Source: Candidatus Babeliales bacterium (GTDB lineage Bacteria > Babelota > Babeliae > Babelales > Vermiphilaceae). Taken from it: 64,000 nt of DNA. Shown here one piece after another: positions 1-64,000 of this stretch. A program made the translations under genes and the position numbers. Numbering within the stretch: the first letter of the stretch is position 1; each line of letters opens with the position of its first letter. Under the pieces are notes generated by a model. The model ran no database searches, had not been told where the DNA came from, and saw only the letters and a list, made by a program, of their open reading frames with translations. The DNA lies in NCBI GenBank assembly GCA_020049835.1, contig JAGVLK010000007.1, positions 1 through 64,000 on the forward strand. The letters run 5' to 3'.

Positions 1-117
1 CCTTTTGTGTCTCGGATTATTAAGGGCGTTGACCCAGGCTTCGCACAAGGCTACGCCGGGCAGGCTAAGAACGCCCTTGATGCCCGCGCGGCAGGCGCAA
101 AAAAGAAAAATATATAA
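1..117 (+). CDS. C-terminal end of an open frame (partial, uncertain)
   Basis: Frame 1 is open from the first base to a TAA at 115-117, giving 38 residues that end in a short lysine-rich tail (KKKNI). I do not recognise a family. Bases 31-65 closely resemble a module found inside a dispersed repeat at 19676-19709 (opposite strand), so the segment may be repeat-derived rather than ordinary coding sequence, or a repeat may have been absorbed into the 3' end of a gene. The upstream part lies outside the window, so the call cannot be settled here. Confidence 0.3.
   Translation, partial: PFVSRIIKGVDPGFAQGYAGQAKNALDARAAGAKKKNI
31..65. repeat. copy of dispersed GC-rich module
   Basis: The reverse complement of this stretch reads like the segment 19676-19709: both contain GCCTGCCCG, then TAGCCTTG, a GCGA core and CTGGGTC, with a few substitutions and small indels. 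A shorter relative (CATAGCC..AGGCGAAGG) lies at 3252-3272. These three sites are more GC-rich than their surroundings. The relationship was found by eye. Confidence 0.5.
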
Positions 118-143
118 AAAATTGATTCTAAAAAAACAAAAAA

Positions 144-193
144 TATAAAGAAAAGAAAAAGCCCTGAGCCTAGAAAAAATCTAAACCCAGGGC
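144..193 (-). terminator. rho-independent terminator of the secreted protein gene at 221-1027
   Basis: An imperfect stem runs from 161 to 193 (GCCCTGAGCCTAGA pairing with TCTAAACCCAGGGC across an A-rich loop). On the minus strand it is followed by a T-rich tract (144-160). It sits just past the stop codon of the minus-strand gene that ends at 221. Confidence 0.65.
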
Positions 194-220
194 ATGGAGG
201 ATTCAAAAGTTGTGCTTGGC

Positions 221-1027
221 TTATAATCCAACCCAACCGCGTACACTTGCAAACCATCCACGAGGCTCTGCATCCATAAGAGGTGCATTATCTGCATTAT
301 GTGCAGGTGCAGCAGGAGCGATAAATACTGGCTGTGCTGTAAATACAGGTGCTTCCGGCATTGGGGTATTCTGTTGTTGTGCAACTGCGGTAGCAGCTAT
401 AAACTGAGCAAGTTGATTAAAACGTGCTGTATTGCGTTCTTCACTTTCATTAAGTGCATCCCCTACGGCATTAGTGCCTTGGGTGATCTGTTCTTCAATA
501 CCGTTCATACGTTCCATAAGTTGAGCTTTTAAGCGTTCAAGCGCCGTTGCAAGTGCAGAAATACGCTCACGCACAATAGTACGCGTGCCTTCATGGCTAG
601 CATATACCGTTGCACCAATACCGATAGTACCGATTAATCCTGACAACACTTTGTGGTTCGCCATCAAGCTTAACAGTGGTCCAACGTATGACCAGCCGTA
701 TTCTGCAGGTTGTGCTGCGTTACCGGATGCTGTTAATGCTTCTTTTACTATTGTTGTAAATTGTTCAGCGGTTACAGATGGTGCAACTTGTTGTTGCTTT
801 GATAAGAGTAATATTGCTTCTGCCAGGCTATTTTCAGTAGATGGCCTAAAATACTGTTCTGCTGCTGCTTTTATTGTGGGTGCAAAATAGCAGGTTGTTC
901 CCGCAACAGTACCCGTCCAAAGAAGTTTGGCTCCAGCAGTGATAAGTTTTTGCGCTTGCGCTGCAGCGCCATATGCTGATTGTGCGCTTACAAGCATTAC
1001 CAGCATGCTAACTATGTATTTTTTCAT
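221..1027 (-). CDS. secreted hypothetical protein, 268 aa
   Basis: I do not recognise a family. A signal peptide is clear: MKK, a hydrophobic core, then a likely cleavage after about residue 20 (SAYGA). A hydrophobic Gly/Ile/Ala-rich segment (about 127-145, GLIGTIGIGATVYAS) could be a membrane span or an inserted hairpin. It is followed by a charged, probably coiled-coil stretch (about 147-205) with many Arg, Glu and Leu. The C-terminus is Pro/Ala-rich and ends in an aromatic WFASVRGWVGL. The ATG has a GAGGA Shine-Dalgarno about 7 bases upstream, with a promoter at 1087-1114 and a terminator at 144-193, so it is a single-gene unit. The coiled coil and possible membrane span could suit an envelope or host-interface role, but that is inference. 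Confidence 0.8.
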   Translation of the reverse strand: MKKYIVSMLVMLVSAQSAYGAAAQAQKLITAGAKLLWTGTVAGTTCYFAPTIKAAAEQYFRPSTENSLAEAILLLSKQQQVAPSVTAEQFTTIVKEALTASGNAAQPAEYGWSYVGPLLSLMANHKVLSGLIGTIGIGATVYASHEGTRTIVRERISALATALERLKAQLMERMNGIEEQITQGTNAVGDALNESEERNTARFNQLAQFIAATAVAQQQNTPMPEAPVFTAQPVFIAPAAPAHNADNAPLMDAEPRGWFASVRGWVGL

Positions 1028-1086
1028 GGTTTAATCCTCACATTTACGTATTTCCTGCAGGCACCATGCCCACCTATACATCACTA

Positions 1087-1114
1087 ATTATGTCATAATT
1101 TAAATAAATGTCAA
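1087..1114 (-). promoter_or_regulatory. sigma70-type promoter for the gene at 221-1027
   Basis: On the minus strand TTGACA (1114-1109) is followed after 16 bases by CATAAT (1092-1087). It lies about 60 bases upstream of the start codon at 1027. The match is 6/6 for the -35 and 5/6 for the -10. Confidence 0.5.
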
Positions 1115-1165
1115 TCTGAAAATATATACAGGGTAAAACAAGGTAAATATCGACTCTTTAATACC

Positions 1166-1194
1166 TTGTAAATGGCCATTTTTGGTGCTATGGT
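1166..1194 (+). promoter_or_regulatory. weak candidate promoter for acs
   Basis: TTGTAA (1166-1171), a 17-base spacer and TATGGT (1189-1194) precede the acs start codon at 1250. Each hexamer matches consensus at only 4 of 6 positions, so this is a suggestion only. Confidence 0.25.
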
Positions 1195-1249
1195 TAACTG
1201 CAAAGAGGAGCAAAAAACATGATTAATTTGATTAAGGAGAGTCTCTATT

Positions 1250-3187
1250 ATGCACGATACGTGTAAAACTGAAGCAGCGGTGCCGGTGAACCCGGCTTTT
1301 AAAGAACAGGCAAATATACAGCATGAGCATTTATATACCTTAGCAGCGCATGATCCGCAGGCATATTGGAATCTACAAGCACAAAAATTAAGCTGGTTTA
1401 CCCCGTACCATGCCGTTATGGATGGTACCTTTGCACATGCGCGTTGGTTTGCCGGTGGCACCCTTAATCTTGCCTATAACTGTCTTGATCGGCATATGCC
1501 CTATGCGGCAGATCGCATTGCGCTCTATTGTGCAGATGAACTTGGCGGTATGCGTACTGTTACCTATAGTCAACTCCTTGAAGAAGTACAAAAGCTTGCC
1601 AATGGGCTTAAATCTTTGGGGGTGAGCAAGGGAGATCGCGTTGCTATCTATATGCCCATGATATCCGAAGCGGTGGTTGCCATGCTTGCATGCGCACGCA
1701 TTGGTGCAATTCATACCGTGGTGTTTGCCGGATTTTCTGCGCAAGCACTTGCAGATCGTATACAGGATGCTTCATGCTCAGTTGTTATTACCGCAGATGG
1801 TAGTCTGCGCAAGGGCAAAATGCTTGCGATAAAAAATACCGTTGATTGTGCATTAGAGCGCTGCCCGGAAGTTAAACATACGGTGGTAGTGCAGCATAGT
1901 TCATTAGCGTGTTCCATGGATTTAGAGCGTGATATTTGGTATCATGATCTGCTTGCTGATGTGGATGCAGTGTGTGCGCCTGAACCTATGCAATCGGAAG
2001 ATGCGGCATTTATTTTATACACATCAGGAACGACCGGAAAACCAAAAGGTATTATACATGCAGTTGGTGGTTATGCGGTCGGAGCTGCAAGTTCAATGGA
2101 ATTAGTGTTTGATGTAAAAGCAGATGATATCTATTGGTGTACTGCCGATGTTGGTTGGATTACCGGCCATACGTATGTTGTGTACGGTCCATTGTTACTT
2201 GGTATGAGCCAACTGATCTATGAAGGGGCATTGAGCCATCCACATCAGGCAATCACCTGGCAATTAATAGATCAGTATAAAGTTTCCATTTTATATACAG
2301 CGCCAACTGCTGTGCGTATGTTCAGCCAGTGGGGTGATGCGTTGCCACACAACTATGATTTAAGCAGTTTACGTTTACTCGGATCAGTCGGTGAACCATT
2401 AAATCCGCAAGCATGGCATTGGTACTATAAACACATTGGCCGTGAACGTTGTCCTATTGTTGACACCTGGTGGCAAACGGAGACGGGTTCGATTATGATT
2501 TCCAGTTTACCCAGCATCCATGCAATGAAGCCCGGATGCGTCGGCAAACCGTTGCCAGGGATTACCGTTGAACTTGTTGATGATCTGCGCATGAGCGTGC
2601 AGCAGGGAACCGGTTATTTAACTATTACCACACCATGGCCATCAATGATGCGTGGCATTTGGGCGGATGAAGCACGCTTTCGTGCAACCTATTTTCCCAA
2701 TGATCGCTACGATCGGTATGTAAGCGGTGATGCAGCACATGTTGACGAAACTCATGATATCATGATTGTCGGGCGCGTTGATGATGTGCTCAATGTGAGC
2801 GGTCATCGCATCGGAACGGCTGAAGTGGAATCGGCAATTGTAGAATATATAGCAGTTGCAGAAGCCGCAGTAGTGGGCAAACCGGATGCGATTAAAGGGC
2901 AAGCATTGGTGGCGTTTGTATTACTTAAAGATGGTTATGCAGCAACGGAGGAACTTGCTGTTGGTATTAAGCAGCAAGTAGTTGCAAGCATTGGTGCGCT
3001 TGCACGCCCGGATGAGATTATCTTTTGCGCAGATTTGCCTAAAACACGTTCGGGTAAAATTATGCGGCGATTGCTCAAAGATATTGTGCAGGGAAATACA
3101 CTGAGTGATGTTACGACGCTTGCTAATCAAGATGCGTTAGCGCTGGTGGCGCAGCAGTGGCAACATGCGCAACAGGAGTTGCGGTAG
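1250..3187 (+). CDS. acs: acetyl-CoA synthetase (AMP-forming)
   Basis: This enzyme activates acetate to acetyl-CoA through acetyl-AMP in the cytoplasm. The 645-residue length is normal for Acs. The adenylate-forming signature [11 protein letters not shown] is at 257-267, followed by [10 protein letters not shown], and the C-terminal A10 motif [11 protein letters not shown] carries the catalytic, acetylation-prone lysine K603. The ATG at 1250 follows AAGGAGA by a good distance. An earlier ATG at 1219 is in another frame. It appears monocistronic: the upstream gene is divergent and a palindromic element follows. No acetylase or deacetylase partner (Pat/CobB) is nearby. In a reduced genome it would give acetyl-CoA from host or fermentative acetate, which is inference. 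Another short-chain acyl-CoA synthetase is possible but less likely. Confidence 0.95.
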
Positions 3188-3251
3188 AATGCAAAAAATT
3201 GAGCTAAGTAAAGTATTAATTTTTTATGAATGGCACCTTTTTGCCGCGCGC

Positions 3252-3272
3252 GCCATAGCCAAAGGCGAAGGC
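3252..3272. repeat. short copy of GC-rich module next to the palindromic element
   Basis: The sequence has the CATAGCC..AGGCGAAGG pattern, itself a small hairpin (CATAGCC pairing with GGCTGTG across the GGCGA loop). It resembles the core of the modules at 31-65 and 19676-19709. It abuts the left end of the inverted-repeat element at 3275. Confidence 0.4.
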
Positions 3273-3274
3273 TG

Positions 3275-3430
3275 TGTCATCCTCGTTTCGGGGATCCAGG
3301 CCGGTGGAAATTATTATTTGGAGAGCAATTACAAAGAACCAAGTACTATATATTTTTAAAAATAGTATTCTGGCAATATACAACTGTTTTGCATCTCATC
3401 TTGGCCTGGATCCCCGAAGCGAGGATGACA
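3275..3430. repeat. MITE-like palindromic element, family 1, copy A
   Basis: The 28-base ends, 3275-3302 and 3403-3430, are inverted repeats of each other with one mismatch (TGTCATCCTCG..TTCGGGGATCCAGGCC). The AT-rich interior has no credible gene. A second copy is at 38785-38916. The element fills the space between acs (+) and the cysteine synthase gene (-), which converge. The long stem could work as a bidirectional terminator. No target-site duplication was evident by eye. Confidence 0.85.
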
Positions 3431-3440
3431 AAAAATGGAT

Positions 3441-4406
3441 TTATACTAGAGTCAAACTGTTTTGAGCTTCTTTGGATCGTGCTTCCGGCGTATTCGTAGT
3501 ATAAAAACTTTTACTCAAATACGCGCGCCCTGAATCGCCAAAAATAAGTACGCCCACGTCATCAGCATGCATATGCTCTGCTGCATAGCTCTGTGCTGCC
3601 CATGCAACAGCGGCACTGCTCGGGCCTACCAGCAGACCTTGTTGTTGTGCAAGTTGTGCAAGCAATGGCAATGCATCAGCATCATGTGCCAAAAGAATTT
3701 CATCGATATACTCTGTATCAAGTACCGGTGAATTAAAATCTATGCCCATGCCTTCAATGGCGTACGGTTGTGGGTTACCGTTTGTTGCGCGATAGGAGGT
3801 GGCTGCATCTACTGCAATAACTTTAATGTTCGCGTTGCGTTCCTTTAAATAACGGCCAACACCTGAAATAGTGCCACCTGTGCCGGCTGCAGCAAAAAAA
3901 TGTGTAATGGTTCCTTGTGTCTGTTGCCAAATTTCCGGGCCCAACAAATGGTAATGTGCTAATGCATTTTCAGGATTAAAATATTGATCGGGCATATAGG
4001 AGTTGGGTGTGCGTTGGTGTAATGCTACTGCTTGCGCATGATAACTATGCGGATCATCAAGATAATCGGTTGCGGCAAATATACGTACTTCTGCACCATA
4101 TGCACGCAAGGTGGCAAGTTTTTCGGCGCTAATTTTTTCCGAAACACAGATGATAACGTGATATCCTTTTATCGCACCGATCATTGCCGTTGCAATGCCT
4201 TGATTTCCTGATGATGCATCGATAATAATAGAACCGGGTTTTAATTGACCGCGACGTTCTGCCTGCATGATTAAAAATAGTGCAGAGCGATCTTTAACGC
4301 TGCCACCGGGATTGAGGTATTCCAATTTTGCATAGAGTTTTTTTGATGTATGTGGTAACCGCACCAATGGCGTATTACCAATGGCGTGCAACAATGTTTC
4401 CTGCAT
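3441..4406 (-). CDS. PLP-dependent cysteine synthase / cystathionine beta-synthase family protein
   Basis: A fold-type II PLP enzyme of the OASS/CBS family, about 320 residues and so without the C-terminal CBS domains. Numbered from the GTG at 4409, PGGSVKDR gives the Schiff-base lysine K39, SSGNQG (66-71) is the substrate-binding loop, AAGTGGTISG binds the PLP phosphate, and FGDSGRAYLSK near the C-terminus supplies the serine that contacts the pyridine nitrogen. That last motif looks somewhat more CBS-like than CysK-like, so the substrate (O-acetylserine, O-phosphoserine or homocysteine plus serine) is open. A GTG at 4409 and an ATG at 4406 are adjacent. The ATG fits the GGGGGG Shine-Dalgarno better. 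It is the last gene of the six-gene minus-strand operon. No serine acetyltransferase is in the window. Confidence 0.85.
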   Translation of the reverse strand: MQETLLHAIGNTPLVRLPHTSKKLYAKLEYLNPGGSVKDRSALFLIMQAERRGQLKPGSIIIDASSGNQGIATAMIGAIKGYHVIICVSEKISAEKLATLRAYGAEVRIFAATDYLDDPHSYHAQAVALHQRTPNSYMPDQYFNPENALAHYHLLGPEIWQQTQGTITHFFAAAGTGGTISGVGRYLKERNANIKVIAVDAATSYRATNGNPQPYAIEGMGIDFNSPVLDTEYIDEILLAHDADALPLLAQLAQQQGLLVGPSSAAVAWAAQSYAAEHMHADDVGVLIFGDSGRAYLSKSFYTTNTPEARSKEAQNSLTLV

Positions 4407-4445
4407 CACGGTAGCCCCCCTATATGACCGTTTCCCCTCTAGCAG

Positions 4446-5603
4446 TTAGTATATATCCTTATGGTATACGGTTGTATAGAGTTTGATATGTTGCTCGATC
4501 ATTTGGGTGTCACGAAAATCTTCTAGATGCTCATGATGGCTGCTTAATTTTTGATATCGTTCTTGATTGGTTGAAAGATCAACCATAGCAGCACCAAGCG
4601 CAAGCCAATCTTTCTGTTTAAATAACAGACCATTTTCTTCATGATTAATAATATCAGCAATACCACCGGTGTTATAACTAAGCACCGGCAGTTTAAGTAG
4701 ACGCGCTTCTACAACAGCGCACGGCAAACCTTCCCACAATGAACTCAGTACAAATGCATGCCATTGTGCCATAATGGGTGCAACGTGTGGCTGCCAGCCA
4801 TGCAATGTAACGACATCATTAAGTTTGTGATGGCCAATCCATGCCATAATGGCAGGTCGTTGTTGCCCGTCGCCAATGAGTTCAAGCCGTATGTTGCGGT
4901 TGCGTTGATATGCCCACAAAAATGCTTGCAGCAAATCAAAGAGATTTTTTTGTGGTTTAAAGCATGCAACGGTGCCAAAAATAAATGGTGCATCATCTGC
5001 CGGAAATGCATGTGCTTGGCGCGCAGGCAGATAAAATTGTTGCCAATCAACTGCCGCACGAATGATAGTATGTTTGCGTTCAAAGCCGGAAAATAAGCGT
5101 ATGCCCGTGCGTGCATCATGTAAGCTAACGCATACAAAATGCGTGGTAATAAGGCTAGTTAACCATTCCACTGCAATGATAAGCAATGCGATAGCACGAT
5201 GTTGATGTTCATGAAATGCATAACCATGTATAGTATGTATGCGATGTTTAATGCGTGCAAAAAACGCCGCCCAGCGGCCGATAATGCCGGCTTTGGTGCT
5301 GTGCGTATGTACAATTAAATCAGGATGCTGTTTTTTAATTTTAGCCAAAGTGCGTATGAGCCGTATAAATAATCTGATTTCGGTAAATATGCTACGCACG
5401 CTTATATCACGTTTAAAATCATTAAGAAGTATAATGTTGCAATTGTCAGCGACATCATTGACCAGATAGCCTTCATTGCCGGAAATAAGCGATGCTCCCA
5501 TCTGCTGTTGAATATGTTTAAATAGTGTCAGACATACTTTTTGTGCGCCACCAAGTTCAAGCTTAGTGATGATGTACACTATATGCGGATCTTTGTGCTT
5601 CAT
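4446..5603 (-). CDS. glycosyltransferase, GT4-like (GT-B fold)
   Basis: The 385-residue protein has the layout of GT-B retaining glycosyltransferases. The N-terminal Rossmann half begins with a glycine-rich turn (ITKLELGGAQKV) typical of family 4. The C-terminal half has the nucleotide-sugar-binding run GLPCAVVEARLLKLPVLS, whose glutamate is the usual E of the EX7E motif, followed by NTGGIADII. It likely transfers a sugar to a surface glycan or lipid at the inner face of the membrane. Donor and acceptor cannot be read from sequence. The ATG follows GGGGAG. It lies 26 bases after the fused c-subunit gene and 39 bases before the cysteine synthase gene. No other glycan genes are near. Confidence 0.85.
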   Translation of the reverse strand: MKHKDPHIVYIITKLELGGAQKVCLTLFKHIQQQMGASLISGNEGYLVNDVADNCNIILLNDFKRDISVRSIFTEIRLFIRLIRTLAKIKKQHPDLIVHTHSTKAGIIGRWAAFFARIKHRIHTIHGYAFHEHQHRAIALLIIAVEWLTSLITTHFVCVSLHDARTGIRLFSGFERKHTIIRAAVDWQQFYLPARQAHAFPADDAPFIFGTVACFKPQKNLFDLLQAFLWAYQRNRNIRLELIGDGQQRPAIMAWIGHHKLNDVVTLHGWQPHVAPIMAQWHAFVLSSLWEGLPCAVVEARLLKLPVLSYNTGGIADIINHEENGLLFKQKDWLALGAAMVDLSTNQERYQKLSSHHEHLEDFRDTQMIEQHIKLYTTVYHKDIY

Positions 5604-5629
5604 GACTCCCCATAAAGGTTGTATAAGGT

Positions 5630-6586
5630 TTATGGACTTAATAGTATTAACATTGCTAATAAAAAGGCATAGATTGCACAGGTATCAATGATGCCTTGTG
5701 CGAGCATGCTCGTGCGTGAAAGTACACTATAGAGTTCAGGATGATGTGCAATAGTAGTACATGCGCTTGCAGATGTTCTTCCGGATGCAAGGCCGGGCCC
5801 CATGGTACCAAATGCCATGCAGAGTGCAGCAGCGATTGCAGCAATACCATAGAGCGGGGCTGTGGCATTAAAATACATGATCAACAACGCCGTTACTAAT
5901 GCAAAAATAATTGGTGTCTCGATAATGGCTTGGCTAATGATAGTAAATGCAAAAATGGATGTATATGCTTTGCGATTAATGCCTATGCTCGTGCATGCAT
6001 TAGCCGCATACATCGCCAGCCCAACAGCGGGCCCAATGCTGCCAATACCGATACACAATCCTGCTGCAATGCAAGCAAGAGATTCGTTTAACGTGGTTAG
6101 GCTGCCCGTTTTGAGTTTTATGAGCATGGCGATAATAAAACAGAAAATCATGGGCGTTTGTATGATCGTCTGCATGAGGAGCATAAAATTACGCAGCTTC
6201 GTTGCAAAAAATGGCTGACGTGCAATTGCCATGCAGGTTTGGCGCGCCGGTAATGCGGATGCAATACCAATAAAAAACCCGGAAATTGCGATGGCGGCAG
6301 CGATGCCAAGTTCTGCATAACGGCCATAAATAGTTTGATAATCGGTTGCTAAAAAAAGGAGCAACAATGATAAGCAAAGTCCAAATATAGCAACTGTTTC
6401 AATGAGTGCAGTACCAATCACCGCGCAGTTGATAATATCATGATGTGCTTTGGGTTGGATGTTAATCGCTTTAAGTGCAGCATAACCAACGATGCCTTCA
6501 CCAATGCCAACGCTAATTGAAGGTATGCCTATGGCAAGCGCGATGGTGCCATAGTGAATAAATTCTGAGCTTACAGTTAGTTCCAT
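5630..6586 (-). CDS. atpE: F-type ATP synthase c subunit, fused tandem of four hairpins
   Basis: The c subunit forms the ion-driven rotor ring of ATP synthase. A normal one is about 75-90 residues, one helical hairpin. This protein has 318 residues and reads as four consecutive hairpins, so about eight membrane helices. Each repeat has a Gly-rich first helix (for example GIGSIGPAVG, FGTMGPGLASG), a short polar loop (like IAHHPE in repeat 4) and a second helix where the ion-binding carboxylate belongs. Those positions are E63, Q143, E223 and D301, so repeat 2 has lost its carboxylate. E30 in the first helix of repeat 1 is an extra acidic residue. The ATG follows AAAGG. It lies 16 bases after atpB. 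Subunits b, delta, alpha, gamma, beta and epsilon are not in the window. A V-type proteolipid origin is an alternative, though the neighbouring a subunit is F-type. Confidence 0.85.
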   Translation of the reverse strand: MELTVSSEFIHYGTIALAIGIPSISVGIGEGIVGYAALKAINIQPKAHHDIINCAVIGTALIETVAIFGLCLSLLLLFLATDYQTIYGRYAELGIAAAIAISGFFIGIASALPARQTCMAIARQPFFATKLRNFMLLMQTIIQTPMIFCFIIAMLIKLKTGSLTTLNESLACIAAGLCIGIGSIGPAVGLAMYAANACTSIGINRKAYTSIFAFTIISQAIIETPIIFALVTALLIMYFNATAPLYGIAAIAAALCMAFGTMGPGLASGRTSASACTTIAHHPELYSVLSRTSMLAQGIIDTCAIYAFLLAMLILLSP

Positions 6587-6602
6587 AGTTGGGCCTTTGT
6601 GG

Positions 6603-7334
6603 TTAATCCTGTTCTTGTGTAATTGCTGTTGCTAAATAGGTTAAAGTGAGCATTGCAAATACAAATGCTTGTATACATCCTTCAAACAGCCCAAAAAACA
6701 GCTGCATGAGGAGGTTGAGTCCTGAAAATAATGCAGCAATTTGCAGCAATGTTGAGCCGTAGAGCAAGCTGAAATACATGTGGGTGATGGTTGCTCCACC
6801 AAAGATGTTACCAAAAAGACGAAACGATATGGAAACAATCGTTGCAATTTTACCAATTACATTGAGGGGGAGCATAAGAAAAAATGGCGCAAAATAATCT
6901 TTAATGTAGGCGATTAAGCCATGGGTAGCGATTGCATACCATTGCACATAGCAAAAAGAAAGTAAGCCTAATGCCAACGTGGTATTGATATCTTTAGTAG
7001 GTTCTTGCAATCCCGGAAAGAGCGATAGGCAGTTGCAAATAATAATATAAACAAGCAATGCAGTAACAAAAGAAAAATGTCCATGATTAAAAAAACCTAA
7101 CGTCTGTGTTGTCATGGTGCGCATGCTTTTGATAAGGTCGCATGCTATATAACGTGCAATACCGGAGGTACGTGTAATGGCAGTATGTGCAATAATGCCA
7201 ACAACCAAGAGTACTGCAAGTACAACCCAGGTGTTAATAATAGTCTCTTGATTGACATTAAAAAATGAGTGCGTGAGGCCTATCTGTTTAAATGGTTGCC
7301 AATATGCTTGGGAAAGAAGTTCAAGATTTTCCAT
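6603..7334 (-). CDS. atpB: ATP synthase subunit a
   Basis: Subunit a provides the stator half-channels for ion flow past the c ring. The 243-residue length and multi-helix hydrophobic profile fit. The essential arginine is in SISFRLFGNIFGG (R172), and the late motif LFEGCIQAFVFAMLTLTYL matches the conserved final helices of bacterial subunit a. The start overlaps the AtpI-like gene by 14 bases and has an AAGG Shine-Dalgarno. The fused c-subunit gene follows 16 bases downstream. The pairing of this single-arginine stator with a ring of four-hairpin protomers, one with Gln at the ion site, is the unusual aspect. Confidence 0.92.
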   Translation of the reverse strand: MENLELLSQAYWQPFKQIGLTHSFFNVNQETIINTWVVLAVLLVVGIIAHTAITRTSGIARYIACDLIKSMRTMTTQTLGFFNHGHFSFVTALLVYIIICNCLSLFPGLQEPTKDINTTLALGLLSFCYVQWYAIATHGLIAYIKDYFAPFFLMLPLNVIGKIATIVSISFRLFGNIFGGATITHMYFSLLYGSTLLQIAALFSGLNLLMQLFFGLFEGCIQAFVFAMLTLTYLATAITQEQD

Positions 7335-7605
7335 GAGATCCGGCCTTTTTGTATACTATGATAACCCAGAAGGCTATCAAAAAACATATTAAAGCCAGTA
7401 TAAAATGGATGCGTGATGTTAGCAACATATATAAACATATAAGAGAGAAAAGTACGATACGCGCAAGCGTATACAGCAGAATTGCTTTGGGATTGAAAGC
7501 CTGTTTGCCAGGGGTGTCGACTGTATGGGCCTTTATTTTAAAAAGCCCATACAGATAACCTACTAAACCACCTATGAGACAAGCCTGCAGAGCGGCTATG
7601 AACAT
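7321..7605 (-). CDS. AtpI-like small membrane protein
   Basis: A 94-residue protein with about three membrane helices and a basic C-terminus (YKKAGSHGKS). Its position directly before atpB with a 14-base overlap is the usual place of atpI, which helps c-ring assembly in other bacteria. The sequence itself is poorly conserved, so the call rests on size, topology and context. It follows the FolC-like gene by 7 bases. I see no strong Shine-Dalgarno, so it is probably translated by coupling. If it is an assembly factor, its partner would be the abnormal four-hairpin c protein, which is inference. Confidence 0.6.
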   Translation of the reverse strand: MFIAALQACLIGGLVGYLYGLFKIKAHTVDTPGKQAFNPKAILLYTLARIVLFSLICLYMLLTSRIHFILALICFLIAFWVIIVYKKAGSHGKS

Positions 7606-7612
7606 AGATTAA

Positions 7613-9022
7613 TTATACAGTTTTTGAGTTCTTGTAATTCCAGAACTGCTCGATTAATGAACTTGAACCTGCAACCACGATAAGGCCTTGGCGCTCATCA
7701 ACAGTGCTTGATGCCAGTTCAAATGCATCTTTAAAGTTCTTGCTTGAACGAGCTTTTATTTTCATGCTCTTGATATCATTAGTTACTTGTTCAGCATCGA
7801 ATGATTGCAAGCATGCATCGCCCGGTTTAGCTTCTACTGGACATACAATAATATTGCCAGATGTCTTTTTAAAGAAGTAACGCAGTAATTTCAAGAATTT
7901 ATCGTTATTTAAATCCGGGTTGTTGCAACCGATGATAAGACTTAAACCTTTAAGTGGGCGTTGGTAATGCAATAATCTGATACCAAGTAAAAGGTTATCA
8001 AATGCATCAAGGTTGTTTGCATTATCAAGTAACACGATTGGCTTGTCATGTTCAATAACTTGAAAGCGTGATGGCAAGGTATTGATAGTATGTTGCCAGA
8101 ACTGTTCCAATGTTTTTTTCGGGTGCAATTCAGATTGCTTTTTAGCTTCTAAAGTTGGGCGACCACGTTGACCACGTTGTTTTGCAAGAAGACTTTCATC
8201 AAAGCGTTCTTCAAGCGGTACAAATGTGTTCACGTAGATTTCACCAATACGCTCAGCAAGTGCTGCGCAACGACCATGCAACTGTTCAAACGGATATGCT
8301 AATGTTGCAAGTTTACGAATTGGCATTGCCCAGGTAGCCTGTTTTTCTTCTACGATTTCAAGCATAGTTTGTAGATTCAATTTGCTTTGATCAGCTGAAA
8401 CTACATGGCAGCCTGCTTGTACGGTATCCAATACTGCAGCTAAATCAGCTTTATTTTCTGCTGAACTTGGCTCCAATTGGTTTTCAATACGTGTAATAGC
8501 AACGATTTTTGGTGTGCATACTTTTGATGTGTAGATTGGATCGTTTTTATTAACTTCAAAAATCGCAACTTCAACTTGTTCACGTTCAAAATACAGGAAC
8601 GCCATCATAGTAAGGATGTCAAGCGTGTCAGCTTTAAGGCCTTCAGCTTCGGCAGTATTAAGTACTTGGTTTGCAAGATCGGTGAACGTTTTGTTATCGA
8701 TCATGTTATTGTCTAAACCAAAGCGCTCATTATAGGTAAGCATATGCGGCGCATAAAAAAGACCCACTTTAAGTTGCTCATTATTAAGCAGCTGTGCAGT
8801 GAAATTCATCGTTAAACTTTTACCGTTGCTTCCTGAAACTAAAATAGCATTAAGCTTTTTAGCGATTGAACCGAAGGCAAGATCAAGTTTTTTTATGCAG
8901 GTAACATGATTGTCTTGAGGGCGAGACCAGTTTTGGTCTAAAAAAGCGACAATTTCGCTATAGCTTCGCTGTTTACCAACGAGGGCAACGTCATGTTGCG
9001 TCTGTTTATTTATGGTTTTCAT
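7613..9022 (-). CDS. FolC-like Mur ligase family protein with degenerate signatures
   Basis: The 469-residue protein has the folylpolyglutamate synthase layout: P-loop VSGSNGKSLT (62-71; family VTGTNGKGS), APHMLTYNERF (91-101; family SPHL..NERI), and a C-terminal ligase domain. Two family signatures are altered. EVGLGGRLDATN is replaced by FEVNKNDPIYTSK (155-167), and DGAHN is replaced by LDNANN (332-337), losing the histidine. A basic stretch containing RGQRGRP (283-289) sits in a poorly conserved linker and resembles an AT-hook core. It could be a divergent folate or other amino-acid ligase, or a pseudoenzyme. The ATG follows GAGGAGA. It is the first gene of the operon that includes atpI, atpB and atpE. 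A candidate extended -10 (TGCTATAGT, near 9145-9153) lies upstream on this strand. Confidence 0.7.
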   Translation of the reverse strand: MKTINKQTQHDVALVGKQRSYSEIVAFLDQNWSRPQDNHVTCIKKLDLAFGSIAKKLNAILVSGSNGKSLTMNFTAQLLNNEQLKVGLFYAPHMLTYNERFGLDNNMIDNKTFTDLANQVLNTAEAEGLKADTLDILTMMAFLYFEREQVEVAIFEVNKNDPIYTSKVCTPKIVAITRIENQLEPSSAENKADLAAVLDTVQAGCHVVSADQSKLNLQTMLEIVEEKQATWAMPIRKLATLAYPFEQLHGRCAALAERIGEIYVNTFVPLEERFDESLLAKQRGQRGRPTLEAKKQSELHPKKTLEQFWQHTINTLPSRFQVIEHDKPIVLLDNANNLDAFDNLLLGIRLLHYQRPLKGLSLIIGCNNPDLNNDKFLKLLRYFFKKTSGNIIVCPVEAKPGDACLQSFDAEQVTNDIKSMKIKARSSKNFKDAFELASSTVDERQGLIVVAGSSSLIEQFWNYKNSKTV

Positions 9023-9386
9023 ACATAATTCTCCTCGAAAAATGGTTCAATAAACGGTTTATTTTTTACAATATTGCATATTTGTATAAATGACGCGCTG
9101 AGGGCGCGTTTTGCCATGTTATACTCGTTGCTCTCTGATATTAGACTATAGCATTTGCCAAAAATGTCAAACAATCAATTTTTGATCCAGTTTCAATCAT
9201 TTTTTTACAAAAAATAAATGTCACTGCTGGGCGCGCGATTGAGTGATAAGAGCGATGTAAAAGCTGTTAAGAATCAGCAATAAGGGCATGGATCCAGCAA
9301 AAAGATTGCAAATAGAAAATATTGCGTGATAAGCTGAGTATAAGGGATAATGGATAATTAGTTAACCTATAAGGAACCTAAGTCTC
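9023..9386. other. 364-base divergent intergenic region
   Basis: No gene was found. The left part must hold the promoter of the minus-strand FolC-atp operon: TTGACA at 9170-9165 and an extended -10 TGCTATAGT about 14 bases further, an imperfect spacing. The right part, before the gene at 9387, is AT-rich and contains AAGGAA as Shine-Dalgarno. I see no repeat, riboswitch or RNA gene in it. Confidence 0.5.
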
Positions 9387-10565
9387 ATGAAGAGCTATAG
9401 ATTTATGTCTATTTGTGCAATAATCATGATCTGGTGTGCATATACATTAGTTCAAGGGGCCGCTCACCCTGAAGAATCGTTTGTGCAGCGTATGCAGTCC
9501 TATTGGTCGCAGCTATGGGTGCCATCAGAAGAGCGGGGCGAATCTGCGCAAGTCCTGTATGCGGATATTCCTATAACGGGTGAAATGCAACCGAGCACAA
9601 CTACTGAAGAAGAGGAAGATGAATATCAACTCATTGAGCCAGAATCGCCACTTGGATCGTTACAAACAGAAGAAGCAGTTCTGTTTATCAAAAATAGCTC
9701 GCAGTTTAACCTCTATGTGGTATATCACTATGCAGATGCATGGACTTCTCAGGTGGTGGAGCATGGAACATTGGTGCCGCTGGGTCTTGTGCGTAAAATT
9801 AATCTGCAATCGGTGCGCTTTAAAACATATGGTAAATATATGGCGACCGGAGCCAAATGGTATACATTAAGTGAAGCGGGTACTACGTTGCAAACGCTTC
9901 CGGACCAGAGAATGGTATGTTTAGAAGTAACATTAAATGAAATGGCATCATTTCTACAAAAATATACTTTGCCCTATGTAGTGCGTTTTATTGATGAGCA
10001 ACCACCTCGGTATACAACATTGGCGGAAGTATTTGCCCGTGCATATAATAAATTGTCATACAAAGAGCAGTTACTTGGTGCTTCAGTTACACAAACCGTT
10101 GCAGAGCTCACCGCTTCTACATCGTTAACGCAGCATCTTGGAGAACAACTTAAACAAGGAACTGCTGCAGCATTACGTGAACGATTAATGTTGGGTGCGC
10201 AATCGCGACAATTAGCATACGCTTTTCTTGGTTCACCTTGGGCTAATGGAGAATATTATCGCTATCATGAAGATCCGGTGTTAGGGCCAAAAATGAAAGC
10301 GAATATAGAAGCTGCATATCTTTCACGATTTGATAGTCTCAATTCAGGCTTGTGGGTAAATACAGCAGATGATCAGTTGGTAGATGATGTGTTATATATT
10401 TTATTATCAGCAACACGTGCACTGCTTACTACAACGCAAGAAATACTGCCGCCGGAAGAACTTGTGCGCAGACAAGAAGAAGATGAAGAAATAGCTAGAA
10501 GGTTACGTCAAGGTATGGTATTATTTGACCCAAATAGAGCTCCACAGTTGCGTGTTGAGCAATAA
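9387..10565 (+). CDS. secreted hypothetical protein, 392 aa (paralog of the next gene)
   Basis: No family recognised. It has an N-terminal signal peptide (about 1-25, ending VQGAA), an acidic linker (EEEEDE near 73-78), then a core that resembles the downstream gene. Shared features are a hydrophobic strand followed by N-S-S-x-F/Y-N (VLFIKNSSQFNLYVV), a PLG turn followed by a basic residue (LVPLGLVRK), a segment L-x-E/D-V-F-x-R-A/G-Y (LAEVFARAY), and an SGLWV near the end. The C-terminus is charged (RRQEEDEEIARRLRQ). It could be a periplasmic, surface or exported protein. Genes at 9387 and 10586 are only 20 bases apart and likely co-transcribed. Confidence 0.8.
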   Translation: MKSYRFMSICAIIMIWCAYTLVQGAAHPEESFVQRMQSYWSQLWVPSEERGESAQVLYADIPITGEMQPSTTTEEEEDEYQLIEPESPLGSLQTEEAVLFIKNSSQFNLYVVYHYADAWTSQVVEHGTLVPLGLVRKINLQSVRFKTYGKYMATGAKWYTLSEAGTTLQTLPDQRMVCLEVTLNEMASFLQKYTLPYVVRFIDEQPPRYTTLAEVFARAYNKLSYKEQLLGASVTQTVAELTASTSLTQHLGEQLKQGTAAALRERLMLGAQSRQLAYAFLGSPWANGEYYRYHEDPVLGPKMKANIEAAYLSRFDSLNSGLWVNTADDQLVDDVLYILLSATRALLTTTQEILPPEELVRRQEEDEEIARRLRQGMVLFDPNRAPQLRVEQ

Positions 10566-10585
10566 ATAATAGTAATCTGGCAAAA

Positions 10586-11464
10586 ATGAGGAACATGGTG
10601 TATACGATATCGCTTGCCATACACATGGTTCTATTATTAACGTTGTTGGGGACAACACTAGCCCAGGCTGCAGCAGGAGATTCAACTCCTTGTCCCTTGC
10701 TTTTCTTTACCAACACAAGCTCATATAACGTTGTTGTTGGGCAACGTATTGAAGCAACTACATATTATGATCGTGTAAAAATAGCCGCTACTGACCCGAT
10801 TGTGTGGCAAGTTGCACAAGCAGGCGCCTGTATTCCTTTGGGTAGACTTAACAAAGATCAGTTTAAGATTCAACTTGTATATCAATTTTATGGTGTTTAT
10901 TATGGTTCTGCCAAAGATTATCCTGTTGAATTTGATATTACCCAAAAAGAAAAAAATGAACCGCGCAAATATTTGTATAATGTAGCACTTTGTCAAAGTG
11001 GCTGGCCATTATCACATACATACACGACAAAACTTTGTGATGCAATTTCTCCTGCAGGTCGTTTACAAGATGTTTTTACCCGAGGGTATCGATGCATGCC
11101 TTATGGTATGAGTGGCAAATTTGAATCTATGGAAGAGCTGCATAAGATTGGAAGTGCATTTGTAGATGCGGCAAAGGATCCTGCGTATGCATATCTCTTT
11201 TTGCATCTGCCTAAAATAGATATTAATAACAAGGCTTCAACTGCTGTAGTGCTTGCGGTTGCTAAGCATCTATGGTGGGAGGCTTTAGATTCAGGTCTTT
11301 GGGTTGTAGCGCCAAATAAAAAAAACAGGATTGAGACGCCAGATAGAAATAAGGATCTTGAATTGCAAATGGGTAAAAGTTTAAGCTATTATGACTGGTT
11401 AGGTATGCACGCATACACAATTTTAAGTCAGGCATATACAACGGTAGAAGCGCAATGCAAATAG
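10586..11464 (+). CDS. secreted hypothetical protein, 292 aa (paralog of the previous gene)
   Basis: Signal peptide about 1-28 (hydrophobic LLLTLLGTTLA, then QAAAG). The mature part matches the architecture of the preceding gene: LLFFTNTSSYNVVVG, CIPLGRLNK, LQDVFTRGY and EALDSGLWV occur in the same order. Overall identity looks low, so the two are old duplicates. Two adjacent ATGs (10586 and 10595) could start it. The first leaves a short n-region with Arg and is used here. It precedes the type IV pilin gene by 35 bases, so a link with the pilus is possible but unproven. Confidence 0.78.
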   Translation: MRNMVYTISLAIHMVLLLTLLGTTLAQAAAGDSTPCPLLFFTNTSSYNVVVGQRIEATTYYDRVKIAATDPIVWQVAQAGACIPLGRLNKDQFKIQLVYQFYGVYYGSAKDYPVEFDITQKEKNEPRKYLYNVALCQSGWPLSHTYTTKLCDAISPAGRLQDVFTRGYRCMPYGMSGKFESMEELHKIGSAFVDAAKDPAYAYLFLHLPKIDINNKASTAVVLAVAKHLWWEALDSGLWVVAPNKKNRIETPDRNKDLELQMGKSLSYYDWLGMHAYTILSQAYTTVEAQCK

Positions 11465-11499
11465 ATCAACGATAAACAAATTTAAAAAAGGTAGTAACG

Positions 11500-11940
11500 A
11501 TGCATAAAAAAGGTTTTACACTTATTGAACTTATGATTGTGGTTGCTATTATCGGATTTCTTGCCATCATTGCAATTCCCAGTTATAAAAAATTCTTAGC
11601 AAAAGCAAAACGCACTGAAGCGTACATGAATCTTGGAGCACTCGCAACTGCAGAAAAAATTTATCACGCTGAGCATGGTACCTATACTACCGATCTGCAA
11701 GCATTGGGATGGAAGCCGGAAGGTACTATTCAATATACCTATGGATTTGCAGGTGGAGAAGGTAAGAGTTTTGTTACCGGTCGTTTGGGTGCCGGCCCGG
11801 GTGAACTTACCGGTTCACGTGCAGATAAAGATGGCTTTGTTGCCGTTGCTGCCGGTGATATCGATGGTGACGGGCAAGCTGATGTGATTAGTATTGATCA
11901 GAATAATGAGATCAAGATTGTAAAAGATGATTTAAATTAG
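11500..11940 (+). CDS. type IV pilin / pseudopilin
   Basis: A type IV pilin subunit, 146 residues. The class III signal peptide is short: MHKKG, cleavage before F6, then [20 protein letters not shown] with the conserved E10 (Glu5 of the mature protein). It would be cut by PilD, encoded on the opposite strand 10 bases away. The C-terminal domain contains DIDGDGQAD (D120, D122, D124, D128), a DxDxDG calcium-loop-like motif similar to those in some pilins and pseudopilins. The ATG follows AAAGG. The pilus ATPase genes are at 55-57 kb. Whether it builds a pilus for adhesion or DNA uptake, or a type II secretion pseudopilus, cannot be told. Confidence 0.92.
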
Positions 11941-11950
11941 AAATGGTGTG

Positions 11951-12721
11951 TTAAAACCAGTTGTGCATCAGTTCAATAATCCATGACTGCCAGAAGATAG
12001 CGACAAAGCCACCAAAGGCTAAGAATGGTCCAAAGGGTAGTTTAACCGAGCGGCTGCTGCCGGAAAGCAAAATATACATGACACCAAAAAGTGCGCCGGT
12101 CCATGAGCCGACAAGAATGGTAATCCAAACACCAAATGGTCCCAAAAATGAGCCAATGAGCGCCATGAGCTCCAAATCCCCTTGGCCCAAGCCATGCTGC
12201 TTGGTAAATGCAAAAAAAAGTTTAGCGATAATGAGCAGGCTGCCATAGCCGATTAATGCTCCAAGAATACTTTGGTTAAAGGTGATGGGTAGATAGCCTA
12301 ATGCACCGCACACCATACCGACAGGCACCAGGCCAAGCGTTACAAGTGAGCTGATAAGCATCGTTTCGATATCAGAACGAATAGTTACAATAAGGGCAGA
12401 ACAAAGTAAGCCATAGGCAGGCAGATAGTGCAAGGGAATATAATAAAGGGCAAGTAAGCCAATAAGAACGGTAAGTGCTTCAATAAATGGATACAGAAAT
12501 GAAATTGGCTGTTTGCAGGTGCGGCAACGGCCACGAAGTGCTATCCAAGAAATAATAGGAATAGTATCGTACCAACGTATGGTTGTTTTGCAGGCAATGC
12601 ATCGAGAGCGTGGCCAGACAATGCTCTCGTTATGCACAAGGCGATAGCCGACAACGTTCAAAAATGACCCCCAAATAAGCAGCATAAGAACAATCCACGC
12701 GACAATAATAATGGGTATCAA
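11951..12721 (-). CDS. pilD: prepilin peptidase / N-methyltransferase
   Basis: An inner-membrane aspartyl protease that removes the leader of type IV prepilins and methylates the new N-terminus. The 256-residue protein has the two-domain form. The N-terminal zinc-binding pairs are C41-x2-C44 and C66-x2-C69. The catalytic aspartates are D117 (IRSDIETM) and D182 in the GLGQGDLELM motif. It starts with TTG right after the rbfA stop codon, so it is translationally coupled. The placement behind rpsU-rbfA is unusual, but the pilin gene is convergent and adjacent. Confidence 0.93.
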   Translation of the reverse strand: MIPIIIVAWIVLMLLIWGSFLNVVGYRLVHNESIVWPRSRCIACKTTIRWYDTIPIISWIALRGRCRTCKQPISFLYPFIEALTVLIGLLALYYIPLHYLPAYGLLCSALIVTIRSDIETMLISSLVTLGLVPVGMVCGALGYLPITFNQSILGALIGYGSLLIIAKLFFAFTKQHGLGQGDLELMALIGSFLGPFGVWITILVGSWTGALFGVMYILLSGSSRSVKLPFGPFLAFGGFVAIFWQSWIIELMHNWF

Positions 12722-13093
12722 CTATTTCTTCTCTTCTTCTTTTATTTTATCAAGGAGTGCTTCTACGCTCAATTGACGCTCAAATGGAGCATCATATTTA
12801 AAAATCAGTTGCGGCGTGTAACGTCCTTCGATTTGGTCTGCAAGCGCTTTACGCATGGAGGGTTTATAGAGAATCAATGCAGGCAAGAGCTCTTTAAACA
12901 TCTCAGCACCGCCTTCGCAGAAGAAAAAGAGCGTACAGCTGCTTTTATCACGCGAAAGCTTTACGCGGTTGAGCGTAAGACTCTTTAAGCGCTCATCATC
13001 CAGGGTGATGCGCAAAAAATAGCTCGAAAGTTCATGCAATAACAATGACTCTTTCTGAGCACGTTTAATATCAGATACCCGAGAGTTGTTCAT
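12722..13093 (-). CDS. rbfA: ribosome-binding factor A
   Basis: RbfA is a small KH-like protein needed for 16S rRNA 5' processing and 30S maturation. The 123-residue length is normal. RVSDIKRAQKESLLLHEL starts it, the central L-T-L-N-R-V-K-L-S-R-D matches the family pattern of a beta strand then a helix, and the C-terminal part contains RYTPQLIFKYD, the usual P-x-L-x-F-x-x-D. It follows rpsU by one base, a sensible pairing since both act on the small subunit. No strong Shine-Dalgarno is visible, so coupling to rpsU is likely. Confidence 0.82.
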   Translation of the reverse strand: MNNSRVSDIKRAQKESLLLHELSSYFLRITLDDERLKSLTLNRVKLSRDKSSCTLFFFCEGGAEMFKELLPALILYKPSMRKALADQIEGRYTPQLIFKYDAPFERQLSVEALLDKIKEEEKK

Positions 13094-13094
13094 G

Positions 13095-13313
13095 TTAGAT
13101 AGAAGTTAGACGTTGAGATTGTAGACGCATTAAGTTTTGTTTGATAGCGCGTACCAGGCGTTTGCGACGCTTTTGTGTTTTTGGTTCAAAATAAACCAGG
13201 CGCTTCATATCGCGGACAACACCTTCACGTTCAATTTTTTTCTTTAATTGACGCAATGCTTTGTCGATATGGGTTGTCACTTGAACTTCGATATTAGGCT
13301 TTTTCTTAGACAT
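13095..13313 (-). CDS. rpsU: 30S ribosomal protein S21
   Basis: A small basic 30S protein, 72 residues. The N-terminal strand (IEVQVTTHIDKALRQLKKKIEREG) is followed by the conserved R-x-x-x-Y-F-E-P (KRLVYFEP) and a basic KRRKRLVRA tail. This length is at the upper end for S21. It leads the rpsU-rbfA-pilD operon. A candidate promoter is at 13351-13378. Confidence 0.9.
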   Translation of the reverse strand: MSKKKPNIEVQVTTHIDKALRQLKKKIEREGVVRDMKRLVYFEPKTQKRRKRLVRAIKQNLMRLQSQRLTSI

Positions 13314-13350
13314 GCTGAATCAGACCTACCTTTCATATATAAATGTTTCT

Positions 13351-13378
13351 ATAATACAATACTTTTACTATACCCCAA
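13351..13378 (-). promoter_or_regulatory. candidate promoter for rpsU-rbfA-pilD
   Basis: On the minus strand TTGGGG (13378-13373) is followed after 16 bases by TATTAT (13356-13351). The distance to the rpsU start at 13313 is about 38 bases. The -35 is poor (3/6 to the consensus) and the -10 good (5/6). Confidence 0.35.
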
Positions 13379-13417
13379 TACCATAAACTTGTCCAGATTA
13401 AGATAATCTTTGCTTGT

Positions 13418-14806
13418 TCACCCGTGGCGAGCCCGTTTAGGGCAAGGGGGTTCTTCATCAGTCGTAGGGTCAGGATAGGTAAACAGTTTGACTGTGTTAT
13501 GTTTAAAAAGTGGAACATACTTGATAAGGTATTGATAATGTTCATTGGTGTGATCGACAGGATATTGCTCGCGTCTTTCCCAAAAGGGGGCACAGGCAAG
13601 TAAAAACTCTCTGTGTTCAGGTAATAGTCCGGTTATATGTTTTTTTAGGCATAGATCCCATAATGCTATTGAGCTCTCACCGAATGCTACCAGCTGTGTC
13701 TCATCGGGAGAAAGCAAAAGTTTTGACGCGCGCCAGGAGCTTCTAAATGAATGCGTAATAGAAATGGGCTTTATTTGCGTACTATAAATATTTAAACGGT
13801 AATTTGATATTCCCGATAGCGCTACATACACAGCAACGCGCGAGCAATCATCATTGGTAGCAAGTGCCGTTATTGAGGTATTTGGGTCATTGCGTCCCAT
13901 TTTGATTTTTTTAGGTCGTAAGGATGGATGTTTTATGCTGAAAATATAGAGATAATTAAAGAATGCTCCACGACTGCACGCAGCTGCAATCCATGCGCCG
14001 TTACCACTAAAGGTTGCATGACTCAAATGATGCGGCATGGAACAAAGCAAAGCGCCAGTTGCAGTATTATATAGTCTACTATGCGCGGCATGTACAACAA
14101 ATAGTTGAGAATTATCGGGGCTTAGGCAGAGCTGATGCACACGCATATCGGTTGGCAGTACGTTTTGTAAGATAAGTCCGTCGATCCCGATGTGCCAAAG
14201 CTGTGTGGCATAGTCACTAGTTTGTCGAGCAAGTGTACTGCCATCAGTACTTATTGTTGCCGAACGCTCCTCAGCTGCCGGAAGTTCTAATTCATTATAT
14301 GTTGCACTAAGTATACTGTTTTCAATAATGCGCACATGCACTATATGATTTCTGTCAATTGAGGTAATGTATCTATCATCCGGGCTATAAGCAAGAGACT
14401 CTATGGGAGATAAACGTTCTGCGATTGTAGAAATTTCCTCTTTGGGCGTAATATCGACAATTTGTAGTAATCCTTGGTTTGACCCAAGTGCAATAGATGA
14501 TCCACTATGGTTAAACGTACCTGCGGTATAGCGACTGTTTGGGAGCTTTTCATGTGTGTATATCGGTTTCTGGTTGTATCTGCGGAGTGTTTCAGCTATA
14601 TAGGAGGTTTCAGCCTCATCTAATATGCTCGTTTCGGATGAACCTTCATAAAATGCACTTCGCATTTCCGGATGTGAGGCGATCTGCTTGAGCATCAATT
14701 CACTCAAACTATATGAATCTGGGCGCTCTACGCGCATAGCATGCACACAGGATGAAAAAAGCATAATACAACTGCTCCAGACTATGTACCGGCCCATGCT
14801 TGTCAT
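13418..14806 (-). CDS. secreted WD40-like repeat protein (paralog A)
   Basis: A protein of about 460 residues with a signal peptide (MGRYIVWSSCIMLFSSCVHA) and then WD40-type blades. Blade signatures include SPDDRYITSIDR, LSPDNSQLFVV, FSGNGAWIAA and LSPDETQLVAFG, ending in strand motifs such as SIALWDLC. The C-terminal tail after the propeller (LPEHREFLLACAPFWERREQYPVD) is matched in the neighbouring gene by LTSEEINLLVDARLAWNNNESYPID. I place the start at the ATG at 14806, with a GGGGAT Shine-Dalgarno, rather than at the open-frame start at 14839. Exported WD40 propellers usually scaffold protein contacts. No enzyme domain is seen. The gene ends 104 bases before rpsU. Confidence 0.72.
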   Translation of the reverse strand: MTSMGRYIVWSSCIMLFSSCVHAMRVERPDSYSLSELMLKQIASHPEMRSAFYEGSSETSILDEAETSYIAETLRRYNQKPIYTHEKLPNSRYTAGTFNHSGSSIALGSNQGLLQIVDITPKEEISTIAERLSPIESLAYSPDDRYITSIDRNHIVHVRIIENSILSATYNELELPAAEERSATISTDGSTLARQTSDYATQLWHIGIDGLILQNVLPTDMRVHQLCLSPDNSQLFVVHAAHSRLYNTATGALLCSMPHHLSHATFSGNGAWIAAACSRGAFFNYLYIFSIKHPSLRPKKIKMGRNDPNTSITALATNDDCSRVAVYVALSGISNYRLNIYSTQIKPISITHSFRSSWRASKLLLSPDETQLVAFGESSIALWDLCLKKHITGLLPEHREFLLACAPFWERREQYPVDHTNEHYQYLIKYVPLFKHNTVKLFTYPDPTTDEEPPCPKRARHG

Positions 14807-14853
14807 TTTTGTGATTATCCCCATTGAAAAAATGATCAAAAATTAAAAATAGT

Positions 14854-14869
14854 CCCTATATATATAGGG
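14854..14869. terminator. palindromic hairpin between the two WD40-like genes
   Basis: A perfect 16-base palindrome, CCCTATATATATAGGG, is flanked by A-rich and T-rich stretches on both sides (AAAAATAGT to the left, ATTTTTTAAT to the right). On the minus strand it follows the stop of the 14914-16416 gene and is followed by U-rich RNA. It may act as a terminator, possibly in both directions. Confidence 0.6.
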
Positions 14870-14913
14870 TATTTTTTAATTGTAGCTAAGTCAATTTTTA
14901 TGTTGCTTTTATC

Positions 14914-16416
14914 TTAATAATCAAAGTCATCTGGCAGCGTATGAGCCAGATCAGTAGATGAGCTTGGTTGTTCGCTGGTCCCGTGTAGGGTGAATAATAG
15001 AGAGCTTTTCATATAGGGAAGTTTAGCAATGATACTTCTAAATGCCGCATTACTTGCATCAATTGGGTAGCTTTCATTGTTATTCCAAGCGAGCCGAGCA
15101 TCCACAAGTAGATTGATCTCTTCAGAGGTTAATGCGGCAATACGGGCAGGGACATTCAAATCCCAGAGAGCGATAGCAGGCGAACTGCGCGAAAGTGCTG
15201 CCAACTGTGAGCCATCAGGACTAAATATGAGCCAATCGCAATAATCATATAAAGCGAACGGAAAATGCACAAATTCTTGTGTGCGTGTGTTCATGATCGC
15301 AATAAAGCGCTTTTCACGGGGGTCTTCAAGTTTAAAATGTCCGGCAAGCAACGAGCCGTCGGCATTCAATGCAAGTGCTTTAACCTGTGCAATACCTTTT
15401 GGCAACTTAATAATCTGTGGTGCCGTAGCATTATAGGTGGTTACCATTGCTATATTTTTACCAACAAGTTCTTGTGGCGGTAATAATGCCAATAATTGAC
15501 TGTTGCCACTAAAAGCAAGTCCGGGTGAAAGTGGATTAAGCGTATCTGCTGGCCATGGTGTTGAAGTTGGCAAACGTCGTATAATAGCGCCGGTTTGCGT
15601 ATTCCATATGCCGCCACCAATATTTGTTTGCCCGGTAATCGCAAGTTTTGAGCTGTCCGGGCTAAAGCGCATGAGTGCGGTGTATTCATACAGCATGGCG
15701 TGCGAGTAGCCCAATATGCGCCGTATTTCTAACTCGAATTTGTGTATAAAAGATGCAGGATCTGCAAGTGTGCCGATTGTTTTTTTTGTAGCAATATTTA
15801 ATAGTTTAATTTCATTGTCACGAAATAATGCGACCATGCGAGCATCAGGACTTAACGTGGCAAGGATGCGTCCCGTTGCCCGTTTGTCTACAACGTTGCT
15901 CGTGAGCATTAATTTGCCGGTCTGCGCATTGGTGAATTTGATGACACCGTGATGTGAAATTGTTGCTATGACATGATCATTATCGGTAAAAGCCAAAGCC
16001 TGTGTATCTTTGTATCCATCAATTGAGTGTATGCGTTTACCCGTATGGGTATGCCATATGTTCAGTTGCCCAAAAGCGTTGGTGGCTGCAAGATGGGTGC
16101 CATCATGGCTGTACGCATAGGCAGTGGTACCTTCAAACATGCTTGGCGGAGATACTGTTGCTCTGTCTGGTGGATGTAATATAAACCGTGGACCGAGTGG
16201 ACCGCGTTTAAGTATGGCTTCATATATAAGTTCGGCTGCGGCAGTACGCTCTAGATTGTCCAGTTGTGCAGTTGTTTCAGGGCTTTGTAAAACTGCGTGG
16301 TACGAAAGGTCAAAAAGTGAAGCTGGGCCGGTTTGTTGTTGAGTATCATCGCTGAGTGCGCCAAAAAGCGCAGGACAACTGAACATAACAATAATGATGT
16401 GTGTAATTGCCTTCAT
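14914..16416 (-). CDS. secreted WD40-like repeat protein (paralog B)
   Basis: A 500-residue protein with a signal peptide (MKAITHIIIVMFSCPALFGA, then LSDD) and multiple WD40-type blades. Examples are AYSHDGTHLAATNAFGQLNI, LSPDARMVALFRDN, FSPDSSKLAITG and FSPDGSQLAALS. The blades end in strands like LNIWHTHTG and IALWDLN. The mature N-terminus has Gln- and Ser-rich stretches. The C-terminal tail matches paralog A, so the two arose by tandem duplication and have since diverged. The ATG follows AAAGGCTTAGGT. A terminator-like palindrome follows. The function is unknown. Confidence 0.75.
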   Translation of the reverse strand: MKAITHIIIVMFSCPALFGALSDDTQQQTGPASLFDLSYHAVLQSPETTAQLDNLERTAAAELIYEAILKRGPLGPRFILHPPDRATVSPPSMFEGTTAYAYSHDGTHLAATNAFGQLNIWHTHTGKRIHSIDGYKDTQALAFTDNDHVIATISHHGVIKFTNAQTGKLMLTSNVVDKRATGRILATLSPDARMVALFRDNEIKLLNIATKKTIGTLADPASFIHKFELEIRRILGYSHAMLYEYTALMRFSPDSSKLAITGQTNIGGGIWNTQTGAIIRRLPTSTPWPADTLNPLSPGLAFSGNSQLLALLPPQELVGKNIAMVTTYNATAPQIIKLPKGIAQVKALALNADGSLLAGHFKLEDPREKRFIAIMNTRTQEFVHFPFALYDYCDWLIFSPDGSQLAALSRSSPAIALWDLNVPARIAALTSEEINLLVDARLAWNNNESYPIDASNAAFRSIIAKLPYMKSSLLFTLHGTSEQPSSSTDLAHTLPDDFDY

Positions 16417-16500
16417 ACCTAAGCCTTTTTTTAGAGAAGCGGTCTATGTGTACGTTGTATTTAATTTAATAATAGCACTTTAAATGAGCGAGGAGCAATA

Positions 16501-16525
16501 AAAAGCCCCATGTACTACATGGGGC
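16501..16525 (-). terminator. rho-independent terminator of the barrel gene at 16553-17947
   Basis: GCCCCATGTA and its exact inverted copy TACATGGGGC form a perfect hairpin at 16505-16525. On the minus strand it is followed by a U run (AAAA at 16501-16504 on the plus strand). It lies 28 bases past the stop codon. Confidence 0.85.
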
Positions 16526-16552
16526 ACGTTATATACTATGCAATTTCTACGT

Positions 16553-17947
16553 TTAGTAGAAAATATTAAGGCCGAGCATTATCGTTGATGCACGGTAAGA
16601 ATAGAATTGCATTAATGGAGCTTGCCATAAAAAGCCGAGTGACATATCGGGGCAAATATCGTAGTTAAACCCGATGTTTGCAACCTGTGTTTTAAATGTA
16701 GAGCGCTCATTGAGTACCCATGGTTCAAAGCAACCATCGGGGCATTTTAAGCAATATTTATCATTCTGGTGTTGCATGAGCACATATTGGAAGTAAAATG
16801 ATAGCAGCCCAATAAAGTGGTATGCGCCAAGCTTGGCGGCAAAATGCCAGTTCCAACCCGGTTGACGTCGTACATCGGTAGTGAACGGAAAGATGCCTTG
16901 TTGATTGTCATCGTTAGGAACTCTAAAGCAACGAAAATCACGCGGGAAAAAGTGAACTGCGCCAATTTCAACACCAAAATCGACTGTTTCCACCCAGTCA
17001 AAATTAATTCCCATGGTGCCACCTAATGAGTGGTGACCGTTATTACCATGTGAAAGTCCCCAAGCAGCATTAGCGCATGGTTCTTTACCGATTGCGACTG
17101 ATCCGCTCAACATTGCAAATGGCATGATATACAGATCCGCAAAATCGTTAATGATCATATCGCATTCGCGTATGCTGCGCCAGATAAGGTTAAAGCGCAA
17201 ATCTTCTGCCGTAGTTAAATGGAAATTATTAATATCAAGGCAGATGCCGTCGGCAATTTCTCGGAGTTTATTCATCAAAAATTCATCGACATTCGCTTTG
17301 GTTAGCGCCGGATTGCATGGATCTTTAAAGGTATCGTCATCTGATACAAGATCGGTAAGATTAGTAATCATCGATACGGTTTGGCAAATATCAGAAACAC
17401 CGCCTTCTATGTTGAGTATAATATTGTTGCATATGCGCAAGCTCGCATCCCAACGTAAACCACGTTTGCGATAATTAAGATCTATAGAAAAGAAACCAAA
17501 ATCTTGTAGTGGATCAAGCGGTTGGTCACAAATAGGTGGTGTCAACGTTGGATACAGTGCCTGTTGTGCTTCTACAAGAACCGGTGGTAAACTTTGTCCG
17601 CATGGGGTGCATCCAAAGAGTAATGGTAGCATGCTCCATCTGCCGTTGATATCACCTAAAGGAATAATTTGACGTTTAGCATTACGTGTTGAATTCGCAT
17701 TTTGTCCAAACGGAGAAAATGATATAAACCATCGTTGATCTACATAACGTTGACGTTCAATTTCATCTTTATCGATAAATCGTTCACGATTCCACAAAAA
17801 AGGGCGCTCGTATGGTGACTCAGTGGTAAATATAGGGCATGGATCATTGCGTGAGTATGAAGTCAGCCATGCTTGCAGGCACGTCGGTATACAGAGCAAG
17901 CAAAAAGCAATGTAGGTGAGCAATCGTGCAGTTTGTCGTAGTATCAT
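16553..17947 (-). CDS. Cys-rich outer-membrane beta-barrel protein, GNNGH-type
   Basis: A 464-residue protein with a signal peptide (about 1-26, IPTCLQA) and at least 19 cysteines. It shows alternating hydrophobic strands and a C-terminal beta-signal ending in STIMLGLNIFY. It shares the motif GNNGH (301-305) followed by paired beta strands, and the final strand pattern, with the 632-residue barrel at 33902-35800, which suggests a common lineage-specific family. Cys-rich surface proteins that cross-link by disulfides are known from Chlamydia. The analogy is only structural. The ATG follows AAGGA. The amino-acid permease gene lies 42 bases upstream, so they may share a transcript. The family name is unknown to me. 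Confidence 0.75.
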   Translation of the reverse strand: MILRQTARLLTYIAFCLLCIPTCLQAWLTSYSRNDPCPIFTTESPYERPFLWNRERFIDKDEIERQRYVDQRWFISFSPFGQNANSTRNAKRQIIPLGDINGRWSMLPLLFGCTPCGQSLPPVLVEAQQALYPTLTPPICDQPLDPLQDFGFFSIDLNYRKRGLRWDASLRICNNIILNIEGGVSDICQTVSMITNLTDLVSDDDTFKDPCNPALTKANVDEFLMNKLREIADGICLDINNFHLTTAEDLRFNLIWRSIRECDMIINDFADLYIMPFAMLSGSVAIGKEPCANAAWGLSHGNNGHHSLGGTMGINFDWVETVDFGVEIGAVHFFPRDFRCFRVPNDDNQQGIFPFTTDVRRQPGWNWHFAAKLGAYHFIGLLSFYFQYVLMQHQNDKYCLKCPDGCFEPWVLNERSTFKTQVANIGFNYDICPDMSLGFLWQAPLMQFYSYRASTIMLGLNIFY

Positions 17948-17989
17948 GATAATCCTTTTTTAAGTTCAGCTTCTAGTTACTTATATACC

Positions 17990-19210
17990 TCAACAGCCGT
18001 GATGAGTCAAATTAAGTAGCTCACACACAACTCCTTCAATGGCGAACAGAAAGATCGCTGTGGCCGTTATAATACCGAAAATAGTTTTAATGTTTTGGTG
18101 ATTCTTCCATTCAGATGGGATAGTCAGCAGGGTTATCATCGACATGACAAATGAAAACACAAGGAAAATCGCGGTAAAATAAAAGAATAGATTAATATTT
18201 TCAAGCAGCAGGTAACTCATCAGAATCCAAAAACCAACAAATAGCACCGCGTGGTAATCTTTGAATTTGCCTGCGTTCACAAAAGCGGCAACACGTTTAT
18301 TTTGTACATGTTTTACAATAGTGGTTAATAAGTTACTGCAAGCCCAGATCATAGAATGTATGGTGCCAAAAATTGCAGAAAGTATCGAGATGTCAACTAA
18401 ATGCAATATCCAGCTATTGCCGGGAAATAGATATGCAAGAATTTCTGATGCGCGTACATTTTGATCCACAAAAAAGCTTGCCGGTGTCGCAAGAATAATT
18501 GAGCCGATAAACAGTGTATAAATGGTGCCGACGATAATAATGGAATAGGTGAGTGCGCGCGGAACATTTTTGATCGGTTCTTTTACAATATTAAACAGTG
18601 ACGATGCACATTCAAAACCAAAAAAGCTGAAAATCACCACACGTGTTGCCTTCATAATATTGCCGAGTCCATGCGGTGCAAAGGGGATCAGGTTGTGCCA
18701 ATCAGCTTTTGAAAGGCATGCGATAGTGGTTGCAAGTAATGGAAAAACGGTACAACAGATAAGAATCTGCTGGCCAAGTTGTGAGCAGGTAACGCCATAG
18801 AGGTTTAACAGAATAAATGCAGCCAAAACAACCAACCCCAGTGTATTTGCACTCATTGAGGGAAAAAATGGTTGCAGATAAAAACCACCCATATGGCATA
18901 ACAATCCCAGAGCAATTAGCAGTCCAACAAAATATGCGCTGACGGCAATCATGCCACCAAGGTGACCGCTCCATTGTTTTGCATATAAATAGAATGAACC
19001 TTCTTGAGGAAATAGATATGCCAGACGTGCCATTGCATTGGCCATAAACCAGACAGAAAACACCACAAATATACATGCAAGAATACCTGCAGGACCTGCA
19101 TGAGCTGCTACTGCTGCGGGTGCTGCAAAGATACCGGCGCCAATCATGGCATTCATACCAATAATCGTTGCGGTTGCAAGGCTAATTTTGTTGCTGTCCG
19201 TCTGTGCCAT
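17990..19210 (-). CDS. amino acid permease, APC superfamily
   Basis: A 406-residue inner-membrane transporter with about 11-12 membrane helices. The first helix contains the APC signature MIGAGIFAAPAAVA, where the GxGIF unwound turn binds the substrate amino group. The helix-6 region carries FSFFGFECAS, with the conserved phenylalanine and glutamate typical of the family. It would import an amino acid, probably from the host. The substrate is not deducible. The ATG follows AAGGGA. Its promoter probably overlaps that of the divergent gene at 19285 (AGTATACT at 19243-19250). Confidence 0.87.
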   Translation of the reverse strand: MAQTDSNKISLATATIIGMNAMIGAGIFAAPAAVAAHAGPAGILACIFVVFSVWFMANAMARLAYLFPQEGSFYLYAKQWSGHLGGMIAVSAYFVGLLIALGLLCHMGGFYLQPFFPSMSANTLGLVVLAAFILLNLYGVTCSQLGQQILICCTVFPLLATTIACLSKADWHNLIPFAPHGLGNIMKATRVVIFSFFGFECASSLFNIVKEPIKNVPRALTYSIIIVGTIYTLFIGSIILATPASFFVDQNVRASEILAYLFPGNSWILHLVDISILSAIFGTIHSMIWACSNLLTTIVKHVQNKRVAAFVNAGKFKDYHAVLFVGFWILMSYLLLENINLFFYFTAIFLVFSFVMSMITLLTIPSEWKNHQNIKTIFGIITATAIFLFAIEGVVCELLNLTHHGC

Positions 19211-19242
19211 AGAATTCCCTTTATCGGTTTTTTAAAAAACGT

Positions 19243-19250
19243 AGTATACT
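19243..19250. promoter_or_regulatory. palindromic -10-like element in a divergent promoter region
   Basis: AGTATACT is palindromic, giving TATACT (-10 consensus 5/6) in both directions, in the 74 bases between the permease (-) and the small gene at 19285 (+). -35 boxes are not clear on either side: TTGGGG, 19 bases from TATACT on the minus strand, is the best found. Confidence 0.3.
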
Positions 19251-19284
19251 AACTAAAAACATGTAACCCCCAACACGAAACAAT

Positions 19285-19545
19285 ATGAATCATAATATGA
19301 GATTCGGCGCCTATTATCAAGCAGAAGTTGATCCACTGTTGACCTGGTATTTTGTGGCAATTTTACGCAGTTTTGAGCATATAGCGTTTGATCGCACCAA
19401 AGACGCCCAGACGGGCACATTCGAGTTCTTTGTTCCCCACGATACCGAGAGTTATTTTGTAGATATCATGCGTTACTTTGAACAAGAAAGCATTGTCTAT
19501 AATTTGCGCAAGTCGGCTAATCGCCTTGTTGATGAACAGCTATAA
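19285..19545 (+). CDS. small protein, DUF4911-like
   Basis: 86 residues, no signal peptide. The pattern of a helix with an acidic or aromatic face, AILRSFEHIAFDRTKD, then a strand TFEFFVPHDTE, then a helix YFVDIMRYFEQE resembles the small domain DUF4911 as I know it from other bacteria, but the match is loose. The N-terminus has adjacent ATGs (19285 and 19297). It is divergent from the permease and convergent with gltX, with a palindromic element between. It could equally be an unrelated small regulator. Confidence 0.5.
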   Translation: MNHNMRFGAYYQAEVDPLLTWYFVAILRSFEHIAFDRTKDAQTGTFEFFVPHDTESYFVDIMRYFEQESIVYNLRKSANRLVDEQL

Positions 19546-19551
19546 AAGGTA

Positions 19552-19720
19552 GATCCTTCGACAGGCTCAGGATGATTGCAATATTATTTTTTGATTAAAG
19601 TAATATATCGCAAACATGTAACTCTTAGAAAATTATACCTATCGCGATTAAAATTTTTTTAATCATCCTGAGCATGCCTGCCCGACATAGCCTTGGCGAC
19701 GTCTGGGTCGAAGGAGCATC
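19552..19720. repeat. palindromic element, family 2, copy A, with nested module
   Basis: The left end (19552-19577) reads GATCCTTCGACAGGCTCAGG, then ATGATT. The right end (from 19661) begins AATCATCCTGAGC and finishes GGTCGAAGGAGCATC, the inverted form. Between CCTGAGC and GGTCGAAGG the right arm carries an extra GC-rich module (19676-19709) that is absent from copy B at 36615-36788. The element fills the space between two convergent genes and abuts the gltX stop codon (19721-19723), so it could serve as their terminator. Confidence 0.8.
19676..19709. repeat. nested GC-rich module inside the family 2 element
   Basis: The sequence GCCTGCCCGACATAGCCTTG, then GCGACGTCTGGGTC. It is more GC-rich than the AT-rich interior of the element, is absent from copy B, and is similar to the reverse complement of 31-65. 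This suggests insertion of one mobile or recombinogenic sequence into another. Confidence 0.5.
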
Positions 19721-21154
19721 CTATAAATGCATTATATGCGTCAAACGCTCATGACTTTCCGTGCGACCCAAAGCATTAATTAACTCATTGATCGCCGGCC
19801 CTTGGGTGCTACCCATAAGTGCAATACGCAGATAACCAAACAGCTCTTTAATAGGTATATTACGCTCTTTTGCTTGTTGCTTAAGGCTTTGTATAAACTG
19901 CTCACTATCTTCATAGTTGGCAAGAGCATTAGCTATCATAGTACGCAGATCATCTTGGCGAGTAAATTGTTGCATGTCCTCATGCGTAATGGTGGGGCGT
20001 TCAAAATAAAAGCGTAAAGCATCTACAGAATCTTTAAGGGTAATAAATTCCGCTTTAAAACGTTCAAGAAGATCGCAAACTATTTTGCTATCCATCGATG
20101 CGGTCATCGGATACGCAGTAACTAGATACGGCATGCAACGTGTATACAGCTCAGTTGTGCTGATGCGATTGATCCATTTATTGTTCATCCAGCGAAGCTT
20201 TTCCACATCATATTTTACTCGACCCGTGGCATGTATATTATCGAAATTAAGATTGGTTATGAGTTCATCTTGAGACATAATCTCATCGCTAAATGAGCCG
20301 CCGCCGATGATTGCCAAATAGTTAAGTATCGCTTCAGGTAGGAAACCCTCGCGCTTAAGATCTTGTAAAGAAAAGCCAAAGTCACGTTTGGACAATTTTT
20401 TGCCTTCGATATTACAAAGCACCGGAAGATGCCAATAAGTAGGCATAGGAGCATTGAATGCCACAAAAAGTGCAGCTTGGCAAGCGGTATTAGTAAGGTG
20501 GTCTTCTCCACGAATGGCATGGCTAATTTTCATGAGCATGTCATCGACAAAGTTGGCAAAAATAAAGGTAAAGGTGCCATCACTACGGGTTAATGGAAAA
20601 TCAGAGAAATTTTTCAGTTCAAATATTGTTTCACCATGTGCAAGGTCTTGCACGGTGACCGATTGATTGCCGTCAAGCTGCAAACGCCATATATAGGGAG
20701 TTTTGCTTGCTAAAAAGCTTTCAATTTGTGCTTCAGGCAATTCGAGGCATGCGCGATCATAGCGCGGTGGTTTTTTGAGCGCAATTTGGCGTGCACGACG
20801 TTTTTCCAGCTCTTCAGGTGAGCAGAAGCAACGGTAAACCGCCTTTTTTGCCATTAGTTCTTCTAATGCATGTTCATACAAATGGGTGCGCTCTGATTGA
20901 TAATACGGTATATATGGACCGCCATGAATAGGGCCTTCATCGTAGGTGAGTCCAAGCCAGGCAAGGTCAGCAATAATCTGTTGCGCTCCAACATCAAAGT
21001 TTCTTTCAGGATCGGTATCTTCAATGCGAAGGATAAATGTGCCACCTTTTTGGCGTGCAAATAGAAAGTTCATAAGCGCTGCACGGATATTGCCAAGGTG
21101 CATCATTCCGGTAGGAGATGGCGCAAATCGCAGACGTATGCTATTGTGAGGCAT
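19721..21154 (-). CDS. gltX: glutamyl-tRNA synthetase
   Basis: Class I aminoacyl-tRNA synthetase that charges tRNA-Glu. The 477-residue length is normal. The HIGH-type motif is SPTGMMHLGN (13-22) and the KMSKS-type motif is KLSKR (253-257). RIEDTDPERN (43-52) is the conserved acceptor-site segment. No glutaminyl-tRNA synthetase or GatCAB gene is in the window, so whether it also mischarges tRNA-Gln is open. The gene is single, followed immediately by the family 2 palindromic element, into which the gene's last codons nearly run. Confidence 0.95.
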   Translation of the reverse strand: MPHNSIRLRFAPSPTGMMHLGNIRAALMNFLFARQKGGTFILRIEDTDPERNFDVGAQQIIADLAWLGLTYDEGPIHGGPYIPYYQSERTHLYEHALEELMAKKAVYRCFCSPEELEKRRARQIALKKPPRYDRACLELPEAQIESFLASKTPYIWRLQLDGNQSVTVQDLAHGETIFELKNFSDFPLTRSDGTFTFIFANFVDDMLMKISHAIRGEDHLTNTACQAALFVAFNAPMPTYWHLPVLCNIEGKKLSKRDFGFSLQDLKREGFLPEAILNYLAIIGGGSFSDEIMSQDELITNLNFDNIHATGRVKYDVEKLRWMNNKWINRISTTELYTRCMPYLVTAYPMTASMDSKIVCDLLERFKAEFITLKDSVDALRFYFERPTITHEDMQQFTRQDDLRTMIANALANYEDSEQFIQSLKQQAKERNIPIKELFGYLRIALMGSTQGPAINELINALGRTESHERLTHIMHL

Positions 21155-21338
21155 GAAAAAACTCCAGATATGTTATATTTATATACAATATACTGCACTA
21201 ATCTATGTAGGTCTAGTATAGTTAGTATAACATGCTCTGTACAAATATGCATTTATTATTATATTGTAGAGCTTGTTCTTGTGTCGATACGCAAGTATCG
21301 CTATATCTGAAAAAAAGGTCTTAAAAAGAGGAGTGGTC

Positions 21339-21617
21339 ATGGACAAATGTCTTAAAATTCTATTTAGTGCTGATGTTCGGCGAGATGCGGTGCAACATAT
21401 GTTGCATACCTGCACCAAAAAGGTAGCAGTTGAAGGTGTTGCACAGATGTTTTCAGAAAATAATATTAGAATTATTGTCTGTGGATCTGTTGAAAATGTT
21501 GATGCGTTTATCGATATGATGTATCAAGAACTGGTTAAAGCGAATGTGGAAGAGCCAATTATTGAACCATTTTTGAAAGATAAAGATTATCGTGGGGTGT
21601 TTCGCATTGTACAATGA
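21339..21617 (+). CDS. acylphosphatase-like small protein
   Basis: 92 residues starting from the ATG at 21339, which follows AGAGGAG. The longer open frame from 21273 has no such site. The fold pattern matches acylphosphatase: strand KILFSADV, helix DAVQHMLHTCTKKV, strand GVAQMFSENN, strand IRIIVCGS, helix VENVDAFIDMMYQEL. The family's catalytic arginine loop (GRVQGVGFR) reads SADVRRDAVQ, and the asparagine of the V-R-N motif is not in its usual place. It may be a non-catalytic relative. The function is unknown. It lies about 100 bases before the Omp85 gene. Confidence 0.5.
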   Translation: MDKCLKILFSADVRRDAVQHMLHTCTKKVAVEGVAQMFSENNIRIIVCGSVENVDAFIDMMYQELVKANVEEPIIEPFLKDKDYRGVFRIVQ

Positions 21618-21712
21618 AGCGCTCCGGTATTAAAGGGTCTCGTAGTTTGTGGTATACTTTCACATTAAGAGTGCAACATTGCAAATCAATTTAGCGTTAT
21701 CAAGGCAACAGT

Positions 21713-24640
21713 GTGCGGGCTATGCTACGAGTTTCTTCTTATGGGTTCTTAACATTCGTTATGTTTGCAGTGCGGCTGTTTGCAGCCGATGGTATGCCAC
21801 ATCACCAAATTGTATATCATACGGGTCATACAGAACTTGGGGATATACAAAAAAAGCTTGCCACCCTGATAACGGAACCATTATCACTTGTTGCCGTTAC
21901 CTATGCTGCTGACGTTGCTTTCTCGCGCGATGAGTTTATCTACCTGATCGGTTTTGATGAAGGTGATACGGTTACGCATGATCAACTTTATAAACTTTTC
22001 TTTTATTTGATTAAAAAGCGTAAGTTTGAACGAATAACCGTCTCGTTGTATCCCCATGAAAAGGGATATGCTCTGCATGTTGATTTAGAAGCATTTTGGA
22101 CCTTCAATGGACTTAAGTTTAAAGGTATTTTTGTTGGCAAAGAGCATGTAAAGCAGTATTACCTCATGGAATATCAAGATTATTTTGATATGCGCAAGCA
22201 TGCTGATTCGGTTGCCAAAATTCAAGAATCATTCAAAGCGGATGGATTTTTCCAAGCTACTATTCAAGAAAAATTTATGTACCATGAAGCGACAAAATCG
22301 GTAGATGTGCAGCTTGAATTGCATAAAGGATCGCGCTTCTATATCACTGATGTACAGGTGGTAGTTGAGCATCCATCGGTAAGCGTGGAAGATAAAGATT
22401 CGTTAGCCCATTCATTGCAATGCCATTTGGCGCAACGCTTATTAAAAAACTATTATAATAAAGAGCAGATCGCGCACGAAACGGGCGAACTCAAGCAGCT
22501 GCTTATGCACAAGGGATATGTGCATGTAGATGTTATTCTTGCCGAATCGGTAAATTATGCGGCAAAAACGACGCAGCTTATATTTACGGTGCTGTTGCAA
22601 GCAAAAAAACAGTTCCTGTTTGTGGGTAATCATTTTTTTTCACGCGATCAATTATTGGAGCATATTACTGCATTTGGACGTGCTGCCAGCTTGTTGCCGG
22701 CATCTATCTTATCTGAAGAACTTATGAAGTTGTATCATGATAAGGGTTTTTGGCAAGCTTCAATTGCTATTCAAGATGATGCATCAACCTGTCAATTTAC
22801 CATTATCGAAGGTCTGCGTATTTCCATTGATGAGATACAATTACAATATATTGATCCATTTCAAGAAGAAGGGTTAATTAAAAAATTCTTTTATCCCTTG
22901 CTCAAAAAACGATTTTATGAGGCAACGGTACAAAATGAATGCATAGAGCGCTGTTTGGCATATATGGTGCAAGAGGGGTTTTGGCAGGCTCGCGTCCATG
23001 CAGTTGTATTTGAGGCATTAGAAAAACCGCAGGCGCATCAAATGATTATAACATTCGAACTCGGTCAGCAGCGGCGTTTGAAAGCAATCTCAATTGGCCA
23101 GATTCCTGAAATGCAAACTCAAGGTCCATTTAAACGGTTTGATCAACTGGGTGTGTCCATACCGTTTGATCCGCATATTATCGAGGAACAGCGATTATGG
23201 CTCAAGCATTATTTTAAAAAACAGGGATATCATAACATGCGAGTCACACCTGAACTACAGGGTGATTGTGACAATTTGACCATGTCCTGGCAAACTGCAT
23301 GCGATATTAAACAGGATGTACAAAAATTGGTTTTGTTAGGAAGTAGCACATTTCCATTTGCCTATGTAAAACGTGAGCTTGAATATGCGGTAGGGGATGC
23401 TTGGCATCGGGACGCGTTGCGCCATGCAATTAGCCGGTTAAAAAAAATCGAGGTGTTTGATGCGGTGCATCTTATTCCGGATAAAATCTCTGCAGATGAT
23501 CCGGAATCGGTGTTATTGCTTAAGCTGCAACAGGATGAACCGTATGAAATTAGAATGCGTACCGGTTTTGGCATTCAGCATATTACCAAATCATTGTCCA
23601 TTGGTGGGCTGACGTATCGTATTGGTGGTAGCTTTATTTACAAAAATCCTACCAATAGTGGTGATCAGTTGCGTTTGGATGCCGATTGTACGCGTGCGAT
23701 ACGTCTGGTTAATGCCCAATATCGTCGGCCTTGGCTTTTTGGTTTGCCAATTAACGGTATGTTCCAAGGATATACGAATCGATTTGAATATCCCGGGTTT
23801 ATCGGTAGTCAATTAAACTTGTATACCGTTATTCAGCAGGGATTTTTGATTAACTTTAATACGGTATATAACAAGATCGATGCGGCAATGAGTACGGGCA
23901 TTGAGCTGATTGATACCTTTATTGATGAATCTACCCCGGAACAGGCACTGTTTGCACAGCAAGTAGCACGGGCCATAAACTTTCGGCCGGATTTGCTGGA
24001 TAAGAATATCCCCTTTTTCCTGTTGCAACCCACCTGCATTTTATACTGTGTTGATAATACCGTTAATCCAACGCGTGGCTCATTTTCCATCTTTTCTGCC
24101 AAAGCAATGTTTCCGTTATCAAAGCTAGAAAGCAATAACTTTTTTATACGCCTACTAGCTGAGCAATCATTTTTTATTCCTATCTGGCCGTTTGTTGTAG
24201 CATTGCGTATTCGCGTTGGGCATATCTTTCATCCCAAGTTTAGTACTATTGTTCCTATTGAACGATTTTATTTAGGGGGCGCGAACTCGATTCGCAGCTA
24301 TGAAACTGATCAATGTCCGCCACTGGGGAGAGTTGATCATGAAGGCAAAATTCTCTATGTGCCACAAGGGGGCAGGTCGCTTGCAAATGTAAACCTTGAG
24401 CTGCGCTTTCCTTTGTATAAACAATTGGGCGGGGTCGTGTTCGGGGATGCCGGTGCATTGAGTACTAACCGGCTCGCCGATATTAGAGTTCATGACATGC
24501 TTTCAGGTATCGGTTTCGGCTTGCGTTACAACACGCCTATTGGGCCGCTGCGATTTGATTTTGCATGGCGAGGTCGCAAGCATGATGGGGTTGGCAGGCC
24601 ATATGCATGGTTCTTGTCGTTTGGTAATGCATTTATATAG
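21713..24640 (+). CDS. bamA: outer membrane protein assembly factor, BamA/Omp85 family
   Basis: Omp85 proteins insert beta-barrels into the outer membrane. The 975-residue protein has a signal peptide (about 1-25), then a run of POTRA-type domains to about residue 600, then a C-terminal barrel of about 370 residues. The lid-lock motif of the barrel is GGANSIRSYE, so the usual R-G-F/Y is R861-S862-Y863. The C-terminus is the barrel strand WFLSFGNAFI. The start is either the GTG at 21713 or the ATG at 21722. A BamA role is more likely than TamA because the window has many barrel proteins and no second Omp85. No Bam lipoproteins are nearby. Confidence 0.87.
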   Translation: MRAMLRVSSYGFLTFVMFAVRLFAADGMPHHQIVYHTGHTELGDIQKKLATLITEPLSLVAVTYAADVAFSRDEFIYLIGFDEGDTVTHDQLYKLFFYLIKKRKFERITVSLYPHEKGYALHVDLEAFWTFNGLKFKGIFVGKEHVKQYYLMEYQDYFDMRKHADSVAKIQESFKADGFFQATIQEKFMYHEATKSVDVQLELHKGSRFYITDVQVVVEHPSVSVEDKDSLAHSLQCHLAQRLLKNYYNKEQIAHETGELKQLLMHKGYVHVDVILAESVNYAAKTTQLIFTVLLQAKKQFLFVGNHFFSRDQLLEHITAFGRAASLLPASILSEELMKLYHDKGFWQASIAIQDDASTCQFTIIEGLRISIDEIQLQYIDPFQEEGLIKKFFYPLLKKRFYEATVQNECIERCLAYMVQEGFWQARVHAVVFEALEKPQAHQMIITFELGQQRRLKAISIGQIPEMQTQGPFKRFDQLGVSIPFDPHIIEEQRLWLKHYFKKQGYHNMRVTPELQGDCDNLTMSWQTACDIKQDVQKLVLLGSSTFPFAYVKRELEYAVGDAWHRDALRHAISRLKKIEVFDAVHLIPDKISADDPESVLLLKLQQDEPYEIRMRTGFGIQHITKSLSIGGLTYRIGGSFIYKNPTNSGDQLRLDADCTRAIRLVNAQYRRPWLFGLPINGMFQGYTNRFEYPGFIGSQLNLYTVIQQGFLINFNTVYNKIDAAMSTGIELIDTFIDESTPEQALFAQQVARAINFRPDLLDKNIPFFLLQPTCILYCVDNTVNPTRGSFSIFSAKAMFPLSKLESNNFFIRLLAEQSFFIPIWPFVVALRIRVGHIFHPKFSTIVPIERFYLGGANSIRSYETDQCPPLGRVDHEGKILYVPQGGRSLANVNLELRFPLYKQLGGVVFGDAGALSTNRLADIRVHDMLSGIGFGLRYNTPIGPLRFDFAWRGRKHDGVGRPYAWFLSFGNAFI

Positions 24641-24747
24641 CTCTCTGGGCCATATTGTAGCGGTAAATTATGCAGTAGTTATTGCTAAATGAAAACAAAA
24701 ACTATACATTATAGTAATTAGGCATCAACATTAAACAAGGGAATATT

Positions 24748-25434
24748 ATGTCTCATCATCATTCACATGATCATGACACCACGAATGCTCATAAAGACAC
24801 GGTCTGGCAAGAGCTGGTTTGTCATTTTCCTTACGCGGTATTTTCTGTTGCATTCGCATTGATACTTATCAGTTTTGTCCCGCTGGTTCCCAATTTGGTG
24901 TATACGGCAGCGGCAATCAAAAAGCAGACGCATACGTTGTTTCATAGTTTTCACTTTATGCATATTGTGTTTGCATCAGCCGGTGCGATGATTACCTATC
25001 TGCGTTTTTGTAAACGTCTGTTACCCGGGATTCTTATCAGCACTATTTCGCCTGCATTTTTCTGTATCCTATCAGATGCAATATTACCCTATGTAGGCGG
25101 TACGATGCTTGGTGTGCATATGCATTGGCATATCTGCTTTCTTACTGAGCTGCATAATGTGCTGCCATTCCTGTTTATAGGGATAATCACCGGGCTTGCA
25201 TTGAGCTATCATGGTGCTGATCAGCAGGGTTTGTATAGTATTTTTTCGCATTTCTTTCATATTTTGATTAGCTCTATTGCTTCAACATTTTATCTGGTTT
25301 CACATGGATTTACTGACTGGGCAGATAGCATTGGATATGTATTTATATTTTTAGTCTTTGCTGTTGTGGTACCATGTACATGTTCAGATGTTATTGTACC
25401 TATGCTATTTGCCAGAGCGCATAAAAAATGTTGA
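24748..25434 (+). CDS. polytopic membrane protein with His-rich N-terminus
   Basis: 228 residues with about six hydrophobic spans. The first 20 residues are rich in histidine and aspartate (MSHHHSHDHDTTNAH), a pattern seen in metal-handling proteins. More histidines lie in membrane segments (HSFHFMHIVF, VHMHWHICFLTELH, HFFHIL), and the C-terminal span is PCTCSDVIVPM. These could bind a metal, which is inference. I do not recognise a family. The ATG follows AAGGGA. It is only 9 bases before potA, so it may be transcribed with the polyamine transporter. Confidence 0.6.
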   Translation: MSHHHSHDHDTTNAHKDTVWQELVCHFPYAVFSVAFALILISFVPLVPNLVYTAAAIKKQTHTLFHSFHFMHIVFASAGAMITYLRFCKRLLPGILISTISPAFFCILSDAILPYVGGTMLGVHMHWHICFLTELHNVLPFLFIGIITGLALSYHGADQQGLYSIFSHFFHILISSIASTFYLVSHGFTDWADSIGYVFIFLVFAVVVPCTCSDVIVPMLFARAHKKC

Positions 25435-25443
25435 GAGTGAACT

Positions 25444-26538
25444 ATGCGTACCATTACAATTGTGGGTGTATGTAAGTCGTATCATAACGATGAAATACTA
25501 CAGAATCTAAATCTAACTATCCCAAGTGGGCAATTTTTTGCGCTGCTTGGCCCAAGCGGTAGCGGAAAAACTACGCTCTTGCGTCTCATTGCCGGTTTTG
25601 AAGAGGTCGATGCGGGCAAGATTTATATTGGCAACAAAGATATTACTCACACACCGATTAATGAACGCAAAGTAAATACAGTATTTCAGCAATATGCACT
25701 GTTTCCTCATCTGAACGTGTTTGATAACGTTGCCTACGGGTTACGTATAAAGAAACTCCCCATTGATGTTATTGAGCAAAAAGTACATAAGATGCTCAAA
25801 GTTGTAGGTCTGGAAAAGCAGATGTATAAAGCCATCAATCAGCTTTCGGGTGGACAAAAGCAACGTGTAGCGTTAGCGCGCGCCGTGGTGAATGAACCGG
25901 ACGTTTTATTGCTTGATGAACCATTGGCAGCGCTTGACCAAAATTTGCGCGAAAAGATGTTAGTGGAACTTATCGAGTTACAAGATACGCTTAAAACCAC
26001 CTTTGTGTATATTACCCATGATCAAGCAGAAGCGCTGACGGTTGCCGACACAATGGCAATTATGAACCAAGACGGGCAGATTGAGCAGGTGGGCACACCC
26101 AAGGAGATTTATGAATTTCCGGTATCATCGTTTGTCGCTCAATTTGTTGGCTCTACCAATATCCTGTCCGGCACATTAGTGTTACATGAGACGGAAGAAC
26201 TATTAGATGTTCCATATTTGGGTAAGATTCCCGTAATATTACCTAAAGAGCGAGCAGCATGGATGGTTGAAGGTGCACAAGTTTTTTTGAGCATACGGCC
26301 GGAAAAGCTACATATTAGTAAAACTGAACTTACCGATTTTTCTAACATGCTCCAAGGTATGGTGACATCAATTATCTATTATGGTCGCTCAACGCAATAT
26401 AATGTATTGTTGAAAAATGATCTCACGGTGGAAGTGTTTACCTTGAACGATAAACATATAACAACGCAAGAAATCGATTATGATGATCAAGTGTATATCT
26501 ATTGGCAAAAAGAAAATGCGGTGTTGTTAAAAGAATGA
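25444..26538 (+). CDS. potA: spermidine/putrescine ABC transporter, ATP-binding protein
   Basis: The ATPase of a polyamine importer, 364 residues. Walker A is GPSGSGKTT (36-44). The signature LSGGQKQRVALARA and Walker B VLLLDEPLAALDQ follow in order. The C-terminal TOBE-like domain (about 250-364) distinguishes it from simple ATPases. The gene stop overlaps the potB start as ATGA at 26535-26538. The set potABCD is co-linear and translationally coupled. Confidence 0.92.
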   Translation: MRTITIVGVCKSYHNDEILQNLNLTIPSGQFFALLGPSGSGKTTLLRLIAGFEEVDAGKIYIGNKDITHTPINERKVNTVFQQYALFPHLNVFDNVAYGLRIKKLPIDVIEQKVHKMLKVVGLEKQMYKAINQLSGGQKQRVALARAVVNEPDVLLLDEPLAALDQNLREKMLVELIELQDTLKTTFVYITHDQAEALTVADTMAIMNQDGQIEQVGTPKEIYEFPVSSFVAQFVGSTNILSGTLVLHETEELLDVPYLGKIPVILPKERAAWMVEGAQVFLSIRPEKLHISKTELTDFSNMLQGMVTSIIYYGRSTQYNVLLKNDLTVEVFTLNDKHITTQEIDYDDQVYIYWQKENAVLLKE

Positions 26539-27398
26539 AACAGATTAAAACAGTTATTGTACGAGAGTTGCCTTTTTTCCTTTCGGTGCCGGCGCTTGTT
26601 TGGCAGGCGCTGTTTTATTATATGCCATTACTGTTTGTATTCATATTGAGTTTTAAACAGCTGGTGGATGATGCAACGGTATGGAGTTTGTATAACTATC
26701 GCCAATTATTGGTACATTCATCATTGCACATTATTATGCGCTCATTAACGATCGCATTTGTTACTGCGGTGATAACCTTGTGTACCGGATATCCTATCGC
26801 TTATTATTTGGCGCGCAAAGCTGATCGCATTAAAAATCTACTGCTCTATTTTTTGGTATTGCCATTTTGGACCAATATGCTCATTCAGGTGTACGCCTGG
26901 TTTGCAGTGCTGGAGCGTAATGGCATTTTAAACAATCTTCTAATGCAGCTTGGTATCATTAATGAGCCGTTATCGTTACTGTATACCGAAGGTGCGATTT
27001 ACTTGGTAATGCTCTATTATTATGTGCCATTTATGGTGATTCCAATTTATACTGCGCTGGAGAAAATGCCGCAAGAATATCTGGAAGCATCGCGTGATTT
27101 GGGTGCAACACGATGGCAAACTTTTGTGCACGTTACACTTCCATTTTCTATGTCCGGCGTATTAACCGGTTTCTTTTTGGTATTTATACCCGCATTTGGT
27201 GAGTTTGTTATTCCGCAACTGATGGGCGGCGGTAAATATATGTATGTTGGTTCACTTATTAGTTATTACTATCTTACCACACAGAACAATCAGCTGGGTG
27301 CAGCATTTATGTGTTTAAGCTCAATAGTATTAATTGTAGCAAGTCTACTTATTTATAAAATCTGTACCTATGTTACTTGGTGCAAAGGAGGTAAATAA
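26535..27398 (+). CDS. potB: spermidine/putrescine ABC transporter, permease
   Basis: Inner-membrane permease of 287 residues with about six helices. The EAA loop that contacts PotA reads EYLEASRDLGATRWQTF, then HVTLPFSMSGV. The start is the ATG at 26535 that overlaps the potA stop (ATGA). A longer frame from 26502 would overlap potA without need. It pairs with potC. Confidence 0.92.
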   Translation: MKQIKTVIVRELPFFLSVPALVWQALFYYMPLLFVFILSFKQLVDDATVWSLYNYRQLLVHSSLHIIMRSLTIAFVTAVITLCTGYPIAYYLARKADRIKNLLLYFLVLPFWTNMLIQVYAWFAVLERNGILNNLLMQLGIINEPLSLLYTEGAIYLVMLYYYVPFMVIPIYTALEKMPQEYLEASRDLGATRWQTFVHVTLPFSMSGVLTGFFLVFIPAFGEFVIPQLMGGGKYMYVGSLISYYYLTTQNNQLGAAFMCLSSIVLIVASLLIYKICTYVTWCKGGK

Positions 27399-28180
27399 TG
27401 CGACGTGAAAAAATCGATTATCTTTTGCCCGTGATTGTCGGGGCTATGTATGTATTGTTATATGTGCCAATTGTTTTATTGGTTATTCTTTCATTTAATC
27501 ATGCACCATTTTTTTATACATGGGGCGGAATTAGTTTGCGTTGGTACGCAGAACTTCTGCATTCTGAAGAGGTGTGGAACACGTTGCAAAACTCATTAAT
27601 TGTCGCATTGAGTGCCGTTGTGTTGAGTTTAAGCATGGGGGTGATGCTCTCATTTTATATGCATCAGCGCTATATGCAACGTATATCATTACTTTTTTAC
27701 GGGACGCTAGCAGCGCCGGAAATTGTGCTTGCTGTAGGGTTGTTGAGTCTGTTTGTTTATGGATCTTTGCCGTTAGGATTGTCGACGTTGATTGTTGGTC
27801 ACACGCTCATTGGGCTAGGCTATGTTGTGCCGATGATTTACGGTCGTCTGCAAGAAATGGATGAAACATTAGTACAAGCGGCAATGGATTTGGGAGCAAG
27901 TCGTTCTTATACATTATATTCTGTGGTGATGCCATTTCTTACGCCAACGTTATTGGGAGCAGCGCTACTAGTCTTTATTATTTCATTTGATGATTTTATT
28001 ATAGCTTTCTTTTGCGCCGGTCCTTCTGCGCAGACGTTGCCGCTCTATATATTTTCACTTATTCGTACCGGGGCAACTCCGGTAATCAATGCTCTATCAA
28101 CGCTCTTGCTTGCAAGTAGTAGTTTATTAGTTCTCGTGTACACCAGTATGACCGTTAAAAAGATAGGTCTGCGACGATGA
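27398..28180 (+). CDS. potC: spermidine/putrescine ABC transporter, permease
   Basis: 260-residue permease with about six helices. The EAA loop is LVQAAMDLGASRSYTL, then YSVVMPFLTP. The ATG at 27398 overlaps the potB stop by one base and follows GGAGG. The end overlaps potD by four bases. Confidence 0.92.
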   Translation: MRREKIDYLLPVIVGAMYVLLYVPIVLLVILSFNHAPFFYTWGGISLRWYAELLHSEEVWNTLQNSLIVALSAVVLSLSMGVMLSFYMHQRYMQRISLLFYGTLAAPEIVLAVGLLSLFVYGSLPLGLSTLIVGHTLIGLGYVVPMIYGRLQEMDETLVQAAMDLGASRSYTLYSVVMPFLTPTLLGAALLVFIISFDDFIIAFFCAGPSAQTLPLYIFSLIRTGATPVINALSTLLLASSSLLVLVYTSMTVKKIGLRR

Positions 28181-29226
28181 AAATTGGTTTCATGAATTAT
28201 GCCGTTCGTGTGGGTATGCTTGTTTTTTGGATAGCAGTGCTGATGAGTTTGCTCTATGTACCGACACTGTGGCATAACATACAAACTGATAAAACAATTT
28301 ATGTAGCGACTTGGCCGCTTGTGCTTGATCCGCGCATTATAGAAGCATTTGAACAAGAAAGCGGCATCAAAGTTCAGATCGCCTATTTTGAACGTAGTGA
28401 AGAGCTGTTTGCAAAAATTAAAGCAACCGGCGGACGCGGTTATGATATTATTTTCCCTTCAGATTATACCGTTAAATTAATGATTCAGGAAGATCTATTG
28501 TTACCATTGGATAAATCGCGACTTACGTTCTGGGCAGATTTGGATGAGCGTTTATTAAGTAACTATTTTGATCCTAAAAATAACTATAGTATTCCATTTT
28601 TTTGGGGCATTTTTGGGATTGGCGTTAATAAAAAATATTTTGCGGAGCAACCCCCAAAAAGTTGGTTGCTTCTGTTTGACCGCGCATACAGTAACTTGCC
28701 GATGTTAATGACGGATCAAGCGCGTGAAGCTGTATTGGTTGCCGCGCGTTATCTGTATGGTTCAGTAGATGCATTGCGTGATCCATCAGCGCAAGAAGCA
28801 GTTAAGCAGTTGCTCATGCAACAAAAAGATCGCGTAAGTTTGTACAGCACCGAACGTGTTGATGATGTACTTGCATCGGAAAATTGTGTTATCGCATTTG
28901 GTTTAGGCTCAGATGTAATGCGTGCGCATATACATAATGAGGCCATATCATTTATTATTCCTGATGAAGGTAGTTTCTTGATTATCGATTCCATTGCTTT
29001 GACAAAACATGCGCGACAAGATTTGGTCTATCAGTTTATTAACTATCTCTATCGCCCAGAAGTGATGCAGCATCATGTTTACACGTATGCAATGTGTTCG
29101 CCATTAAAAAGCAATTCTCATCGAACTGTTTGTTCAGATGCAGACTTTGCTCGCTTAGCATTTCTTACTGATGTAATATCTGAAGAAAAATTTAATAAAA
29201 TTTGGATCGATTTACTCGCTCATTAA
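28177..29226 (+). CDS. potD: spermidine/putrescine-binding protein
   Basis: Extracytoplasmic substrate-binding protein of 349 residues. The N-terminus has a hydrophobic helix (VGMLVFWIAVLMSLLYVPTL) and no lipobox cysteine, so it is probably anchored by an uncleaved or late-cleaved signal. The mature part has the family pattern: IYVATWPLVLDPRIIEAFE, YDIIFPSDYTV (the conserved P-S-D-Y that follows the first lobe) and PFFWGIFGIGVN. It would capture host polyamines for PotABC. The start overlaps the potC stop as ATGA. Confidence 0.9.
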   Translation: MKIGFMNYAVRVGMLVFWIAVLMSLLYVPTLWHNIQTDKTIYVATWPLVLDPRIIEAFEQESGIKVQIAYFERSEELFAKIKATGGRGYDIIFPSDYTVKLMIQEDLLLPLDKSRLTFWADLDERLLSNYFDPKNNYSIPFFWGIFGIGVNKKYFAEQPPKSWLLLFDRAYSNLPMLMTDQAREAVLVAARYLYGSVDALRDPSAQEAVKQLLMQQKDRVSLYSTERVDDVLASENCVIAFGLGSDVMRAHIHNEAISFIIPDEGSFLIIDSIALTKHARQDLVYQFINYLYRPEVMQHHVYTYAMCSPLKSNSHRTVCSDADFARLAFLTDVISEEKFNKIWIDLLAH

Positions 29227-29369
29227 GGCCTAATCAAGTCAAACTGTTTTTTCCTACTTGCCAAAAGAAAGATGGCTGTAGTAGGATGGATATTCATGGA
29301 CCCATATGTTGACAATAAACTTGAGAACTCGTTTTTGCAAAAAGGAGATCTGTCGGGAAAAATAAATTA

Positions 29370-29398
29370 TTGACATTACAAACGAAACGCACTATGAC
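29370..29398 (+). promoter_or_regulatory. promoter for the giant secreted protein gene
   Basis: TTGACA (29370-29375), a 17-base spacer and TATGAC (29393-29398) lie about 95 bases upstream of the start at 29495. The -35 is perfect, the spacing ideal and the -10 is 4/6. Another TTGACA at 29309 has no matching -10. Confidence 0.5.
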
Positions 29399-29494
29399 TA
29401 TCAATCAAGAGTATAACCACATAGAGCAGGAGATATTTGTAGTACGTTACTAGCAAATGCTGAATATATAACCATTTTAAAAAAGGATGAGTTT

Positions 29495-32400
29495 ATGAGA
29501 AAAAGTTTTGTAGCTAAGAGCATACCATGCATTAGCTTTCTTCTTCTATTAAGTAGCACGCTGCTACATGCTGGATCTTGCGGGCCGACAATCGGTTGGG
29601 GCCCCGTAGTTGCCGCCGATGTATTTGACCAAAATATCAATTTGAACTCGCCGACTATTGATATTATCGGTGGTGTTGCCGTGCATGCAGTAAGTTGCGA
29701 TATCACTATTAATATGAATGTTGCCGGGCCGATCACGATCGAAGGTGATCCGGCTGCGGGTAATTCTCGTCTTTACTTGAATCCAGATGCTGGTCGTACT
29801 ATTACGGTTAATGTGACCGATGATCTTACGTTCCAAGGTTCAGCATTCGGTGCAGTCGGTGAGCTTGATTTGCTCGTAACAGTAACTGGTGCCGGCGAAG
29901 TAATATTCATTCTTGATGCTGGTAATAATGTTGTATTGCAACGTAATGCGAGTGGTAGCAGTGTCGGTGGTGCGGTGCAAATGTATCGTCAAGCTGATCC
30001 TACCGTAATGTTTGCAGACATGCTGTTTACAACCAGTCAGACGACACCGGCTATTTCTTCATTAGTTATTGGTACGGATTCATTATTAAGTTATCTTGCT
30101 ACCGATACAACACAGACAGCTGAAATTATTTTTGAACCGGGTGATGGTTCTATTCAGCCGGAAATTCAGATTCTTATGGCTGACAGAGCTGCTGTGCTTG
30201 TACGTGGTAATTTGCTTACTCCATCTGCCGATAAATATACAATCGCAGATATTACTCCATCTGTTGTACCGGGCGGTGATTCTGCATTCCGCCTCACCGT
30301 TGCTACAAACAATATAGCAAATCCTGCTGGATTGCGTGTACAAAACGAAAATAACACCATAGGCCAATTCTTATGGGATCCTTGGTGCATAGAGGGTGAA
30401 CGTGGAGATATTCATCTGTTTAATGGTATCCAGTACGGCTTTATTGTAGGCTCAACGGGTGAGTTGCGTATTGATCCATATACATTTGTCGATTATATAG
30501 CATTGTCATTACCGACATGTCTGGTATCTACAATTGATTGTATTGGAACAATTGCGACTACTTCTGTTGCAAAACGACGCAATCCTTCTGCCCTCTTTAC
30601 TGACAGCTTTGTATTCTCAGATCAACCTGCGCCGGTTATTAATATTATGGCTCATGCGGGATTATATCTTCGTTCAGGGGTAGGCAATAACGGTCAGGTG
30701 CAACCGGGCTTTATTGTTGATCCGCTGAACCGCACTCCAGGTGCAGGTATTCCGGTAATGGATATTGAAGGTCAGTTATTTGTGCGTGGCGCAAACATTC
30801 CGGGTACAGCTGAGCAATGTTTTATTGATGAGCAACAATTAAGTAAGATTGAAGTGCTCTCTTGGGAAGTGCAGCCGTTTGGCGGTCCATTATTTACCGA
30901 TTACACAGTAGAAGATCCGGTAAATAATCCATTCATTTTCCCGAGCCGTACATTTACAACTGTACCTTTGCCCGATCCATGTGATCCGACTGCAGATCTA
31001 TTCTACTATGCTGCATATAACAAGGGTGCTATTTTTAATAACGGGCGTGCTGATCTTATTACTGTTTCATTAGATCATACAGACGAGATTCATCTTGTTG
31101 TTGAAGATAATGATGTAAGTTCTGAACCTACCTATATTGGCGGTGAAACTTGGCACATACCATGCGAATCTTGTGCAGTATGTATTGCTCGTCCACTATT
31201 TGCATTCTTTAATTCACGCTTTAACATACATACAAATGTTGCACTTACCGGCGTTGATTTATTGATTGAGGTTGGTGGCCCAAGTGGCGATACTGATGGG
31301 TTTAATTTCTGTCAGGATAACATATCCAAATTTGTATTCTACCAAAATGGTAAAATACTGGATAATGGTACCGGCCGCTCAATGATCTTAGGAACCTTCC
31401 CTGGCTCGACTGCTTGCGATGGTTGCACCGTAATTAGCAAAGATACACATCTTAATGTTATGCAAGATAATGTGTGTGATGGCGGTGCGCTTGTTGATGA
31501 GCTTATTCTTACAACAACGGCAAATACGGCGTTGTTAATACCTGGTATTCCTTCCGGTGATCTTTCACAACAATATGCAATTCAAACTATTTACTTAGGT
31601 AATAATAGTAACATTTCGATCGGTGCTGAAAGTGTTAGTTGCACAGAGAGCATGACGCAAGATGTACGTTTTGCAAGCTATCCAAACCCACAAACAACGT
31701 TTGCATTTAATCCGCTTATTTTCCCAACATTGCTTATCAACAGCAACCTGTTCTCATTTGAATCGCGTGGCGGAGCAGCAGGTCTACCAGAAACATCAAA
31801 TGTAACCGGTCAAGGCGGTATATTTGTTGATGCTAATGGTATCTTTACTATTGGCGGTAGTCGTTTAACGGCAGATCAAATATGTGTTCAATGCCTCTTC
31901 CGCGCCAATATGGGTGTAATGGTAACAGCAAGCTGTAACGGATTTATAGACTTGCCGGCAAACCGCGTTCTCTTTGATCCACGCGTGGGCATTGCATTCT
32001 GGCAACTCAATATGAACAACTCGTCAGAACAGGTAATTGTGCAACGTGGTCAAGAGATTTCGGATTACACCTTAAACTGGTTGTTCTTAATCAAAGACTA
32101 TGAAGTCTTTATGCCATACTATTTAACTGACTGTTATAGTCCATGCTTCTGCCCACCGGTGACAAGTATGAACGTATCAGCAATTCCGACGGTTGAAGGT
32201 ACGGTACAACAGTTGCAAATTAAAGGCTCACGCCTAGGCGATCCTGCACACGTTAAAATACGTGGTGGTACCGTTGGTGAGCTCGTTATGCTTTCAGGTT
32301 TCAATTCAGCTGAAGCGCCGGTTGCAGTTGTAGTGTTGGAAGATCAAGGTCAAATTGGTCTTGGTTCTACACACCGCACAGTAGATTCACTTGAAGCATC

Positions 32401-33811
32401 AATTCAACTTGGTGTTAACGGTGTGAACGTTATCCTCAATGGTGCTGAAGGTCAGATAAACTTGAACGAAGACGTCGTGGTTAATAATATCTGTGCGTTC
32501 TTACCTGGACCGGATATTACATTGACCGGTGTTCTTCGTATCTCTTCTGAGTGTTGCAGAACATTACGCATTACCAAAGATGGTATACTTGATTTAAGCG
32601 GATTTGGTGGCGGACAGTCCATTGAATTTGCCGGTAATGTTCGTGTTGTGTTTGAACCGGGTTCAAAAGTAATTCTTGCCAACAATACAACATTGCGTTG
32701 GACAGAGAACTCAACAGCAGAGTTTGAGCCAATTGTATTTACCGATGTATTTAGCCCTAATTCATTAACATCAACTGATACATCACGTGTACATTTTGTT
32801 GGTGAAGGTTCGCTTGAATTCGTTGATTGTTCTGCAGCTTCATTACCGCGTGATGCGTTTGTGGGTGTAGAAAACGATCTCAGCTGTGGCATATTAACGA
32901 CAGCTGTTACTGTACGTTTAGAAGACAGTGCGAAGTTCCAAATTGGTGACCCTGCATGTAGAACACCGGGTGGTGCATTCCAGGTTGGTAATACAACTAA
33001 TCTTGAAGAGCGTGGTAGCGTAAGCTTCTCACTTATCGTAGATGGCCCTGAAGCATCATTTGAAATAGGCCAACAAGGATTCTTGGGTCTTGGTGTTGGC
33101 GTAGTGAATAAAGGTCGCCTTGCACCAGATTTCTGGCTTGTAGCTCCTACATTCAACGTAAATGAAGTGAATCTGTTCTTGAATAACGGCAGATTTGCAC
33201 ATACGCAGTTGTATGCAGGTTCTGATGAGCGTGCATCATTGATTGCTTTCTGCAACAGTGTTGGTGGTGCTGTACAACCGTTTAATTATACTATTGCACC
33301 AATATTTGATACGACTGATGGTACCTTGCTTTCTAACATGAGCTTGCTTGGTGGTGGCAATATAATTGCGTGCCCTCCAACAATAGGTATCTTTGCGCCA
33401 ATCGTTGGCATTATTAACGGTACAGTGAACTCAGGTACAGCAGGTGAGTATGAAGTTGGCATATTAGCGTCAACTCCAATAATAGCAACATTTGCGGCTG
33501 GTCCACTGTCTGCAAGTTCAATATATGCATTATTACGTGTTCAGGACATTATTGCAGATTTACCGGCAAATGGTCGTGGCGTTGGTGCTCCAAGTGATTT
33601 GCGTAATCAAATTCGTGTTGGTTATGTAGATACAGCGGGCGCTGGTGGAGATGGCTTCATTGGGCGTGCAGAAATAGAAAAAGTAGTGGGTAAATCAGCG
33701 CAAACTTCGGTGCAAGAGCATACACTAGAAATAGGTGTTGTAGCTATTGTGTTAGAAAATAGCGGTGGTGCTCCACGTGCAATTGTGGACGTTAATGAAA
33801 TAGGCCAATAA
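29495..33811 (+). CDS. giant secreted Cys-rich protein, 1438 aa, probable beta-solenoid
   Basis: The largest gene of the window. A signal peptide (about 1-26, ending LLHAG) is followed by about 1400 residues of short beta strands with Gly, Asn and Asp turns, as in beta-helical passengers, and roughly 30 cysteines scattered along it, including SECCRTLR and CESCAVC. Examples of strand-rich segments are ITVNVTDDLTFQG and VFEPGSKVILANN. There is no C-terminal barrel and no aromatic beta-signal. An RGD at residues 303-305 is noted but may be chance. The family is unknown to me. It is followed by an intergenic hairpin and then the barrel gene, so it may be a surface protein displayed with that barrel. 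The ATG follows AAAGGATG. Promoter at 29370-29398. Confidence 0.75.
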   Translation: MRKSFVAKSIPCISFLLLLSSTLLHAGSCGPTIGWGPVVAADVFDQNINLNSPTIDIIGGVAVHAVSCDITINMNVAGPITIEGDPAAGNSRLYLNPDAGRTITVNVTDDLTFQGSAFGAVGELDLLVTVTGAGEVIFILDAGNNVVLQRNASGSSVGGAVQMYRQADPTVMFADMLFTTSQTTPAISSLVIGTDSLLSYLATDTTQTAEIIFEPGDGSIQPEIQILMADRAAVLVRGNLLTPSADKYTIADITPSVVPGGDSAFRLTVATNNIANPAGLRVQNENNTIGQFLWDPWCIEGERGDIHLFNGIQYGFIVGSTGELRIDPYTFVDYIALSLPTCLVSTIDCIGTIATTSVAKRRNPSALFTDSFVFSDQPAPVINIMAHAGLYLRSGVGNNGQVQPGFIVDPLNRTPGAGIPVMDIEGQLFVRGANIPGTAEQCFIDEQQLSKIEVLSWEVQPFGGPLFTDYTVEDPVNNPFIFPSRTFTTVPLPDPCDPTADLFYYAAYNKGAIFNNGRADLITVSLDHTDEIHLVVEDNDVSSEPTYIGGETWHIPCESCAVCIARPLFAFFNSRFNIHTNVALTGVDLLIEVGGPSGDTDGFNFCQDNISKFVFYQNGKILDNGTGRSMILGTFPGSTACDGCTVISKDTHLNVMQDNVCDGGALVDELILTTTANTALLIPGIPSGDLSQQYAIQTIYLGNNSNISIGAESVSCTESMTQDVRFASYPNPQTTFAFNPLIFPTLLINSNLFSFESRGGAAGLPETSNVTGQGGIFVDANGIFTIGGSRLTADQICVQCLFRANMGVMVTASCNGFIDLPANRVLFDPRVGIAFWQLNMNNSSEQVIVQRGQEISDYTLNWLFLIKDYEVFMPYYLTDCYSPCFCPPVTSMNVSAIPTVEGTVQQLQIKGSRLGDPAHVKIRGGTVGELVMLSGFNSAEAPVAVVVLEDQGQIGLGSTHRTVDSLEASIQLGVNGVNVILNGAEGQINLNEDVVVNNICAFLPGPDITLTGVLRISSECCRTLRITKDGILDLSGFGGGQSIEFAGNVRVVFEPGSKVILANNTTLRWTENSTAEFEPIVFTDVFSPNSLTSTDTSRVHFVGEGSLEFVDCSAASLPRDAFVGVENDLSCGILTTAVTVRLEDSAKFQIGDPACRTPGGAFQVGNTTNLEERGSVSFSLIVDGPEASFEIGQQGFLGLGVGVVNKGRLAPDFWLVAPTFNVNEVNLFLNNGRFAHTQLYAGSDERASLIAFCNSVGGAVQPFNYTIAPIFDTTDGTLLSNMSLLGGGNIIACPPTIGIFAPIVGIINGTVNSGTAGEYEVGILASTPIIATFAAGPLSASSIYALLRVQDIIADLPANGRGVGAPSDLRNQIRVGYVDTAGAGGDGFIGRAEIEKVVGKSAQTSVQEHTLEIGVVAIVLENSGGAPRAIVDVNEIGQ

Positions 33812-33819
33812 TACGAAAA

Positions 33820-33855
33820 CATGGTGGAGCGGACATACGGTATGTTCGCTCCATG
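33820..33855 (+). promoter_or_regulatory. intercistronic hairpin after the giant protein gene
   Basis: TGGAGCGGACATA pairs with TATGTTCGCTCCA across a CGG loop, and CATGG..CCATG may extend the stem. No U run follows, so it is less likely to be a strong terminator and more likely an RNA processing or attenuation element. The gap holds no gene. Confidence 0.5.
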
Positions 33856-33901
33856 CACCAACTGATATGAACTATATCAAAATTACCAAAAAAGGAGAAC
33901 A

Positions 33902-35800
33902 ATGAAAAAAGGTCTGCTCAGCATAGTGAGCCTGTTAAGTTTAACAGCTGGCCCACTCTCTGCTACAACAAGTTTCTTCCGTACGCCGTTGAGCTTTATA
34001 GAAAGCCGTTGGGGTACTGTCCATTATCCATTACCACCATTAGATAATTGTGGTTGGCAGGTAGATACGATGGGTCTTGTGTACCAACGTTCTGCATGCG
34101 ATGCCTTTGGTCGTGATCCACTGTGTGGAACAAATAATTGTAAAAACATATGTGATGATGGTAATGATACATCAACAACCCGTAAAACAGTACCACTTTC
34201 ACAACTTTGGTTTGGTAAAGCGGATTTTTCAGCGCGTGACATAGGCTTTGTATCATCGGAAGGTAACCCATTTTTAGCGTTTACTAATTTTAGTCCACGA
34301 TTTCGTTACTATGAAAACGGTGTAGCATTAGCACTTAATGCCTATCGTTTGGTTGGATGCGATAAATCATGGTTTGTTGGTGCGCGTGCAGCATTGCCGA
34401 TTTGCAGCATTCAAGTAAATGAAGTTGCGAGTGTGAAGCTTTCAACAATAACTCCAGATTTCGAAGATACCATAGTGCCAATTCAACAGCAGTTACACGG
34501 AACGAGTCCAGGTACAGGTTCAGTTGATTCGCGAGATGTAAAAGCATATCGGCTTGATTTTTTGAGCACACTAGAAATGCCTGATGGTACACCTATGGTA
34601 GAATATGGTACCGTAACAGGTGATATTACTGGTAATACACGAATTGCTGGCCAAGATATAACTAATAATGTGACTCAAACTATTGGTGGTGATACTAATG
34701 ATCGTCGTGCACCTGTATATGTATATAAACAATCAAGTGGCATAGTTCCATTGCCACCAAAAGGTTTAACTGTTGCATCGTTAACCGGCAATGTACCTCC
34801 GACTGGTCAAAATCTTATGATATCTTCTGATGCCAACGTGTTGTTGGCTGCAGATGGTTCTGGTCCGGTTGATGGTCAATGGGCAGCGTTTGGTGGATTT
34901 ACACCTACTCCTCCAGGAGGACAGCCTAATTATCAAGCTGATTATGCAGGTAATTTAGGAACCAATGTAGCTGCACAGAAACAATTATTTGTTGTGCCGG
35001 TTGGTACAAGCTCAGGCGGTACAACATTTGAGCCAATAGGTCTTGTTGTGCAAAATACTATCGACTATGTAATTCAAAAACTACAATTGGCAAGCACAGT
35101 TGCGCTCGATTTCTTTGCAGATAAAGGATATAGTTTATCCAGTTGCACAAGTGGTGCCGGCGATACGTTTATTGATTTTTATGGTGGTAAATGGTGCGAT
35201 TGTTGGTATGGCGATCTTCTTGTTGGGTTGCGTTTACCGACAGGTACTGATTCAGATAATCAAAAAAATCTGTATCAGCAGATGACGGGTAACAACGGTC
35301 ACTTTGGGTTAAAATTTGGTGTTGAAGGCGGTTATAAAGCATGTGACTGGATGGGTATTAAAGGTGATGTGTTCTGGCGCCATAACTTTAGAGCAACTGA
35401 AAAACGCGCAGCGGCATTTGTAGGTTCAACGGTACACAACTTTGGTCCATGCATTGACGCACAAGTTAAATGGAATGATCTCCAGGCACATGTAGATGTC
35501 ACTGTCTTTTTACCAAAATGTCCAAATACCGGTTGGGATGTTGGATATGAGTTTTACTATCGCACAAAAGATGATCTGTGCTATTGCGCTACTCAGGCCT
35601 ATAATCTAGCAGGTGTATTGCAAACATTAGATCCAAATCTTGCTGCAGCAGATTCTAAACTATTGTCTCATAAAGTACGGTTTGAAGTGTTCAGCCAATG
35701 GGAATGTGTTGAAGCATTCTTGGGTGCATCATACATCTTTGCCGGTGATAATGTCATGAAAGAAAGAGAATGGCATATTGGCATGAAGGCGTATTTCTAG
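33902..35800 (+). CDS. Cys-rich outer-membrane beta-barrel protein, GNNGH-type, 632 aa
   Basis: A signal peptide (MKKGLLSIVSLLSLTAGPLSA) precedes a 610-residue mature protein with about 19 cysteines. Cys-rich runs include DPLCGTNNCKNICDDGND and KWCDCWYGD. The motif GNNGHFGLKFG (463-473) and the closing strand pair, ending EREWHIGMKAYF, match the smaller barrel at 16553-17947. A Gly/Thr/Pro-rich region in the middle (about 230-380) looks like an exposed loop or an insertion. The C-terminal aromatic residue fits insertion by BamA. The ATG follows AAAAGGAGA. It would anchor or transport surface material, perhaps the giant protein upstream. No function is proven. Confidence 0.78.
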   Translation: MKKGLLSIVSLLSLTAGPLSATTSFFRTPLSFIESRWGTVHYPLPPLDNCGWQVDTMGLVYQRSACDAFGRDPLCGTNNCKNICDDGNDTSTTRKTVPLSQLWFGKADFSARDIGFVSSEGNPFLAFTNFSPRFRYYENGVALALNAYRLVGCDKSWFVGARAALPICSIQVNEVASVKLSTITPDFEDTIVPIQQQLHGTSPGTGSVDSRDVKAYRLDFLSTLEMPDGTPMVEYGTVTGDITGNTRIAGQDITNNVTQTIGGDTNDRRAPVYVYKQSSGIVPLPPKGLTVASLTGNVPPTGQNLMISSDANVLLAADGSGPVDGQWAAFGGFTPTPPGGQPNYQADYAGNLGTNVAAQKQLFVVPVGTSSGGTTFEPIGLVVQNTIDYVIQKLQLASTVALDFFADKGYSLSSCTSGAGDTFIDFYGGKWCDCWYGDLLVGLRLPTGTDSDNQKNLYQQMTGNNGHFGLKFGVEGGYKACDWMGIKGDVFWRHNFRATEKRAAAFVGSTVHNFGPCIDAQVKWNDLQAHVDVTVFLPKCPNTGWDVGYEFYYRTKDDLCYCATQAYNLAGVLQTLDPNLAAADSKLLSHKVRFEVFSQWECVEAFLGASYIFAGDNVMKEREWHIGMKAYF

Positions 35801-35827
35801 ACAATAGTTTTAATCCAAAGGAAGAGC

Positions 35828-36499
35828 ATGAAAACTAACTTAAAATGTTTCCCGAGCGAACGTTACATAGCGTTGGTTGCGGTAGCATTATTGGTGAATG
35901 TCACAATGCATGCCGTGAATGTCAAACATATGTCAATTGCCCGCACAACACGCTCAGCAAATACGGCTATGAATGCTTCATTGCAGATGCGTAACATGCA
36001 GCCTGATTCGGCATACCTTTTGCACATGAGTCATAGAAATATAGAACGGGAATTGGGTATATCGCTTTCTGTTGAACGAGTTGTTAGTATTTTGCATGCC
36101 ATTGCATGTGATGTGAGAATACAATCGTTAGCAGATGATTGTTTGTATTCTATTATGCCTTCTAGTCGACGTTCAGCAAAGGATATATGTTCTGCGCAAG
36201 ATATTTTAGATGAAATTGCACATGTATGCGAATTAGAAGGTGCTACGATTGTTCGTGCACCGCGCCCGGAAGGATCTAATGAACCAAGCCTTGTATCGCC
36301 ATTTGATTCTTCACTCTTGGCTGACATTGCAGCATGTTGTTGTAATTTAACTAATACAGTTGGGCCAAACGATAAAGGTATTTGCGATGCCTCCAGATGG
36401 AGCACGGTTGATGGCATTCAAAATACTAATCAATCTGTTATTGGATGGCTAAAAACGATTATGATAGAATTGCGCGGTCTCTGCCAATCTATGCCATAA
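35828..36499 (+). CDS. secreted hypothetical protein, 223 aa
   Basis: No family recognised. The N-terminus has a hydrophobic stretch (YIALVAVALLVNVTMHAVN), a likely signal peptide after a longer basic n-region. The mature part is largely helical and contains RNIERELGISLSVERVVSIL and a row of cysteines (ACCCN). It ends with a helix containing LRGLC. The ATG follows AAAGGAAG, 27 bases after the barrel stop, so it probably belongs to the same operon as the giant protein and the barrel. A strong terminator follows at 36525. Confidence 0.68.
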   Translation: MKTNLKCFPSERYIALVAVALLVNVTMHAVNVKHMSIARTTRSANTAMNASLQMRNMQPDSAYLLHMSHRNIERELGISLSVERVVSILHAIACDVRIQSLADDCLYSIMPSSRRSAKDICSAQDILDEIAHVCELEGATIVRAPRPEGSNEPSLVSPFDSSLLADIAACCCNLTNTVGPNDKGICDASRWSTVDGIQNTNQSVIGWLKTIMIELRGLCQSMP

Positions 36500-36524
36500 T
36501 ACGTTAGTGCATAGCACAATTAAA

Positions 36525-36559
36525 AGAGGGCGTGAGCATAGAGCTTATGCCCTCTTTTT
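36525..36559 (+). terminator. rho-independent terminator of the giant protein operon
   Basis: AGAGGGCGTGAGC pairs with GCTTATGCCCTCT across a short loop, followed by TTTTT. The stem is long and the U run follows directly. Confidence 0.85.
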
Positions 36560-36614
36560 GCGTAGTTACGATAATTGGGGTAGACTAATTATAATGAAAA
36601 ATTGCTCTAAGGAA

Positions 36615-36788
36615 GATCCTTCGACTAGCTCAGGATGATTATTGAAAAAATAGCATGGATTTGTTAGGCAATCATTCTAATTGGGCAATTATGCTAAAGT
36701 GATGAATATTTTTTAAAACATGTTGATTGTGCAAAAAACTATTAATCATCCTGAAAAACTATTAATCATCCTGAGCTGGTCGAAGGAT
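36615..36788. repeat. palindromic element, family 2, copy B
   Basis: The left arm GATCCTTCGACTAGCTCAGG, then ATGATT, is mirrored by the right arm AATCATCCTGAGCTGGTCGA, then AGGAT. The ends match those of copy A at 19552-19720 with few mismatches. The right side has a tandem 20-base duplication (36734-36753 and 36754-36773), and the GC-rich module of copy A is absent. The interior is AT-rich and non-coding. Confidence 0.8.
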
Positions 36789-36827
36789 AATCATTAACTT
36801 ATTTTGATACAAAAGGTATAGTGCGCC

Positions 36828-38753
36828 ATGCATAAAAAAACTTGTTATACAACAACCCCCATTTATTATGTAACTGCAAAGCCCCATTTGGGTTCGCTTT
36901 ATTCAACGGTAATAGCTGACGTTATTACCCGTTGGCACCAGTTAAAAGGGTACGATACGTATATGTTAACCGGCACCGATGAACATGGCCAAAAAGTTTT
37001 CCAAGCAGCAACGGCCGCTGGTAAAGATCCTAAAAGTTTTGTCGATAGCTTTATAGAAAGCTATCATGATACCTGGCAGAAATATGAGATTGCTTATACC
37101 CATTTTATACGTACAACCGATGCATCGCATATTGCGGCCGTACAAGAATGGATACGCCAACTGCAGGCAAAGGGTGATATTTACAAAGCTTTATATGAAG
37201 GGTGGTACTGCACGCCATGCGAAACTTTTGTAACTGAAACAGAAATTAATGAGCAACGTGCAGCAGGTCATGATCAGCCTCATTGCCCAACCTGCGGTCG
37301 CCCCGTGCAAGCGATGCAAGAAGAGACCTATTTCTTTAGGTTATCTGCATATCAAGATCGCTTGCTTGCCTATTATGCTGAACATCCGGATTTTATTATT
37401 CCCCGCGAGCGCGCACATGAAGTGATACAGTTTGTAAAATCGGGGCTCAAAGACCTGAGTATTTCGCGAAAAACGGTTACCTGGGGAATTCCATTTCCCG
37501 GTGATGAACATCAAGTAACCTATGTCTGGGCGGATGCACTTAACAATTATATTACTGCCATCGGCTGGGGCCAAAAGGGCAAAGAAGCGGAATTTAAGCA
37601 TTGGTGGCCCGCAAACGTGCAAGTAATGGGCAAAGATATTATTCGTTTTCATGCTATTTATTGGCCGGCATTTTTGATGGCAATTGATCAACCATTGCCA
37701 AAACATTTGTTGGTGCATGGTTGGATTAAAGTTGATAAACAGAAAATGTCCAAATCATTAGGTAATGTTGTCGATCCAATTGTATTATATAATGAATATG
37801 GTGCAGATGCAGTGCGCTACTATTTAATGCGCCATATGGCAGTTACGCATGATGGCGAATTTGCTATTGCTGATCTTGAACAGGCAATCACCTCTGAACT
37901 GGCAAACGATTTGGGCAACCTGCTCAATCGCACGATTAGTTTGGCAGAAAAGCATGATGCGCTTAAGTTGGATGATCCACGTCTATGGTCACCGGCAGCA
38001 CTTGAACTTATTGAGCAAGCATGGCAAACCATTGAAAGCGTTTCAGAGTATATGGATGATTTAATGATTCATATGGCGGTCGCACGTTTGTGGAAATTTA
38101 TTAATCAAGTAAATGCTTACTTTCATGCGCATGAACCATGGAAATTGGCAAAAGATAATCGCAAACAGTTTATTGAGGTGCTCGCAGTTACCTGCCACAG
38201 TTTGTATGTAATCGGTGTTATTGCATGGCCAATTATGCCTTATAAAATGCAAGAACTTCTTGCAGCACTTGGTTGCAAACTGCAGGTTGATACTGAACAT
38301 GATCGGCTTGCAGACATCGCATTAAGCTACCATCAGCGTACGTTCATCCTAACAAAAGGTGCGCCGTTATTTGTTAAACCTGAACCTAAAGAGGCATCGG
38401 TGGAAGAACCTAAAGTTGAACCAACCTACATCGCAATTGATGATGTGGCAAAAGTTGAGTTATTAGTTGGTACTATTGCGCATGCTGAAACCGTGCCAAA
38501 ATCTGATAAGCTGCTCATGTTACAAGTTGATTTTGGACCATTGGGTGTGCGCCAAGTACTTGCAGGAATTCGACAATCGTATGAGCCGGCAGAATTGCAT
38601 GGACAGCAAGCACTCTTTGTGGGTAACTTAAAACCGCGCATGATGCTCGGGCACGAATCGCAAGGTATGTTGCTCGTTGCAAAAGATGTAAACGGTAAAG
38701 CGATCATTATGCGTCCGCTCGTGGCTGTACCAAATGGTAGTCGTTTGGCGTAA
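36828..38753 (+). CDS. metG: methionyl-tRNA synthetase with C-terminal tRNA-binding domain
   Basis: Class I synthetase that charges tRNA-Met and initiator tRNA, 641 residues. The HIGH-type motif is AKPHLGSLYS (H20-S23) and KMSKS is at 306-310. A zinc knuckle has C128-x2-C131 and C153-x2-C156. The last about 110 residues form an EMAP/Trbp111-like domain (VGTIAHAETVPKSDKLLML), common in bacterial MetRS. The Shine-Dalgarno (AAGG) is distant. Bounded on both sides by palindromic repeats. Confidence 0.96.
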   Translation: MHKKTCYTTTPIYYVTAKPHLGSLYSTVIADVITRWHQLKGYDTYMLTGTDEHGQKVFQAATAAGKDPKSFVDSFIESYHDTWQKYEIAYTHFIRTTDASHIAAVQEWIRQLQAKGDIYKALYEGWYCTPCETFVTETEINEQRAAGHDQPHCPTCGRPVQAMQEETYFFRLSAYQDRLLAYYAEHPDFIIPRERAHEVIQFVKSGLKDLSISRKTVTWGIPFPGDEHQVTYVWADALNNYITAIGWGQKGKEAEFKHWWPANVQVMGKDIIRFHAIYWPAFLMAIDQPLPKHLLVHGWIKVDKQKMSKSLGNVVDPIVLYNEYGADAVRYYLMRHMAVTHDGEFAIADLEQAITSELANDLGNLLNRTISLAEKHDALKLDDPRLWSPAALELIEQAWQTIESVSEYMDDLMIHMAVARLWKFINQVNAYFHAHEPWKLAKDNRKQFIEVLAVTCHSLYVIGVIAWPIMPYKMQELLAALGCKLQVDTEHDRLADIALSYHQRTFILTKGAPLFVKPEPKEASVEEPKVEPTYIAIDDVAKVELLVGTIAHAETVPKSDKLLMLQVDFGPLGVRQVLAGIRQSYEPAELHGQQALFVGNLKPRMMLGHESQGMLLVAKDVNGKAIIMRPLVAVPNGSRLA

Positions 38754-38784
38754 CGAAATATTTTTATACTGTTATTTTCCATTT

Positions 38785-38916
38785 TGTCATCCTCGCTTCG
38801 GGGATCCAGGCCGGTGGATTTTATTATAAGAGTTACAGAGAAAGCACATGTATTCTTTTGATATCTTATTATAGTTGTATCTGATCTTGGTCTGGATCCC
38901 CGAAGCGAGGATGACA
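38785..38916. repeat. MITE-like palindromic element, family 1, copy B
   Basis: The 28-base ends (38785-38812 and 38889-38916) are inverted repeats with one mismatch and match the ends of copy A (3275-3430). The 76-base interior resembles copy A in part (GGTGGA at the left, GATCTTGG at the right), so the copies share ancestry beyond the ends. It sits between metG and the heparinase-like gene, which run in the same direction. Confidence 0.85.
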
Positions 38917-38942
38917 AAAAAGAGACTATTCGAAAGATAGTC

Positions 38943-40754
38943 GTGTCTTTAAAAAAACTAATCAAATCCCTGCGCCGGCAAGGCGTATATGCAACCTGGC
39001 GAATTTTCTATGAACGCATGCGCACATGTTATTATAGGTTGCGCATGCGTACTATTGCATTTACGCGGCCAGCATTGCCATACACACAATTACGTGACCG
39101 ACTGTGTCTATTTTCCACCGATCGTTTTTTATGCACTTCGGATATGCGTGAAGCAGCAGATCTGTATGTGCAAGACAAACTTGAAGCATTTGGAGTACGT
39201 ACGCATAAGTTGTCGCCCACTTTGTGGCATACTGATATCTGTTTACAACAAGCAGACAAATCAGCAGATGTGTATTTTCCACCACTACCTATTGATCGCA
39301 TACATCTTAATCTTGCAAGCTCGAGTAAGCAACGCGTAAAAGATATTAAAGTTCCATGGGAGCTGTCGCGCATGCAGCAGTTAGTTGTACTTGCGCAAGC
39401 ATGCAAGCAGAATCATGATGAACGGTATGCACAAGCGGTGCATCGGCAGTTGCAACATTGGATAGAACACAATCCATATCTACATGGTGTTAATTGGTTG
39501 TGTGCAATGGACGTTGGTATTCGAGCAACAAACATCATACTTGCACTTGCAGTATTAGTGCAATCTGATGCATGTGATGATGTCTATGTGCGCAGGTATT
39601 TTGATAATTTATTTCTGCATATGGAGTTTATTGAGCATCATTGGGAATGGTACGATGGGCGCACCTCAAATCATTATCTTGCCGATTTAGTTGGATATCT
39701 GTATCTCTGTTGGTTGTTTTATGATTTGCCGGGTATGCGCAAACGAGCTACTTGGGGATATAATCAGATTATTAATGAAATGCAAAAACAGGTACATGCA
39801 GAAGGAACTGATTATGAAGGCTCAACGACGTATCACAAATTAGTGCTTGAACTGTTTGAACATGCAAATAATGTTTTGCTATTGCTCGGATACACTATGC
39901 CAACATGGTGGAGCGAACGCCTTGCGCTTATGCGCACCTTTGTACTGTGGTGTAGTTATGCACCGGGCAAAATGATTATGATCGGTGATTGTGATTCCGG
40001 TTCAGTAGTGTGGCCAGGTTTTGTTGCAGTAGACAATAGGTTGCCGTTGGGCATTATGCATTATGCTCATTTTGGATTAACTATTTTGAGAAGCGAACGC
40101 ATACATATGAGTTTACGTCATCATGCATATGATAAGCGACAACCATCGGGGCATTTTCATAATGATGCCGGTAGTATTACGCTTGCAATCGATGGCATAC
40201 CGGTGATTATTGATCCGGGTAGTTATCTCTATACCGCGTGGCCGACATGGCGCAATCAGTTTCGTTCAGCCTCCATGCATAGTTGTATGAGTATTAAGGA
40301 TCATGAGCTGACTCCTTTTGATGCACATCTTTTTTTTCTGGCAGTGCCAGAAAATGATATAAGCAAAAGTATTTTTGAGCAACCGGTTATGCGTAGCGTG
40401 CATACATTATGTGAGCGCTTTGGACTCAAGGCAGAGCGCAATATTGACGTTAAAAACGATATAATTACGATTAATGATCGATGGCATAAAATCGGTACCA
40501 TGCATCCAGAGCTGCATACACAATGGCGCTTGTTGTTACATCCGGATATCGAACTTGTTATGCAGGATGCGTATAGTTGGCGAGTTTTACACAATGGGCG
40601 CCAACTGTGCAAAATTATAGCTGATTATCCTATGACGACAGTACCTAGCTGGATGAGTGTCGCCTATGGAACCAAAGTTGCCGCTGTTGCATTACATGCG
40701 GAGCGGCCGATTGATGTTGAGCGTTTCTGGCAGCTGCGCATTGTGGTTGATTAA
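38943..40754 (+). CDS. heparinase II/III-like polysaccharide lyase family protein
   Basis: 603 residues. The layout matches heparinase II/III: an alpha-helical N-terminal domain (IKVPWELSRMQQLVVLAQA, NPYLHGVNWLCAMDVGIRA, SNHYLADLVGYLYL, and EGTDYEGSTTYHKLVLEL), then a beta domain with GHFHNDAGSITLAIDG, then IPVIIDPGS, whose H-N-D-x-G is a family hallmark. Most family members cleave acidic glycans such as heparin or alginate. The substrate here is unknown. No signal peptide is evident; many relatives lie in capsule and O-antigen loci. The start is a GTG at 38943; the N-terminus LKKLIKSLRRQGVYATW agrees with the family. The last 4 bases overlap the converging small-protein gene. Confidence 0.8.
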   Translation: MSLKKLIKSLRRQGVYATWRIFYERMRTCYYRLRMRTIAFTRPALPYTQLRDRLCLFSTDRFLCTSDMREAADLYVQDKLEAFGVRTHKLSPTLWHTDICLQQADKSADVYFPPLPIDRIHLNLASSSKQRVKDIKVPWELSRMQQLVVLAQACKQNHDERYAQAVHRQLQHWIEHNPYLHGVNWLCAMDVGIRATNIILALAVLVQSDACDDVYVRRYFDNLFLHMEFIEHHWEWYDGRTSNHYLADLVGYLYLCWLFYDLPGMRKRATWGYNQIINEMQKQVHAEGTDYEGSTTYHKLVLELFEHANNVLLLLGYTMPTWWSERLALMRTFVLWCSYAPGKMIMIGDCDSGSVVWPGFVAVDNRLPLGIMHYAHFGLTILRSERIHMSLRHHAYDKRQPSGHFHNDAGSITLAIDGIPVIIDPGSYLYTAWPTWRNQFRSASMHSCMSIKDHELTPFDAHLFFLAVPENDISKSIFEQPVMRSVHTLCERFGLKAERNIDVKNDIITINDRWHKIGTMHPELHTQWRLLLHPDIELVMQDAYSWRVLHNGRQLCKIIADYPMTTVPSWMSVAYGTKVAAVALHAERPIDVERFWQLRIVVD

Positions 40755-41041
40755 TCTCTGTTGCCTCTAAAAAGACGTTCAAGTGCAGTAAATCTTTCTG
40801 CAATAAAAGCTTGTCGCTGAACCTCGCGATGTGGGTGCCGATAAAGATATTTTTTCTTGAGTTTTAGATAGGTGCACCATTCATTGCCTTTAGTATAGGT
40901 GATGGTGAGCCTGCCTTCAATGCGCATAACATCATGTGCCCAGCCGATGCGTCCAGGCTGAATCAATGTTGATCTATCACAAGAATTATCATCATCAGAT
41001 GAACTAGCAAGCACCGATAATGGTAAAAGCAGTATTGCCAA
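40751..41041 (-). CDS. small secreted protein, tandem paralog 4
   Basis: About 96 residues from the TTG at 41041, or 101 from a CTG at 41056. The CTG version is better: it gives LNTLLLAILLLPLSVLASSS, aligned with the signal peptides of its three neighbours, and CTG overlaps the upstream stop as CTGA at the position where ATGA would be expected, with GAAGGG as Shine-Dalgarno. The mature part has the shared pattern (IGWAHDVMRIEG, ITYTKGNEWCTYLKLKK, RFTALERLF). This copy is the most diverged and its start may be decaying. It converges on the heparinase-like gene with a 4-base overlap. Confidence 0.7.
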   Translation of the reverse strand: MAILLLPLSVLASSSDDDNSCDRSTLIQPGRIGWAHDVMRIEGRLTITYTKGNEWCTYLKLKKKYLYRHPHREVQRQAFIAERFTALERLFRGNRD

Positions 41042-41052
41042 TAATAATGTAT

Positions 41053-41349
41053 TCAGTCTAATTTCCCTTCAAATTGTAGCTCGAGCTCTTGAAATCTTCG
41101 CATGCAATAAAGTTGATCATATCGTTTGGGTTTATTAAGATTTTTATGCGTATATGTTTGTGTTGCTTTTAGTTGGGTGCAGCGTTCGATATCAGTGCTA
41201 TAAAGTATTTTTTTATCATTTTCAAATCGATTGACGCCGCATCCATTAAGGATACCTCCACCATATTTTTTTGGCAAACTCTTGCTTGTCGATGCGCCTA
41301 GAACGGGTAATGATACCATGAGCAAGGAAAATACAAATATGCTGAACAT
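41053..41349 (-). CDS. small secreted protein, tandem paralog 3
   Basis: 98 residues. Signal peptide MFSIFVFSLLMVSLPVLGAS, then about 78 residues with the family pattern: a loop with GVNRFENDKKILYS, one cysteine in IERCTQL, an aromatic-His element (YTHKNLN) and a terminal RRFQELELQFEGKLD. The ATG directly follows the stop of paralog 2 (TAAATG), and the Shine-Dalgarno GAAGG lies in the final codons (FEG) of the upstream gene. The function is unknown. Confidence 0.75.
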   Translation of the reverse strand: MFSIFVFSLLMVSLPVLGASTSKSLPKKYGGGILNGCGVNRFENDKKILYSTDIERCTQLKATQTYTHKNLNKPKRYDQLYCMRRFQELELQFEGKLD

Positions 41350-41688
41350 TTATTTACCTTCAAATTGTATCTCAAGTGCTGCAAATCTGCGAGCAGCATA
41401 GGAAGCAAAAAATTGTTCTTTGTCCTTACTGTCTAGATAAACGGAGTGAGCAGATTGTTGTGTCTTTATCCCATTAAGATCTTCGTGCTCAAATATATCT
41501 GCGAATTTTATGTGGGTGCAGCTTTCTCCATAAGCGGTGTAGGATATCTTTTCGCTATTTTCAAATCGTAGAACGCCATGTTGATTAAGAATAGTCGGAC
41601 TATATTTTTCTGCGGGGATTTCGCTTGTTGAAGCACCAAATGATTGTATTGGAAGGACAAGTAATGCTAATACGAATACGTTTAACAT
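41350..41688 (-). CDS. small secreted protein, tandem paralog 2
   Basis: 112 residues, the longest of the four because of an insert between the His element and the C-terminal motif (about 75-95). Signal peptide MLNVFVLALLVLPIQSFGAS. Shared motifs are GVLRFENSEKISYTAYGESC, then FEHEDLN and RRFAALEIQFEGK. The start follows paralog 1 as TAAATG, with GAAGGAGA in the codons of FEGE. Confidence 0.75.
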   Translation of the reverse strand: MLNVFVLALLVLPIQSFGASTSEIPAEKYSPTILNQHGVLRFENSEKISYTAYGESCTHIKFADIFEHEDLNGIKTQQSAHSVYLDSKDKEQFFASYAARRFAALEIQFEGK

Positions 41689-41967
41689 TTATTCTCCTTC
41701 AAATTTTTTTTCTAGTGCTGCAAATCTACGAGCTGGAAATGGCACTTTTGCGATACCGCCATGTGTATAGGTACCATCGCTTTTGGTGCGTGCGCACCAC
41801 TCCTCACCTCTGCGATAACTTATTTTATCGGAACTCTCAACGCGTACAATGCCATTGGCACAACGTATTTCGCTTGTTGGTTTTCCGGTCGGTTTTTCTT
41901 CATCAGTTGATGCAGCGATGATATGAATCGGCAGCATAATGAGTATGCATGCTATATATTTGAACAT
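41689..41967 (-). CDS. small secreted protein, tandem paralog 1 (first of the array)
   Basis: 92 residues. Signal peptide MFKYIACILIMLPIHIIAAS, then a mature part with GIVRVESSDKISYRRGEEWC, then TYTHGGIAK and RRFAALEKKFEGE. Charged linker EEKPTGKPTSE. No domain recognised. It leads a four-gene co-directional array with no spacing between the first three. A duplication array of small secreted proteins is typical of fast-evolving surface or effector families, but no direct evidence of function is present. Confidence 0.75.
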   Translation of the reverse strand: MFKYIACILIMLPIHIIAASTDEEKPTGKPTSEIRCANGIVRVESSDKISYRRGEEWCARTKSDGTYTHGGIAKVPFPARRFAALEKKFEGE

Positions 41968-42208
41968 GGCTTCTCCTCAAAAGATATGAGAATTATTTGG
42001 TGTTGAGCATAATATATAATTTTTTAAAATTAAAAGAATTATTTGATGATGATAGCCTGTGGCATGAATTTTATTGCGCAATTCTTGTGTGCAGATACCG
42101 CTTTAACGTAGAATAATAAGGGTTATACAAAAGTGTCACAAGCTGTGGCAGAAATGCAGTAAGAGGTTAGGCAAGCATTGCTTGCTACAAAAAATGGAGA
42201 GGTTGTGC

Positions 42209-42697
42209 ATGGAGGTTATAGGTTATAAAGTTGTCTTGGAGCCATTTGTACAAGAACATGTAAGCCCCTATTTGCATGCATTTGTCCCTGAAGTGCGCCA
42301 TGTACTGCGCGTGCCAACTCTTGATCATGAATTTGCTTATCTTAAGCAGCGTCTTGCTGCACAGTATTATCATCAGACCTTTTTTTATTGTGTGCGCAGC
42401 CGTGTGTGTGGTTCCGTTATTGGCTGCGTGGAAATTCGTGATGCGGCTACTTTTGCCGGACAGCTGTATACTTGGGTACATCCTGGCTGGTGGTCAGCAA
42501 ACTACTTTCAGGAAGCGATGGCATTAGCAGCACGTGACTATTTTAGAAAAAGTGCGGCAACAACTATTATCGCACAGATTGATCGGAGTAATAAACGTTC
42601 TTGGCGCGCGCTCAAAAAGGCGGGCTTTGCACATTATGCACGCGTGCCGGGTGCGTATGAAGAGCAGTATGTTATGATTTTAAAAAATCAGTATTGA
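42209..42697 (+). CDS. GNAT family N-acetyltransferase
   Basis: 162 residues starting from the ATG at 42209, preceded by AGAGG; the TTG at 42182 is less likely. The GNAT core is visible: strand SVIGCVEIRD, then TWVHPGWWSANYFQEAMALA where the acetyl-CoA phosphate loop belongs, and the closing NKRSWRALKKAGFAHYAR, the family pattern of N-x-R-S-x-R-x-L-x-K-x-G-F. The pyrophosphate-binding loop lacks the usual Q/R-x-x-G-x-G/A, so activity is uncertain. It may act on ribosomal proteins or small amines. It converges with topA with only 3 bases between. Confidence 0.8.
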   Translation: MEVIGYKVVLEPFVQEHVSPYLHAFVPEVRHVLRVPTLDHEFAYLKQRLAAQYYHQTFFYCVRSRVCGSVIGCVEIRDAATFAGQLYTWVHPGWWSANYFQEAMALAARDYFRKSAATTIIAQIDRSNKRSWRALKKAGFAHYARVPGAYEEQYVMILKNQY

Positions 42698-42700
42698 GAA

Positions 42701-44953
42701 CTATTCCTTGTAGCCGCAATTTTTGTCCGAGCAGAGTAAGGTAACTTTGCCATCTTTGTTTACTTTTTTAAGCAAGAAGGGCAACTTACATTTTGGACAG
42801 GGCTTTTCTTCAATATCACTAAAGACAGCAAACTTACAATCAGGGTATCTGCTACATCCCCACATGGTGCCACCGCGATATTTGCGCTGCACAAAGTCTC
42901 CCTTTTTGCAGCCTGGGCATTTAAATGCAGCTTTGATTTGTGGAATATATTTACATTCAGGATAGCCTGAGCATGCTTTAAACATACCAAACTTACCACG
43001 TAGTTCACGCAGCTGTTTGCCGCATTGTGGGCATGTTTCATCCAGCATCTTTGGACCTTCAGTAGTTACCAGCTTAATGTTGCCTTCTTCATCACGCTCA
43101 AAGTTAGAGGTGAATGTACATTCCGGGTATCCCGGGCATCCTAAAAATGCGCCAGCTTTACCAAAGCGAATAATCAATTTATGTTTACCACAATCTGGGC
43201 AGGTAATATCTGTTGGTTCGGCATTCTTTTTGCGTTCACCTTTTTTGCTACCAGCAAAAGCTTCAAGATCTTTTTGAAATGCTTCATAGAATTCGCGTAG
43301 CAAGGTGTCGCGATCAAGTTCACCACCGGCAATCTTATCCAGATCCTCTTCCATGAGCGCCGTGAACTTTACATTCATAATTTTTGGTAAGTTTTTTACC
43401 AACATACCCGTAACCGCCATACCAAGTTCGGTAGGTGTGAATCGTTTTTTAGTATCCAATGTAACGTAACTACGATTCAAAATAGTACCTAAAATATTGG
43501 CATAGGTACTTGGGCGGCCAATGCCCTCTTTTTCAAGCTCTTTAACCAACGATGCTTCCGTATAATGCGGCGGCGGTTGGGTAAAATGCTGTTTAGGATC
43601 AACTTTTTTCAAGTTCAATGGGCTTTTAGCTTGAATACCAGTAGGTATAATAACTTTTTGATCTTTTTCTTGGTCTTCAACGGTATTATAAACTTTTAGA
43701 TATCCATCAAAGAGCAAGGTTGAACCGGTTACCTTAAAGATGTAATCGCCACCTTGGAGTACCACTTGACGCTGTGCATAGAGTGCCGGCTTCATTTGGC
43801 ACGCAACAAAACGTTGCCAAATCAGTTCATATAAACGAGCGGCATCTTTTGGCAGGTAACGAGCTGCTATTTCCGGGGTAATATTAACATCAATAGGACG
43901 GATGGCTTCATGGGCATCTTGTGCACCTTTGCTGCCTTTAGCATATACCGGTGCTTTTGGTGGTAAATAATCTTTATTAAAATGTTTTGAAATATACCCA
44001 CGTGCTTGGTCAATTGCTGTTTGTGATAGGCGTAATGAGTCGGTACGCATATAGGTAATAAGCGCAACGGGAGTATCTTTATCCTGTAACGGTAAACCTT
44101 CATATAACTGCTGCGCAATCATCATGGTCTTTTTAACCGGGAACCCAATATGGTTAAATGCAGTCTGCTGTAAGGTACTGGTCATAAAGGGGGCTGCAGG
44201 GTTTTTTGCACGCTGCTTATCGGTAACTTCAGTAACGCTATACTCTTTAGTTTTAAGATCAGCGACTATTTTGTCTGCCTGTTCTTTGGAGCTGACATCC
44301 AGTTTTTCCTTGCCAATATGGGTCAATGCTGCTTCAAAGGCACTTTTTTCAAACCCGAAATTACCGGTAATTGACCAATATTCTTCAGGTTTAAAGGCGC
44401 GAATGGCATCTTCACGTTCGCATACCAGGCGCAATGCAACCGATTGTACACGTCCGGCAGAAAGCCCTTTTTTAATTTTTTGCCACAGCACGGGGGAAAC
44501 TTCGTACCCCACCCAACGGTCAAGGACGCGGCGGGCTTGCTGTGCATTTACTTTGTTCATATCAATAATGCTTTTGTGTGCAATTGCCTCTTTGATTGCC
44601 GGTTCGGTAATTTCGTTAAAGGTTATGCGGTGCATATGACTTTTGTTTTTGAGTACTTTAGCGATCTCTTGGCTAATGTGCCAAGCGATAATTTCCCCTT
44701 CACGATCGGGATCGGGAGCTAAATATATCTCATCGGAAGTCGAAGCCGCCTTGCATATTTCTGCAATAACCTTCTCTTTATTTTCCAGCGGAACGTATTC
44801 TAAGGTAATTTCACCATTAATAGTAACACCCAAACTTTTGGACGGTAGGTCCATGATATGGCCAACCGTGGACATGATCTTAAAATCTTTGCCCAAGAAT
44901 TTGGATATGGTTTTAATCTTCGCAGGGGACTCTACTATTAATAGTTTCTTCAT
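42701..44953 (-). CDS. topA: DNA topoisomerase I
   Basis: Type IA topoisomerase that relaxes negative supercoils, 750 residues. TOPRIM domain: LLIVESPAKIKTI at the N-terminus and APDPDREGEIIAWH (79-92) with the metal-binding aspartates. The catalytic tyrosine is Y301 in ITYMRTDSLRLS. The C-terminus has four C4 zinc fingers (CPDCGK, CPQCGK, CPGCKK, CPKCK), each paired with a second C-x(n)-C such as CSGYPEC. The promoter at 45005-45032 lies about 50 bases upstream. It is convergent with the GNAT gene. Confidence 0.96.
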   Translation of the reverse strand: MKKLLIVESPAKIKTISKFLGKDFKIMSTVGHIMDLPSKSLGVTINGEITLEYVPLENKEKVIAEICKAASTSDEIYLAPDPDREGEIIAWHISQEIAKVLKNKSHMHRITFNEITEPAIKEAIAHKSIIDMNKVNAQQARRVLDRWVGYEVSPVLWQKIKKGLSAGRVQSVALRLVCEREDAIRAFKPEEYWSITGNFGFEKSAFEAALTHIGKEKLDVSSKEQADKIVADLKTKEYSVTEVTDKQRAKNPAAPFMTSTLQQTAFNHIGFPVKKTMMIAQQLYEGLPLQDKDTPVALITYMRTDSLRLSQTAIDQARGYISKHFNKDYLPPKAPVYAKGSKGAQDAHEAIRPIDVNITPEIAARYLPKDAARLYELIWQRFVACQMKPALYAQRQVVLQGGDYIFKVTGSTLLFDGYLKVYNTVEDQEKDQKVIIPTGIQAKSPLNLKKVDPKQHFTQPPPHYTEASLVKELEKEGIGRPSTYANILGTILNRSYVTLDTKKRFTPTELGMAVTGMLVKNLPKIMNVKFTALMEEDLDKIAGGELDRDTLLREFYEAFQKDLEAFAGSKKGERKKNAEPTDITCPDCGKHKLIIRFGKAGAFLGCPGYPECTFTSNFERDEEGNIKLVTTEGPKMLDETCPQCGKQLRELRGKFGMFKACSGYPECKYIPQIKAAFKCPGCKKGDFVQRKYRGGTMWGCSRYPDCKFAVFSDIEEKPCPKCKLPFLLKKVNKDGKVTLLCSDKNCGYKE

Positions 44954-45004
44954 AGTTTTATTTCACTAGGGGTGAATGATCTTTTTGGCTACTGTCAATT
45001 CAAT

Positions 45005-45032
45005 ATTACACAAAATATTTTCAAAAAGTCAA
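45005..45032 (-). promoter_or_regulatory. sigma70-type promoter for topA
   Basis: On the minus strand TTGACT (45032-45027) is followed after 16 bases by TGTAAT (45010-45005). Both hexamers match consensus in 5 of 6 positions. It lies about 52 bases upstream of the topA start. Confidence 0.5.
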
Positions 45033-45237
45033 ATATTGTAAGGGGTGGGGGTTGCAAATCCTTATAACTGCAAGCTTTTACCATAAACGACTTTATGGAT
45101 AACAAGGTATACTATTTATCAGAAAATGCAAAACAGATTTTTATATATCTATGCTATTCTCTTGTTTCTTTTGCCGTATTTTGGTACGTTAATGTTATTA
45201 TGTAACATATGCAGTTATTAATCGAGGAGGATGAGGC

Positions 45238-46086
45238 ATGTACTTATTGCGTTCGTGGCAGGAGTCATTAAAGCTGTTTTTACCCAGTAATTTTAAGCTC
45301 TTTATGCTGACTGTTTTAAAGTCGGCGGTAGAGACCTATGGTTATCTGATGTATTACTTTTGGTGGCTGGTACTTATTTTTGCGCTCCTTTTTATCGGAT
45401 CTATGAATATGGACCCGGAATTGCTTGCCGTCATGCCAGCCGAATGGATGGGCTCCATTTTAGGGGTCACAGGGATGCTTTTATGGTTGGTACTTATATT
45501 GATAGTCAGACCATCGTTGCGCGAAAAAGGGCCGGTCTATTTTAAACAGAGCATCAAAAAAAACATACTCGGATTCTTTGCCTATGTAGTTTTATGGAGT
45601 TATGCACGCTTTTATATAGGTAATATTTTTATGTACCTGCTGTATCAAGTCGGGTTACTTGAGCAGCATATAGCCCATATTCCTATTTTATCTGATATAG
45701 TGCAGTTTAAAGGAATGTTCTTTTTTTGGTATATCTCTATGCTTTATTTTTGGATGCCGTTAATATTGTTACCCGGTTTTCTATTTTCGGTACTTTTCTT
45801 TGCCGATAGTGAAGGGTCACTGCGTGAATGGCTGCGTTCATTATGGCGTGCAGTTAAGATGGTGGTGTACAATTGGCCATTTATTTTCCTTTCTTTAGTA
45901 GTCTTTTTATTGATAGGTATTGCTCTTTTGATGTTCTTTTATAGTTTAAGACATGCGGTTGCAGAATATTTCTCAGCAGCCAGTATTATCTTCTTCTGTT
46001 TAATACCATTTATAGTTACTTATTTAAAAAACTTTTACATCAAGCGCGTGCATGATCAATTTAAACTTTATTTTCCAGGGACATAA
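45238..46086 (+). CDS. polytopic membrane protein
   Basis: 282 residues with about six membrane helices (for example YYFWWLVLIFALLFIG, WLVLILIV, FFAYVVLWSYA, MPLILLPGFLFSVLFF and IFLSLVVFLLIGIALLMFF). No family recognised. It has a strong GAGGAGGATGAGG Shine-Dalgarno and is followed by plsC with a one-base overlap, so it could take part in membrane lipid or envelope function, which is inference. An unusual feature is the high content of aromatic residues. Confidence 0.6.
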   Translation: MYLLRSWQESLKLFLPSNFKLFMLTVLKSAVETYGYLMYYFWWLVLIFALLFIGSMNMDPELLAVMPAEWMGSILGVTGMLLWLVLILIVRPSLREKGPVYFKQSIKKNILGFFAYVVLWSYARFYIGNIFMYLLYQVGLLEQHIAHIPILSDIVQFKGMFFFWYISMLYFWMPLILLPGFLFSVLFFADSEGSLREWLRSLWRAVKMVVYNWPFIFLSLVVFLLIGIALLMFFYSLRHAVAEYFSAASIIFFCLIPFIVTYLKNFYIKRVHDQFKLYFPGT

Positions 46087-46811
46087 TGGTTACATTTCGT
46101 TCAGTTGTTTTAACGTTAGCCTCCAGATGTATGTTGCTTATGATTCTGCTTGCATTTGCTTTGCCGGCGTTTATTCTTATTTTTATCGTGCCGCAGCGCT
46201 ATCGCTATAATGCAGCATTTTTTGCGATGCTCAATCTGTTTTTCAAAGCGGTGGTTGCTTGTACCTTTGTACCGATTAACATCCATGGGGATCGCGCAGT
46301 CTTTGCGCATCCATCCGTGGTTATTGCCAATCACAGCTCATCACTAGATATTCCATTTGTAGGTTCCTTGCTTAATGGTTATCCTAATGTTTGGCTTGCG
46401 ATGCAATGGTTAATGCAATTTTGGACATTTAAATTTATTTTGCCGCGTGTGGCAATGATAGTAGATTTGGCATCACCACAAAAAAGCGCACGTTCATTAA
46501 TTAAAATTATACGTAGGGTACAAGAGCGCCATATGCATGTGGTGCTCTTTCCTGAAGGGGGTCGTTTTACTGACGGATCAGTACATGACTTTTATACCGG
46601 ATTTGTTATGCTTGCAAAAAGAACCGGATATCCTGTGGTGCCGGTCAAGCTTATAAACATGCATAAAGTTTGCCCACCAGATACATTTTGGCTGAGCTAC
46701 TATCCGATACATATCGTGATTGGTCAACCGATGTATCAAACAGCGGATGAATCAGATGAGCAGTTTAAACAGCGCGTGCACCAGTGGTATACGGAGCAGA
46801 ACTACGTATGA
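46086..46811 (+). CDS. plsC: 1-acyl-sn-glycerol-3-phosphate acyltransferase
   Basis: PlsC adds the second acyl chain in phosphatidic acid synthesis at the inner membrane. 241 residues. The catalytic H-x4-D is NHSSSLD (H83, D88), and FPEGGRF supplies the phosphate-binding motif. Two hydrophobic N-terminal spans anchor the protein. The ATG overlaps the upstream stop by one base. The bat operon follows 24 bases downstream. Confidence 0.9.
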   Translation: MVTFRSVVLTLASRCMLLMILLAFALPAFILIFIVPQRYRYNAAFFAMLNLFFKAVVACTFVPINIHGDRAVFAHPSVVIANHSSSLDIPFVGSLLNGYPNVWLAMQWLMQFWTFKFILPRVAMIVDLASPQKSARSLIKIIRRVQERHMHVVLFPEGGRFTDGSVHDFYTGFVMLAKRTGYPVVPVKLINMHKVCPPDTFWLSYYPIHIVIGQPMYQTADESDEQFKQRVHQWYTEQNYV

Positions 46812-46835
46812 TATGCAACGGTTTCGGAGCTGTAA

Positions 46836-47822
46836 ATGAACTATCTTGTGCAGTGGCAACAGGTCACCTATTTATATTGGTTATTGCCATTATTGGCGTT
46901 AGTCATATATGCGCGCGTTTTGTGGTACAAGCCGATGCGCTATGTTTTTTCACTGGTGCAAACTGCTCTTGCGCATAATAAACAATCAAAAAGTAACTAT
47001 ACTACCTGTCTTACTCTACTGCGTGCATTAACGCTGCTTGCACTCGTGTTACTTATTGCACAGCCACGTTTGGTTGATGTTGATTCTAAACTACCGGTTG
47101 AAGGTATTGCTATCATGATGGTGCTTGATGTGTCCGGTAGTATGCAAAACAAAGATGATGAAACCGATTATCGTACACGCCTAGATGTAGCAAAACAGGA
47201 GGCGATTCGTTTTGTTCAAAAGCGTGACAACGACGCGATTGGCTTGGTACTGTTTGCAAAAGATGCGCTTTCACGTTTGCCGCTCACTATGGATAAAGAG
47301 CTGCTTGTGAAAGTGATTGATGAGCTGGAAATTGGTTTTATAGATCCGGATGGCACCGCGCTCTTTACGGGTATGACAACCGCACTCAATCGTTTACGTT
47401 ACGCACATGCAAAAAGCAAAATTATGATCTTGTTAACTGATGGTGAGCCATCTGATGGTGATATGAATCCGCGCGTCCCTATCGAAGTCGCACAAAAGCT
47501 GGGCATAAAAATCTACACGATTGGTATTGGTGGTGATGGTCCGCGCTATGTACAAAGTTTGATGGGCGTATTTGCAATTCCTGGTGTTAACAAACAGTTG
47601 TTGACTGAGATTGCACAAACGACCGGTGGGCAATTCTTCTTGGCTCGTAATCCTGCCGATATGCGCACTATTTATGATACCATCGATGCGCTTGAGCGTT
47701 CAGAGCATGAGCTGCCATCATTTTCTCGTTGGTATGAAGTAGCATCAACTGCGTTGTGGTTTGTACTCGCGTTGCTTGCATTAGAACTTATTTTAGCACT
47801 CTTTCTTTGGTTTACCATATGA
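46836..47822 (+). CDS. batA: VWA-domain membrane protein, BatA-like
   Basis: 328 residues with two N-terminal hydrophobic segments, a von Willebrand A domain with the MIDAS motif DVSGSM (D98, S100, S102), and a C-terminal membrane helix. The VWA domain would be periplasmic. Bat proteins are linked to stress tolerance in Bacteroides and Leptospira. The ATG follows GGAG. Its end overlaps batB (ATGA). Confidence 0.85.
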   Translation: MNYLVQWQQVTYLYWLLPLLALVIYARVLWYKPMRYVFSLVQTALAHNKQSKSNYTTCLTLLRALTLLALVLLIAQPRLVDVDSKLPVEGIAIMMVLDVSGSMQNKDDETDYRTRLDVAKQEAIRFVQKRDNDAIGLVLFAKDALSRLPLTMDKELLVKVIDELEIGFIDPDGTALFTGMTTALNRLRYAHAKSKIMILLTDGEPSDGDMNPRVPIEVAQKLGIKIYTIGIGGDGPRYVQSLMGVFAIPGVNKQLLTEIAQTTGGQFFLARNPADMRTIYDTIDALERSEHELPSFSRWYEVASTALWFVLALLALELILALFLWFTI

Positions 47823-48832
47823 TACAAATTTATTCTTTGCCGCTTCATTGGGGCAATCCGTTAATAACTGTTATCGCTGTTCCGGTAGCGGCGATACTTA
47901 CCTTTTTGCTTGTGCTTCGTTTTGTGCGCAGTAAGCGTGCGCTTGCGCGTTTAGTTCCGCGTGGTAATTATAATCAGCAGTTACAGGGATATTCGGTCAT
48001 TAAACGCTGGACAAAGCTACTGTTATATGTGGTTGCTATTTGGGCACTCGTTATTGCGCTAATGCGTCCACAATGGCATGAGACAACACAAGCAGTGAGG
48101 CAAGAAGCACGCGATTTGCTTATTGCACTTGATGTTTCTCGCAGTATGTTAGCAACGGATATGCCGCCTGATCGCCTGGCATTTGCAAAACAGAAAATTA
48201 AAGATTTATTGCGCGTGCTTGATGCTGAGCGTGTTGGGCTGATACTGTTTTCCGGTACTGCATTTGTGCAATGCCCATTAACCGAAGATGAATCTGCATG
48301 TTTAATGTTCTTGAAACAAGTTGATGCGGAAACTATTTCTTCCGGAACTACATCGTTAGAACAAGCGATACAAGAAGCGTTGCGTGTATTTAAAAAAATG
48401 CCGGAGCGCAAGAGCAAGCTCTTATTACTCATTACTGATGGCGAAGATTTTTCAAGCAGTTTGCTTGCTACCAAACAGGAAGCTGCCCAGATGGGATTGC
48501 ATATTATCACCATGGGCGTAGGTACTGCAGAAGGTGCACCAATACCATTGTACGATCAAAAAGGTAAGCAAACGGGACATCAACTTGATGATAAAGGTAA
48601 CGTGGTGATTACGCGTATGAATCCGGGTATCTTGGAACGTGTTGCACAAGATACCGGTGGTCTGTTTGTGCAGATGACGATCGGTGATGAAGATATCCGT
48701 AAAGTAGTTTCTTTTGTGCGCACATTCGATAAAGAGCGTTTGCAAGATAAACAGGTTAAACAGTTTCAAGAGCAGTATCATTATCCATTACTCGTGAGTT
48801 TGGGCGCTCTTATGTTGGAGTGGTTACTATGA
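47819..48832 (+). CDS. batB: VWA-domain membrane protein, BatB-like
   Basis: 337 residues from the ATG at 47819, which overlaps the batA stop. Two N-terminal hydrophobic spans, then a VWA domain with MIDAS motif DVSRSM (D105, S107, S109) and later TDGEDF. It ends with a hydrophobic stretch (VSLGALMLEWLL). The two adjacent VWA proteins are homologous and would assemble together. Its stop overlaps the batC start. Confidence 0.85.
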   Translation: MIQIYSLPLHWGNPLITVIAVPVAAILTFLLVLRFVRSKRALARLVPRGNYNQQLQGYSVIKRWTKLLLYVVAIWALVIALMRPQWHETTQAVRQEARDLLIALDVSRSMLATDMPPDRLAFAKQKIKDLLRVLDAERVGLILFSGTAFVQCPLTEDESACLMFLKQVDAETISSGTTSLEQAIQEALRVFKKMPERKSKLLLLITDGEDFSSSLLATKQEAAQMGLHIITMGVGTAEGAPIPLYDQKGKQTGHQLDDKGNVVITRMNPGILERVAQDTGGLFVQMTIGDEDIRKVVSFVRTFDKERLQDKQVKQFQEQYHYPLLVSLGALMLEWLL

Positions 48833-49890
48833 AAAGATTACTCATACTTTGTTTAACAGTATGTACACAATATGCGTGGTTCGATTACGATAAAGCAATT
48901 GCCGCAGCACAGCAAGAGCAATGGCAGGATGCCAATGAGCAGCTTAAAAAATTAGTTGCTGAGCAACCTGAACGTGCTGATCTATTGTACGATGCCGGTA
49001 TAGCTGCTTATAAAAATGAAGACTTTAGCCAAGCTAAAGCGCTTTTTGATGCTGCAGCTACCAATAAAGATGCACCGCGTATACTCAAAGAGCAGGCATA
49101 TTTTAATAAAGCAAATGCGAGCGTTCAACTTAAAGAGCTCAAGGAAGCACTTAATACGTATGATCAAACACTTATGCTTAATCCTGACAACAGCCAAGCA
49201 CAGCATAACCGTGCGGTGGTAAAAAAGATGCTGGAAGAGCAAGAGCAGCAACAACAGCAAGAGCAACAAGACAAGCAAGATAACGAGCAGCAAGAAAATC
49301 AGCAACAAGATAAACAGGACAAACAGGATCAACAAAAAGATAAGCAGCAACAAAAGCAGGATAGAGATCAGCAACAACAGTCGCAACAAGGCCAAGGTCA
49401 GCAAGGTGAACAATCATCTGATCAGCAGCAATCAAAAGATGCCGGCGAGGAACAGCAAAAAGACGCACAAGACAAGAAAGATCGCCAAGAAGATGGTCTT
49501 AACGAGCAGGGCGATCAAGAAGATACACAAGAAGGCGGGCCAGATGAGCAGCAGGAGCATGCCGATGAACAAGAACAAAGGGATACAGGCGGCAACACTG
49601 ACCGCACTGCGCAAGAAAAAAAAGAGAAAGAGGAGTCCAAACAACAACAGCAGCATGCTTCACCTTCGCCTGAATTAAATGAGAAACAATCTCAGGATAT
49701 GCAAGCTCAAGCGAAAGAGCAAGAGCCTTTGCAAGAAAAAGAAAAAAAGGATGCAGCTGCAGGATTAAGCCCACAACTATTGCAGCAGCTTGAACGGCGT
49801 GAAGAGCGTGATGCGCAACTTAATAAGCAGGTTATTAGAGCACATGTAGGTCAACAGTTGAGAGGGAAACGTGGAGAGAATCTTTGGTAA
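48829..49890 (+). CDS. batC: TPR protein with Gln/Lys/Asp-rich low-complexity region, BatC-like
   Basis: 353 residues from the ATG at 48829 (overlapping the batB stop). A signal peptide (about 1-16) precedes tetratricopeptide-type helices to about residue 130 (QPERADLLYDAGIAAYKNED and AYFNKANASVQLKELKEALN). A region of about 170 residues follows that is dominated by Gln, Glu, Asp and Lys (136-300), probably disordered. Such a tail is seen in BatC proteins but is long here. The end overlaps batD by 20 bases. Confidence 0.8.
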   Translation: MKRLLILCLTVCTQYAWFDYDKAIAAAQQEQWQDANEQLKKLVAEQPERADLLYDAGIAAYKNEDFSQAKALFDAAATNKDAPRILKEQAYFNKANASVQLKELKEALNTYDQTLMLNPDNSQAQHNRAVVKKMLEEQEQQQQQEQQDKQDNEQQENQQQDKQDKQDQQKDKQQQKQDRDQQQQSQQGQGQQGEQSSDQQQSKDAGEEQQKDAQDKKDRQEDGLNEQGDQEDTQEGGPDEQQEHADEQEQRDTGGNTDRTAQEKKEKEESKQQQQHASPSPELNEKQSQDMQAQAKEQEPLQEKEKKDAAAGLSPQLLQQLERREERDAQLNKQVIRAHVGQQLRGKRGENLW

Positions 49891-51622
49891 GAGCGTACTG
49901 CTTGCTATACTGCTGACGCTGCATCTTGATGCAACAGTACGTATGCAATTACAAAATCTTGATGGTCAAACGATTACGCGTGCAACGGCAGGTCAGCCAT
50001 TTATGATTCAGATCACCATAAGTGATGTGCAGGCGAATGTGCAAGAACCAAGAATTGAGGGTCTGGGTAACTTTACGGTTGCCAATGCGGGATACCAGCT
50101 TATGGTAGTTAATGGTGTGCGATCATTGCAGTATCGCTATCAGATACGCATTGATACACCCGGAGAATATATATTAGGTCCTGCTCACATTGCAAATCCA
50201 CCAGAAAATTCAGCAACGCAAACGATTATAGTAGTAGCGCCTGAACCTGCGGTTTCAAAGCAGATTGCCGGTGGCAAACGGTATGCACAAGCTCAACCGG
50301 TTGTTGAACTTGTGGTTGATCGTGATCATCTGTATGTTGGTCAAAAATTGCGTGCAACGTTACGTTTTATTGCATCTGATGCAGAGCGTATAGCGATTGA
50401 ACCATTTGTTATGCAACCGACGTCGGCAATGACGGTATATCATACCGGTCAACCGGAACAGAGGCAGGTGATTATCGATGGTAAAGGATATAATCAAGTT
50501 GAATTGCATATGGATATGTATCCGTTAAAAGCAGGACGTATTGTTATACCTGCGCAATTTATGGATTATACAAAAGAGTCAGCTATGGATGCGGCGTTGG
50601 GTAATTTTGCAGCATTGTTTGGTCCGCGTTATGAGCGCAAACGTGCACATTCAAACGCAGTAACGCTTGAGGTGTTGCCCTTGCCGGCGCACACGGCTAC
50701 CGTTGATTTGGTAGGCGAGCTTACGCGGTTTGACGCCACTATTGAGCCTAATGTTGCACAACAATATGAAGGGCTGGTGCTCAAACTTATCTTTGAAGGA
50801 GATGCGCATTTTGCCGGTATGCCAACTCCGGAATTACAACAAATGCCTCCTGAGCTTAAATATTATCGCTCCAAATCAGATTTGCAGGAGCTTGCGCATG
50901 GACAACAGTATATATGTGAATACATCGTGCAGGGGTTGCAACCGGGAGACTATATCATTCCGGCACAAACTATTACCTACTTTGATACGCAAACCGGTAG
51001 TTATAAAACAAAAACAACAACACCATTGTATATCACCATTATGTCGGGCCAACCGATACATCAACAGCAACGTGCAGTGCAGCCTGCCGCGCCGGTGCAA
51101 GAAGAAAATATACCACAACCAACTGTTGAGCAATCGCCGATTGCTCCATTACATGCATCTGTACACGCTGGTACCTATAACTTCTTATATTATGGATTGC
51201 CATGGTGGCTATTACTGTTGTTAGCGCTCATATTGTATGCGAGCACCTATGCGCAACAGTTACAGATGTATGCGCACGCTTTGCTCGAGCGTATTGCTCC
51301 TGCATATATGCGGCGCAGATTTTTTGAGCAGATAAAAAAAGAGCTCGCGCACGCGACAGCTGCACATAATTACCAGCAGTTGCAACATATTTTGGCGCAA
51401 GTTATTGCGCGGCATATGCAGTGTGCTCCGGAATCCATAGATCAGGAAGCAATGATGGCGTGCGTTGATGCAACGTCCTGGTCGCTAGAAAAAAAACAAC
51501 GATGGCAACAATTTGTACAGCGTTTGCGTGAATATTTATATGCGCAACATGCTCGAACGCACGATGAGCAGCTGTTTGCGGCGACTGAGCTCTGGATTGA
51601 TGAATTTGAAAGGAATGCATAA
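49871..51622 (+). CDS. batD: BatD-like periplasmic protein with C-terminal membrane anchor
   Basis: 583 residues with a signal peptide (about 1-20), Ig-like beta domains (TITRATAGQPFMIQITISD, then a later LYVGQKLRATLRFI), and a C-terminal membrane helix (GLPWWLLLLLALILYAS) with a cytosolic tail of about 130 residues. BatD is thought to present substrates to BatA and BatB in other bacteria. The start is a GTG at 49871 within batC, with GAGGG as Shine-Dalgarno. Its stop overlaps the batE ATG by one base. Confidence 0.8.
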   Translation: MERIFGKSVLLAILLTLHLDATVRMQLQNLDGQTITRATAGQPFMIQITISDVQANVQEPRIEGLGNFTVANAGYQLMVVNGVRSLQYRYQIRIDTPGEYILGPAHIANPPENSATQTIIVVAPEPAVSKQIAGGKRYAQAQPVVELVVDRDHLYVGQKLRATLRFIASDAERIAIEPFVMQPTSAMTVYHTGQPEQRQVIIDGKGYNQVELHMDMYPLKAGRIVIPAQFMDYTKESAMDAALGNFAALFGPRYERKRAHSNAVTLEVLPLPAHTATVDLVGELTRFDATIEPNVAQQYEGLVLKLIFEGDAHFAGMPTPELQQMPPELKYYRSKSDLQELAHGQQYICEYIVQGLQPGDYIIPAQTITYFDTQTGSYKTKTTTPLYITIMSGQPIHQQQRAVQPAAPVQEENIPQPTVEQSPIAPLHASVHAGTYNFLYYGLPWWLLLLLALILYASTYAQQLQMYAHALLERIAPAYMRRRFFEQIKKELAHATAAHNYQQLQHILAQVIARHMQCAPESIDQEAMMACVDATSWSLEKKQRWQQFVQRLREYLYAQHARTHDEQLFAATELWIDEFERNA

Positions 51623-52329
51623 TGTTATATATCGTTGTGCTTTGTGTCATGAGTATGTATGCACATGCAATCGATGATCAGGCCTTGTTTGCACAAGCAA
51701 CAAAAGCATATGATGAGCAACAGTTTGCTGCAGCAGAAGAACAGTTTTTGAGCATCGCCGATAAAAGTCCGGCGGTGTGGTATAATGCGGGCAATGCGGC
51801 ATTTCAGTTACATGGGTATGGTAATGCGATGTTGTATTGGTTACGTGCAGCACGTACAACCGATGTGCGTTTGTATCGCGATAGTATGCACAATATCGCC
51901 TATCTGCGTGAGCGTTTAGGTTACACCATTTCACCACAAGAGCGTGTATATTTTTATTGCAAACTCATAACCTGTTATCTACCATTACTGCTCGTGCATT
52001 TACTGCTGATCGCGCTGTGGATGCTCATGCTGTGGTTGTGGCAACATAAACTGTTGCACAGATGGTTCTTGTTGTGTATAAGTTTGTTGAGTATACTGGT
52101 AATGCTTATGACGTGGATCTGCAGGCCGGAAAAAGATCGCGCGGTGGTTATTGTGCAGCAAGCATCACTGTATGCAGGGCCTAATAGTTCATTTTATCAG
52201 TTGGCGAGCGTGCAGCAGGCGCAGATTGTTACGCTGCTCAGCAGAACGCCCGTATGGGATAAAATAGCATATAATGGTCAGGTAGGTTGGGTAGCACATG
52301 CGCAGGTAGAGCCGATTGATCAGGCATAG
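51622..52329 (+). CDS. batE: TPR and SH3-type protein, BatE-like
   Basis: 235 residues: signal peptide (MLYIVVLCVMSMYAHA), TPR-like helices (about 20-90, AVWYNAGNAAFQLHGYGNAML), two membrane helices (about 115-170) and a C-terminal SH3-like domain (VVIVQQASLYAGPNSS, then VGWVAHAQVEPI). This is the normal BatE layout. It closes the batABCDE operon. MoxR-type ATPase and DUF58 genes, usual upstream partners, are absent here. Confidence 0.8.
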   Translation: MLYIVVLCVMSMYAHAIDDQALFAQATKAYDEQQFAAAEEQFLSIADKSPAVWYNAGNAAFQLHGYGNAMLYWLRAARTTDVRLYRDSMHNIAYLRERLGYTISPQERVYFYCKLITCYLPLLLVHLLLIALWMLMLWLWQHKLLHRWFLLCISLLSILVMLMTWICRPEKDRAVVIVQQASLYAGPNSSFYQLASVQQAQIVTLLSRTPVWDKIAYNGQVGWVAHAQVEPIDQA

Positions 52330-52385
52330 GCTTCGTGAACCAAAGTTGAATAGTTGTTGAATATTAATGTTACAAGGATTAATGC

Positions 52386-53375
52386 ATGTTTTTTGATGAG
52401 CAGCGTACAAAGCCAAATGATAGCAAATTGATAAGATTGGTAAAAAAAATATTAGGATTTGATAGTAGTCCAGATAAACCTCTTATTTCGCGTGAGAATG
52501 CAAAAGAGATTATTGGTCTTGTTACGTTAGTATTTTTGATTCGTACATTTGGATTTGGTCTATATCAAGTGCCAAGTGGCTCGATGGAAACAACGATGTT
52601 AGTTGGCGGCAGATTTTTTGCAGACAAGTTGAGCTATCTTTTTATTAATCCCAAAATCGGTGATGTGATCTCATTTAACGATCCTACCTATCCATATTCA
52701 TCAAATACATTATCGCGTTTATGGGAAAACTATGTGTGGGGACCGGCAAACTGGACAAAACGAATTATAGGTCTTCCTGGTGATGTTATGGAGGGCCGCA
52801 TAGAAGATGGCAAACCGGTGGTCTATCGCAATGGCATAAAACTTGATGAACCTTATATTAATAAATATCCGCTCGTTGCGTTGTTTAAAGTTGATCCATC
52901 AGGTCTTTATCAGCACATGCAAGCCGGGTGCAACAACGAAGAGATGTATGCATATACTTACTATTCATGTGATCCATCAAAACCGCTTGATGCGCAACCA
53001 TTTTATCAAATTAATCCACACAAAATTGTAATTGGAAAAGATGGTAAACCATTGATGCTTTGGCCGGGGCATCCGATTCGTCCTACCATGACAGATCGTG
53101 TAGAAAATCCGCAAGGCAATGTTTTTGACGGTTCTGATGTTTTTTATATCACGTTAGCCGATGATGAATATTGGTGTATGGGTGATAATCGTATGGCCAG
53201 TCATGATTGCCGTTTCTTTGGACCAATCAAACATTCGCTCATTCATGGTAGAATTCTATTTTGCATCTGGTCACTTGATAGTGATGAATCATGGTTTATT
53301 GTAGATTTACTTAAACACCCGATTGGCTTCTGGCAACGTGTGCGTTGGCATGATTGCCTTTCATGGGTACGATAA
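52386..53375 (+). CDS. lepB: signal peptidase I
   Basis: Membrane serine protease that removes signal peptides, 329 residues. An N-terminal membrane anchor (about 43-57) is followed by the catalytic serine in VPSGSMET (S66), the general base in WTKRIIGLPGD (K125), and the late motif MGDNRMASHDCRFFGPI. It is longer than usual, with an insert between box D and the C-terminal motif (about 140-240), which includes several cysteines. The ATG follows AAGGA. It would process the many exported proteins in this window. Confidence 0.93.
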   Translation: MFFDEQRTKPNDSKLIRLVKKILGFDSSPDKPLISRENAKEIIGLVTLVFLIRTFGFGLYQVPSGSMETTMLVGGRFFADKLSYLFINPKIGDVISFNDPTYPYSSNTLSRLWENYVWGPANWTKRIIGLPGDVMEGRIEDGKPVVYRNGIKLDEPYINKYPLVALFKVDPSGLYQHMQAGCNNEEMYAYTYYSCDPSKPLDAQPFYQINPHKIVIGKDGKPLMLWPGHPIRPTMTDRVENPQGNVFDGSDVFYITLADDEYWCMGDNRMASHDCRFFGPIKHSLIHGRILFCIWSLDSDESWFIVDLLKHPIGFWQRVRWHDCLSWVR

Positions 53376-53400
53376 TTAATTTTTTATTAAAGGAGCTGGT

Positions 53401-53868
53401 ATGCGTATACCAAAAATCTTATTGGCGGTGATATTGATTAGTTTTGCAGGATGCGTGGGTCAAGGGAAAAAAGAGAAAATGACGGGCACCATCGTGATTA
53501 ATGTTCTTGATAAAGAATTTCATGATGATTGTCATATTAAAGGTTCTATACATGTTCCGTATGAAGAGATTGTTTCGTTTGCCTTAGGTAATATTGATAA
53601 AGAAAATTCTCTCATCGTTACCTATTGCTCTAATAGAATGTGTACTGCAAGTGGCGCTTCAGCAGCTGAGTTACGAGCAGAAGGATTCAAAGCTATGGCA
53701 TATGAAGATGGTGTTGCCGGATGGTATCAAAAAGGCCTTCCAGTTGAGGGTCCATGCACAAAATCATATCTTTTGAAAAAAGATGTGCATCCAGAGCTTG
53801 AAGAAACGAAAGATATAAGTATAATTAGTACAGAAGATCTGGCTCATAAGTTGAATTTTGCGAGTTAG
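53401..53868 (+). CDS. rhodanese-like lipoprotein
   Basis: 155 residues. A lipobox LISFAGC puts lipidation at C18. The remaining part is a rhodanese domain: VLDKEFHDDCHIKGSIHVPYEEI, with the catalytic-loop cysteine C76 in VTYCSNRMC (a second cysteine C81 follows), then ELRAEGFKAMAYEDGVAGW, the family closing motif G-V-x-x-W. It would sit in the periplasm and could handle persulfides or redox chemistry. The ATG follows AAAGGAG. It is followed by tRNA-Cys at 12 bases. Confidence 0.85.
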   Translation: MRIPKILLAVILISFAGCVGQGKKEKMTGTIVINVLDKEFHDDCHIKGSIHVPYEEIVSFALGNIDKENSLIVTYCSNRMCTASGASAAELRAEGFKAMAYEDGVAGWYQKGLPVEGPCTKSYLLKKDVHPELEETKDISIISTEDLAHKLNFAS

Positions 53869-53879
53869 AGATTAAAAAA

Positions 53880-53953
53880 GGCGGCATAGCCAAGTGGTAA
53901 GGCAGAGGACTGCAAATCCTCCATCCCCGGTTCAAATCCGGGTGCCGCCTCCA
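53880..53953 (+). tRNA. tRNA-Cys (GCA)
   Basis: The acceptor stem GGCGGCA pairs with TGCCGCC. The anticodon stem GAGGA/TCCTC closes the loop CTGCAAA, giving anticodon GCA. The T-loop is TTCAAAT between CCCGG and CCGGG. The discriminator base is T and CCA is encoded (53951-53953). U73 is a typical identity base of tRNA-Cys. Confidence 0.95.
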
Positions 53954-54004
53954 AACAAAAAGTAGTAATAAGCGTTTGCAAAAAAAGGAGACATATACGG
54001 TGTC

Positions 54005-54092
54005 GCCGGGGTGGCGGAATAGGTAGACGCAAAGGACTTAAAATCCTTCGGTTCATAGAGCCGTGCCGGTTCGAGTCCGGCCCTCGGCACCA
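54005..54092 (+). tRNA. tRNA-Leu (TAA)
   Basis: The acceptor stem GCCGGGG pairs with CCTCGGC (one G-T pair). The anticodon stem AAGGA/TCCTT encloses CTTAAAA, so the anticodon is TAA. A long variable arm (CGGTTCATAGAGCCG), as in Leu and Ser tRNAs, is present. The T-loop is TTCGAGT. The discriminator is A and CCA is encoded. Confidence 0.95.
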
Positions 54093-54205
54093 AATAAAAA
54101 AACAAACATTGCTTGACAATTTTGAGAAGATAAGTAAGTCTCAAGATAATAACGTGAGTGTTGGTATTGTTGAAAAAATTTCAAAACCTATAAAGGATGA
54201 CCTCG

Positions 54206-54475
54206 ATGAACAAAGCTATGTTAATTGAAGCTATGGCAAAATTGACTAAATTACCAAAATCAACTTGCAAAGATTGCTTAGAAGCTTTCATTCAATCAGT
54301 AGGCAAAGCTCTTAAACAAGACAAACAAGTTGTATTGACTAACTTTGGTACGTTTAAAGTAATTAAACGTAAAAGCCGCGTTGGTGTAAACCCTGCGACT
54401 AAGAAAAAGATGACTATCCCTGCAAAACGCGTTCCTAAGTTCAGCGCAGGCAAAGCTCTTAAAGAATTAGTGTAA
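54206..54475 (+). CDS. hup: HU family DNA-binding protein
   Basis: A nucleoid protein of 89 residues. The fold and motif NFGTFKVIKRKSRVGVNPAT, then KKKMTIPAKRVPKFSAGKAL, match HU, including the minor-groove arm with the proline-containing turn. The start is the second in-frame ATG (54206), since AAAGGATG is well spaced for it; an ATG at 54197 is less favourable. It is followed by a terminator. Confidence 0.93.
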   Translation: MNKAMLIEAMAKLTKLPKSTCKDCLEAFIQSVGKALKQDKQVVLTNFGTFKVIKRKSRVGVNPATKKKMTIPAKRVPKFSAGKALKELV

Positions 54476-54510
54476 TTGCCAAGCAATTGCGACATTCTCG
54501 TAATAAAAAA

Positions 54511-54537
54511 GACACTCAAGTACGGGTGTCTTTTTTT
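54511..54537 (+). terminator. rho-independent terminator of the HU gene
   Basis: GACACTC pairs with GGGTGTC (one G-T pair) across AAGTAC, followed by TTTTTTT. The stem is preceded by AAAAAA, so it may also work on the minus strand. Confidence 0.85.
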
Positions 54538-54743
54538 ATGTCCAAGTTGTTTTCAAATAGAAATGTTTTTAATGGGTTTATTTTTAAGATCGGTCTTATT
54601 AAAATTGCCGATTGCTACTATTTCTAATTGTATTCTACGCTATCTTTGATAGTTTTGCTTGCTAATTCAACCCGTGTATTATTATACTAATAGTAAATAG
54701 ATCGAGATATAGTAGCTCAATCTTTAAATGGAGGTGCCTTATT

Positions 54744-55169
54744 ATGGCAGATCAAATATCAGAATCAATTGGCCAGCCAATGACAGAACAGGCAGTTGGT
54801 ATTGTAGACCGTGTAAAAGTTTGGTTTACCGGGCTTGGTATTATGCAGCGGCTGCAAGAGCATAAACAATTTCTTATAGAGCTTGGGATTTTCTTGGGCG
54901 CCGGATTTGTTTTAGGCCTTATTATTAAGCGTTATTTAAAATACATTTTGTTGCTGGTGCTATTTATTGTTACCCTAGTTATCCTTGAGCAATTCAATAT
55001 CATTAATATTGGTGTTAACTGGGCAAAAGTTCAGGATTTACTCAATATTAAACAGGGTTTATCATTCGATGAAGGAATGGTAAATAGTTATGTTTCATGG
55101 ATAAAAGCAAATGTATGGATTGTGCTCAGTGCTTCACTTGGCTTTTTATTTGGTCTTAAATTAGGGTAA
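54744..55169 (+). CDS. FUN14-like membrane protein
   Basis: 141 residues with about three hydrophobic segments. The segment FLGAGFVLGLIIKRYLKYIL, then LLVLFIVTLVILEQ, then INIGVNWAKVQDLL matches the FUN14 pattern of G-F-x-x-G-x(n)-K, a hydrophobic helix, then G-x-x-x-v-N-W. It lies directly before the split PilB genes (5 bases between) and has a strong GGAGG Shine-Dalgarno. Alternatively it is a membrane protein of the pilus machine that only resembles FUN14. Confidence 0.45.
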   Translation: MADQISESIGQPMTEQAVGIVDRVKVWFTGLGIMQRLQEHKQFLIELGIFLGAGFVLGLIIKRYLKYILLLVLFIVTLVILEQFNIINIGVNWAKVQDLLNIKQGLSFDEGMVNSYVSWIKANVWIVLSASLGFLFGLKLG

Positions 55170-55174
55170 AGCAT

Positions 55175-55822
55175 ATGTTAGATCGTGTAGCAATTACAAA
55201 ACTTCTTCTGGAGCTTGCGCGTAGACAGGTAATTACCGAACAGATGGCGCGCGATCTTGAGCATCAATTTAACGATGCAGAACAGGAACGCTTTGATGAT
55301 TTTCTTTTGCAAGAAGGTGTTATTAGCAAAGAGGATCTATTGCAAGCGTTGTCGCAAGTGTATCAAGTGCCATCAACCGATGTTGAAGGATATTTTTTTC
55401 AGACGCATCTACTGCAAATGTTTCCTGAGAATTTTTTAATTATGAATGGCATAATCCCCATGGAACGGGATGAAAATATCCTGGTTGTTGTCGCTTCAGA
55501 TCCGACTAATCCAGAGCTTCTTCCACGTATTGGTGAACATGTTTCGTATGATATTGAGTTTTTTGTTGGTATTTATACGGATATTAAGGATGCCATTGAA
55601 GAGTATTATGATCGTGCGTTAACGGAAGATTTTGATCATGAAGGTGAGCCTATGCACGAAGATATGGTGCGTCTTGAAGATTTAGATGATTTACCGGTTG
55701 CGCAAGAAGATCGTGATCAATCAGCATTTTTAAAAGACAAAATTGATGATTTTGCCAAAACTGAATCAGAACTGGAGCGTGATGAAGTTGATCGGCGCGC
55801 TCGTTATGGAGAGCGTAAATAA
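55175..55822 (+). CDS. PilB/GspE N-terminal (MshEN-type) protein, separate from the ATPase
   Basis: 215 residues. The sequence resembles the N-terminal MshEN/T2SSE_N domains of PilB: a helical region with DFLLQEGVISKEDLLQALSQ, then VPSTDVEGYFF, then PENFLIMNGIIPMERDENIL, then VVVASDPTNPELL. In PilB these domains precede the ATPase in one chain; here the frame ends in a charged tail (ELERDEVDRRARYGERK) and the ATPase starts as a separate gene 14 bases later. This may be a natural split. Its 5' end lies close after the FUN14-like gene. It would form the outer ring or bind a regulator such as c-di-GMP, which is inference. Confidence 0.75.
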   Translation: MLDRVAITKLLLELARRQVITEQMARDLEHQFNDAEQERFDDFLLQEGVISKEDLLQALSQVYQVPSTDVEGYFFQTHLLQMFPENFLIMNGIIPMERDENILVVVASDPTNPELLPRIGEHVSYDIEFFVGIYTDIKDAIEEYYDRALTEDFDHEGEPMHEDMVRLEDLDDLPVAQEDRDQSAFLKDKIDDFAKTESELERDEVDRRARYGERK

Positions 55823-55836
55823 CAAAGGCGGCCATC

Positions 55837-57003
55837 ATGTCAGTAAGCATACCGCATGTACCGGTTGTAGATCAAGTTGATGCACTTCTTGCAAGTGCTA
55901 TCGCTCAGGGTGCTTCCGATATTCACCTGCAGACATGCAAGCAGGGCTTACGTGTGCGTTTGCGTATCGATGGTATGCTCTATGATCAACAAACTATTCC
56001 CGTTGAACTTATGCATCAAGTCGTTGCACGCATTAAAGTTCTTGCCAATATCGATATCGCACAGCAGCGTATTCCGCAAGATGGTAAATTTCAGCTGCCC
56101 TTTGAAGATCGCACCATCGACATTCGTGTCTCCACATTCCCATCACTTTTTGGGCAAAATATAGCATTACGTATTTTAGACCAAGACAAAGAGGTGGTGA
56201 CCATTGAACATTTGGGTATGTCACCGGAGCTGCAAGAGCAATTTAAAACTATTATAACACAACCGCAAGGGCTTTTTTTGGTTACCGGGCCAACCGGTTC
56301 GGGTAAAACTACCACCCTATATGCCGCCTTGCTGCATATTAATAGTCCGGAAAAAAATATCATAACATTAGAAGATCCTATCGAATATTACGTGCAGGGG
56401 TTAACGCAAGGGCATATTCACCCCGAAGCGGGGTTTACCTTCGAAAAAGGTATGCGGCATATGTTACGCCAAGATCCTGATATTATCATGATCGGGGAGA
56501 TTCGTGATGCGCAAACCGCTTCTATTGTTATGCAAGCTGCAATGACGGGTCATTTGGTGCTCAGTACCTTGCATACCAATGATGCACCAACGGCTGTGAT
56601 GCGTCTGATGGATATCGGTGTTGAGCCATTTTTATTAACTGCGAGCCTTTCGGGTGTGTTGGCACAACGTTTGGCGCGGACATTATGCAGTTGCAAGCGC
56701 GCACGCGCAGTTACACAACAAGAGGCTGACTTTTTACAGCAGCATGGCCATACATTTAAGACGCTCTATGAACCGGTCGGCTGTGATGCCTGTATGCAGA
56801 TTGGCTATAAAGGGCGCACCGGTATATTTCAGTTACTTCCTATTACTGACGCCATGCGAGCTGCATTAAGCACTAGCCAAGAGCTTGATTATATTCGTGC
56901 GCAAGCACATGGTATTGGCATGCAATCACTGTTGCAGGACGGACTCTATAAAGTGGCACAAGGTATTATTTCTTTGCAAGATCTCCTGCGCGTTATTCCT
57001 TAA
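55837..57003 (+). CDS. type IV pilus / type II secretion ATPase (PilB/GspE), C-terminal half
   Basis: 388 residues. Walker A is GPTGSGKTTT (151-160), the Asp box includes EDPIEYYVQGLTQGHI, Walker B is IIMIGEIRDAQT, and the His box is TGHLVLSTLHTNDA. A tetra-cysteine zinc site is C-S-C in RTLCSCKRA and GCDACMQIGYKGRTGIF, as in PilB and GspE. A full PilB would be about 560 residues; the N-terminal part is the separate upstream gene. It would drive extension of the pilus made from the pilin at 11500. The ATG follows AAAGG. Confidence 0.87.
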   Translation: MSVSIPHVPVVDQVDALLASAIAQGASDIHLQTCKQGLRVRLRIDGMLYDQQTIPVELMHQVVARIKVLANIDIAQQRIPQDGKFQLPFEDRTIDIRVSTFPSLFGQNIALRILDQDKEVVTIEHLGMSPELQEQFKTIITQPQGLFLVTGPTGSGKTTTLYAALLHINSPEKNIITLEDPIEYYVQGLTQGHIHPEAGFTFEKGMRHMLRQDPDIIMIGEIRDAQTASIVMQAAMTGHLVLSTLHTNDAPTAVMRLMDIGVEPFLLTASLSGVLAQRLARTLCSCKRARAVTQQEADFLQQHGHTFKTLYEPVGCDACMQIGYKGRTGIFQLLPITDAMRAALSTSQELDYIRAQAHGIGMQSLLQDGLYKVAQGIISLQDLLRVIP

Positions 57004-57093
57004 TCTATTCAAACTGTGCTCATATCTTTTTTTTGTTGTAACTCTGTGCTAGAATGTGGCCATATTGGTTTTACGTCTATCAAAGGAGTCTAC

Positions 57094-57552
57094 ATGAAAC
57101 GTCACATAGCTAGTATTCTTTATTGTTTTTGTATGGTTATGCAATTGTCAGCGTATCCTCATCCAGGAGTTCGACTACCTGCTTTTCATCATAGTAATCA
57201 CGATGGTGATATGCCCATTGTTTATCCCGGATGGAGAGATAATAAACCTGCAGCTGCAGCGCCTGAACGTACACCAAATGAACGTACAACAAAACCGGCA
57301 AAAGAACCGTTTGTGCAGCCATCAATTCTACCCGATCTACCCGATGAGACTGACGGCGAAACAGGCGATCGTGCGCATATAGTATATAACAAGGGTACTG
57401 AAAAAGATGGAACGTCCCTAACCATAGATCTTGAGCCACAAGAGACCAAGGAGATATTCAACTCTTTATCGCCTGCAATTAATGGATTAGTAATCTTCGG
57501 CGGCGCGTTAATTCTGGGCTATGGTATTTATTGGTACAAGAACAAAAAATAG
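57094..57552 (+). CDS. small secreted or membrane-anchored hypothetical protein
   Basis: 152 residues starting from the ATG at 57094, which follows AAAGGAG; an upstream frame start at 57016 lacks such a site. Signal peptide (about 1-21, ending LSAYP), then a Pro-, Thr- and Asp-rich linker (about 50-100), and a C-terminal membrane helix (INGLVIFGGALILGYGIYWY) ending in KNKK. The type I topology would leave the linker outside. No family recognised. It is 90 bases past the PilB ATPase gene. Confidence 0.65.
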   Translation: MKRHIASILYCFCMVMQLSAYPHPGVRLPAFHHSNHDGDMPIVYPGWRDNKPAAAAPERTPNERTTKPAKEPFVQPSILPDLPDETDGETGDRAHIVYNKGTEKDGTSLTIDLEPQETKEIFNSLSPAINGLVIFGGALILGYGIYWYKNKK

Positions 57553-57629
57553 GTAACAATAGCAATCATTACATAACCATGGTATATTAAAATAATAGCA
57601 ACAATACTCTTAAAAACCATTGGTTATAT

Positions 57630-58358
57630 ATGCAGATTAACGATCTTGTTGTGCAGCATGCGCAGCAGACCATTTTAGATGGTATCACCCTTGAACTTAA
57701 ACCGGGCACGGTTCATGTGCTCATGGGTAGTAATGGTTCAGGTAAAAGTACGCTCGCGTATACCATTATGGGCCATCCGGCATATACCATCACCGGTGGC
57801 TCACTTTTTATCGGTGAAGAAGATATCACGCAGTTGCCACTGCATAAACGTGCTGGCAAAGGGATATTTCTCGCATTCCAGCAACCGCTTGAAATTCCTG
57901 GGGTGCGCATAAGTTCATTTTTAACTGCGGCATACCAAGCATTACATGGCTCCATTACGGCCGCACAGATGCAAGAAAAAGCCTTTTTTTATATGGATTT
58001 GCTGGAGATGGATCGTGCGCTTTATTACCGTAACATGCATGAAGGCTTTTCCGGTGGGCAGCGTAAAAAATTAGAACTGCTACAACTATTGTTATTGCGA
58101 CCACAAATTGCCATTTTAGATGAAATCGATTCAGGATTGGATGTCGATGCACTTGCTACCGCAGCACGAGCTTTAAAGCACGCGCGGGCAGAAAACCCGA
58201 TGCTCACCTTGCTTATTATTACCCATTATCGCCACATACTTAATGATATTATGCCTGATCAGGTGCATCTGATGCATGCAGGTAAACTGATACGTACGGG
58301 TGGTATGGAACTTATTGCAGCCGTCCAAGAGCATGGATTTCAAGGGTTGTGTTCATGA
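57630..58358 (+). CDS. sufC: Fe-S cluster assembly ATPase SufC
   Basis: ABC-type ATPase of the Suf system, 242 residues. Walker A GSNGSGKST (33-41), signature GFSGGQRKKLELLQLL, Walker B IAILDEIDSGLD. The D-E-I-D-S-G-L-D sequence is diagnostic for SufC. No strong Shine-Dalgarno is seen before the ATG. The sufB ATG overlaps the stop (ATGA at 58355-58358). Confidence 0.95.
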   Translation: MQINDLVVQHAQQTILDGITLELKPGTVHVLMGSNGSGKSTLAYTIMGHPAYTITGGSLFIGEEDITQLPLHKRAGKGIFLAFQQPLEIPGVRISSFLTAAYQALHGSITAAQMQEKAFFYMDLLEMDRALYYRNMHEGFSGGQRKKLELLQLLLLRPQIAILDEIDSGLDVDALATAARALKHARAENPMLTLLIITHYRHILNDIMPDQVHLMHAGKLIRTGGMELIAAVQEHGFQGLCS

Positions 58359-59692
58359 ACTATCAGCCGCCAAAAGGTTTGCACGCCGAGCTTGTGCGTG
58401 ATATTTCCGCGCGCAAAAATGAGCCTGCATGGATGTTAGAGTTTCGTTTGCGTGCTCTGGCAACGTTTGAGCGTATGCCAATGCCAACCTGGGGCGCAGA
58501 TCTTTCAGCGCTTGATTTTGAAGATCTCTATTATTATCTTAAGCCATTTGCACAACAGCAGCATACCTGGGAAGATGTTCCGGCAGATATTAAAGATACA
58601 TTTGATGCGTTGGGAATTTTAAAAGCAGAGCAAAAATATCTTGCCGGTGTTGGTGCACAGTATGAATCGGAAATGATTTATAAGCAGTTGCGCAAAAAAT
58701 ATCATGATCAAGGCATCATTTTTTTAGATACCGGTACGGCACTGCAAGAATACCCTGAACTGTTCAAACGTTATTTTGCATCAGTAATTCCGGCACATGA
58801 TAATAAATTTGCAGCGCTCAATAGCGCGGTATGGTCAGGCGGTAGTTTTGTTTACGTTCCCAAAGGTGTGCGCGTAGATTTACCGTTGCAGGCATATTTT
58901 CGCATAAATGCCAAAAGCATGGGGCAATTTGAGCGTACGCTTATTATTGCCGATGAAGGTAGCTTTGTACATTATGTGGAAGGCTGCAGTGCGCCGGTAT
59001 ACAATAAAAATGCATTGCACAGTGCCGTTGTTGAGTTGGTAGCTTTGCCCGGTGCACATATTAGATATACCACTATCCAGAATTGGTCTAATGATGTGTA
59101 TAATTTAGTAACTAAACGTGCGCTGGCCAAACGTGATGCATGTGTTGAATGGATCGATGGTAATTTTGGCAGCAAAGTAACTATGAAATACCCTGCAGTG
59201 GTGTTGCAAGAGCCGGGTGCATCTGCGCAAATTATTTCCATTGCATTAGCCACTGGCAAGCAACATCTTGATGCAGGGGCAAAAGTGATCCATATGGCGC
59301 CGCAGACGCGCTCGCATATTATTTCAAAATCATTGTGCAAAGAGGGTGGACGTGCAAGCTATCGCGGGCTGCTCAAAGTGTTGCCAAACGCAACGCAAGT
59401 TACTGCAAAGGTGCAATGTGACGCATTACTCTTTGATGCAGATTCGCGCACCGATACTTATCCTACCATCGATGTTCGTGCTGAGCGCGTGGATATTGGG
59501 CATGAAGCTACGGTAAGCAAAATTAAAGAAGATCAACTCTATTATCTTATGAGTCGTGGATTGTCTGATGCGCAGGCACGTGCGCTGATTGTTGCCGGAT
59601 TTATCGATCCATTTACGCAATTTTTACCCATGGAATATGCGGTTGAAATTAATCGTTTGATAGCGCATGAAATGGAGGGTTCCATTGGATAA
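58355..59692 (+). CDS. sufB: Fe-S cluster scaffold SufB
   Basis: SufB forms the scaffold with SufC and SufD, 445 residues. Family motifs are FVYVPKGVRVDLPLQAYFRI, then EGSFVHYVEGCSAP, then HEATVSKIKEDQLYYLMSRG and the SufBD core. The ATG at 58355 overlaps the sufC stop; a longer frame from 58349 is not needed. The end overlaps the sufD TTG start region. Confidence 0.95.
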   Translation: MNYQPPKGLHAELVRDISARKNEPAWMLEFRLRALATFERMPMPTWGADLSALDFEDLYYYLKPFAQQQHTWEDVPADIKDTFDALGILKAEQKYLAGVGAQYESEMIYKQLRKKYHDQGIIFLDTGTALQEYPELFKRYFASVIPAHDNKFAALNSAVWSGGSFVYVPKGVRVDLPLQAYFRINAKSMGQFERTLIIADEGSFVHYVEGCSAPVYNKNALHSAVVELVALPGAHIRYTTIQNWSNDVYNLVTKRALAKRDACVEWIDGNFGSKVTMKYPAVVLQEPGASAQIISIALATGKQHLDAGAKVIHMAPQTRSHIISKSLCKEGGRASYRGLLKVLPNATQVTAKVQCDALLFDADSRTDTYPTIDVRAERVDIGHEATVSKIKEDQLYYLMSRGLSDAQARALIVAGFIDPFTQFLPMEYAVEINRLIAHEMEGSIG

Positions 59693-60602
59693 GTTAGATG
59701 TATTCAAACAGCAACATACAGAGCTCTTTAATCGTTTTAGTGCATATGCACCGGAATTAACCGAAGCACCATCGGATGCTATTATACTTTATATAGCTGC
59801 GCGACAGCAAATTGCCATCGATATGCCTGCTACGCAGATGCCGATATTTATATTACTGGAGGAATATGCTCACGTTACCTGTGCGCATACGTTGCAAGCA
59901 GATATGCAACTTACTATTGTAACTGCACCACGCGCTCGTATGCAGTATGATGTGCGTCATATGGATAGTGCATGTACAACTTTTAATCTACGCGTTGTGC
60001 AACAGTATGCAAGTTCAGTTGTTGTTGCATTGTTGAGTACCGTGCAACTGCAGTGCAACATTATGCTGCACATGCGTGATATGCAAGCGCAAGCGGATGT
60101 GCGCATTGTTGCTTTGGCAAAAGAACATGAAGCATCAATACTCACAACCGTGCAAGAGCAAACGGCAGCAGATACAAAAAGTTCTGTGCAGGTAAAAACG
60201 GTACTTGCAGGTGCAGCGCGTTATACACATCATGGCATGTTGGACGTTGCAAATGGTGCAACGGGTGTGGTAGCTTATGAGCAGAGTGATCATATATTGG
60301 TGTCATCAACTGCGCGTGCCTATGTAGTGCCGGCGATGCAGGTGCGTAACCACGATGTGCAATGTATGCATGCAAGTGCAATAGGTAATGTTGATGCGCA
60401 GTTGCTCTGGTATATACAATCACGCGGTATGCCTGAACATGAAGCACGTATGCTCTTGTTGCAGGCATTTCTTGCAGTGATATGCAACGAACATCCGCAC
60501 TTTGCAGGCGCCGTATATGAAGCTTTGCAACAATTTGTTGCTACCGATCAACATTTTTCTAAGGGATTACCTGAACATGGCATTACCATCAGACATTTAT
60601 AA
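59685..60602 (+). CDS. sufD: Fe-S cluster assembly protein SufD
   Basis: A SufB paralog that partners SufB and SufC, about 305 residues, shorter than usual because the N-terminal region is reduced. The beta-helical SufBD core is visible (SVQVKTVLAGAARYTHHGML and the closing SRGMPEHEARMLLLQAFLA). The start is probably the TTG at 59685, with GGAGGG upstream and overlapping the sufB stop by 8 bases; an ATG at 59667 lies inside sufB and is poorer. Sequence conservation is low, so SufD is the best call by position and pattern. Confidence 0.82.
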   Translation: MDKLDVFKQQHTELFNRFSAYAPELTEAPSDAIILYIAARQQIAIDMPATQMPIFILLEEYAHVTCAHTLQADMQLTIVTAPRARMQYDVRHMDSACTTFNLRVVQQYASSVVVALLSTVQLQCNIMLHMRDMQAQADVRIVALAKEHEASILTTVQEQTAADTKSSVQVKTVLAGAARYTHHGMLDVANGATGVVAYEQSDHILVSSTARAYVVPAMQVRNHDVQCMHASAIGNVDAQLLWYIQSRGMPEHEARMLLLQAFLAVICNEHPHFAGAVYEALQQFVATDQHFSKGLPEHGITIRHL

Positions 60603-61791
60603 AGATTTTCCATTTTTTACCCAGCATGGCAAGCAACCGATTATCTATCTTGATAATGCAGCAACGACGCACAAACCGCAGGTGGTTATCGATGCATTGG
60701 TAGATTTTTATACAACATCTTATGGTACGGTTCATCGCGGTGTTTACACGAGCGGCGAGCATGCAACTACTTTGTACGAAGATGCACGTGCTACGGTGGC
60801 AGCGTTTATTGGTGCAGATACCGATGAAATTATTTTTACCAAAAATGCAACTGAAGGTATTAACACTGTTGCATACGCATGGGCACTGCATACATTGCAA
60901 CCGGGGGATGAAATTTTACTTTCGCAGTATGAACATCATGCAAATTTATTGCCCTGGCAACGCATTGCACAAGCACGTGATGCTTTTATACGTTTTATTC
61001 CGCTCAATGCAGATGGTACATTGAATCTCTCTACACTCGATGAACTTGTAACTCCCGTAACTAAACTTATCGCCGTAAGTGCGCTCTCTAATGTTACCGG
61101 TGCACGCACCGATCTTGCACGCATCAAACAATCGGCAGATCGCGTTGGCGCTAAAATGCTTGTTGATGCGGCGCAACTAATTGCGCACGATACCGTTAAT
61201 GTACATGAGCTCGCCATCGACTTTTTAGTTTTTTCAGGACACAAAGTATATGGCCCAACCGGCATTGGTGTGCTTTATTGCAAACGCGCAACCATGCATG
61301 AAATGCAACCATTTCAAGTTGGTGGCGGTACTGTGTTTCAAGCAACCTATACCGATGCAACGTATCTTGAAGGGCCACATCGATTTGAAGCAGGAACACC
61401 AGCAATAGCCGCAGCAATTGGGCTTGCCGCAGCATTACGTTATCTGCAGAAATTTTCTATGCGTGACATTAAAGTTCATGAAGCTAGATTAACGCGCACG
61501 GCAATTGATGCGCTCACGCAATTTCCCGCAATCACCTGCATAGGACCAATGGATGAATTAAAAGAACAGGGACATATACTTACTTTTGTCGTGCGTGGTT
61601 TTCATCCGCATGATGTAGCCGCATTTTTAAGCGAGCGTGGTATTGCAGTGCGTGCAGGACATCATTGTGCACAACCATTGGCAGAAATGTTGGGCATCGG
61701 AGCGTCAGTGCGTATTAGTTTTGCTATTTATAACAAATTGGAAGATGTGCATGCGCTCGTAAGTGCATTAAAAAGCTTATTGAAATCGTAA
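60577..61791 (+). CDS. sufS: cysteine desulfurase SufS
   Basis: Type II cysteine desulfurase, 404 residues from the ATG at 60577, which overlaps sufD by 26 bases; an upstream frame start at 60502 lies within sufD. The PLP lysine is K223 in VFSGHKVYGPTG, and the catalytic cysteine is C364 in RAGHHCAQPL. NNAAT-like YLDNAATTHKP opens the protein. The operon has no sufE or sufU sulfur acceptor and no sufA within the window, so those would have to lie elsewhere or be absent. Confidence 0.95.
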   Translation: MALPSDIYKDFPFFTQHGKQPIIYLDNAATTHKPQVVIDALVDFYTTSYGTVHRGVYTSGEHATTLYEDARATVAAFIGADTDEIIFTKNATEGINTVAYAWALHTLQPGDEILLSQYEHHANLLPWQRIAQARDAFIRFIPLNADGTLNLSTLDELVTPVTKLIAVSALSNVTGARTDLARIKQSADRVGAKMLVDAAQLIAHDTVNVHELAIDFLVFSGHKVYGPTGIGVLYCKRATMHEMQPFQVGGGTVFQATYTDATYLEGPHRFEAGTPAIAAAIGLAAALRYLQKFSMRDIKVHEARLTRTAIDALTQFPAITCIGPMDELKEQGHILTFVVRGFHPHDVAAFLSERGIAVRAGHHCAQPLAEMLGIGASVRISFAIYNKLEDVHALVSALKSLLKS

Positions 61792-61964
61792 GTATCTCAT
61801 TGAGAGATTGTTTGGGCATTTATCGAATGTTGACATGGATGCAAAAAAAGGTTGCATTATTTTTTCTATACGTGTAGTTTTATCTCGAAAATTCTAGTGA
61901 TGTACATCGAGATCTCATTGATAACCAGAAATTATATAAAACCCTTAATAACAAGGAGATTGTT

Positions 61965-62498
61965 ATGGTCGGAAGAAGTTTAACATTTGCAGCAGTCCTA
62001 GCTTTGTGTGTGTCACAATCTATGCATGCAACGCTATCACTAGCGGCAATTAAAGGTGATATAGTGGCGAGGATAAATAAAAGTCCGCTTTCACACTTGA
62101 GCACTATAGTGAGTGGATTTTTGATCCCATTGGTGCAGAAAAGATTAGCAAATGTAGTGCCAGATGGTGCTATTCCAGGATTGCAAACGCGCGTTAAAGA
62201 TTTGGTAAATGCAGGTTTAGCATCAACAGTTGCAGCAGGTTGTGCTGTGTTACATTCACCAGAATCATTTGCTTCTCAATTTGAAAAAGCAGTACTTGGT
62301 GAAGTTGGTCATCTTGGTGTTCAAGAGCTGATACAAAAATTAGGTCTTAATGATCTATTAACAAGCGATGAAAAAGATCTGTATAACAAATTCGGTGCAG
62401 GCTATGTTAAGAATGCATTGTCAGTAATCGTTGCTCATGTATTGGCAGAAGTTAAGGGTCTATTTGGCTCATTCGGTTCTTCAGCACCAGCAGCGTAA
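61965..62498 (+). CDS. secreted hypothetical protein, 177 aa
   Basis: Signal peptide (about 1-22, ending QSMHA). The mature part is helical and rich in Ala, Leu and Val, with FLIPLVQKRLANVV, then LQTRVKDLVNAGLASTVAAG, then VLGEVGHLGVQELIQKLGL and a C-terminal FGSFGSSAPAA. No family recognised. The ATG follows AAGGAG. A long hairpin follows and it may be an independent unit. Confidence 0.75.
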   Translation: MVGRSLTFAAVLALCVSQSMHATLSLAAIKGDIVARINKSPLSHLSTIVSGFLIPLVQKRLANVVPDGAIPGLQTRVKDLVNAGLASTVAAGCAVLHSPESFASQFEKAVLGEVGHLGVQELIQKLGLNDLLTSDEKDLYNKFGAGYVKNALSVIVAHVLAEVKGLFGSFGSSAPAA

Positions 62499-62541
62499 GC
62501 ATACTGATCTACTGAACTAATTGAGTAGTTTGAAATTATTT

Positions 62542-62587
62542 GGCCACAAGTAATATCTTTATAAGAACATATTGCTTGTGGCCTTAT
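62542..62587 (+). terminator. long hairpin after the 61965-62498 gene
   Basis: GGCCACAAGTAATAT (62542-62556) pairs with ATATTGCTTGTGGCC (62569-62583) with one G-T pair, followed by TTATTTAT. The stem of about 15 bp and the U-rich tail fit a terminator. Confidence 0.75.
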
Positions 62588-62607
62588 TTATAAAAAGGAT
62601 GTAATCG

Positions 62608-63165
62608 ATGAAAAAAATATTATTTTTAGTTGCTCTTGGGGCATCTTCGTGCCTGCAGGCGAACGTTTTTAGCATTGATGATGGCAAAGAGGATTGCATT
62701 TTGAAAAAAAATGTTAGTATTGATGGGAGTGGCTATGGCCCGGCGCGCACTGCTGCCGCATATACAGCTCTCAATTTAGGCTTAAGATATTACAATGTGC
62801 GTGAAGTTGCACAAAGAAAGATAGAAGGCAGAATCTCCAATAAATATGCACAGATCACAGCCGTACATCTTACACGAGCAGGCATTGATAGTGCTACTAT
62901 GTTCGCTGGCAGTTTGCTAGCTAATGGTAAAGTCACCTTCAATGCAAAAACTAGCGGCACACGTTTGGGTGCAACAACAGCGGTAAATACAGCGCTCTCG
63001 GTTGCTGAAGAATTAGCTCAAAAAAGTAGCATGACCAAATCTGTAGTTGAATCAGAAGTATATCAATCTGTTGTGCGTCCAGGTCTACAGTTTTTTGGTA
63101 CAAATTTTGTTATTAATGTATTCAATAAGGTTTGCGGTAACGGTAGTACACCTCAAAATCCATAA
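62608..63165 (+). CDS. secreted hypothetical protein, 185 aa
   Basis: Signal peptide (MKKILFLVALGASSCLQA), then a mature part with helices such as ARTAAAYTALNLGLRYYNV, then TRAGIDSATMFAGSLLANGK. Similar in size and style to the flanking secreted genes but I see no convincing sequence homology with them. The ATG follows AAAAAGGATG. No family recognised. Confidence 0.75.
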   Translation: MKKILFLVALGASSCLQANVFSIDDGKEDCILKKNVSIDGSGYGPARTAAAYTALNLGLRYYNVREVAQRKIEGRISNKYAQITAVHLTRAGIDSATMFAGSLLANGKVTFNAKTSGTRLGATTAVNTALSVAEELAQKSSMTKSVVESEVYQSVVRPGLQFFGTNFVINVFNKVCGNGSTPQNP

Positions 63166-63197
63166 TGCAACCTGTTGACTATTCGATGTGCTAATGT

Positions 63198-63249
63198 AAG
63201 CTCGTTTATCAGTGTCTGTTTCGGCAGATGCTTATAAACGAGCTTTATT
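63198..63249 (+). terminator. long hairpin after the 62608-63165 gene
   Basis: AAGCTCGTTTAT (63198-63209) pairs perfectly with ATAAACGAGCTT (63234-63245). An inner TCTG..CAGA pair extends the structure, and the tail is TATTG. It is long for a terminator and could also be a regulatory or processing hairpin. Confidence 0.65.
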
Positions 63250-63262
63250 GTTAGGATAATTT

Positions 63263-63961
63263 ATGCACATATTGCGTACTCTTGTTCTTGTTAGTTGCAT
63301 GTTCCAAAGCAGTTTGGCAATGCCGCAACTATTTAAAGATATCTGCTCAGATACCACAGAAATTGCCTATCCTGCGCGTTATGGGGTTGCATCTTTTTGG
63401 CTTGCGCAATTGCATCGACCGGTAATAGCACATTGTGTGCAGGATAAAGAAACCGGCGACAAAGTTAAAGTTGCATCATGGTCTCTACATCGCATTGCAG
63501 ATCTGGTTGTCCCGATCTATTTAACAGGTAAATCTTTTAATGATAATCCTGGTACGATTGCTTTTCGTTCAGGCAATATTGTTGCTGAAGAGCTATCATT
63601 GTATGGATTAAAGAACTATATTGGGCCGGGTGAATATACCTTTGCCGATAGCAAGATAAAGGTGCGTAAAGTTGCAGCTGCGCGCATTTGGCATAAAGGG
63701 TTATTTAAAACAATAGACAAAGCGATTGCAACAAACGGTAATGTTGTGCAATCGGTTAAATCCGGTATACGAGCAAGTGCCGCAGAGGCTGTCTATATTG
63801 GTGTAACGCAGGTTGTGCATGCTCTTGCACCGTCGCCGATGCATGACTATGTTCAGATGATATTGCCGGAAAATGCATACATACATTCTAATGTACAAAA
63901 TCTAGTCAAAATGGCGATTACATCGGTGGCCTCAGCGATGCTTGCCGCATGTGTAATATAA
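63263..63961 (+). CDS. secreted hypothetical protein, 232 aa
   Basis: Signal peptide (about 1-19, ending SSLAM). The mature part has aromatic and Ala-rich helices (YGVASFWLAQLHRP, VASWSLHRIADLVVPIYL) and a C-terminal helix (MAITSVASAMLAACVI) that may be a membrane anchor. No family recognised. The ATG follows AGGA. It ends 39 bases before the window edge. Confidence 0.72.
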   Translation: MHILRTLVLVSCMFQSSLAMPQLFKDICSDTTEIAYPARYGVASFWLAQLHRPVIAHCVQDKETGDKVKVASWSLHRIADLVVPIYLTGKSFNDNPGTIAFRSGNIVAEELSLYGLKNYIGPGEYTFADSKIKVRKVAAARIWHKGLFKTIDKAIATNGNVVQSVKSGIRASAAEAVYIGVTQVVHALAPSPMHDYVQMILPENAYIHSNVQNLVKMAITSVASAMLAACVI

Positions 63962-64000
63962 AAAGCTGTTTTGACATTTTTTACGATTTGCCTCAAAAAC

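What the first reader, a model, noticed from the sequence alone, without database searches (positions are those of the whole stretch)
5630..6586. ATP synthase c subunit built as four fused hairpins with E, Q, E, D at the ion sites
Seen: the 318-residue product contains four c-type hairpins in a row, about eight membrane helices, and the ion-binding positions read E63, Q143, E223 and D301. Known: the usual bacterial c subunit is one hairpin with one carboxylate; fused multi-hairpin c-type subunits exist in V-type and a few archaeal synthases, where missing carboxylates change the ion-to-ATP ratio. Inference: a ring of such units would have three ion-binding carboxylates per four hairpins, which would lower the number of ions per turn and may suit ATP hydrolysis or a low-energy host niche. 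The neighbouring a subunit is a normal F-type with R172.
Basis: partly seen in the sequence, partly recalled or inferred. Interest (0 to 1): 0.8.

Follow-up and report, generated by a model that had tools for sequence, protein, structure and literature searches.

The report
Four-hairpin subunit in ATP-synthase rotor
In a phylum of bacteria related to known intracellular parasites (Dependentiae), almost every species carries, besides the normal ATP-synthase rotor subunit, a second one made of four rotor units fused into one protein, so the spinning ring of this enzyme is probably built from two different proteins.

Summary
Confirmed and enlarged. Window 5630-6586 (minus strand) encodes an intact 318-aa protein with four F-type c hairpins and E63, Q143, E223, D301 at the ion positions. 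It is not a local oddity. The genome is a member of Candidatus Dependentiae, and the fused gene ('c4') occurs in 96 of 101 genomes held for the phylum, including all 68 near-complete ones, directly behind the subunit a gene. Its four hairpins each form one clade, so the fusion arose once, before the ancestor of the sampled genomes.

Both genes are present in 92 of 101 genomes, while subunit a and F1 are single-copy. The best explanation is a mixed rotor ring of c4 plus single c, as in Acetobacterium woodii, whose fused c1 also has Q for E in one hairpin and is the closest solved structure by sequence and fold. The H2 carboxylate is E in one major clade (22 of 23) and lost in the other (66 of 67). 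Ring composition, ion and direction are inferred, not shown. New variant of a known kind.

The parts
5630..6586 (-). c4: fused four-hairpin F-type ATP synthase c-like subunit, 318 aa
   Evidence: AF2 pLDDT 94.4
6347..6562 (-). hairpin 1 (about residues 9-80)
   Evidence: Pfam stretch G000:C13:6359-6544; clade H1 98* in the hairpin tree
6101..6331 (-). hairpin 2 (about residues 86-162)
   Evidence: Pfam stretch 6119-6310; clade H2 99*
5867..6091 (-). hairpin 3 (about residues 166-240)
   Evidence: Pfam stretch 5879-6070; clade H3 support 87
5639..5854 (-). hairpin 4 (about residues 245-316)
   Evidence: Pfam stretch 5645-5836; clade H4 support 87
6398..6400 (-). E63, ion-site carboxylate of hairpin 1
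   Evidence: E 89 / D 4 of 93
6497..6499 (-). E30, at the place of the Na+ ligand Gln32; Glu32/Glu65-like pair in hairpin 1
   Evidence: Q 52 / E 17 of 93; two-carboxylate motif known from Fusobacterium nucleatum (PMC3692424)
6158..6160 (-). Q143, missing carboxylate of hairpin 2
   Evidence: Q 62 / E 24 / M 5 / G 1 / V 1 of 93
6212..6220 (-). R123-Q124-P125, polar cytoplasmic loop of hairpin 2
   Evidence: exact RQP in 82 of 93 c4 hairpin 2, 0 of 40 single c
5918..5920 (-). E223, ion-site carboxylate of hairpin 3
   Evidence: E 88 of 93
5684..5686 (-). D301, ion-site carboxylate of hairpin 4
   Evidence: D 53 / E 39 of 93
6603..7334 (-). F-type subunit a (AtpB), the only one in the genome
   Evidence: PF00119 E 1.7e-35; single in genome and one full-length copy per genome phylum-wide
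6819..6821 (-). R172, essential stator arginine of subunit a
   Evidence: 91 of 91 aligned relatives
7321..7605 (-). small membrane protein, probably AtpI-like (ring assembly factor)
   Evidence: position I-a-c; 4 of 16 relatives match PF03899 ATP-synt_I, best E 0.002; the window member itself does not

Best explanation
The protein is a rotor subunit of the F1Fo ATP synthase of Candidatus Dependentiae, made by tandem duplication and fusion of four c hairpins. It assembles with several copies of the ordinary single-hairpin c subunit, encoded elsewhere in the genome, into one mixed ring that turns against the single subunit a. Shown by sequence: four intact hairpins; one origin; strong conservation next to a; co-retention with a normal c; loss of the ion-binding carboxylate of hairpin 2 in one of two major clades. 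Inferred: one c4 (perhaps two) per ring, so that at fixed places the ring carries hairpin 2, which in the window's clade binds no ion but keeps the RQP loop that in other c subunits contacts the central stalk. If the ring has 11 hairpins, as all Na+-coupled F-type rings listed in PMC3692424 do, 7 c + 1 c4 would give 10 ions per turn. The ion is probably Na+ (the single c keeps Gln32, Glu65 and Ser/Thr66), and the enzyme probably often runs as an ATP-driven ion pump on ATP imported from the host.
For: One a subunit per genome; one alpha, one beta and one gamma in the own genome. c4 in 96 of 101 and c4 plus single c in 92 of 101 phylum genomes. Closest solved protein by sequence (E 1.7e-22) and by fold (rmsd 1.8 A, TM 0.76 on the target) is A. 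woodii c1, the fused subunit of a proven mixed F-type ring, which likewise has Q for E in one hairpin. c4 lies at the c place of an I-a-c order (91 of 93 directly behind a). Three of four carboxylates nearly invariant. Stator Arg invariant. RQP loop on c4 hairpin 2 in 82 of 93 but on 0 of 40 single c. dN/dS 0.03-0.14. Three ATP/ADP translocase matches and no complex I/Mrp, haem-copper oxidase or Rnf/Nqr found; reverse ATP synthase proposed for Chromulinavorax (PMC6561590).
Against: No experiment or complex structure shows both proteins in one ring. The predicted ribosome-binding site of c4 is not weaker than that of a or single c, so low copy number is not supported. The Gln32 ligand is missing in hairpins 2 and 4 and mostly in hairpin 3, so Na+ binding by those hairpins is doubtful. 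A membrane pyrophosphatase means the ATPase need not be the only ion pump, so the direction is open.
Confidence: 0.66

Rival explanations
1. Two alternative rotors: the cell builds either a ring of c4 only or a ring of single c only, on the same a subunit and F1, and so switches its ion-to-ATP gear between life stages.
For: Two complete c genes in separate clusters with one a and one F1. c4 alone could close a ring of 8 or 12 hairpins. Its ribosome-binding site is as strong as that of single c.
Against: The single c has lost the RQP loop (0 of 40) while c4 hairpin 2 keeps it, which fits a shared ring better. I know of no F-type synthase that swaps whole rings. The proven precedent with two c types is a mixed ring (A. 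woodii).
Confidence: 0.13
2. c4 is not part of the rotor: it is an assembly scaffold, plug or membrane protein derived from c that works with subunit a, while the ring is made of single c only.
For: c4 sits with an AtpI-like assembly-type gene and the a gene, apart from the c-b-b'-delta-alpha cluster. Some ion ligands are degraded.
Against: Carboxylates of hairpins 1, 3 and 4 are nearly invariant in 93 proteins, hard to explain without contact with the stator Arg. Predicted fold matches ring subunits.
Confidence: 0.12
3. The ring is made of c4 only and the single c has another role or is marginal (closest to the first reader's model).
For: c4 lies directly behind a, where the ring subunit gene usually lies. 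Among draft genomes with one match, c4 alone is found about as often as single c alone.
Against: The single c is the more conserved of the two (mean pairwise identity 56% against 33-44% within c4 hairpins), keeps the full ion site, and lies in a cluster with delta and alpha.
Confidence: 0.05
4. Assembly or annotation artefact: separate single-hairpin genes wrongly joined.
For: Window sequence comes from a draft genome in 24 contigs.
Against: Uninterrupted in 96 independent genomes, hairpins position-specific, purifying selection.
Confidence: 0.005

Closest known systems
Acetobacterium woodii Na+ F1Fo ATP synthase hybrid rotor (c1 with c2/3; PDB 4BEM)
   Same: F-type enzyme; fused multi-hairpin c beside ordinary single-hairpin c; Glu replaced by Gln in one fused hairpin; best sequence and structure match
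   Different: c1 has two hairpins, here four; there all c genes are in one operon with the rest, here two clusters; A. woodii is a free-living acetogen, here a host-dependent lineage; the fusion here spans a phylum
Clostridium aceticum c1/c2 (PMC7911925)
   Same: double-hairpin c1 with Q....QT in the second hairpin plus a normal c2
   Different: two hairpins, not four
Archaeal multi-hairpin c subunits: Methanocaldococcus jannaschii (3), Methanopyrus kandleri (13), described in PMC2359735
   Same: tandem fusion of c hairpins in one protein
   Different: V/A-type enzymes; M. kandleri keeps all Na+ ligands in all 13 hairpins; no second single-hairpin c is described in that source
V-ATPase proteolipids c, c', c'' and Enterococcus hirae NtpK (PDB 2BL2)
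   Same: fused hairpins, lost carboxylates, in eukaryotes a mixed ring; second-best fold matches
   Different: V-type, two hairpins (c'' has an extra helix), different stator
Fusobacterium nucleatum two-carboxylate c ring (PMC3692424)
   Same: Glu at positions 32 and 65, as E30/E63 in hairpin 1 of the window protein
   Different: single-hairpin homomeric ring; the motif is in only 17 of 93 c4 hairpin 1

Membership tests
F-type ATP synthase subunit c (ATP-synt_C) | two-helix hairpin matching PF00137 / F0F1 subunit C models | tested here: met
   four stretches, Pfam E 2.3e-33; NCBIfam F0F1 subunit C 124 bits against V-type K 60 bits
F-type ATP synthase subunit c (ATP-synt_C) | ion-binding carboxylate in the second helix | tested here: met
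   met in hairpins 1, 3, 4 of the window protein; hairpin 2 has Q
F-type ATP synthase subunit c (ATP-synt_C) | single hairpin per protein | tested here: not met
   four hairpins fused; so a variant, not an ordinary c subunit
Hybrid (mixed) F1Fo rotor as in A. woodii | fused and single-hairpin c genes in one genome with one a and one F1 | tested here: met
Hybrid (mixed) F1Fo rotor as in A. woodii | carboxylate missing from one fused hairpin | tested here: met
   Q143; lost in 66 of 67 of one clade, kept in 22 of 23 of the other
Hybrid (mixed) F1Fo rotor as in A. woodii | both proteins physically in one ring | not testable with these tools
   needs a purified complex
Na+-coupled c ring | Gln/Glu32, Glu65, Ser/Thr66 ligands | tested here: inconclusive
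   single c: Q 38 of 40, E 39 of 40, S/T 39 of 40; c4 has the Gln/Glu32 equivalent in hairpin 1 (69 of 93) and in hairpin 3 of some (27 of 93), not in 2 or 4
V/A-type multi-hairpin c (K) subunit | V/A-type enzyme context | tested here: not met
   a is F-type PF00119; F1 alpha, beta, gamma, delta, epsilon present

The most novel reading that the evidence does not exclude
A phylum of bacteria builds an asymmetric F-type rotor in which one four-hairpin protein takes a fixed place in a ring of single c subunits, with one hairpin (H2) converted from an ion carrier into the docking point of the central stalk. Each turn would then have a built-in skipped step in one clade and none in the sister clade.
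Probability: 0.35. Interest if true: 0.88.

Novelty: new variant of a known kind. Interest (0 to 1): 0.72.

Why it matters
Rotor composition sets how many ions are paid per ATP. Mixed F-type rotors are proven, to my knowledge, only in a few acetogens with a two-hairpin c1. Here a four-hairpin protein and a normal c are kept together across a whole phylum, with a clean natural contrast: one clade keeps four carboxylates, the sister clade lost one. That makes long-standing questions testable: why rings acquire fused or silent hairpins, whether this suits an ATPase run in reverse by a host-dependent cell, and how an asymmetric ring meets the stalk. I found no mention of it in the open papers searched.

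Tried and rejected
Ribosome-binding-site strength as a guide to copy number did not separate c4 from single c. DNA repeats within the gene: none beyond a chance pair, so the duplication is old. The scan of viral contigs with the c4 profile found no relative, and tblastn on plasmids found only single c genes over 20% of the query. The genome-contig scan returned only two relatives, one of them named Dependentiae; the patterns reach close relatives only, so absence outside the phylum is not shown. Assembly artefact rejected. V-type identity rejected. A second a subunit was sought in 101 genomes; only two partial extra fragments were found in draft genomes. The idea that the ATPase is the only ion pump was dropped because of the membrane pyrophosphatase. 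Matthies et al. 2014 on the A. woodii ring could not be read. Brandt and Mueller 2015 on hybrid rotors was seen only as a citation, so a mention there cannot be excluded.

Full report
Observation. The ORF at 5630-6586 on the minus strand encodes 318 residues. Pfam ATP-synt_C matches it in four stretches (E 2.3e-33), and the NCBIfam models that score best are F-type subunit C, above V-type K. The residues at the ion positions are E63, Q143, E223 and D301. AlphaFold2 gives a confident helical model (mean pLDDT 94.4, pTM 0.90), and a Foldseek search against the PDB puts first the A. woodii c1 subunit (4BEM chain J; rmsd 1.8 A, TM 0.76 on the target), then the E. hirae V-type rotor subunit.

Surroundings. 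Upstream on the same strand lie subunit a (6603-7334, PF00119) and a 94-aa membrane protein (7321-7605). The latter has no clear family of its own, but 4 of 16 members of its family alignment match the AtpI family weakly (best E 0.002). The order folC - AtpI-like - a - c4 - glycosyltransferase is kept widely in relatives. Subunit a is directly upstream of c4 in 91 of 93 distinct loci, with a 4-base overlap in 33.

The genome (1.44 Mb, 24 contigs, 96% complete) has a second c gene: a normal 79-aa single-hairpin subunit at C17:28719-28958, in a cluster with two b-like genes, delta and alpha. The two b-like genes are assigned by place only; the first has one weak NCBIfam subunit B match. Beta and epsilon are on C3, gamma on C6. 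There is one a subunit. The ATP synthase is therefore complete but split over four loci, with two kinds of c subunit.

Distribution. One relative is titled Candidatus Dependentiae, and the genome has three ATP/ADP translocase matches, which fits that phylum. In 101 genomes of the phylum (77 genera, all within one order), c4 is present in 96 and together with a single-hairpin c in 92; all 68 genomes that are at least 90% complete and at most 5% contaminated have c4, and 67 have both at the threshold used (counts read from the table). Subunit a occurs as one full-length copy per genome in 95 genomes (partial in a few drafts where the contig ends), with two extra fragments in drafts.

Evolution. 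In a tree of 98 hairpins the four positions H1-H4 each form one clade (support 98*, 99*, 87, 87), with the fewest label changes possible. The fusion therefore arose once, before the ancestor of the sampled genomes, and each hairpin then followed its own course. Mean identity within a position is 33-44%, between positions 20-26%. Close pairs of c4 genes show dN/dS of 0.03-0.14.

Ion sites. In 93 distinct c4 proteins, position 63 is E/D in all, 223 is E in 88, 301 is D/E in 92, and 143 is Q in 62, E in 24, other in 7. Sixty-seven have three carboxylates, 22 four, 4 two. On an independent tree of subunit a, the H2 carboxylate separates two well-supported clades: E in 22 of 23, lost in 66 of 67. 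By comparison with other c subunits, Glu is taken as ancestral, so the loss happened essentially once; this polarity is inference, because the tree is unrooted. The equivalent of the Na+ ligand Gln32 is kept in the single c (38 of 40) and as Q or E in H1 (69 of 93), but is mostly Ser in H2 and H4 and Leu or Gln in H3. The window's H1 has E30 with E63, the pair described for Fusobacterium nucleatum (PMC3692424).

Docking loop. The R-Q-P loop between the two helices, which in E. coli contacts gamma and epsilon (own knowledge), is exact in H2 of 82 of 93 c4 proteins and in H1 of 23, but in 0 of 40 single c proteins, which read mostly G-K-Y-P-E-S. The hairpin that lost its carboxylate in one clade is thus the one that best keeps the stalk loop. 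This suggests a division of labour, which is a hypothesis.

Mechanism. With one a, one F1 and two c genes kept together, the likeliest structure is a mixed ring. The precedent is A. woodii, where a double-hairpin c1 with one Glu replaced by Gln sits with ordinary c subunits; the same pattern is described for C. aceticum with Q....QT in the second hairpin (PMC7911925). All Na+-coupled F-type rings listed in PMC3692424 have 11 hairpins; 7 single c plus 1 c4 would fit and give 10 ion sites, 2 c4 plus 3 c would give 9. These numbers are inference. Ribosome-binding-site strength does not help: c4 is not weaker than a or single c.

Physiology. No complex I/Mrp, haem-copper oxidase or Rnf/Nqr family was found, and three ATP/ADP translocase matches were. 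[quoted passage not shown] But the genome also has a membrane pyrophosphatase with GNTTAA, a K+-dependent-type signature by my own knowledge, so another ion pump exists and ATP synthesis is not excluded.

Comparison and novelty. Multi-hairpin c proteins are known in V/A-type enzymes (PMC2359735) and two-hairpin ones in a few F-type enzymes. I found no report of a four-hairpin F-type c, nor of this in Dependentiae, in the open library; subscription papers, notably Brandt and Mueller 2015, could not be read. Absence outside the phylum was not tested well. I therefore call it a new variant of a known kind.

Noticed in passing
G000:C19:15344-17263 (L178): Membrane-bound pyrophosphatase with GNTTAA (K+-dependent type by own knowledge), a second possible ion pump in this genome.
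   Followed up: partly
G000:C10:19312-20631, C13:104222-105532, C6:133787-134059: Three matches to the ATP/ADP translocase family (TLC), the third over only part of the profile.
   Followed up: partly
L006:8719-11876, L012:4377-6052, L045: ATP synthase genes split over four loci (AtpI-like-a-c4; c-b-b'-delta-alpha; gamma; beta-epsilon), with two short b-like proteins that hardly match known b models.
   Followed up: partly
window 6497-6499: Hairpin 1 of c4 has Glu at the Gln32 position, a two-carboxylate pair as in Fusobacterium; E in 17 of 93 relatives.
   Followed up: partly
L006:8719-8958 and relatives: The single-hairpin c of Dependentiae has an unusual stalk loop (mostly G-K-Y-P-E-S) and never R-Q-P in 40 sequences.
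   Followed up: partly
L029 (G013): The only member of the H2-lost clade with Glu at hairpin 2 (EEEE); a possible reversion.
   Followed up: no
window 11500-11940 (+) and 11951-12721 (-): By sequence, a type IV pilin-like protein ([15 protein letters not shown]) next to a prepilin-peptidase-like protein.
   Followed up: no

Follow-up and report, generated by a model that had tools for sequence, protein, structure and literature searches.

The giant exported protein and the outer-membrane barrel described here form one conserved two-gene module of the Dependentiae, tiny bacteria living inside single-celled hosts. The C-terminal core of the giant is found again, in the same genome of 1.44 Mb, in a second locus where it is joined to an esterase and accompanied by a related barrel from the same subfamily, and the length of one external barrel loop, L2, follows the presence of such a partner. 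We therefore lean towards a surface module in which the partner binds L2 through its core, the barrel thereby keeping an interchangeable passenger at the cell surface. The window referred to below is the whole stretch of DNA analyzed, 64,000 nucleotides of a Candidatus Babeliales bacterium.

Organization of the locus

The original prediction of three same-strand reading frames coding for 1438, 632 and 223 amino acids was borne out by the gene calls, and the features on which the following discussion draws are listed here with the evidence for each.

29370..29398, + strand: promoter-like site TTGACA-17 nt-TATGAC upstream of the giant (weak)
29495..33811, + strand: giant exported protein, 1438 aa, predicted parallel beta-helix and putative surface passenger (ORF call, model, fold comparison)
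32402..32734, + strand: core half A of the giant, residues ~970-1080 (homology; limits approximate)
32750..33769, + strand: core half B of the giant, residues ~1086-1425 (homology to the C-terminal region of the esterase proteins)
33824..33854, + strand: hairpin between giant and barrel, without a T-run (-21 kcal/mol, z -4.65)
33902..35800, + strand: predicted outer-membrane 12-strand barrel, 632 aa, COG4313/FapF-type fold, C-terminal Phe (model, sequence)
34424..35140, + strand: L2, external loop between barrel strands 3 and 4, residues 175-413, proposed docking site (model, alignment)
35237..35290, + strand: PTG and MTG motifs in the loop between barrel strands 5 and 6, residues 446-463 (alignment; cf. 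PMC5557850, PMC4493636)
35828..36499, + strand: small secreted protein of 223 aa, belonging as a short member to a repeat-rich and variable family of secreted proteins (ORF call, homology)
36002..36226, + strand: B5 domain (phenylalanyl-tRNA synthetase beta) in the small protein, residues 59-133 (Pfam, PheT comparison)
36522..36558, + strand: rho-independent terminator (hairpin of -25.7 kcal/mol, z -6.3, then T)

The giant and the barrel are separated by 90 nt and the barrel and the small protein by 27 nt, with a spermidine/putrescine-type ABC operon (potABCD) upstream of the locus and metG downstream. The strong terminator expected after the locus was recovered as the hairpin at 36522-36558 with its T-run; it was found by hairpin folding with z-scores and missed by the consensus scan used for promoters. 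The promoter expected before the giant fared less well: the TTGACA-17-TATGAC site at 29370 is present as a weak candidate, but the scan, which returned 24 sites against 25.4 in shuffled sequences and thus did no better than chance, did not include it. The stable hairpin at 33824-33854 could tune the ratio of giant and barrel. A short repeat of the CTTCGAC..GCTCAGGATGA type occurs in inverted copies at 36619-36785, in the gap between the small protein and metG, and at 19566-19672, in another intergenic region.

The giant-barrel pair across the phylum

Among 101 genomes of the phylum, 51 carry both a core-bearing partner and a partner-type barrel, five the partner only, two the barrel only and 43 neither (Fisher p 3e-20, uncorrected for shared ancestry). 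These counts, like those on cysteines and VKOR below, rest on hand-copied genome lists. The giant profile matches 56/101 genomes, including two (G060 and G061) which carry only the esterase-fused partner, and 53/101 have a partner-type barrel at E <1e-29. Of the five giant-only matches, four are fragments, their open frames spanning 131-996 aa; in the last genome (G047) a giant of 1385 aa is encoded, and a barrel fragment of 56 aa lies on a separate contig. In G004, one of the two genomes with a barrel alone, the locus breaks off at a contig end. Because 43 of the 101 genomes are without it, the module is not essential throughout the phylum.

A scan of named genomes with two peptide patterns, derived from an alignment of 20 giants and blind to distant relatives, yielded 24 loci, every one of which comes under the title Dependentiae, TM6, Babeliales, Babeliaceae or plain "bacterium". 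Giant and barrel are intact, adjacent and on one strand in 20 of these loci, the remaining four being contig-cut or broken. The order is giant, then barrel, with gaps of 14-108 nt (21 loci), commonly between potABCD and metG. The earlier suggestion that giant and barrel belong together is confirmed by this co-occurrence and adjacency.

Predicted folds of the two proteins

Residues 240-1438 of the giant were modeled as an all-beta, non-barrel structure (pLDDT 83), in agreement with the short beta-strand repeats noted at the outset. The model matches mainly beta-helix proteins, among them autotransporter passengers, TpsA proteins, pectate lyases and tailspikes (Foldseek, VIA), at moderate scores: the best Foldseek E is 0.014, with none below 0.001, and VIA Z values are 8-12. 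The giant is thus likely to belong to the beta-helix class, and the structure prediction that had been proposed as a check for a beta-solenoid fits at this moderate level. The giant matches no Pfam family and gives no meaningful NCBIfam match, searches of solved structures with giant sequences returned 0 matches, and across the 20 giants scanned with Pfam neither an autotransporter domain nor an enzyme family was matched; the statement that the giant has no barrel of its own holds on both sequence and model. In one genome (G018, contig C38, 306290-311093, partly L049:113-2124), tandem ORFs of 215-238 aa, homologous to the N-terminal domain of the giant, lie just upstream of it.

The barrel, modeled as a single chain with AlphaFold (pLDDT 73.9, pTM 0.68), is predicted to have 12 strands, joined by short turns on the periplasmic side and by long loops on the outside, of which L2 is the longest; the strand order was taken from the secondary-structure listing of the model, not computed from coordinates. 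By VIA, it aligns with the COG4313 channel 4rl8 at Z 24.6 (rmsd 2.3, 262/268 residues) and with FapF 5o65 at Z 22.8 (254/276 residues), the next group following at 18.6; Foldseek ranks FapF first, VIA second. In the loop between strands 5 and 6, the second motif varies between MTG, TTG, PTG and xLG. Only ~30 residues (~23-52) lie between the signal peptide and strand 1, with no helix predicted there, and an ExRTPL motif is conserved near the N-terminus, the part that in COG4313 channels folds into the barrel lumen and where the pLDDT of the model is low. The barrel of the window does not match the PF13557 profile, and one of 33 barrels does so at a non-significant E of 0.018; NCBIfam gave nothing meaningful for the barrel, and barrel sequences produced only chance matches to solved structures, mostly designed propellers.

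Omp85 proteins for barrel assembly are encoded in the genome. One Omp85-family protein with POTRA domains (975 aa) lies at 21713-24640 of the window, upstream of the pot operon, and a second Omp85 ORF (827 aa) on contig C17; one of the two may be a TamA-like helper. In some families two tandem barrels follow one giant (L068, L069 and contig C6 of G095).

An exchanged passenger: the esterase locus

The C-terminal core of the giant is also found in 11 loci in which it is fused to an esterase, one of them (L056, contig C6) in the genome studied here. In this second type of locus, a secreted ORF of 122-156 aa that corresponds by homology to half A of the giant's core is followed by a barrel of the subfamily to which the giant's barrel belongs, and then by a protein of 650-872 aa, the C-terminal part of which is homologous to core half B. 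Ten of the 11 core-esterase proteins have a barrel of this subfamily as their neighbor; in the exception (G060), the barrel is on another contig than the esterase and not between the split-core genes. The small core-A ORF was detected by profile in 7/12 second-locus stretches and was not detectable in the other five (L059, L060, L061, L122 and L123); L121 is partial. The N-terminal part of the second-locus protein is a PF00756 esterase in all 11 proteins scanned with Pfam, and the catalytic Ser (GxSMG), Asp and His are invariant in 11/11, an intact triad from which the esterase looks active.

The esterase-type cores form one clade (0.993), as do 9/11 esterase-type barrels (0.908), those of G054 and G055 being long-branched and placed elsewhere in the barrel tree. 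In a further genome (G050), a protein of 1190 aa carries the core behind an N-terminus without a Pfam match and is perhaps a third passenger. In G043, the gene after the barrel (L053:8456-9835) matches the right-handed beta-helix family PF13229 (Pfam, E 1.5e-10).

Loop L2 and the presence of a partner

L2 of the window barrel has 239 residues and is modeled with confidence only in part (pLDDT of 41-88 by block); from its predicted position between strands 3 and 4, it should face outwards. In all 32 barrels adjoining a giant, an esterase or another core protein, L2 measures 193-268 aa, and in seven further esterase-type barrels, that of G060 among them, 188-208 aa. It is 39-121 aa long in 12/12 partnerless barrels, a sample hand-picked from weak matches of the barrel profile search. 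All these lengths rest on the alignment and one AlphaFold model. The partnerless Dependentiae barrels have the C-terminal part and the PTG region in common with the partner-type barrels. G013 encodes no core-bearing protein, and its potD is directly followed by a barrel with an L2 of 32 aa. This barrel lies within the giant-linked clade (0.968), has a short L2 and has no giant beside it; therefore, giant and L2 were lost together, in a single event. It is mainly because the length of L2 follows the partner, the joint loss in G013 included, that the docking site is placed on this loop.

Proposed mechanism and alternative explanations

In the mechanism we favor, the giant and the barrel, both with N-terminal signal-like sequences as read from the protein sequence, would be exported by the Sec pathway, and the barrel would be inserted into the outer membrane by the Omp85 machinery. 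The conserved C-terminal core of the partner would then dock on the barrel via L2, keeping the passenger outside, which the latter may reach either through the barrel or with the help of Bam/Tam. At the main locus, the passenger would be the long beta-helix of the giant, probably contacting the protist host or its membranes; at the second, duplicated locus, the core is split over two proteins flanking a sister barrel, the second of which bears the active-looking esterase. The barrel had originally been proposed as a possible anchor or exporter of the giant, and it is indeed the likely anchor or port. A more specific form of the idea is a two-partner display peculiar to the phylum, in which an L2-expanded barrel recognizes a core that can be fused to a beta-helix or an esterase, or split around the barrel gene; we regard this as quite possible, if somewhat short of probable.

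The barrel could also be an uptake channel topped by the giant or the esterase, which would capture substrates and cleave them before they are imported, in the manner of SusD-type proteins on SusC. The presence of an esterase among the passengers, the pectate-lyase-like beta-helix matches of the giant and the position of the locus after the potABCD uptake operon would suit such a complex, as would the closest fold, that of a COG4313 channel, from a family which the available part of its description implicates in the uptake of hydrophobic molecules (PMC4493636). However, a potD relative is found in 19/19 genomes picked for an absent or damaged module, and the linkage to pot may therefore be positional only; as the giant also lacks an enzyme-family match, an uptake complex seems unlikely. 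Still less likely is a dedicated FapF-like exporter, whose pore would pass the giant and the esterase to the outside, with the core serving as secretion signal and the product possibly being released. Only ~30 residues precede strand 1 of the barrel, because of which there is no room for a periplasmic coiled coil of the FapF type. The rank of FapF in the fold searches (top by Foldseek, second by VIA) speaks for an exporter, as do the two PTG-type motifs in the loop between strands 5 and 6, also described for FapF in the text available (PMC5557850), but PTG is reported in COG4313 uptake channels too (PMC4493636, in part), and the partnerless Dependentiae barrels have the same C-terminal part and PTG region. 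A further point in favor of an exporter is the common C-terminal core on differing passengers, which resembles the cargo of type 11 secretion (T11SS) as outlined in excerpts of PMC12282271.

A disulfide-linked envelope as in chlamydiae, in which cysteines would cross-link giant, barrel and small protein and stiffen the envelope, is in our opinion very improbable. The roughly 30 cysteines attributed to the giant were counted as exactly 30, with 16 in the barrel and 10 in the small protein, and the genome encodes a disulfide-forming enzyme of the VKOR type, found in 15/44 genomes searched (this one included). Giants of VKOR-positive genomes are richer in cysteine (median 2.26% versus 0.79%, p 0.029; 23 giants of the 56 giant-positive genomes, with G028, which lay outside the VKOR search, left out and the giant of G012 represented by one of two ORFs), but the effect vanishes within the family of the window (p 0.70, 14 genomes), and DsbA was found in one of the 44 genomes and not in this one. 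The cysteine content of the giant (2.1%) is unexceptional, other ORFs of more than 400 aa in the window reaching 2.5-3.9%. Cysteine richness was not upheld as a property of the module: giants carry 4-63 cysteines, their content does not co-vary with that of the barrel (rho 0.16, p 0.49), and of the 30 cysteines only one is conserved in 18 or more of the 20 giants compared. A disulfide network as the main principle was consequently set aside as weak on cysteine counts, co-variation and VKOR/DsbA presence; disulfides are plausibly a local stabilization in this species and not a principle of the module. The chlamydial envelope reading was itself ruled out by the phylum, Dependentiae, and by family scans that matched no chlamydial envelope family, so that the comparison stands as an analogy only.

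The small secreted protein

The relatives of the small protein that follow other barrels are longer, repeat-containing secreted proteins that have a C-terminal motif in common. In G001, a member of the family follows potD with neither giant nor barrel, and a weak match in G017 occupies the same place after potD, probably also without them. The third gene was accordingly rejected as part of the giant-barrel unit, and of the single surface unit of three genes originally envisaged, the giant-barrel pair stands, while the small protein is separate and variable. Its middle part is recognized by Pfam (E 1.2e-6) as the B5 domain of phenylalanyl-tRNA synthetase beta. This part is 49% identical to PheT of the same genome and 30-41% to five others, and looks like a domain captured by a small exported protein.

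Significance and comparison with known systems

The contact of Dependentiae with their protist hosts and their entry into them are almost unexplained, and the module is a concrete candidate for a part in them. For one Dependentiae isolate, the available part of the published account mentions only surface antigens without assigned function and states that LPS biosynthesis genes were not found (PMC6561590). In the open-access literature, no paper on the giant-barrel module was found, nor one joining Dependentiae with an autotransporter; the module is a widespread surface candidate of this phylum without a curated family. The esterase version indicates that the cargo has been swapped in nature and suggests a modular mounting of proteins on the cell surface. 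It offers parts open to testing, with a proposed docking tag in the core, its receptor in L2 and a host-facing protein in the giant.

Among known systems, the Cys-rich envelope proteins and Pmps of chlamydiae are similar in being Cys-rich exported proteins of an intracellular bacterium, but OmcB, MOMP and Pmp belong to another phylum and their family profiles are not matched, and the cysteine content of the module is not conserved. The COG4313 channel (4rl8) has the same 12-strand fold and a conserved PTG, given as Pro119-Thr120-Gly121 in the part of the description available (PMC4493636), whereas the barrel of the module has an L2 of 239 residues, a passenger gene beside it and no significant PF13557 match. 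The functional-amyloid exporter FapF, a trimer in the membrane, is close in fold (Z 22.8) and in the two PTG-type motifs of the loop between strands 5 and 6 (PMC5557850, in part), but it has a periplasmic trimeric coiled coil before the barrel, which the module barrel is without, and its partner is an amyloid subunit, whereas the partner in the module is either large and rich in beta structure or carries an esterase. In type 11 secretion, according to the accessible portion of PMC12282271, a barrel gene likewise lies beside partner genes with a common C-terminal domain and differing N-termini; however, no T11SS or cargo-barrel family was matched by Pfam in 33 barrels and 20 giants, and the T11SS cargo domain is an 8-strand barrel, unlike the core of the module, which is predicted to be beta-helix-like. 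In type V secretion, finally, the barrel is fused to its passenger or a POTRA-barrel is paired with a TPS-domain passenger; here, barrel and passenger are separate proteins, and no autotransporter, TPS or POTRA domain was matched in the 33 barrels and 20 giants, but the two systems are alike in combining a long beta-helix-like passenger with a 12-strand barrel.
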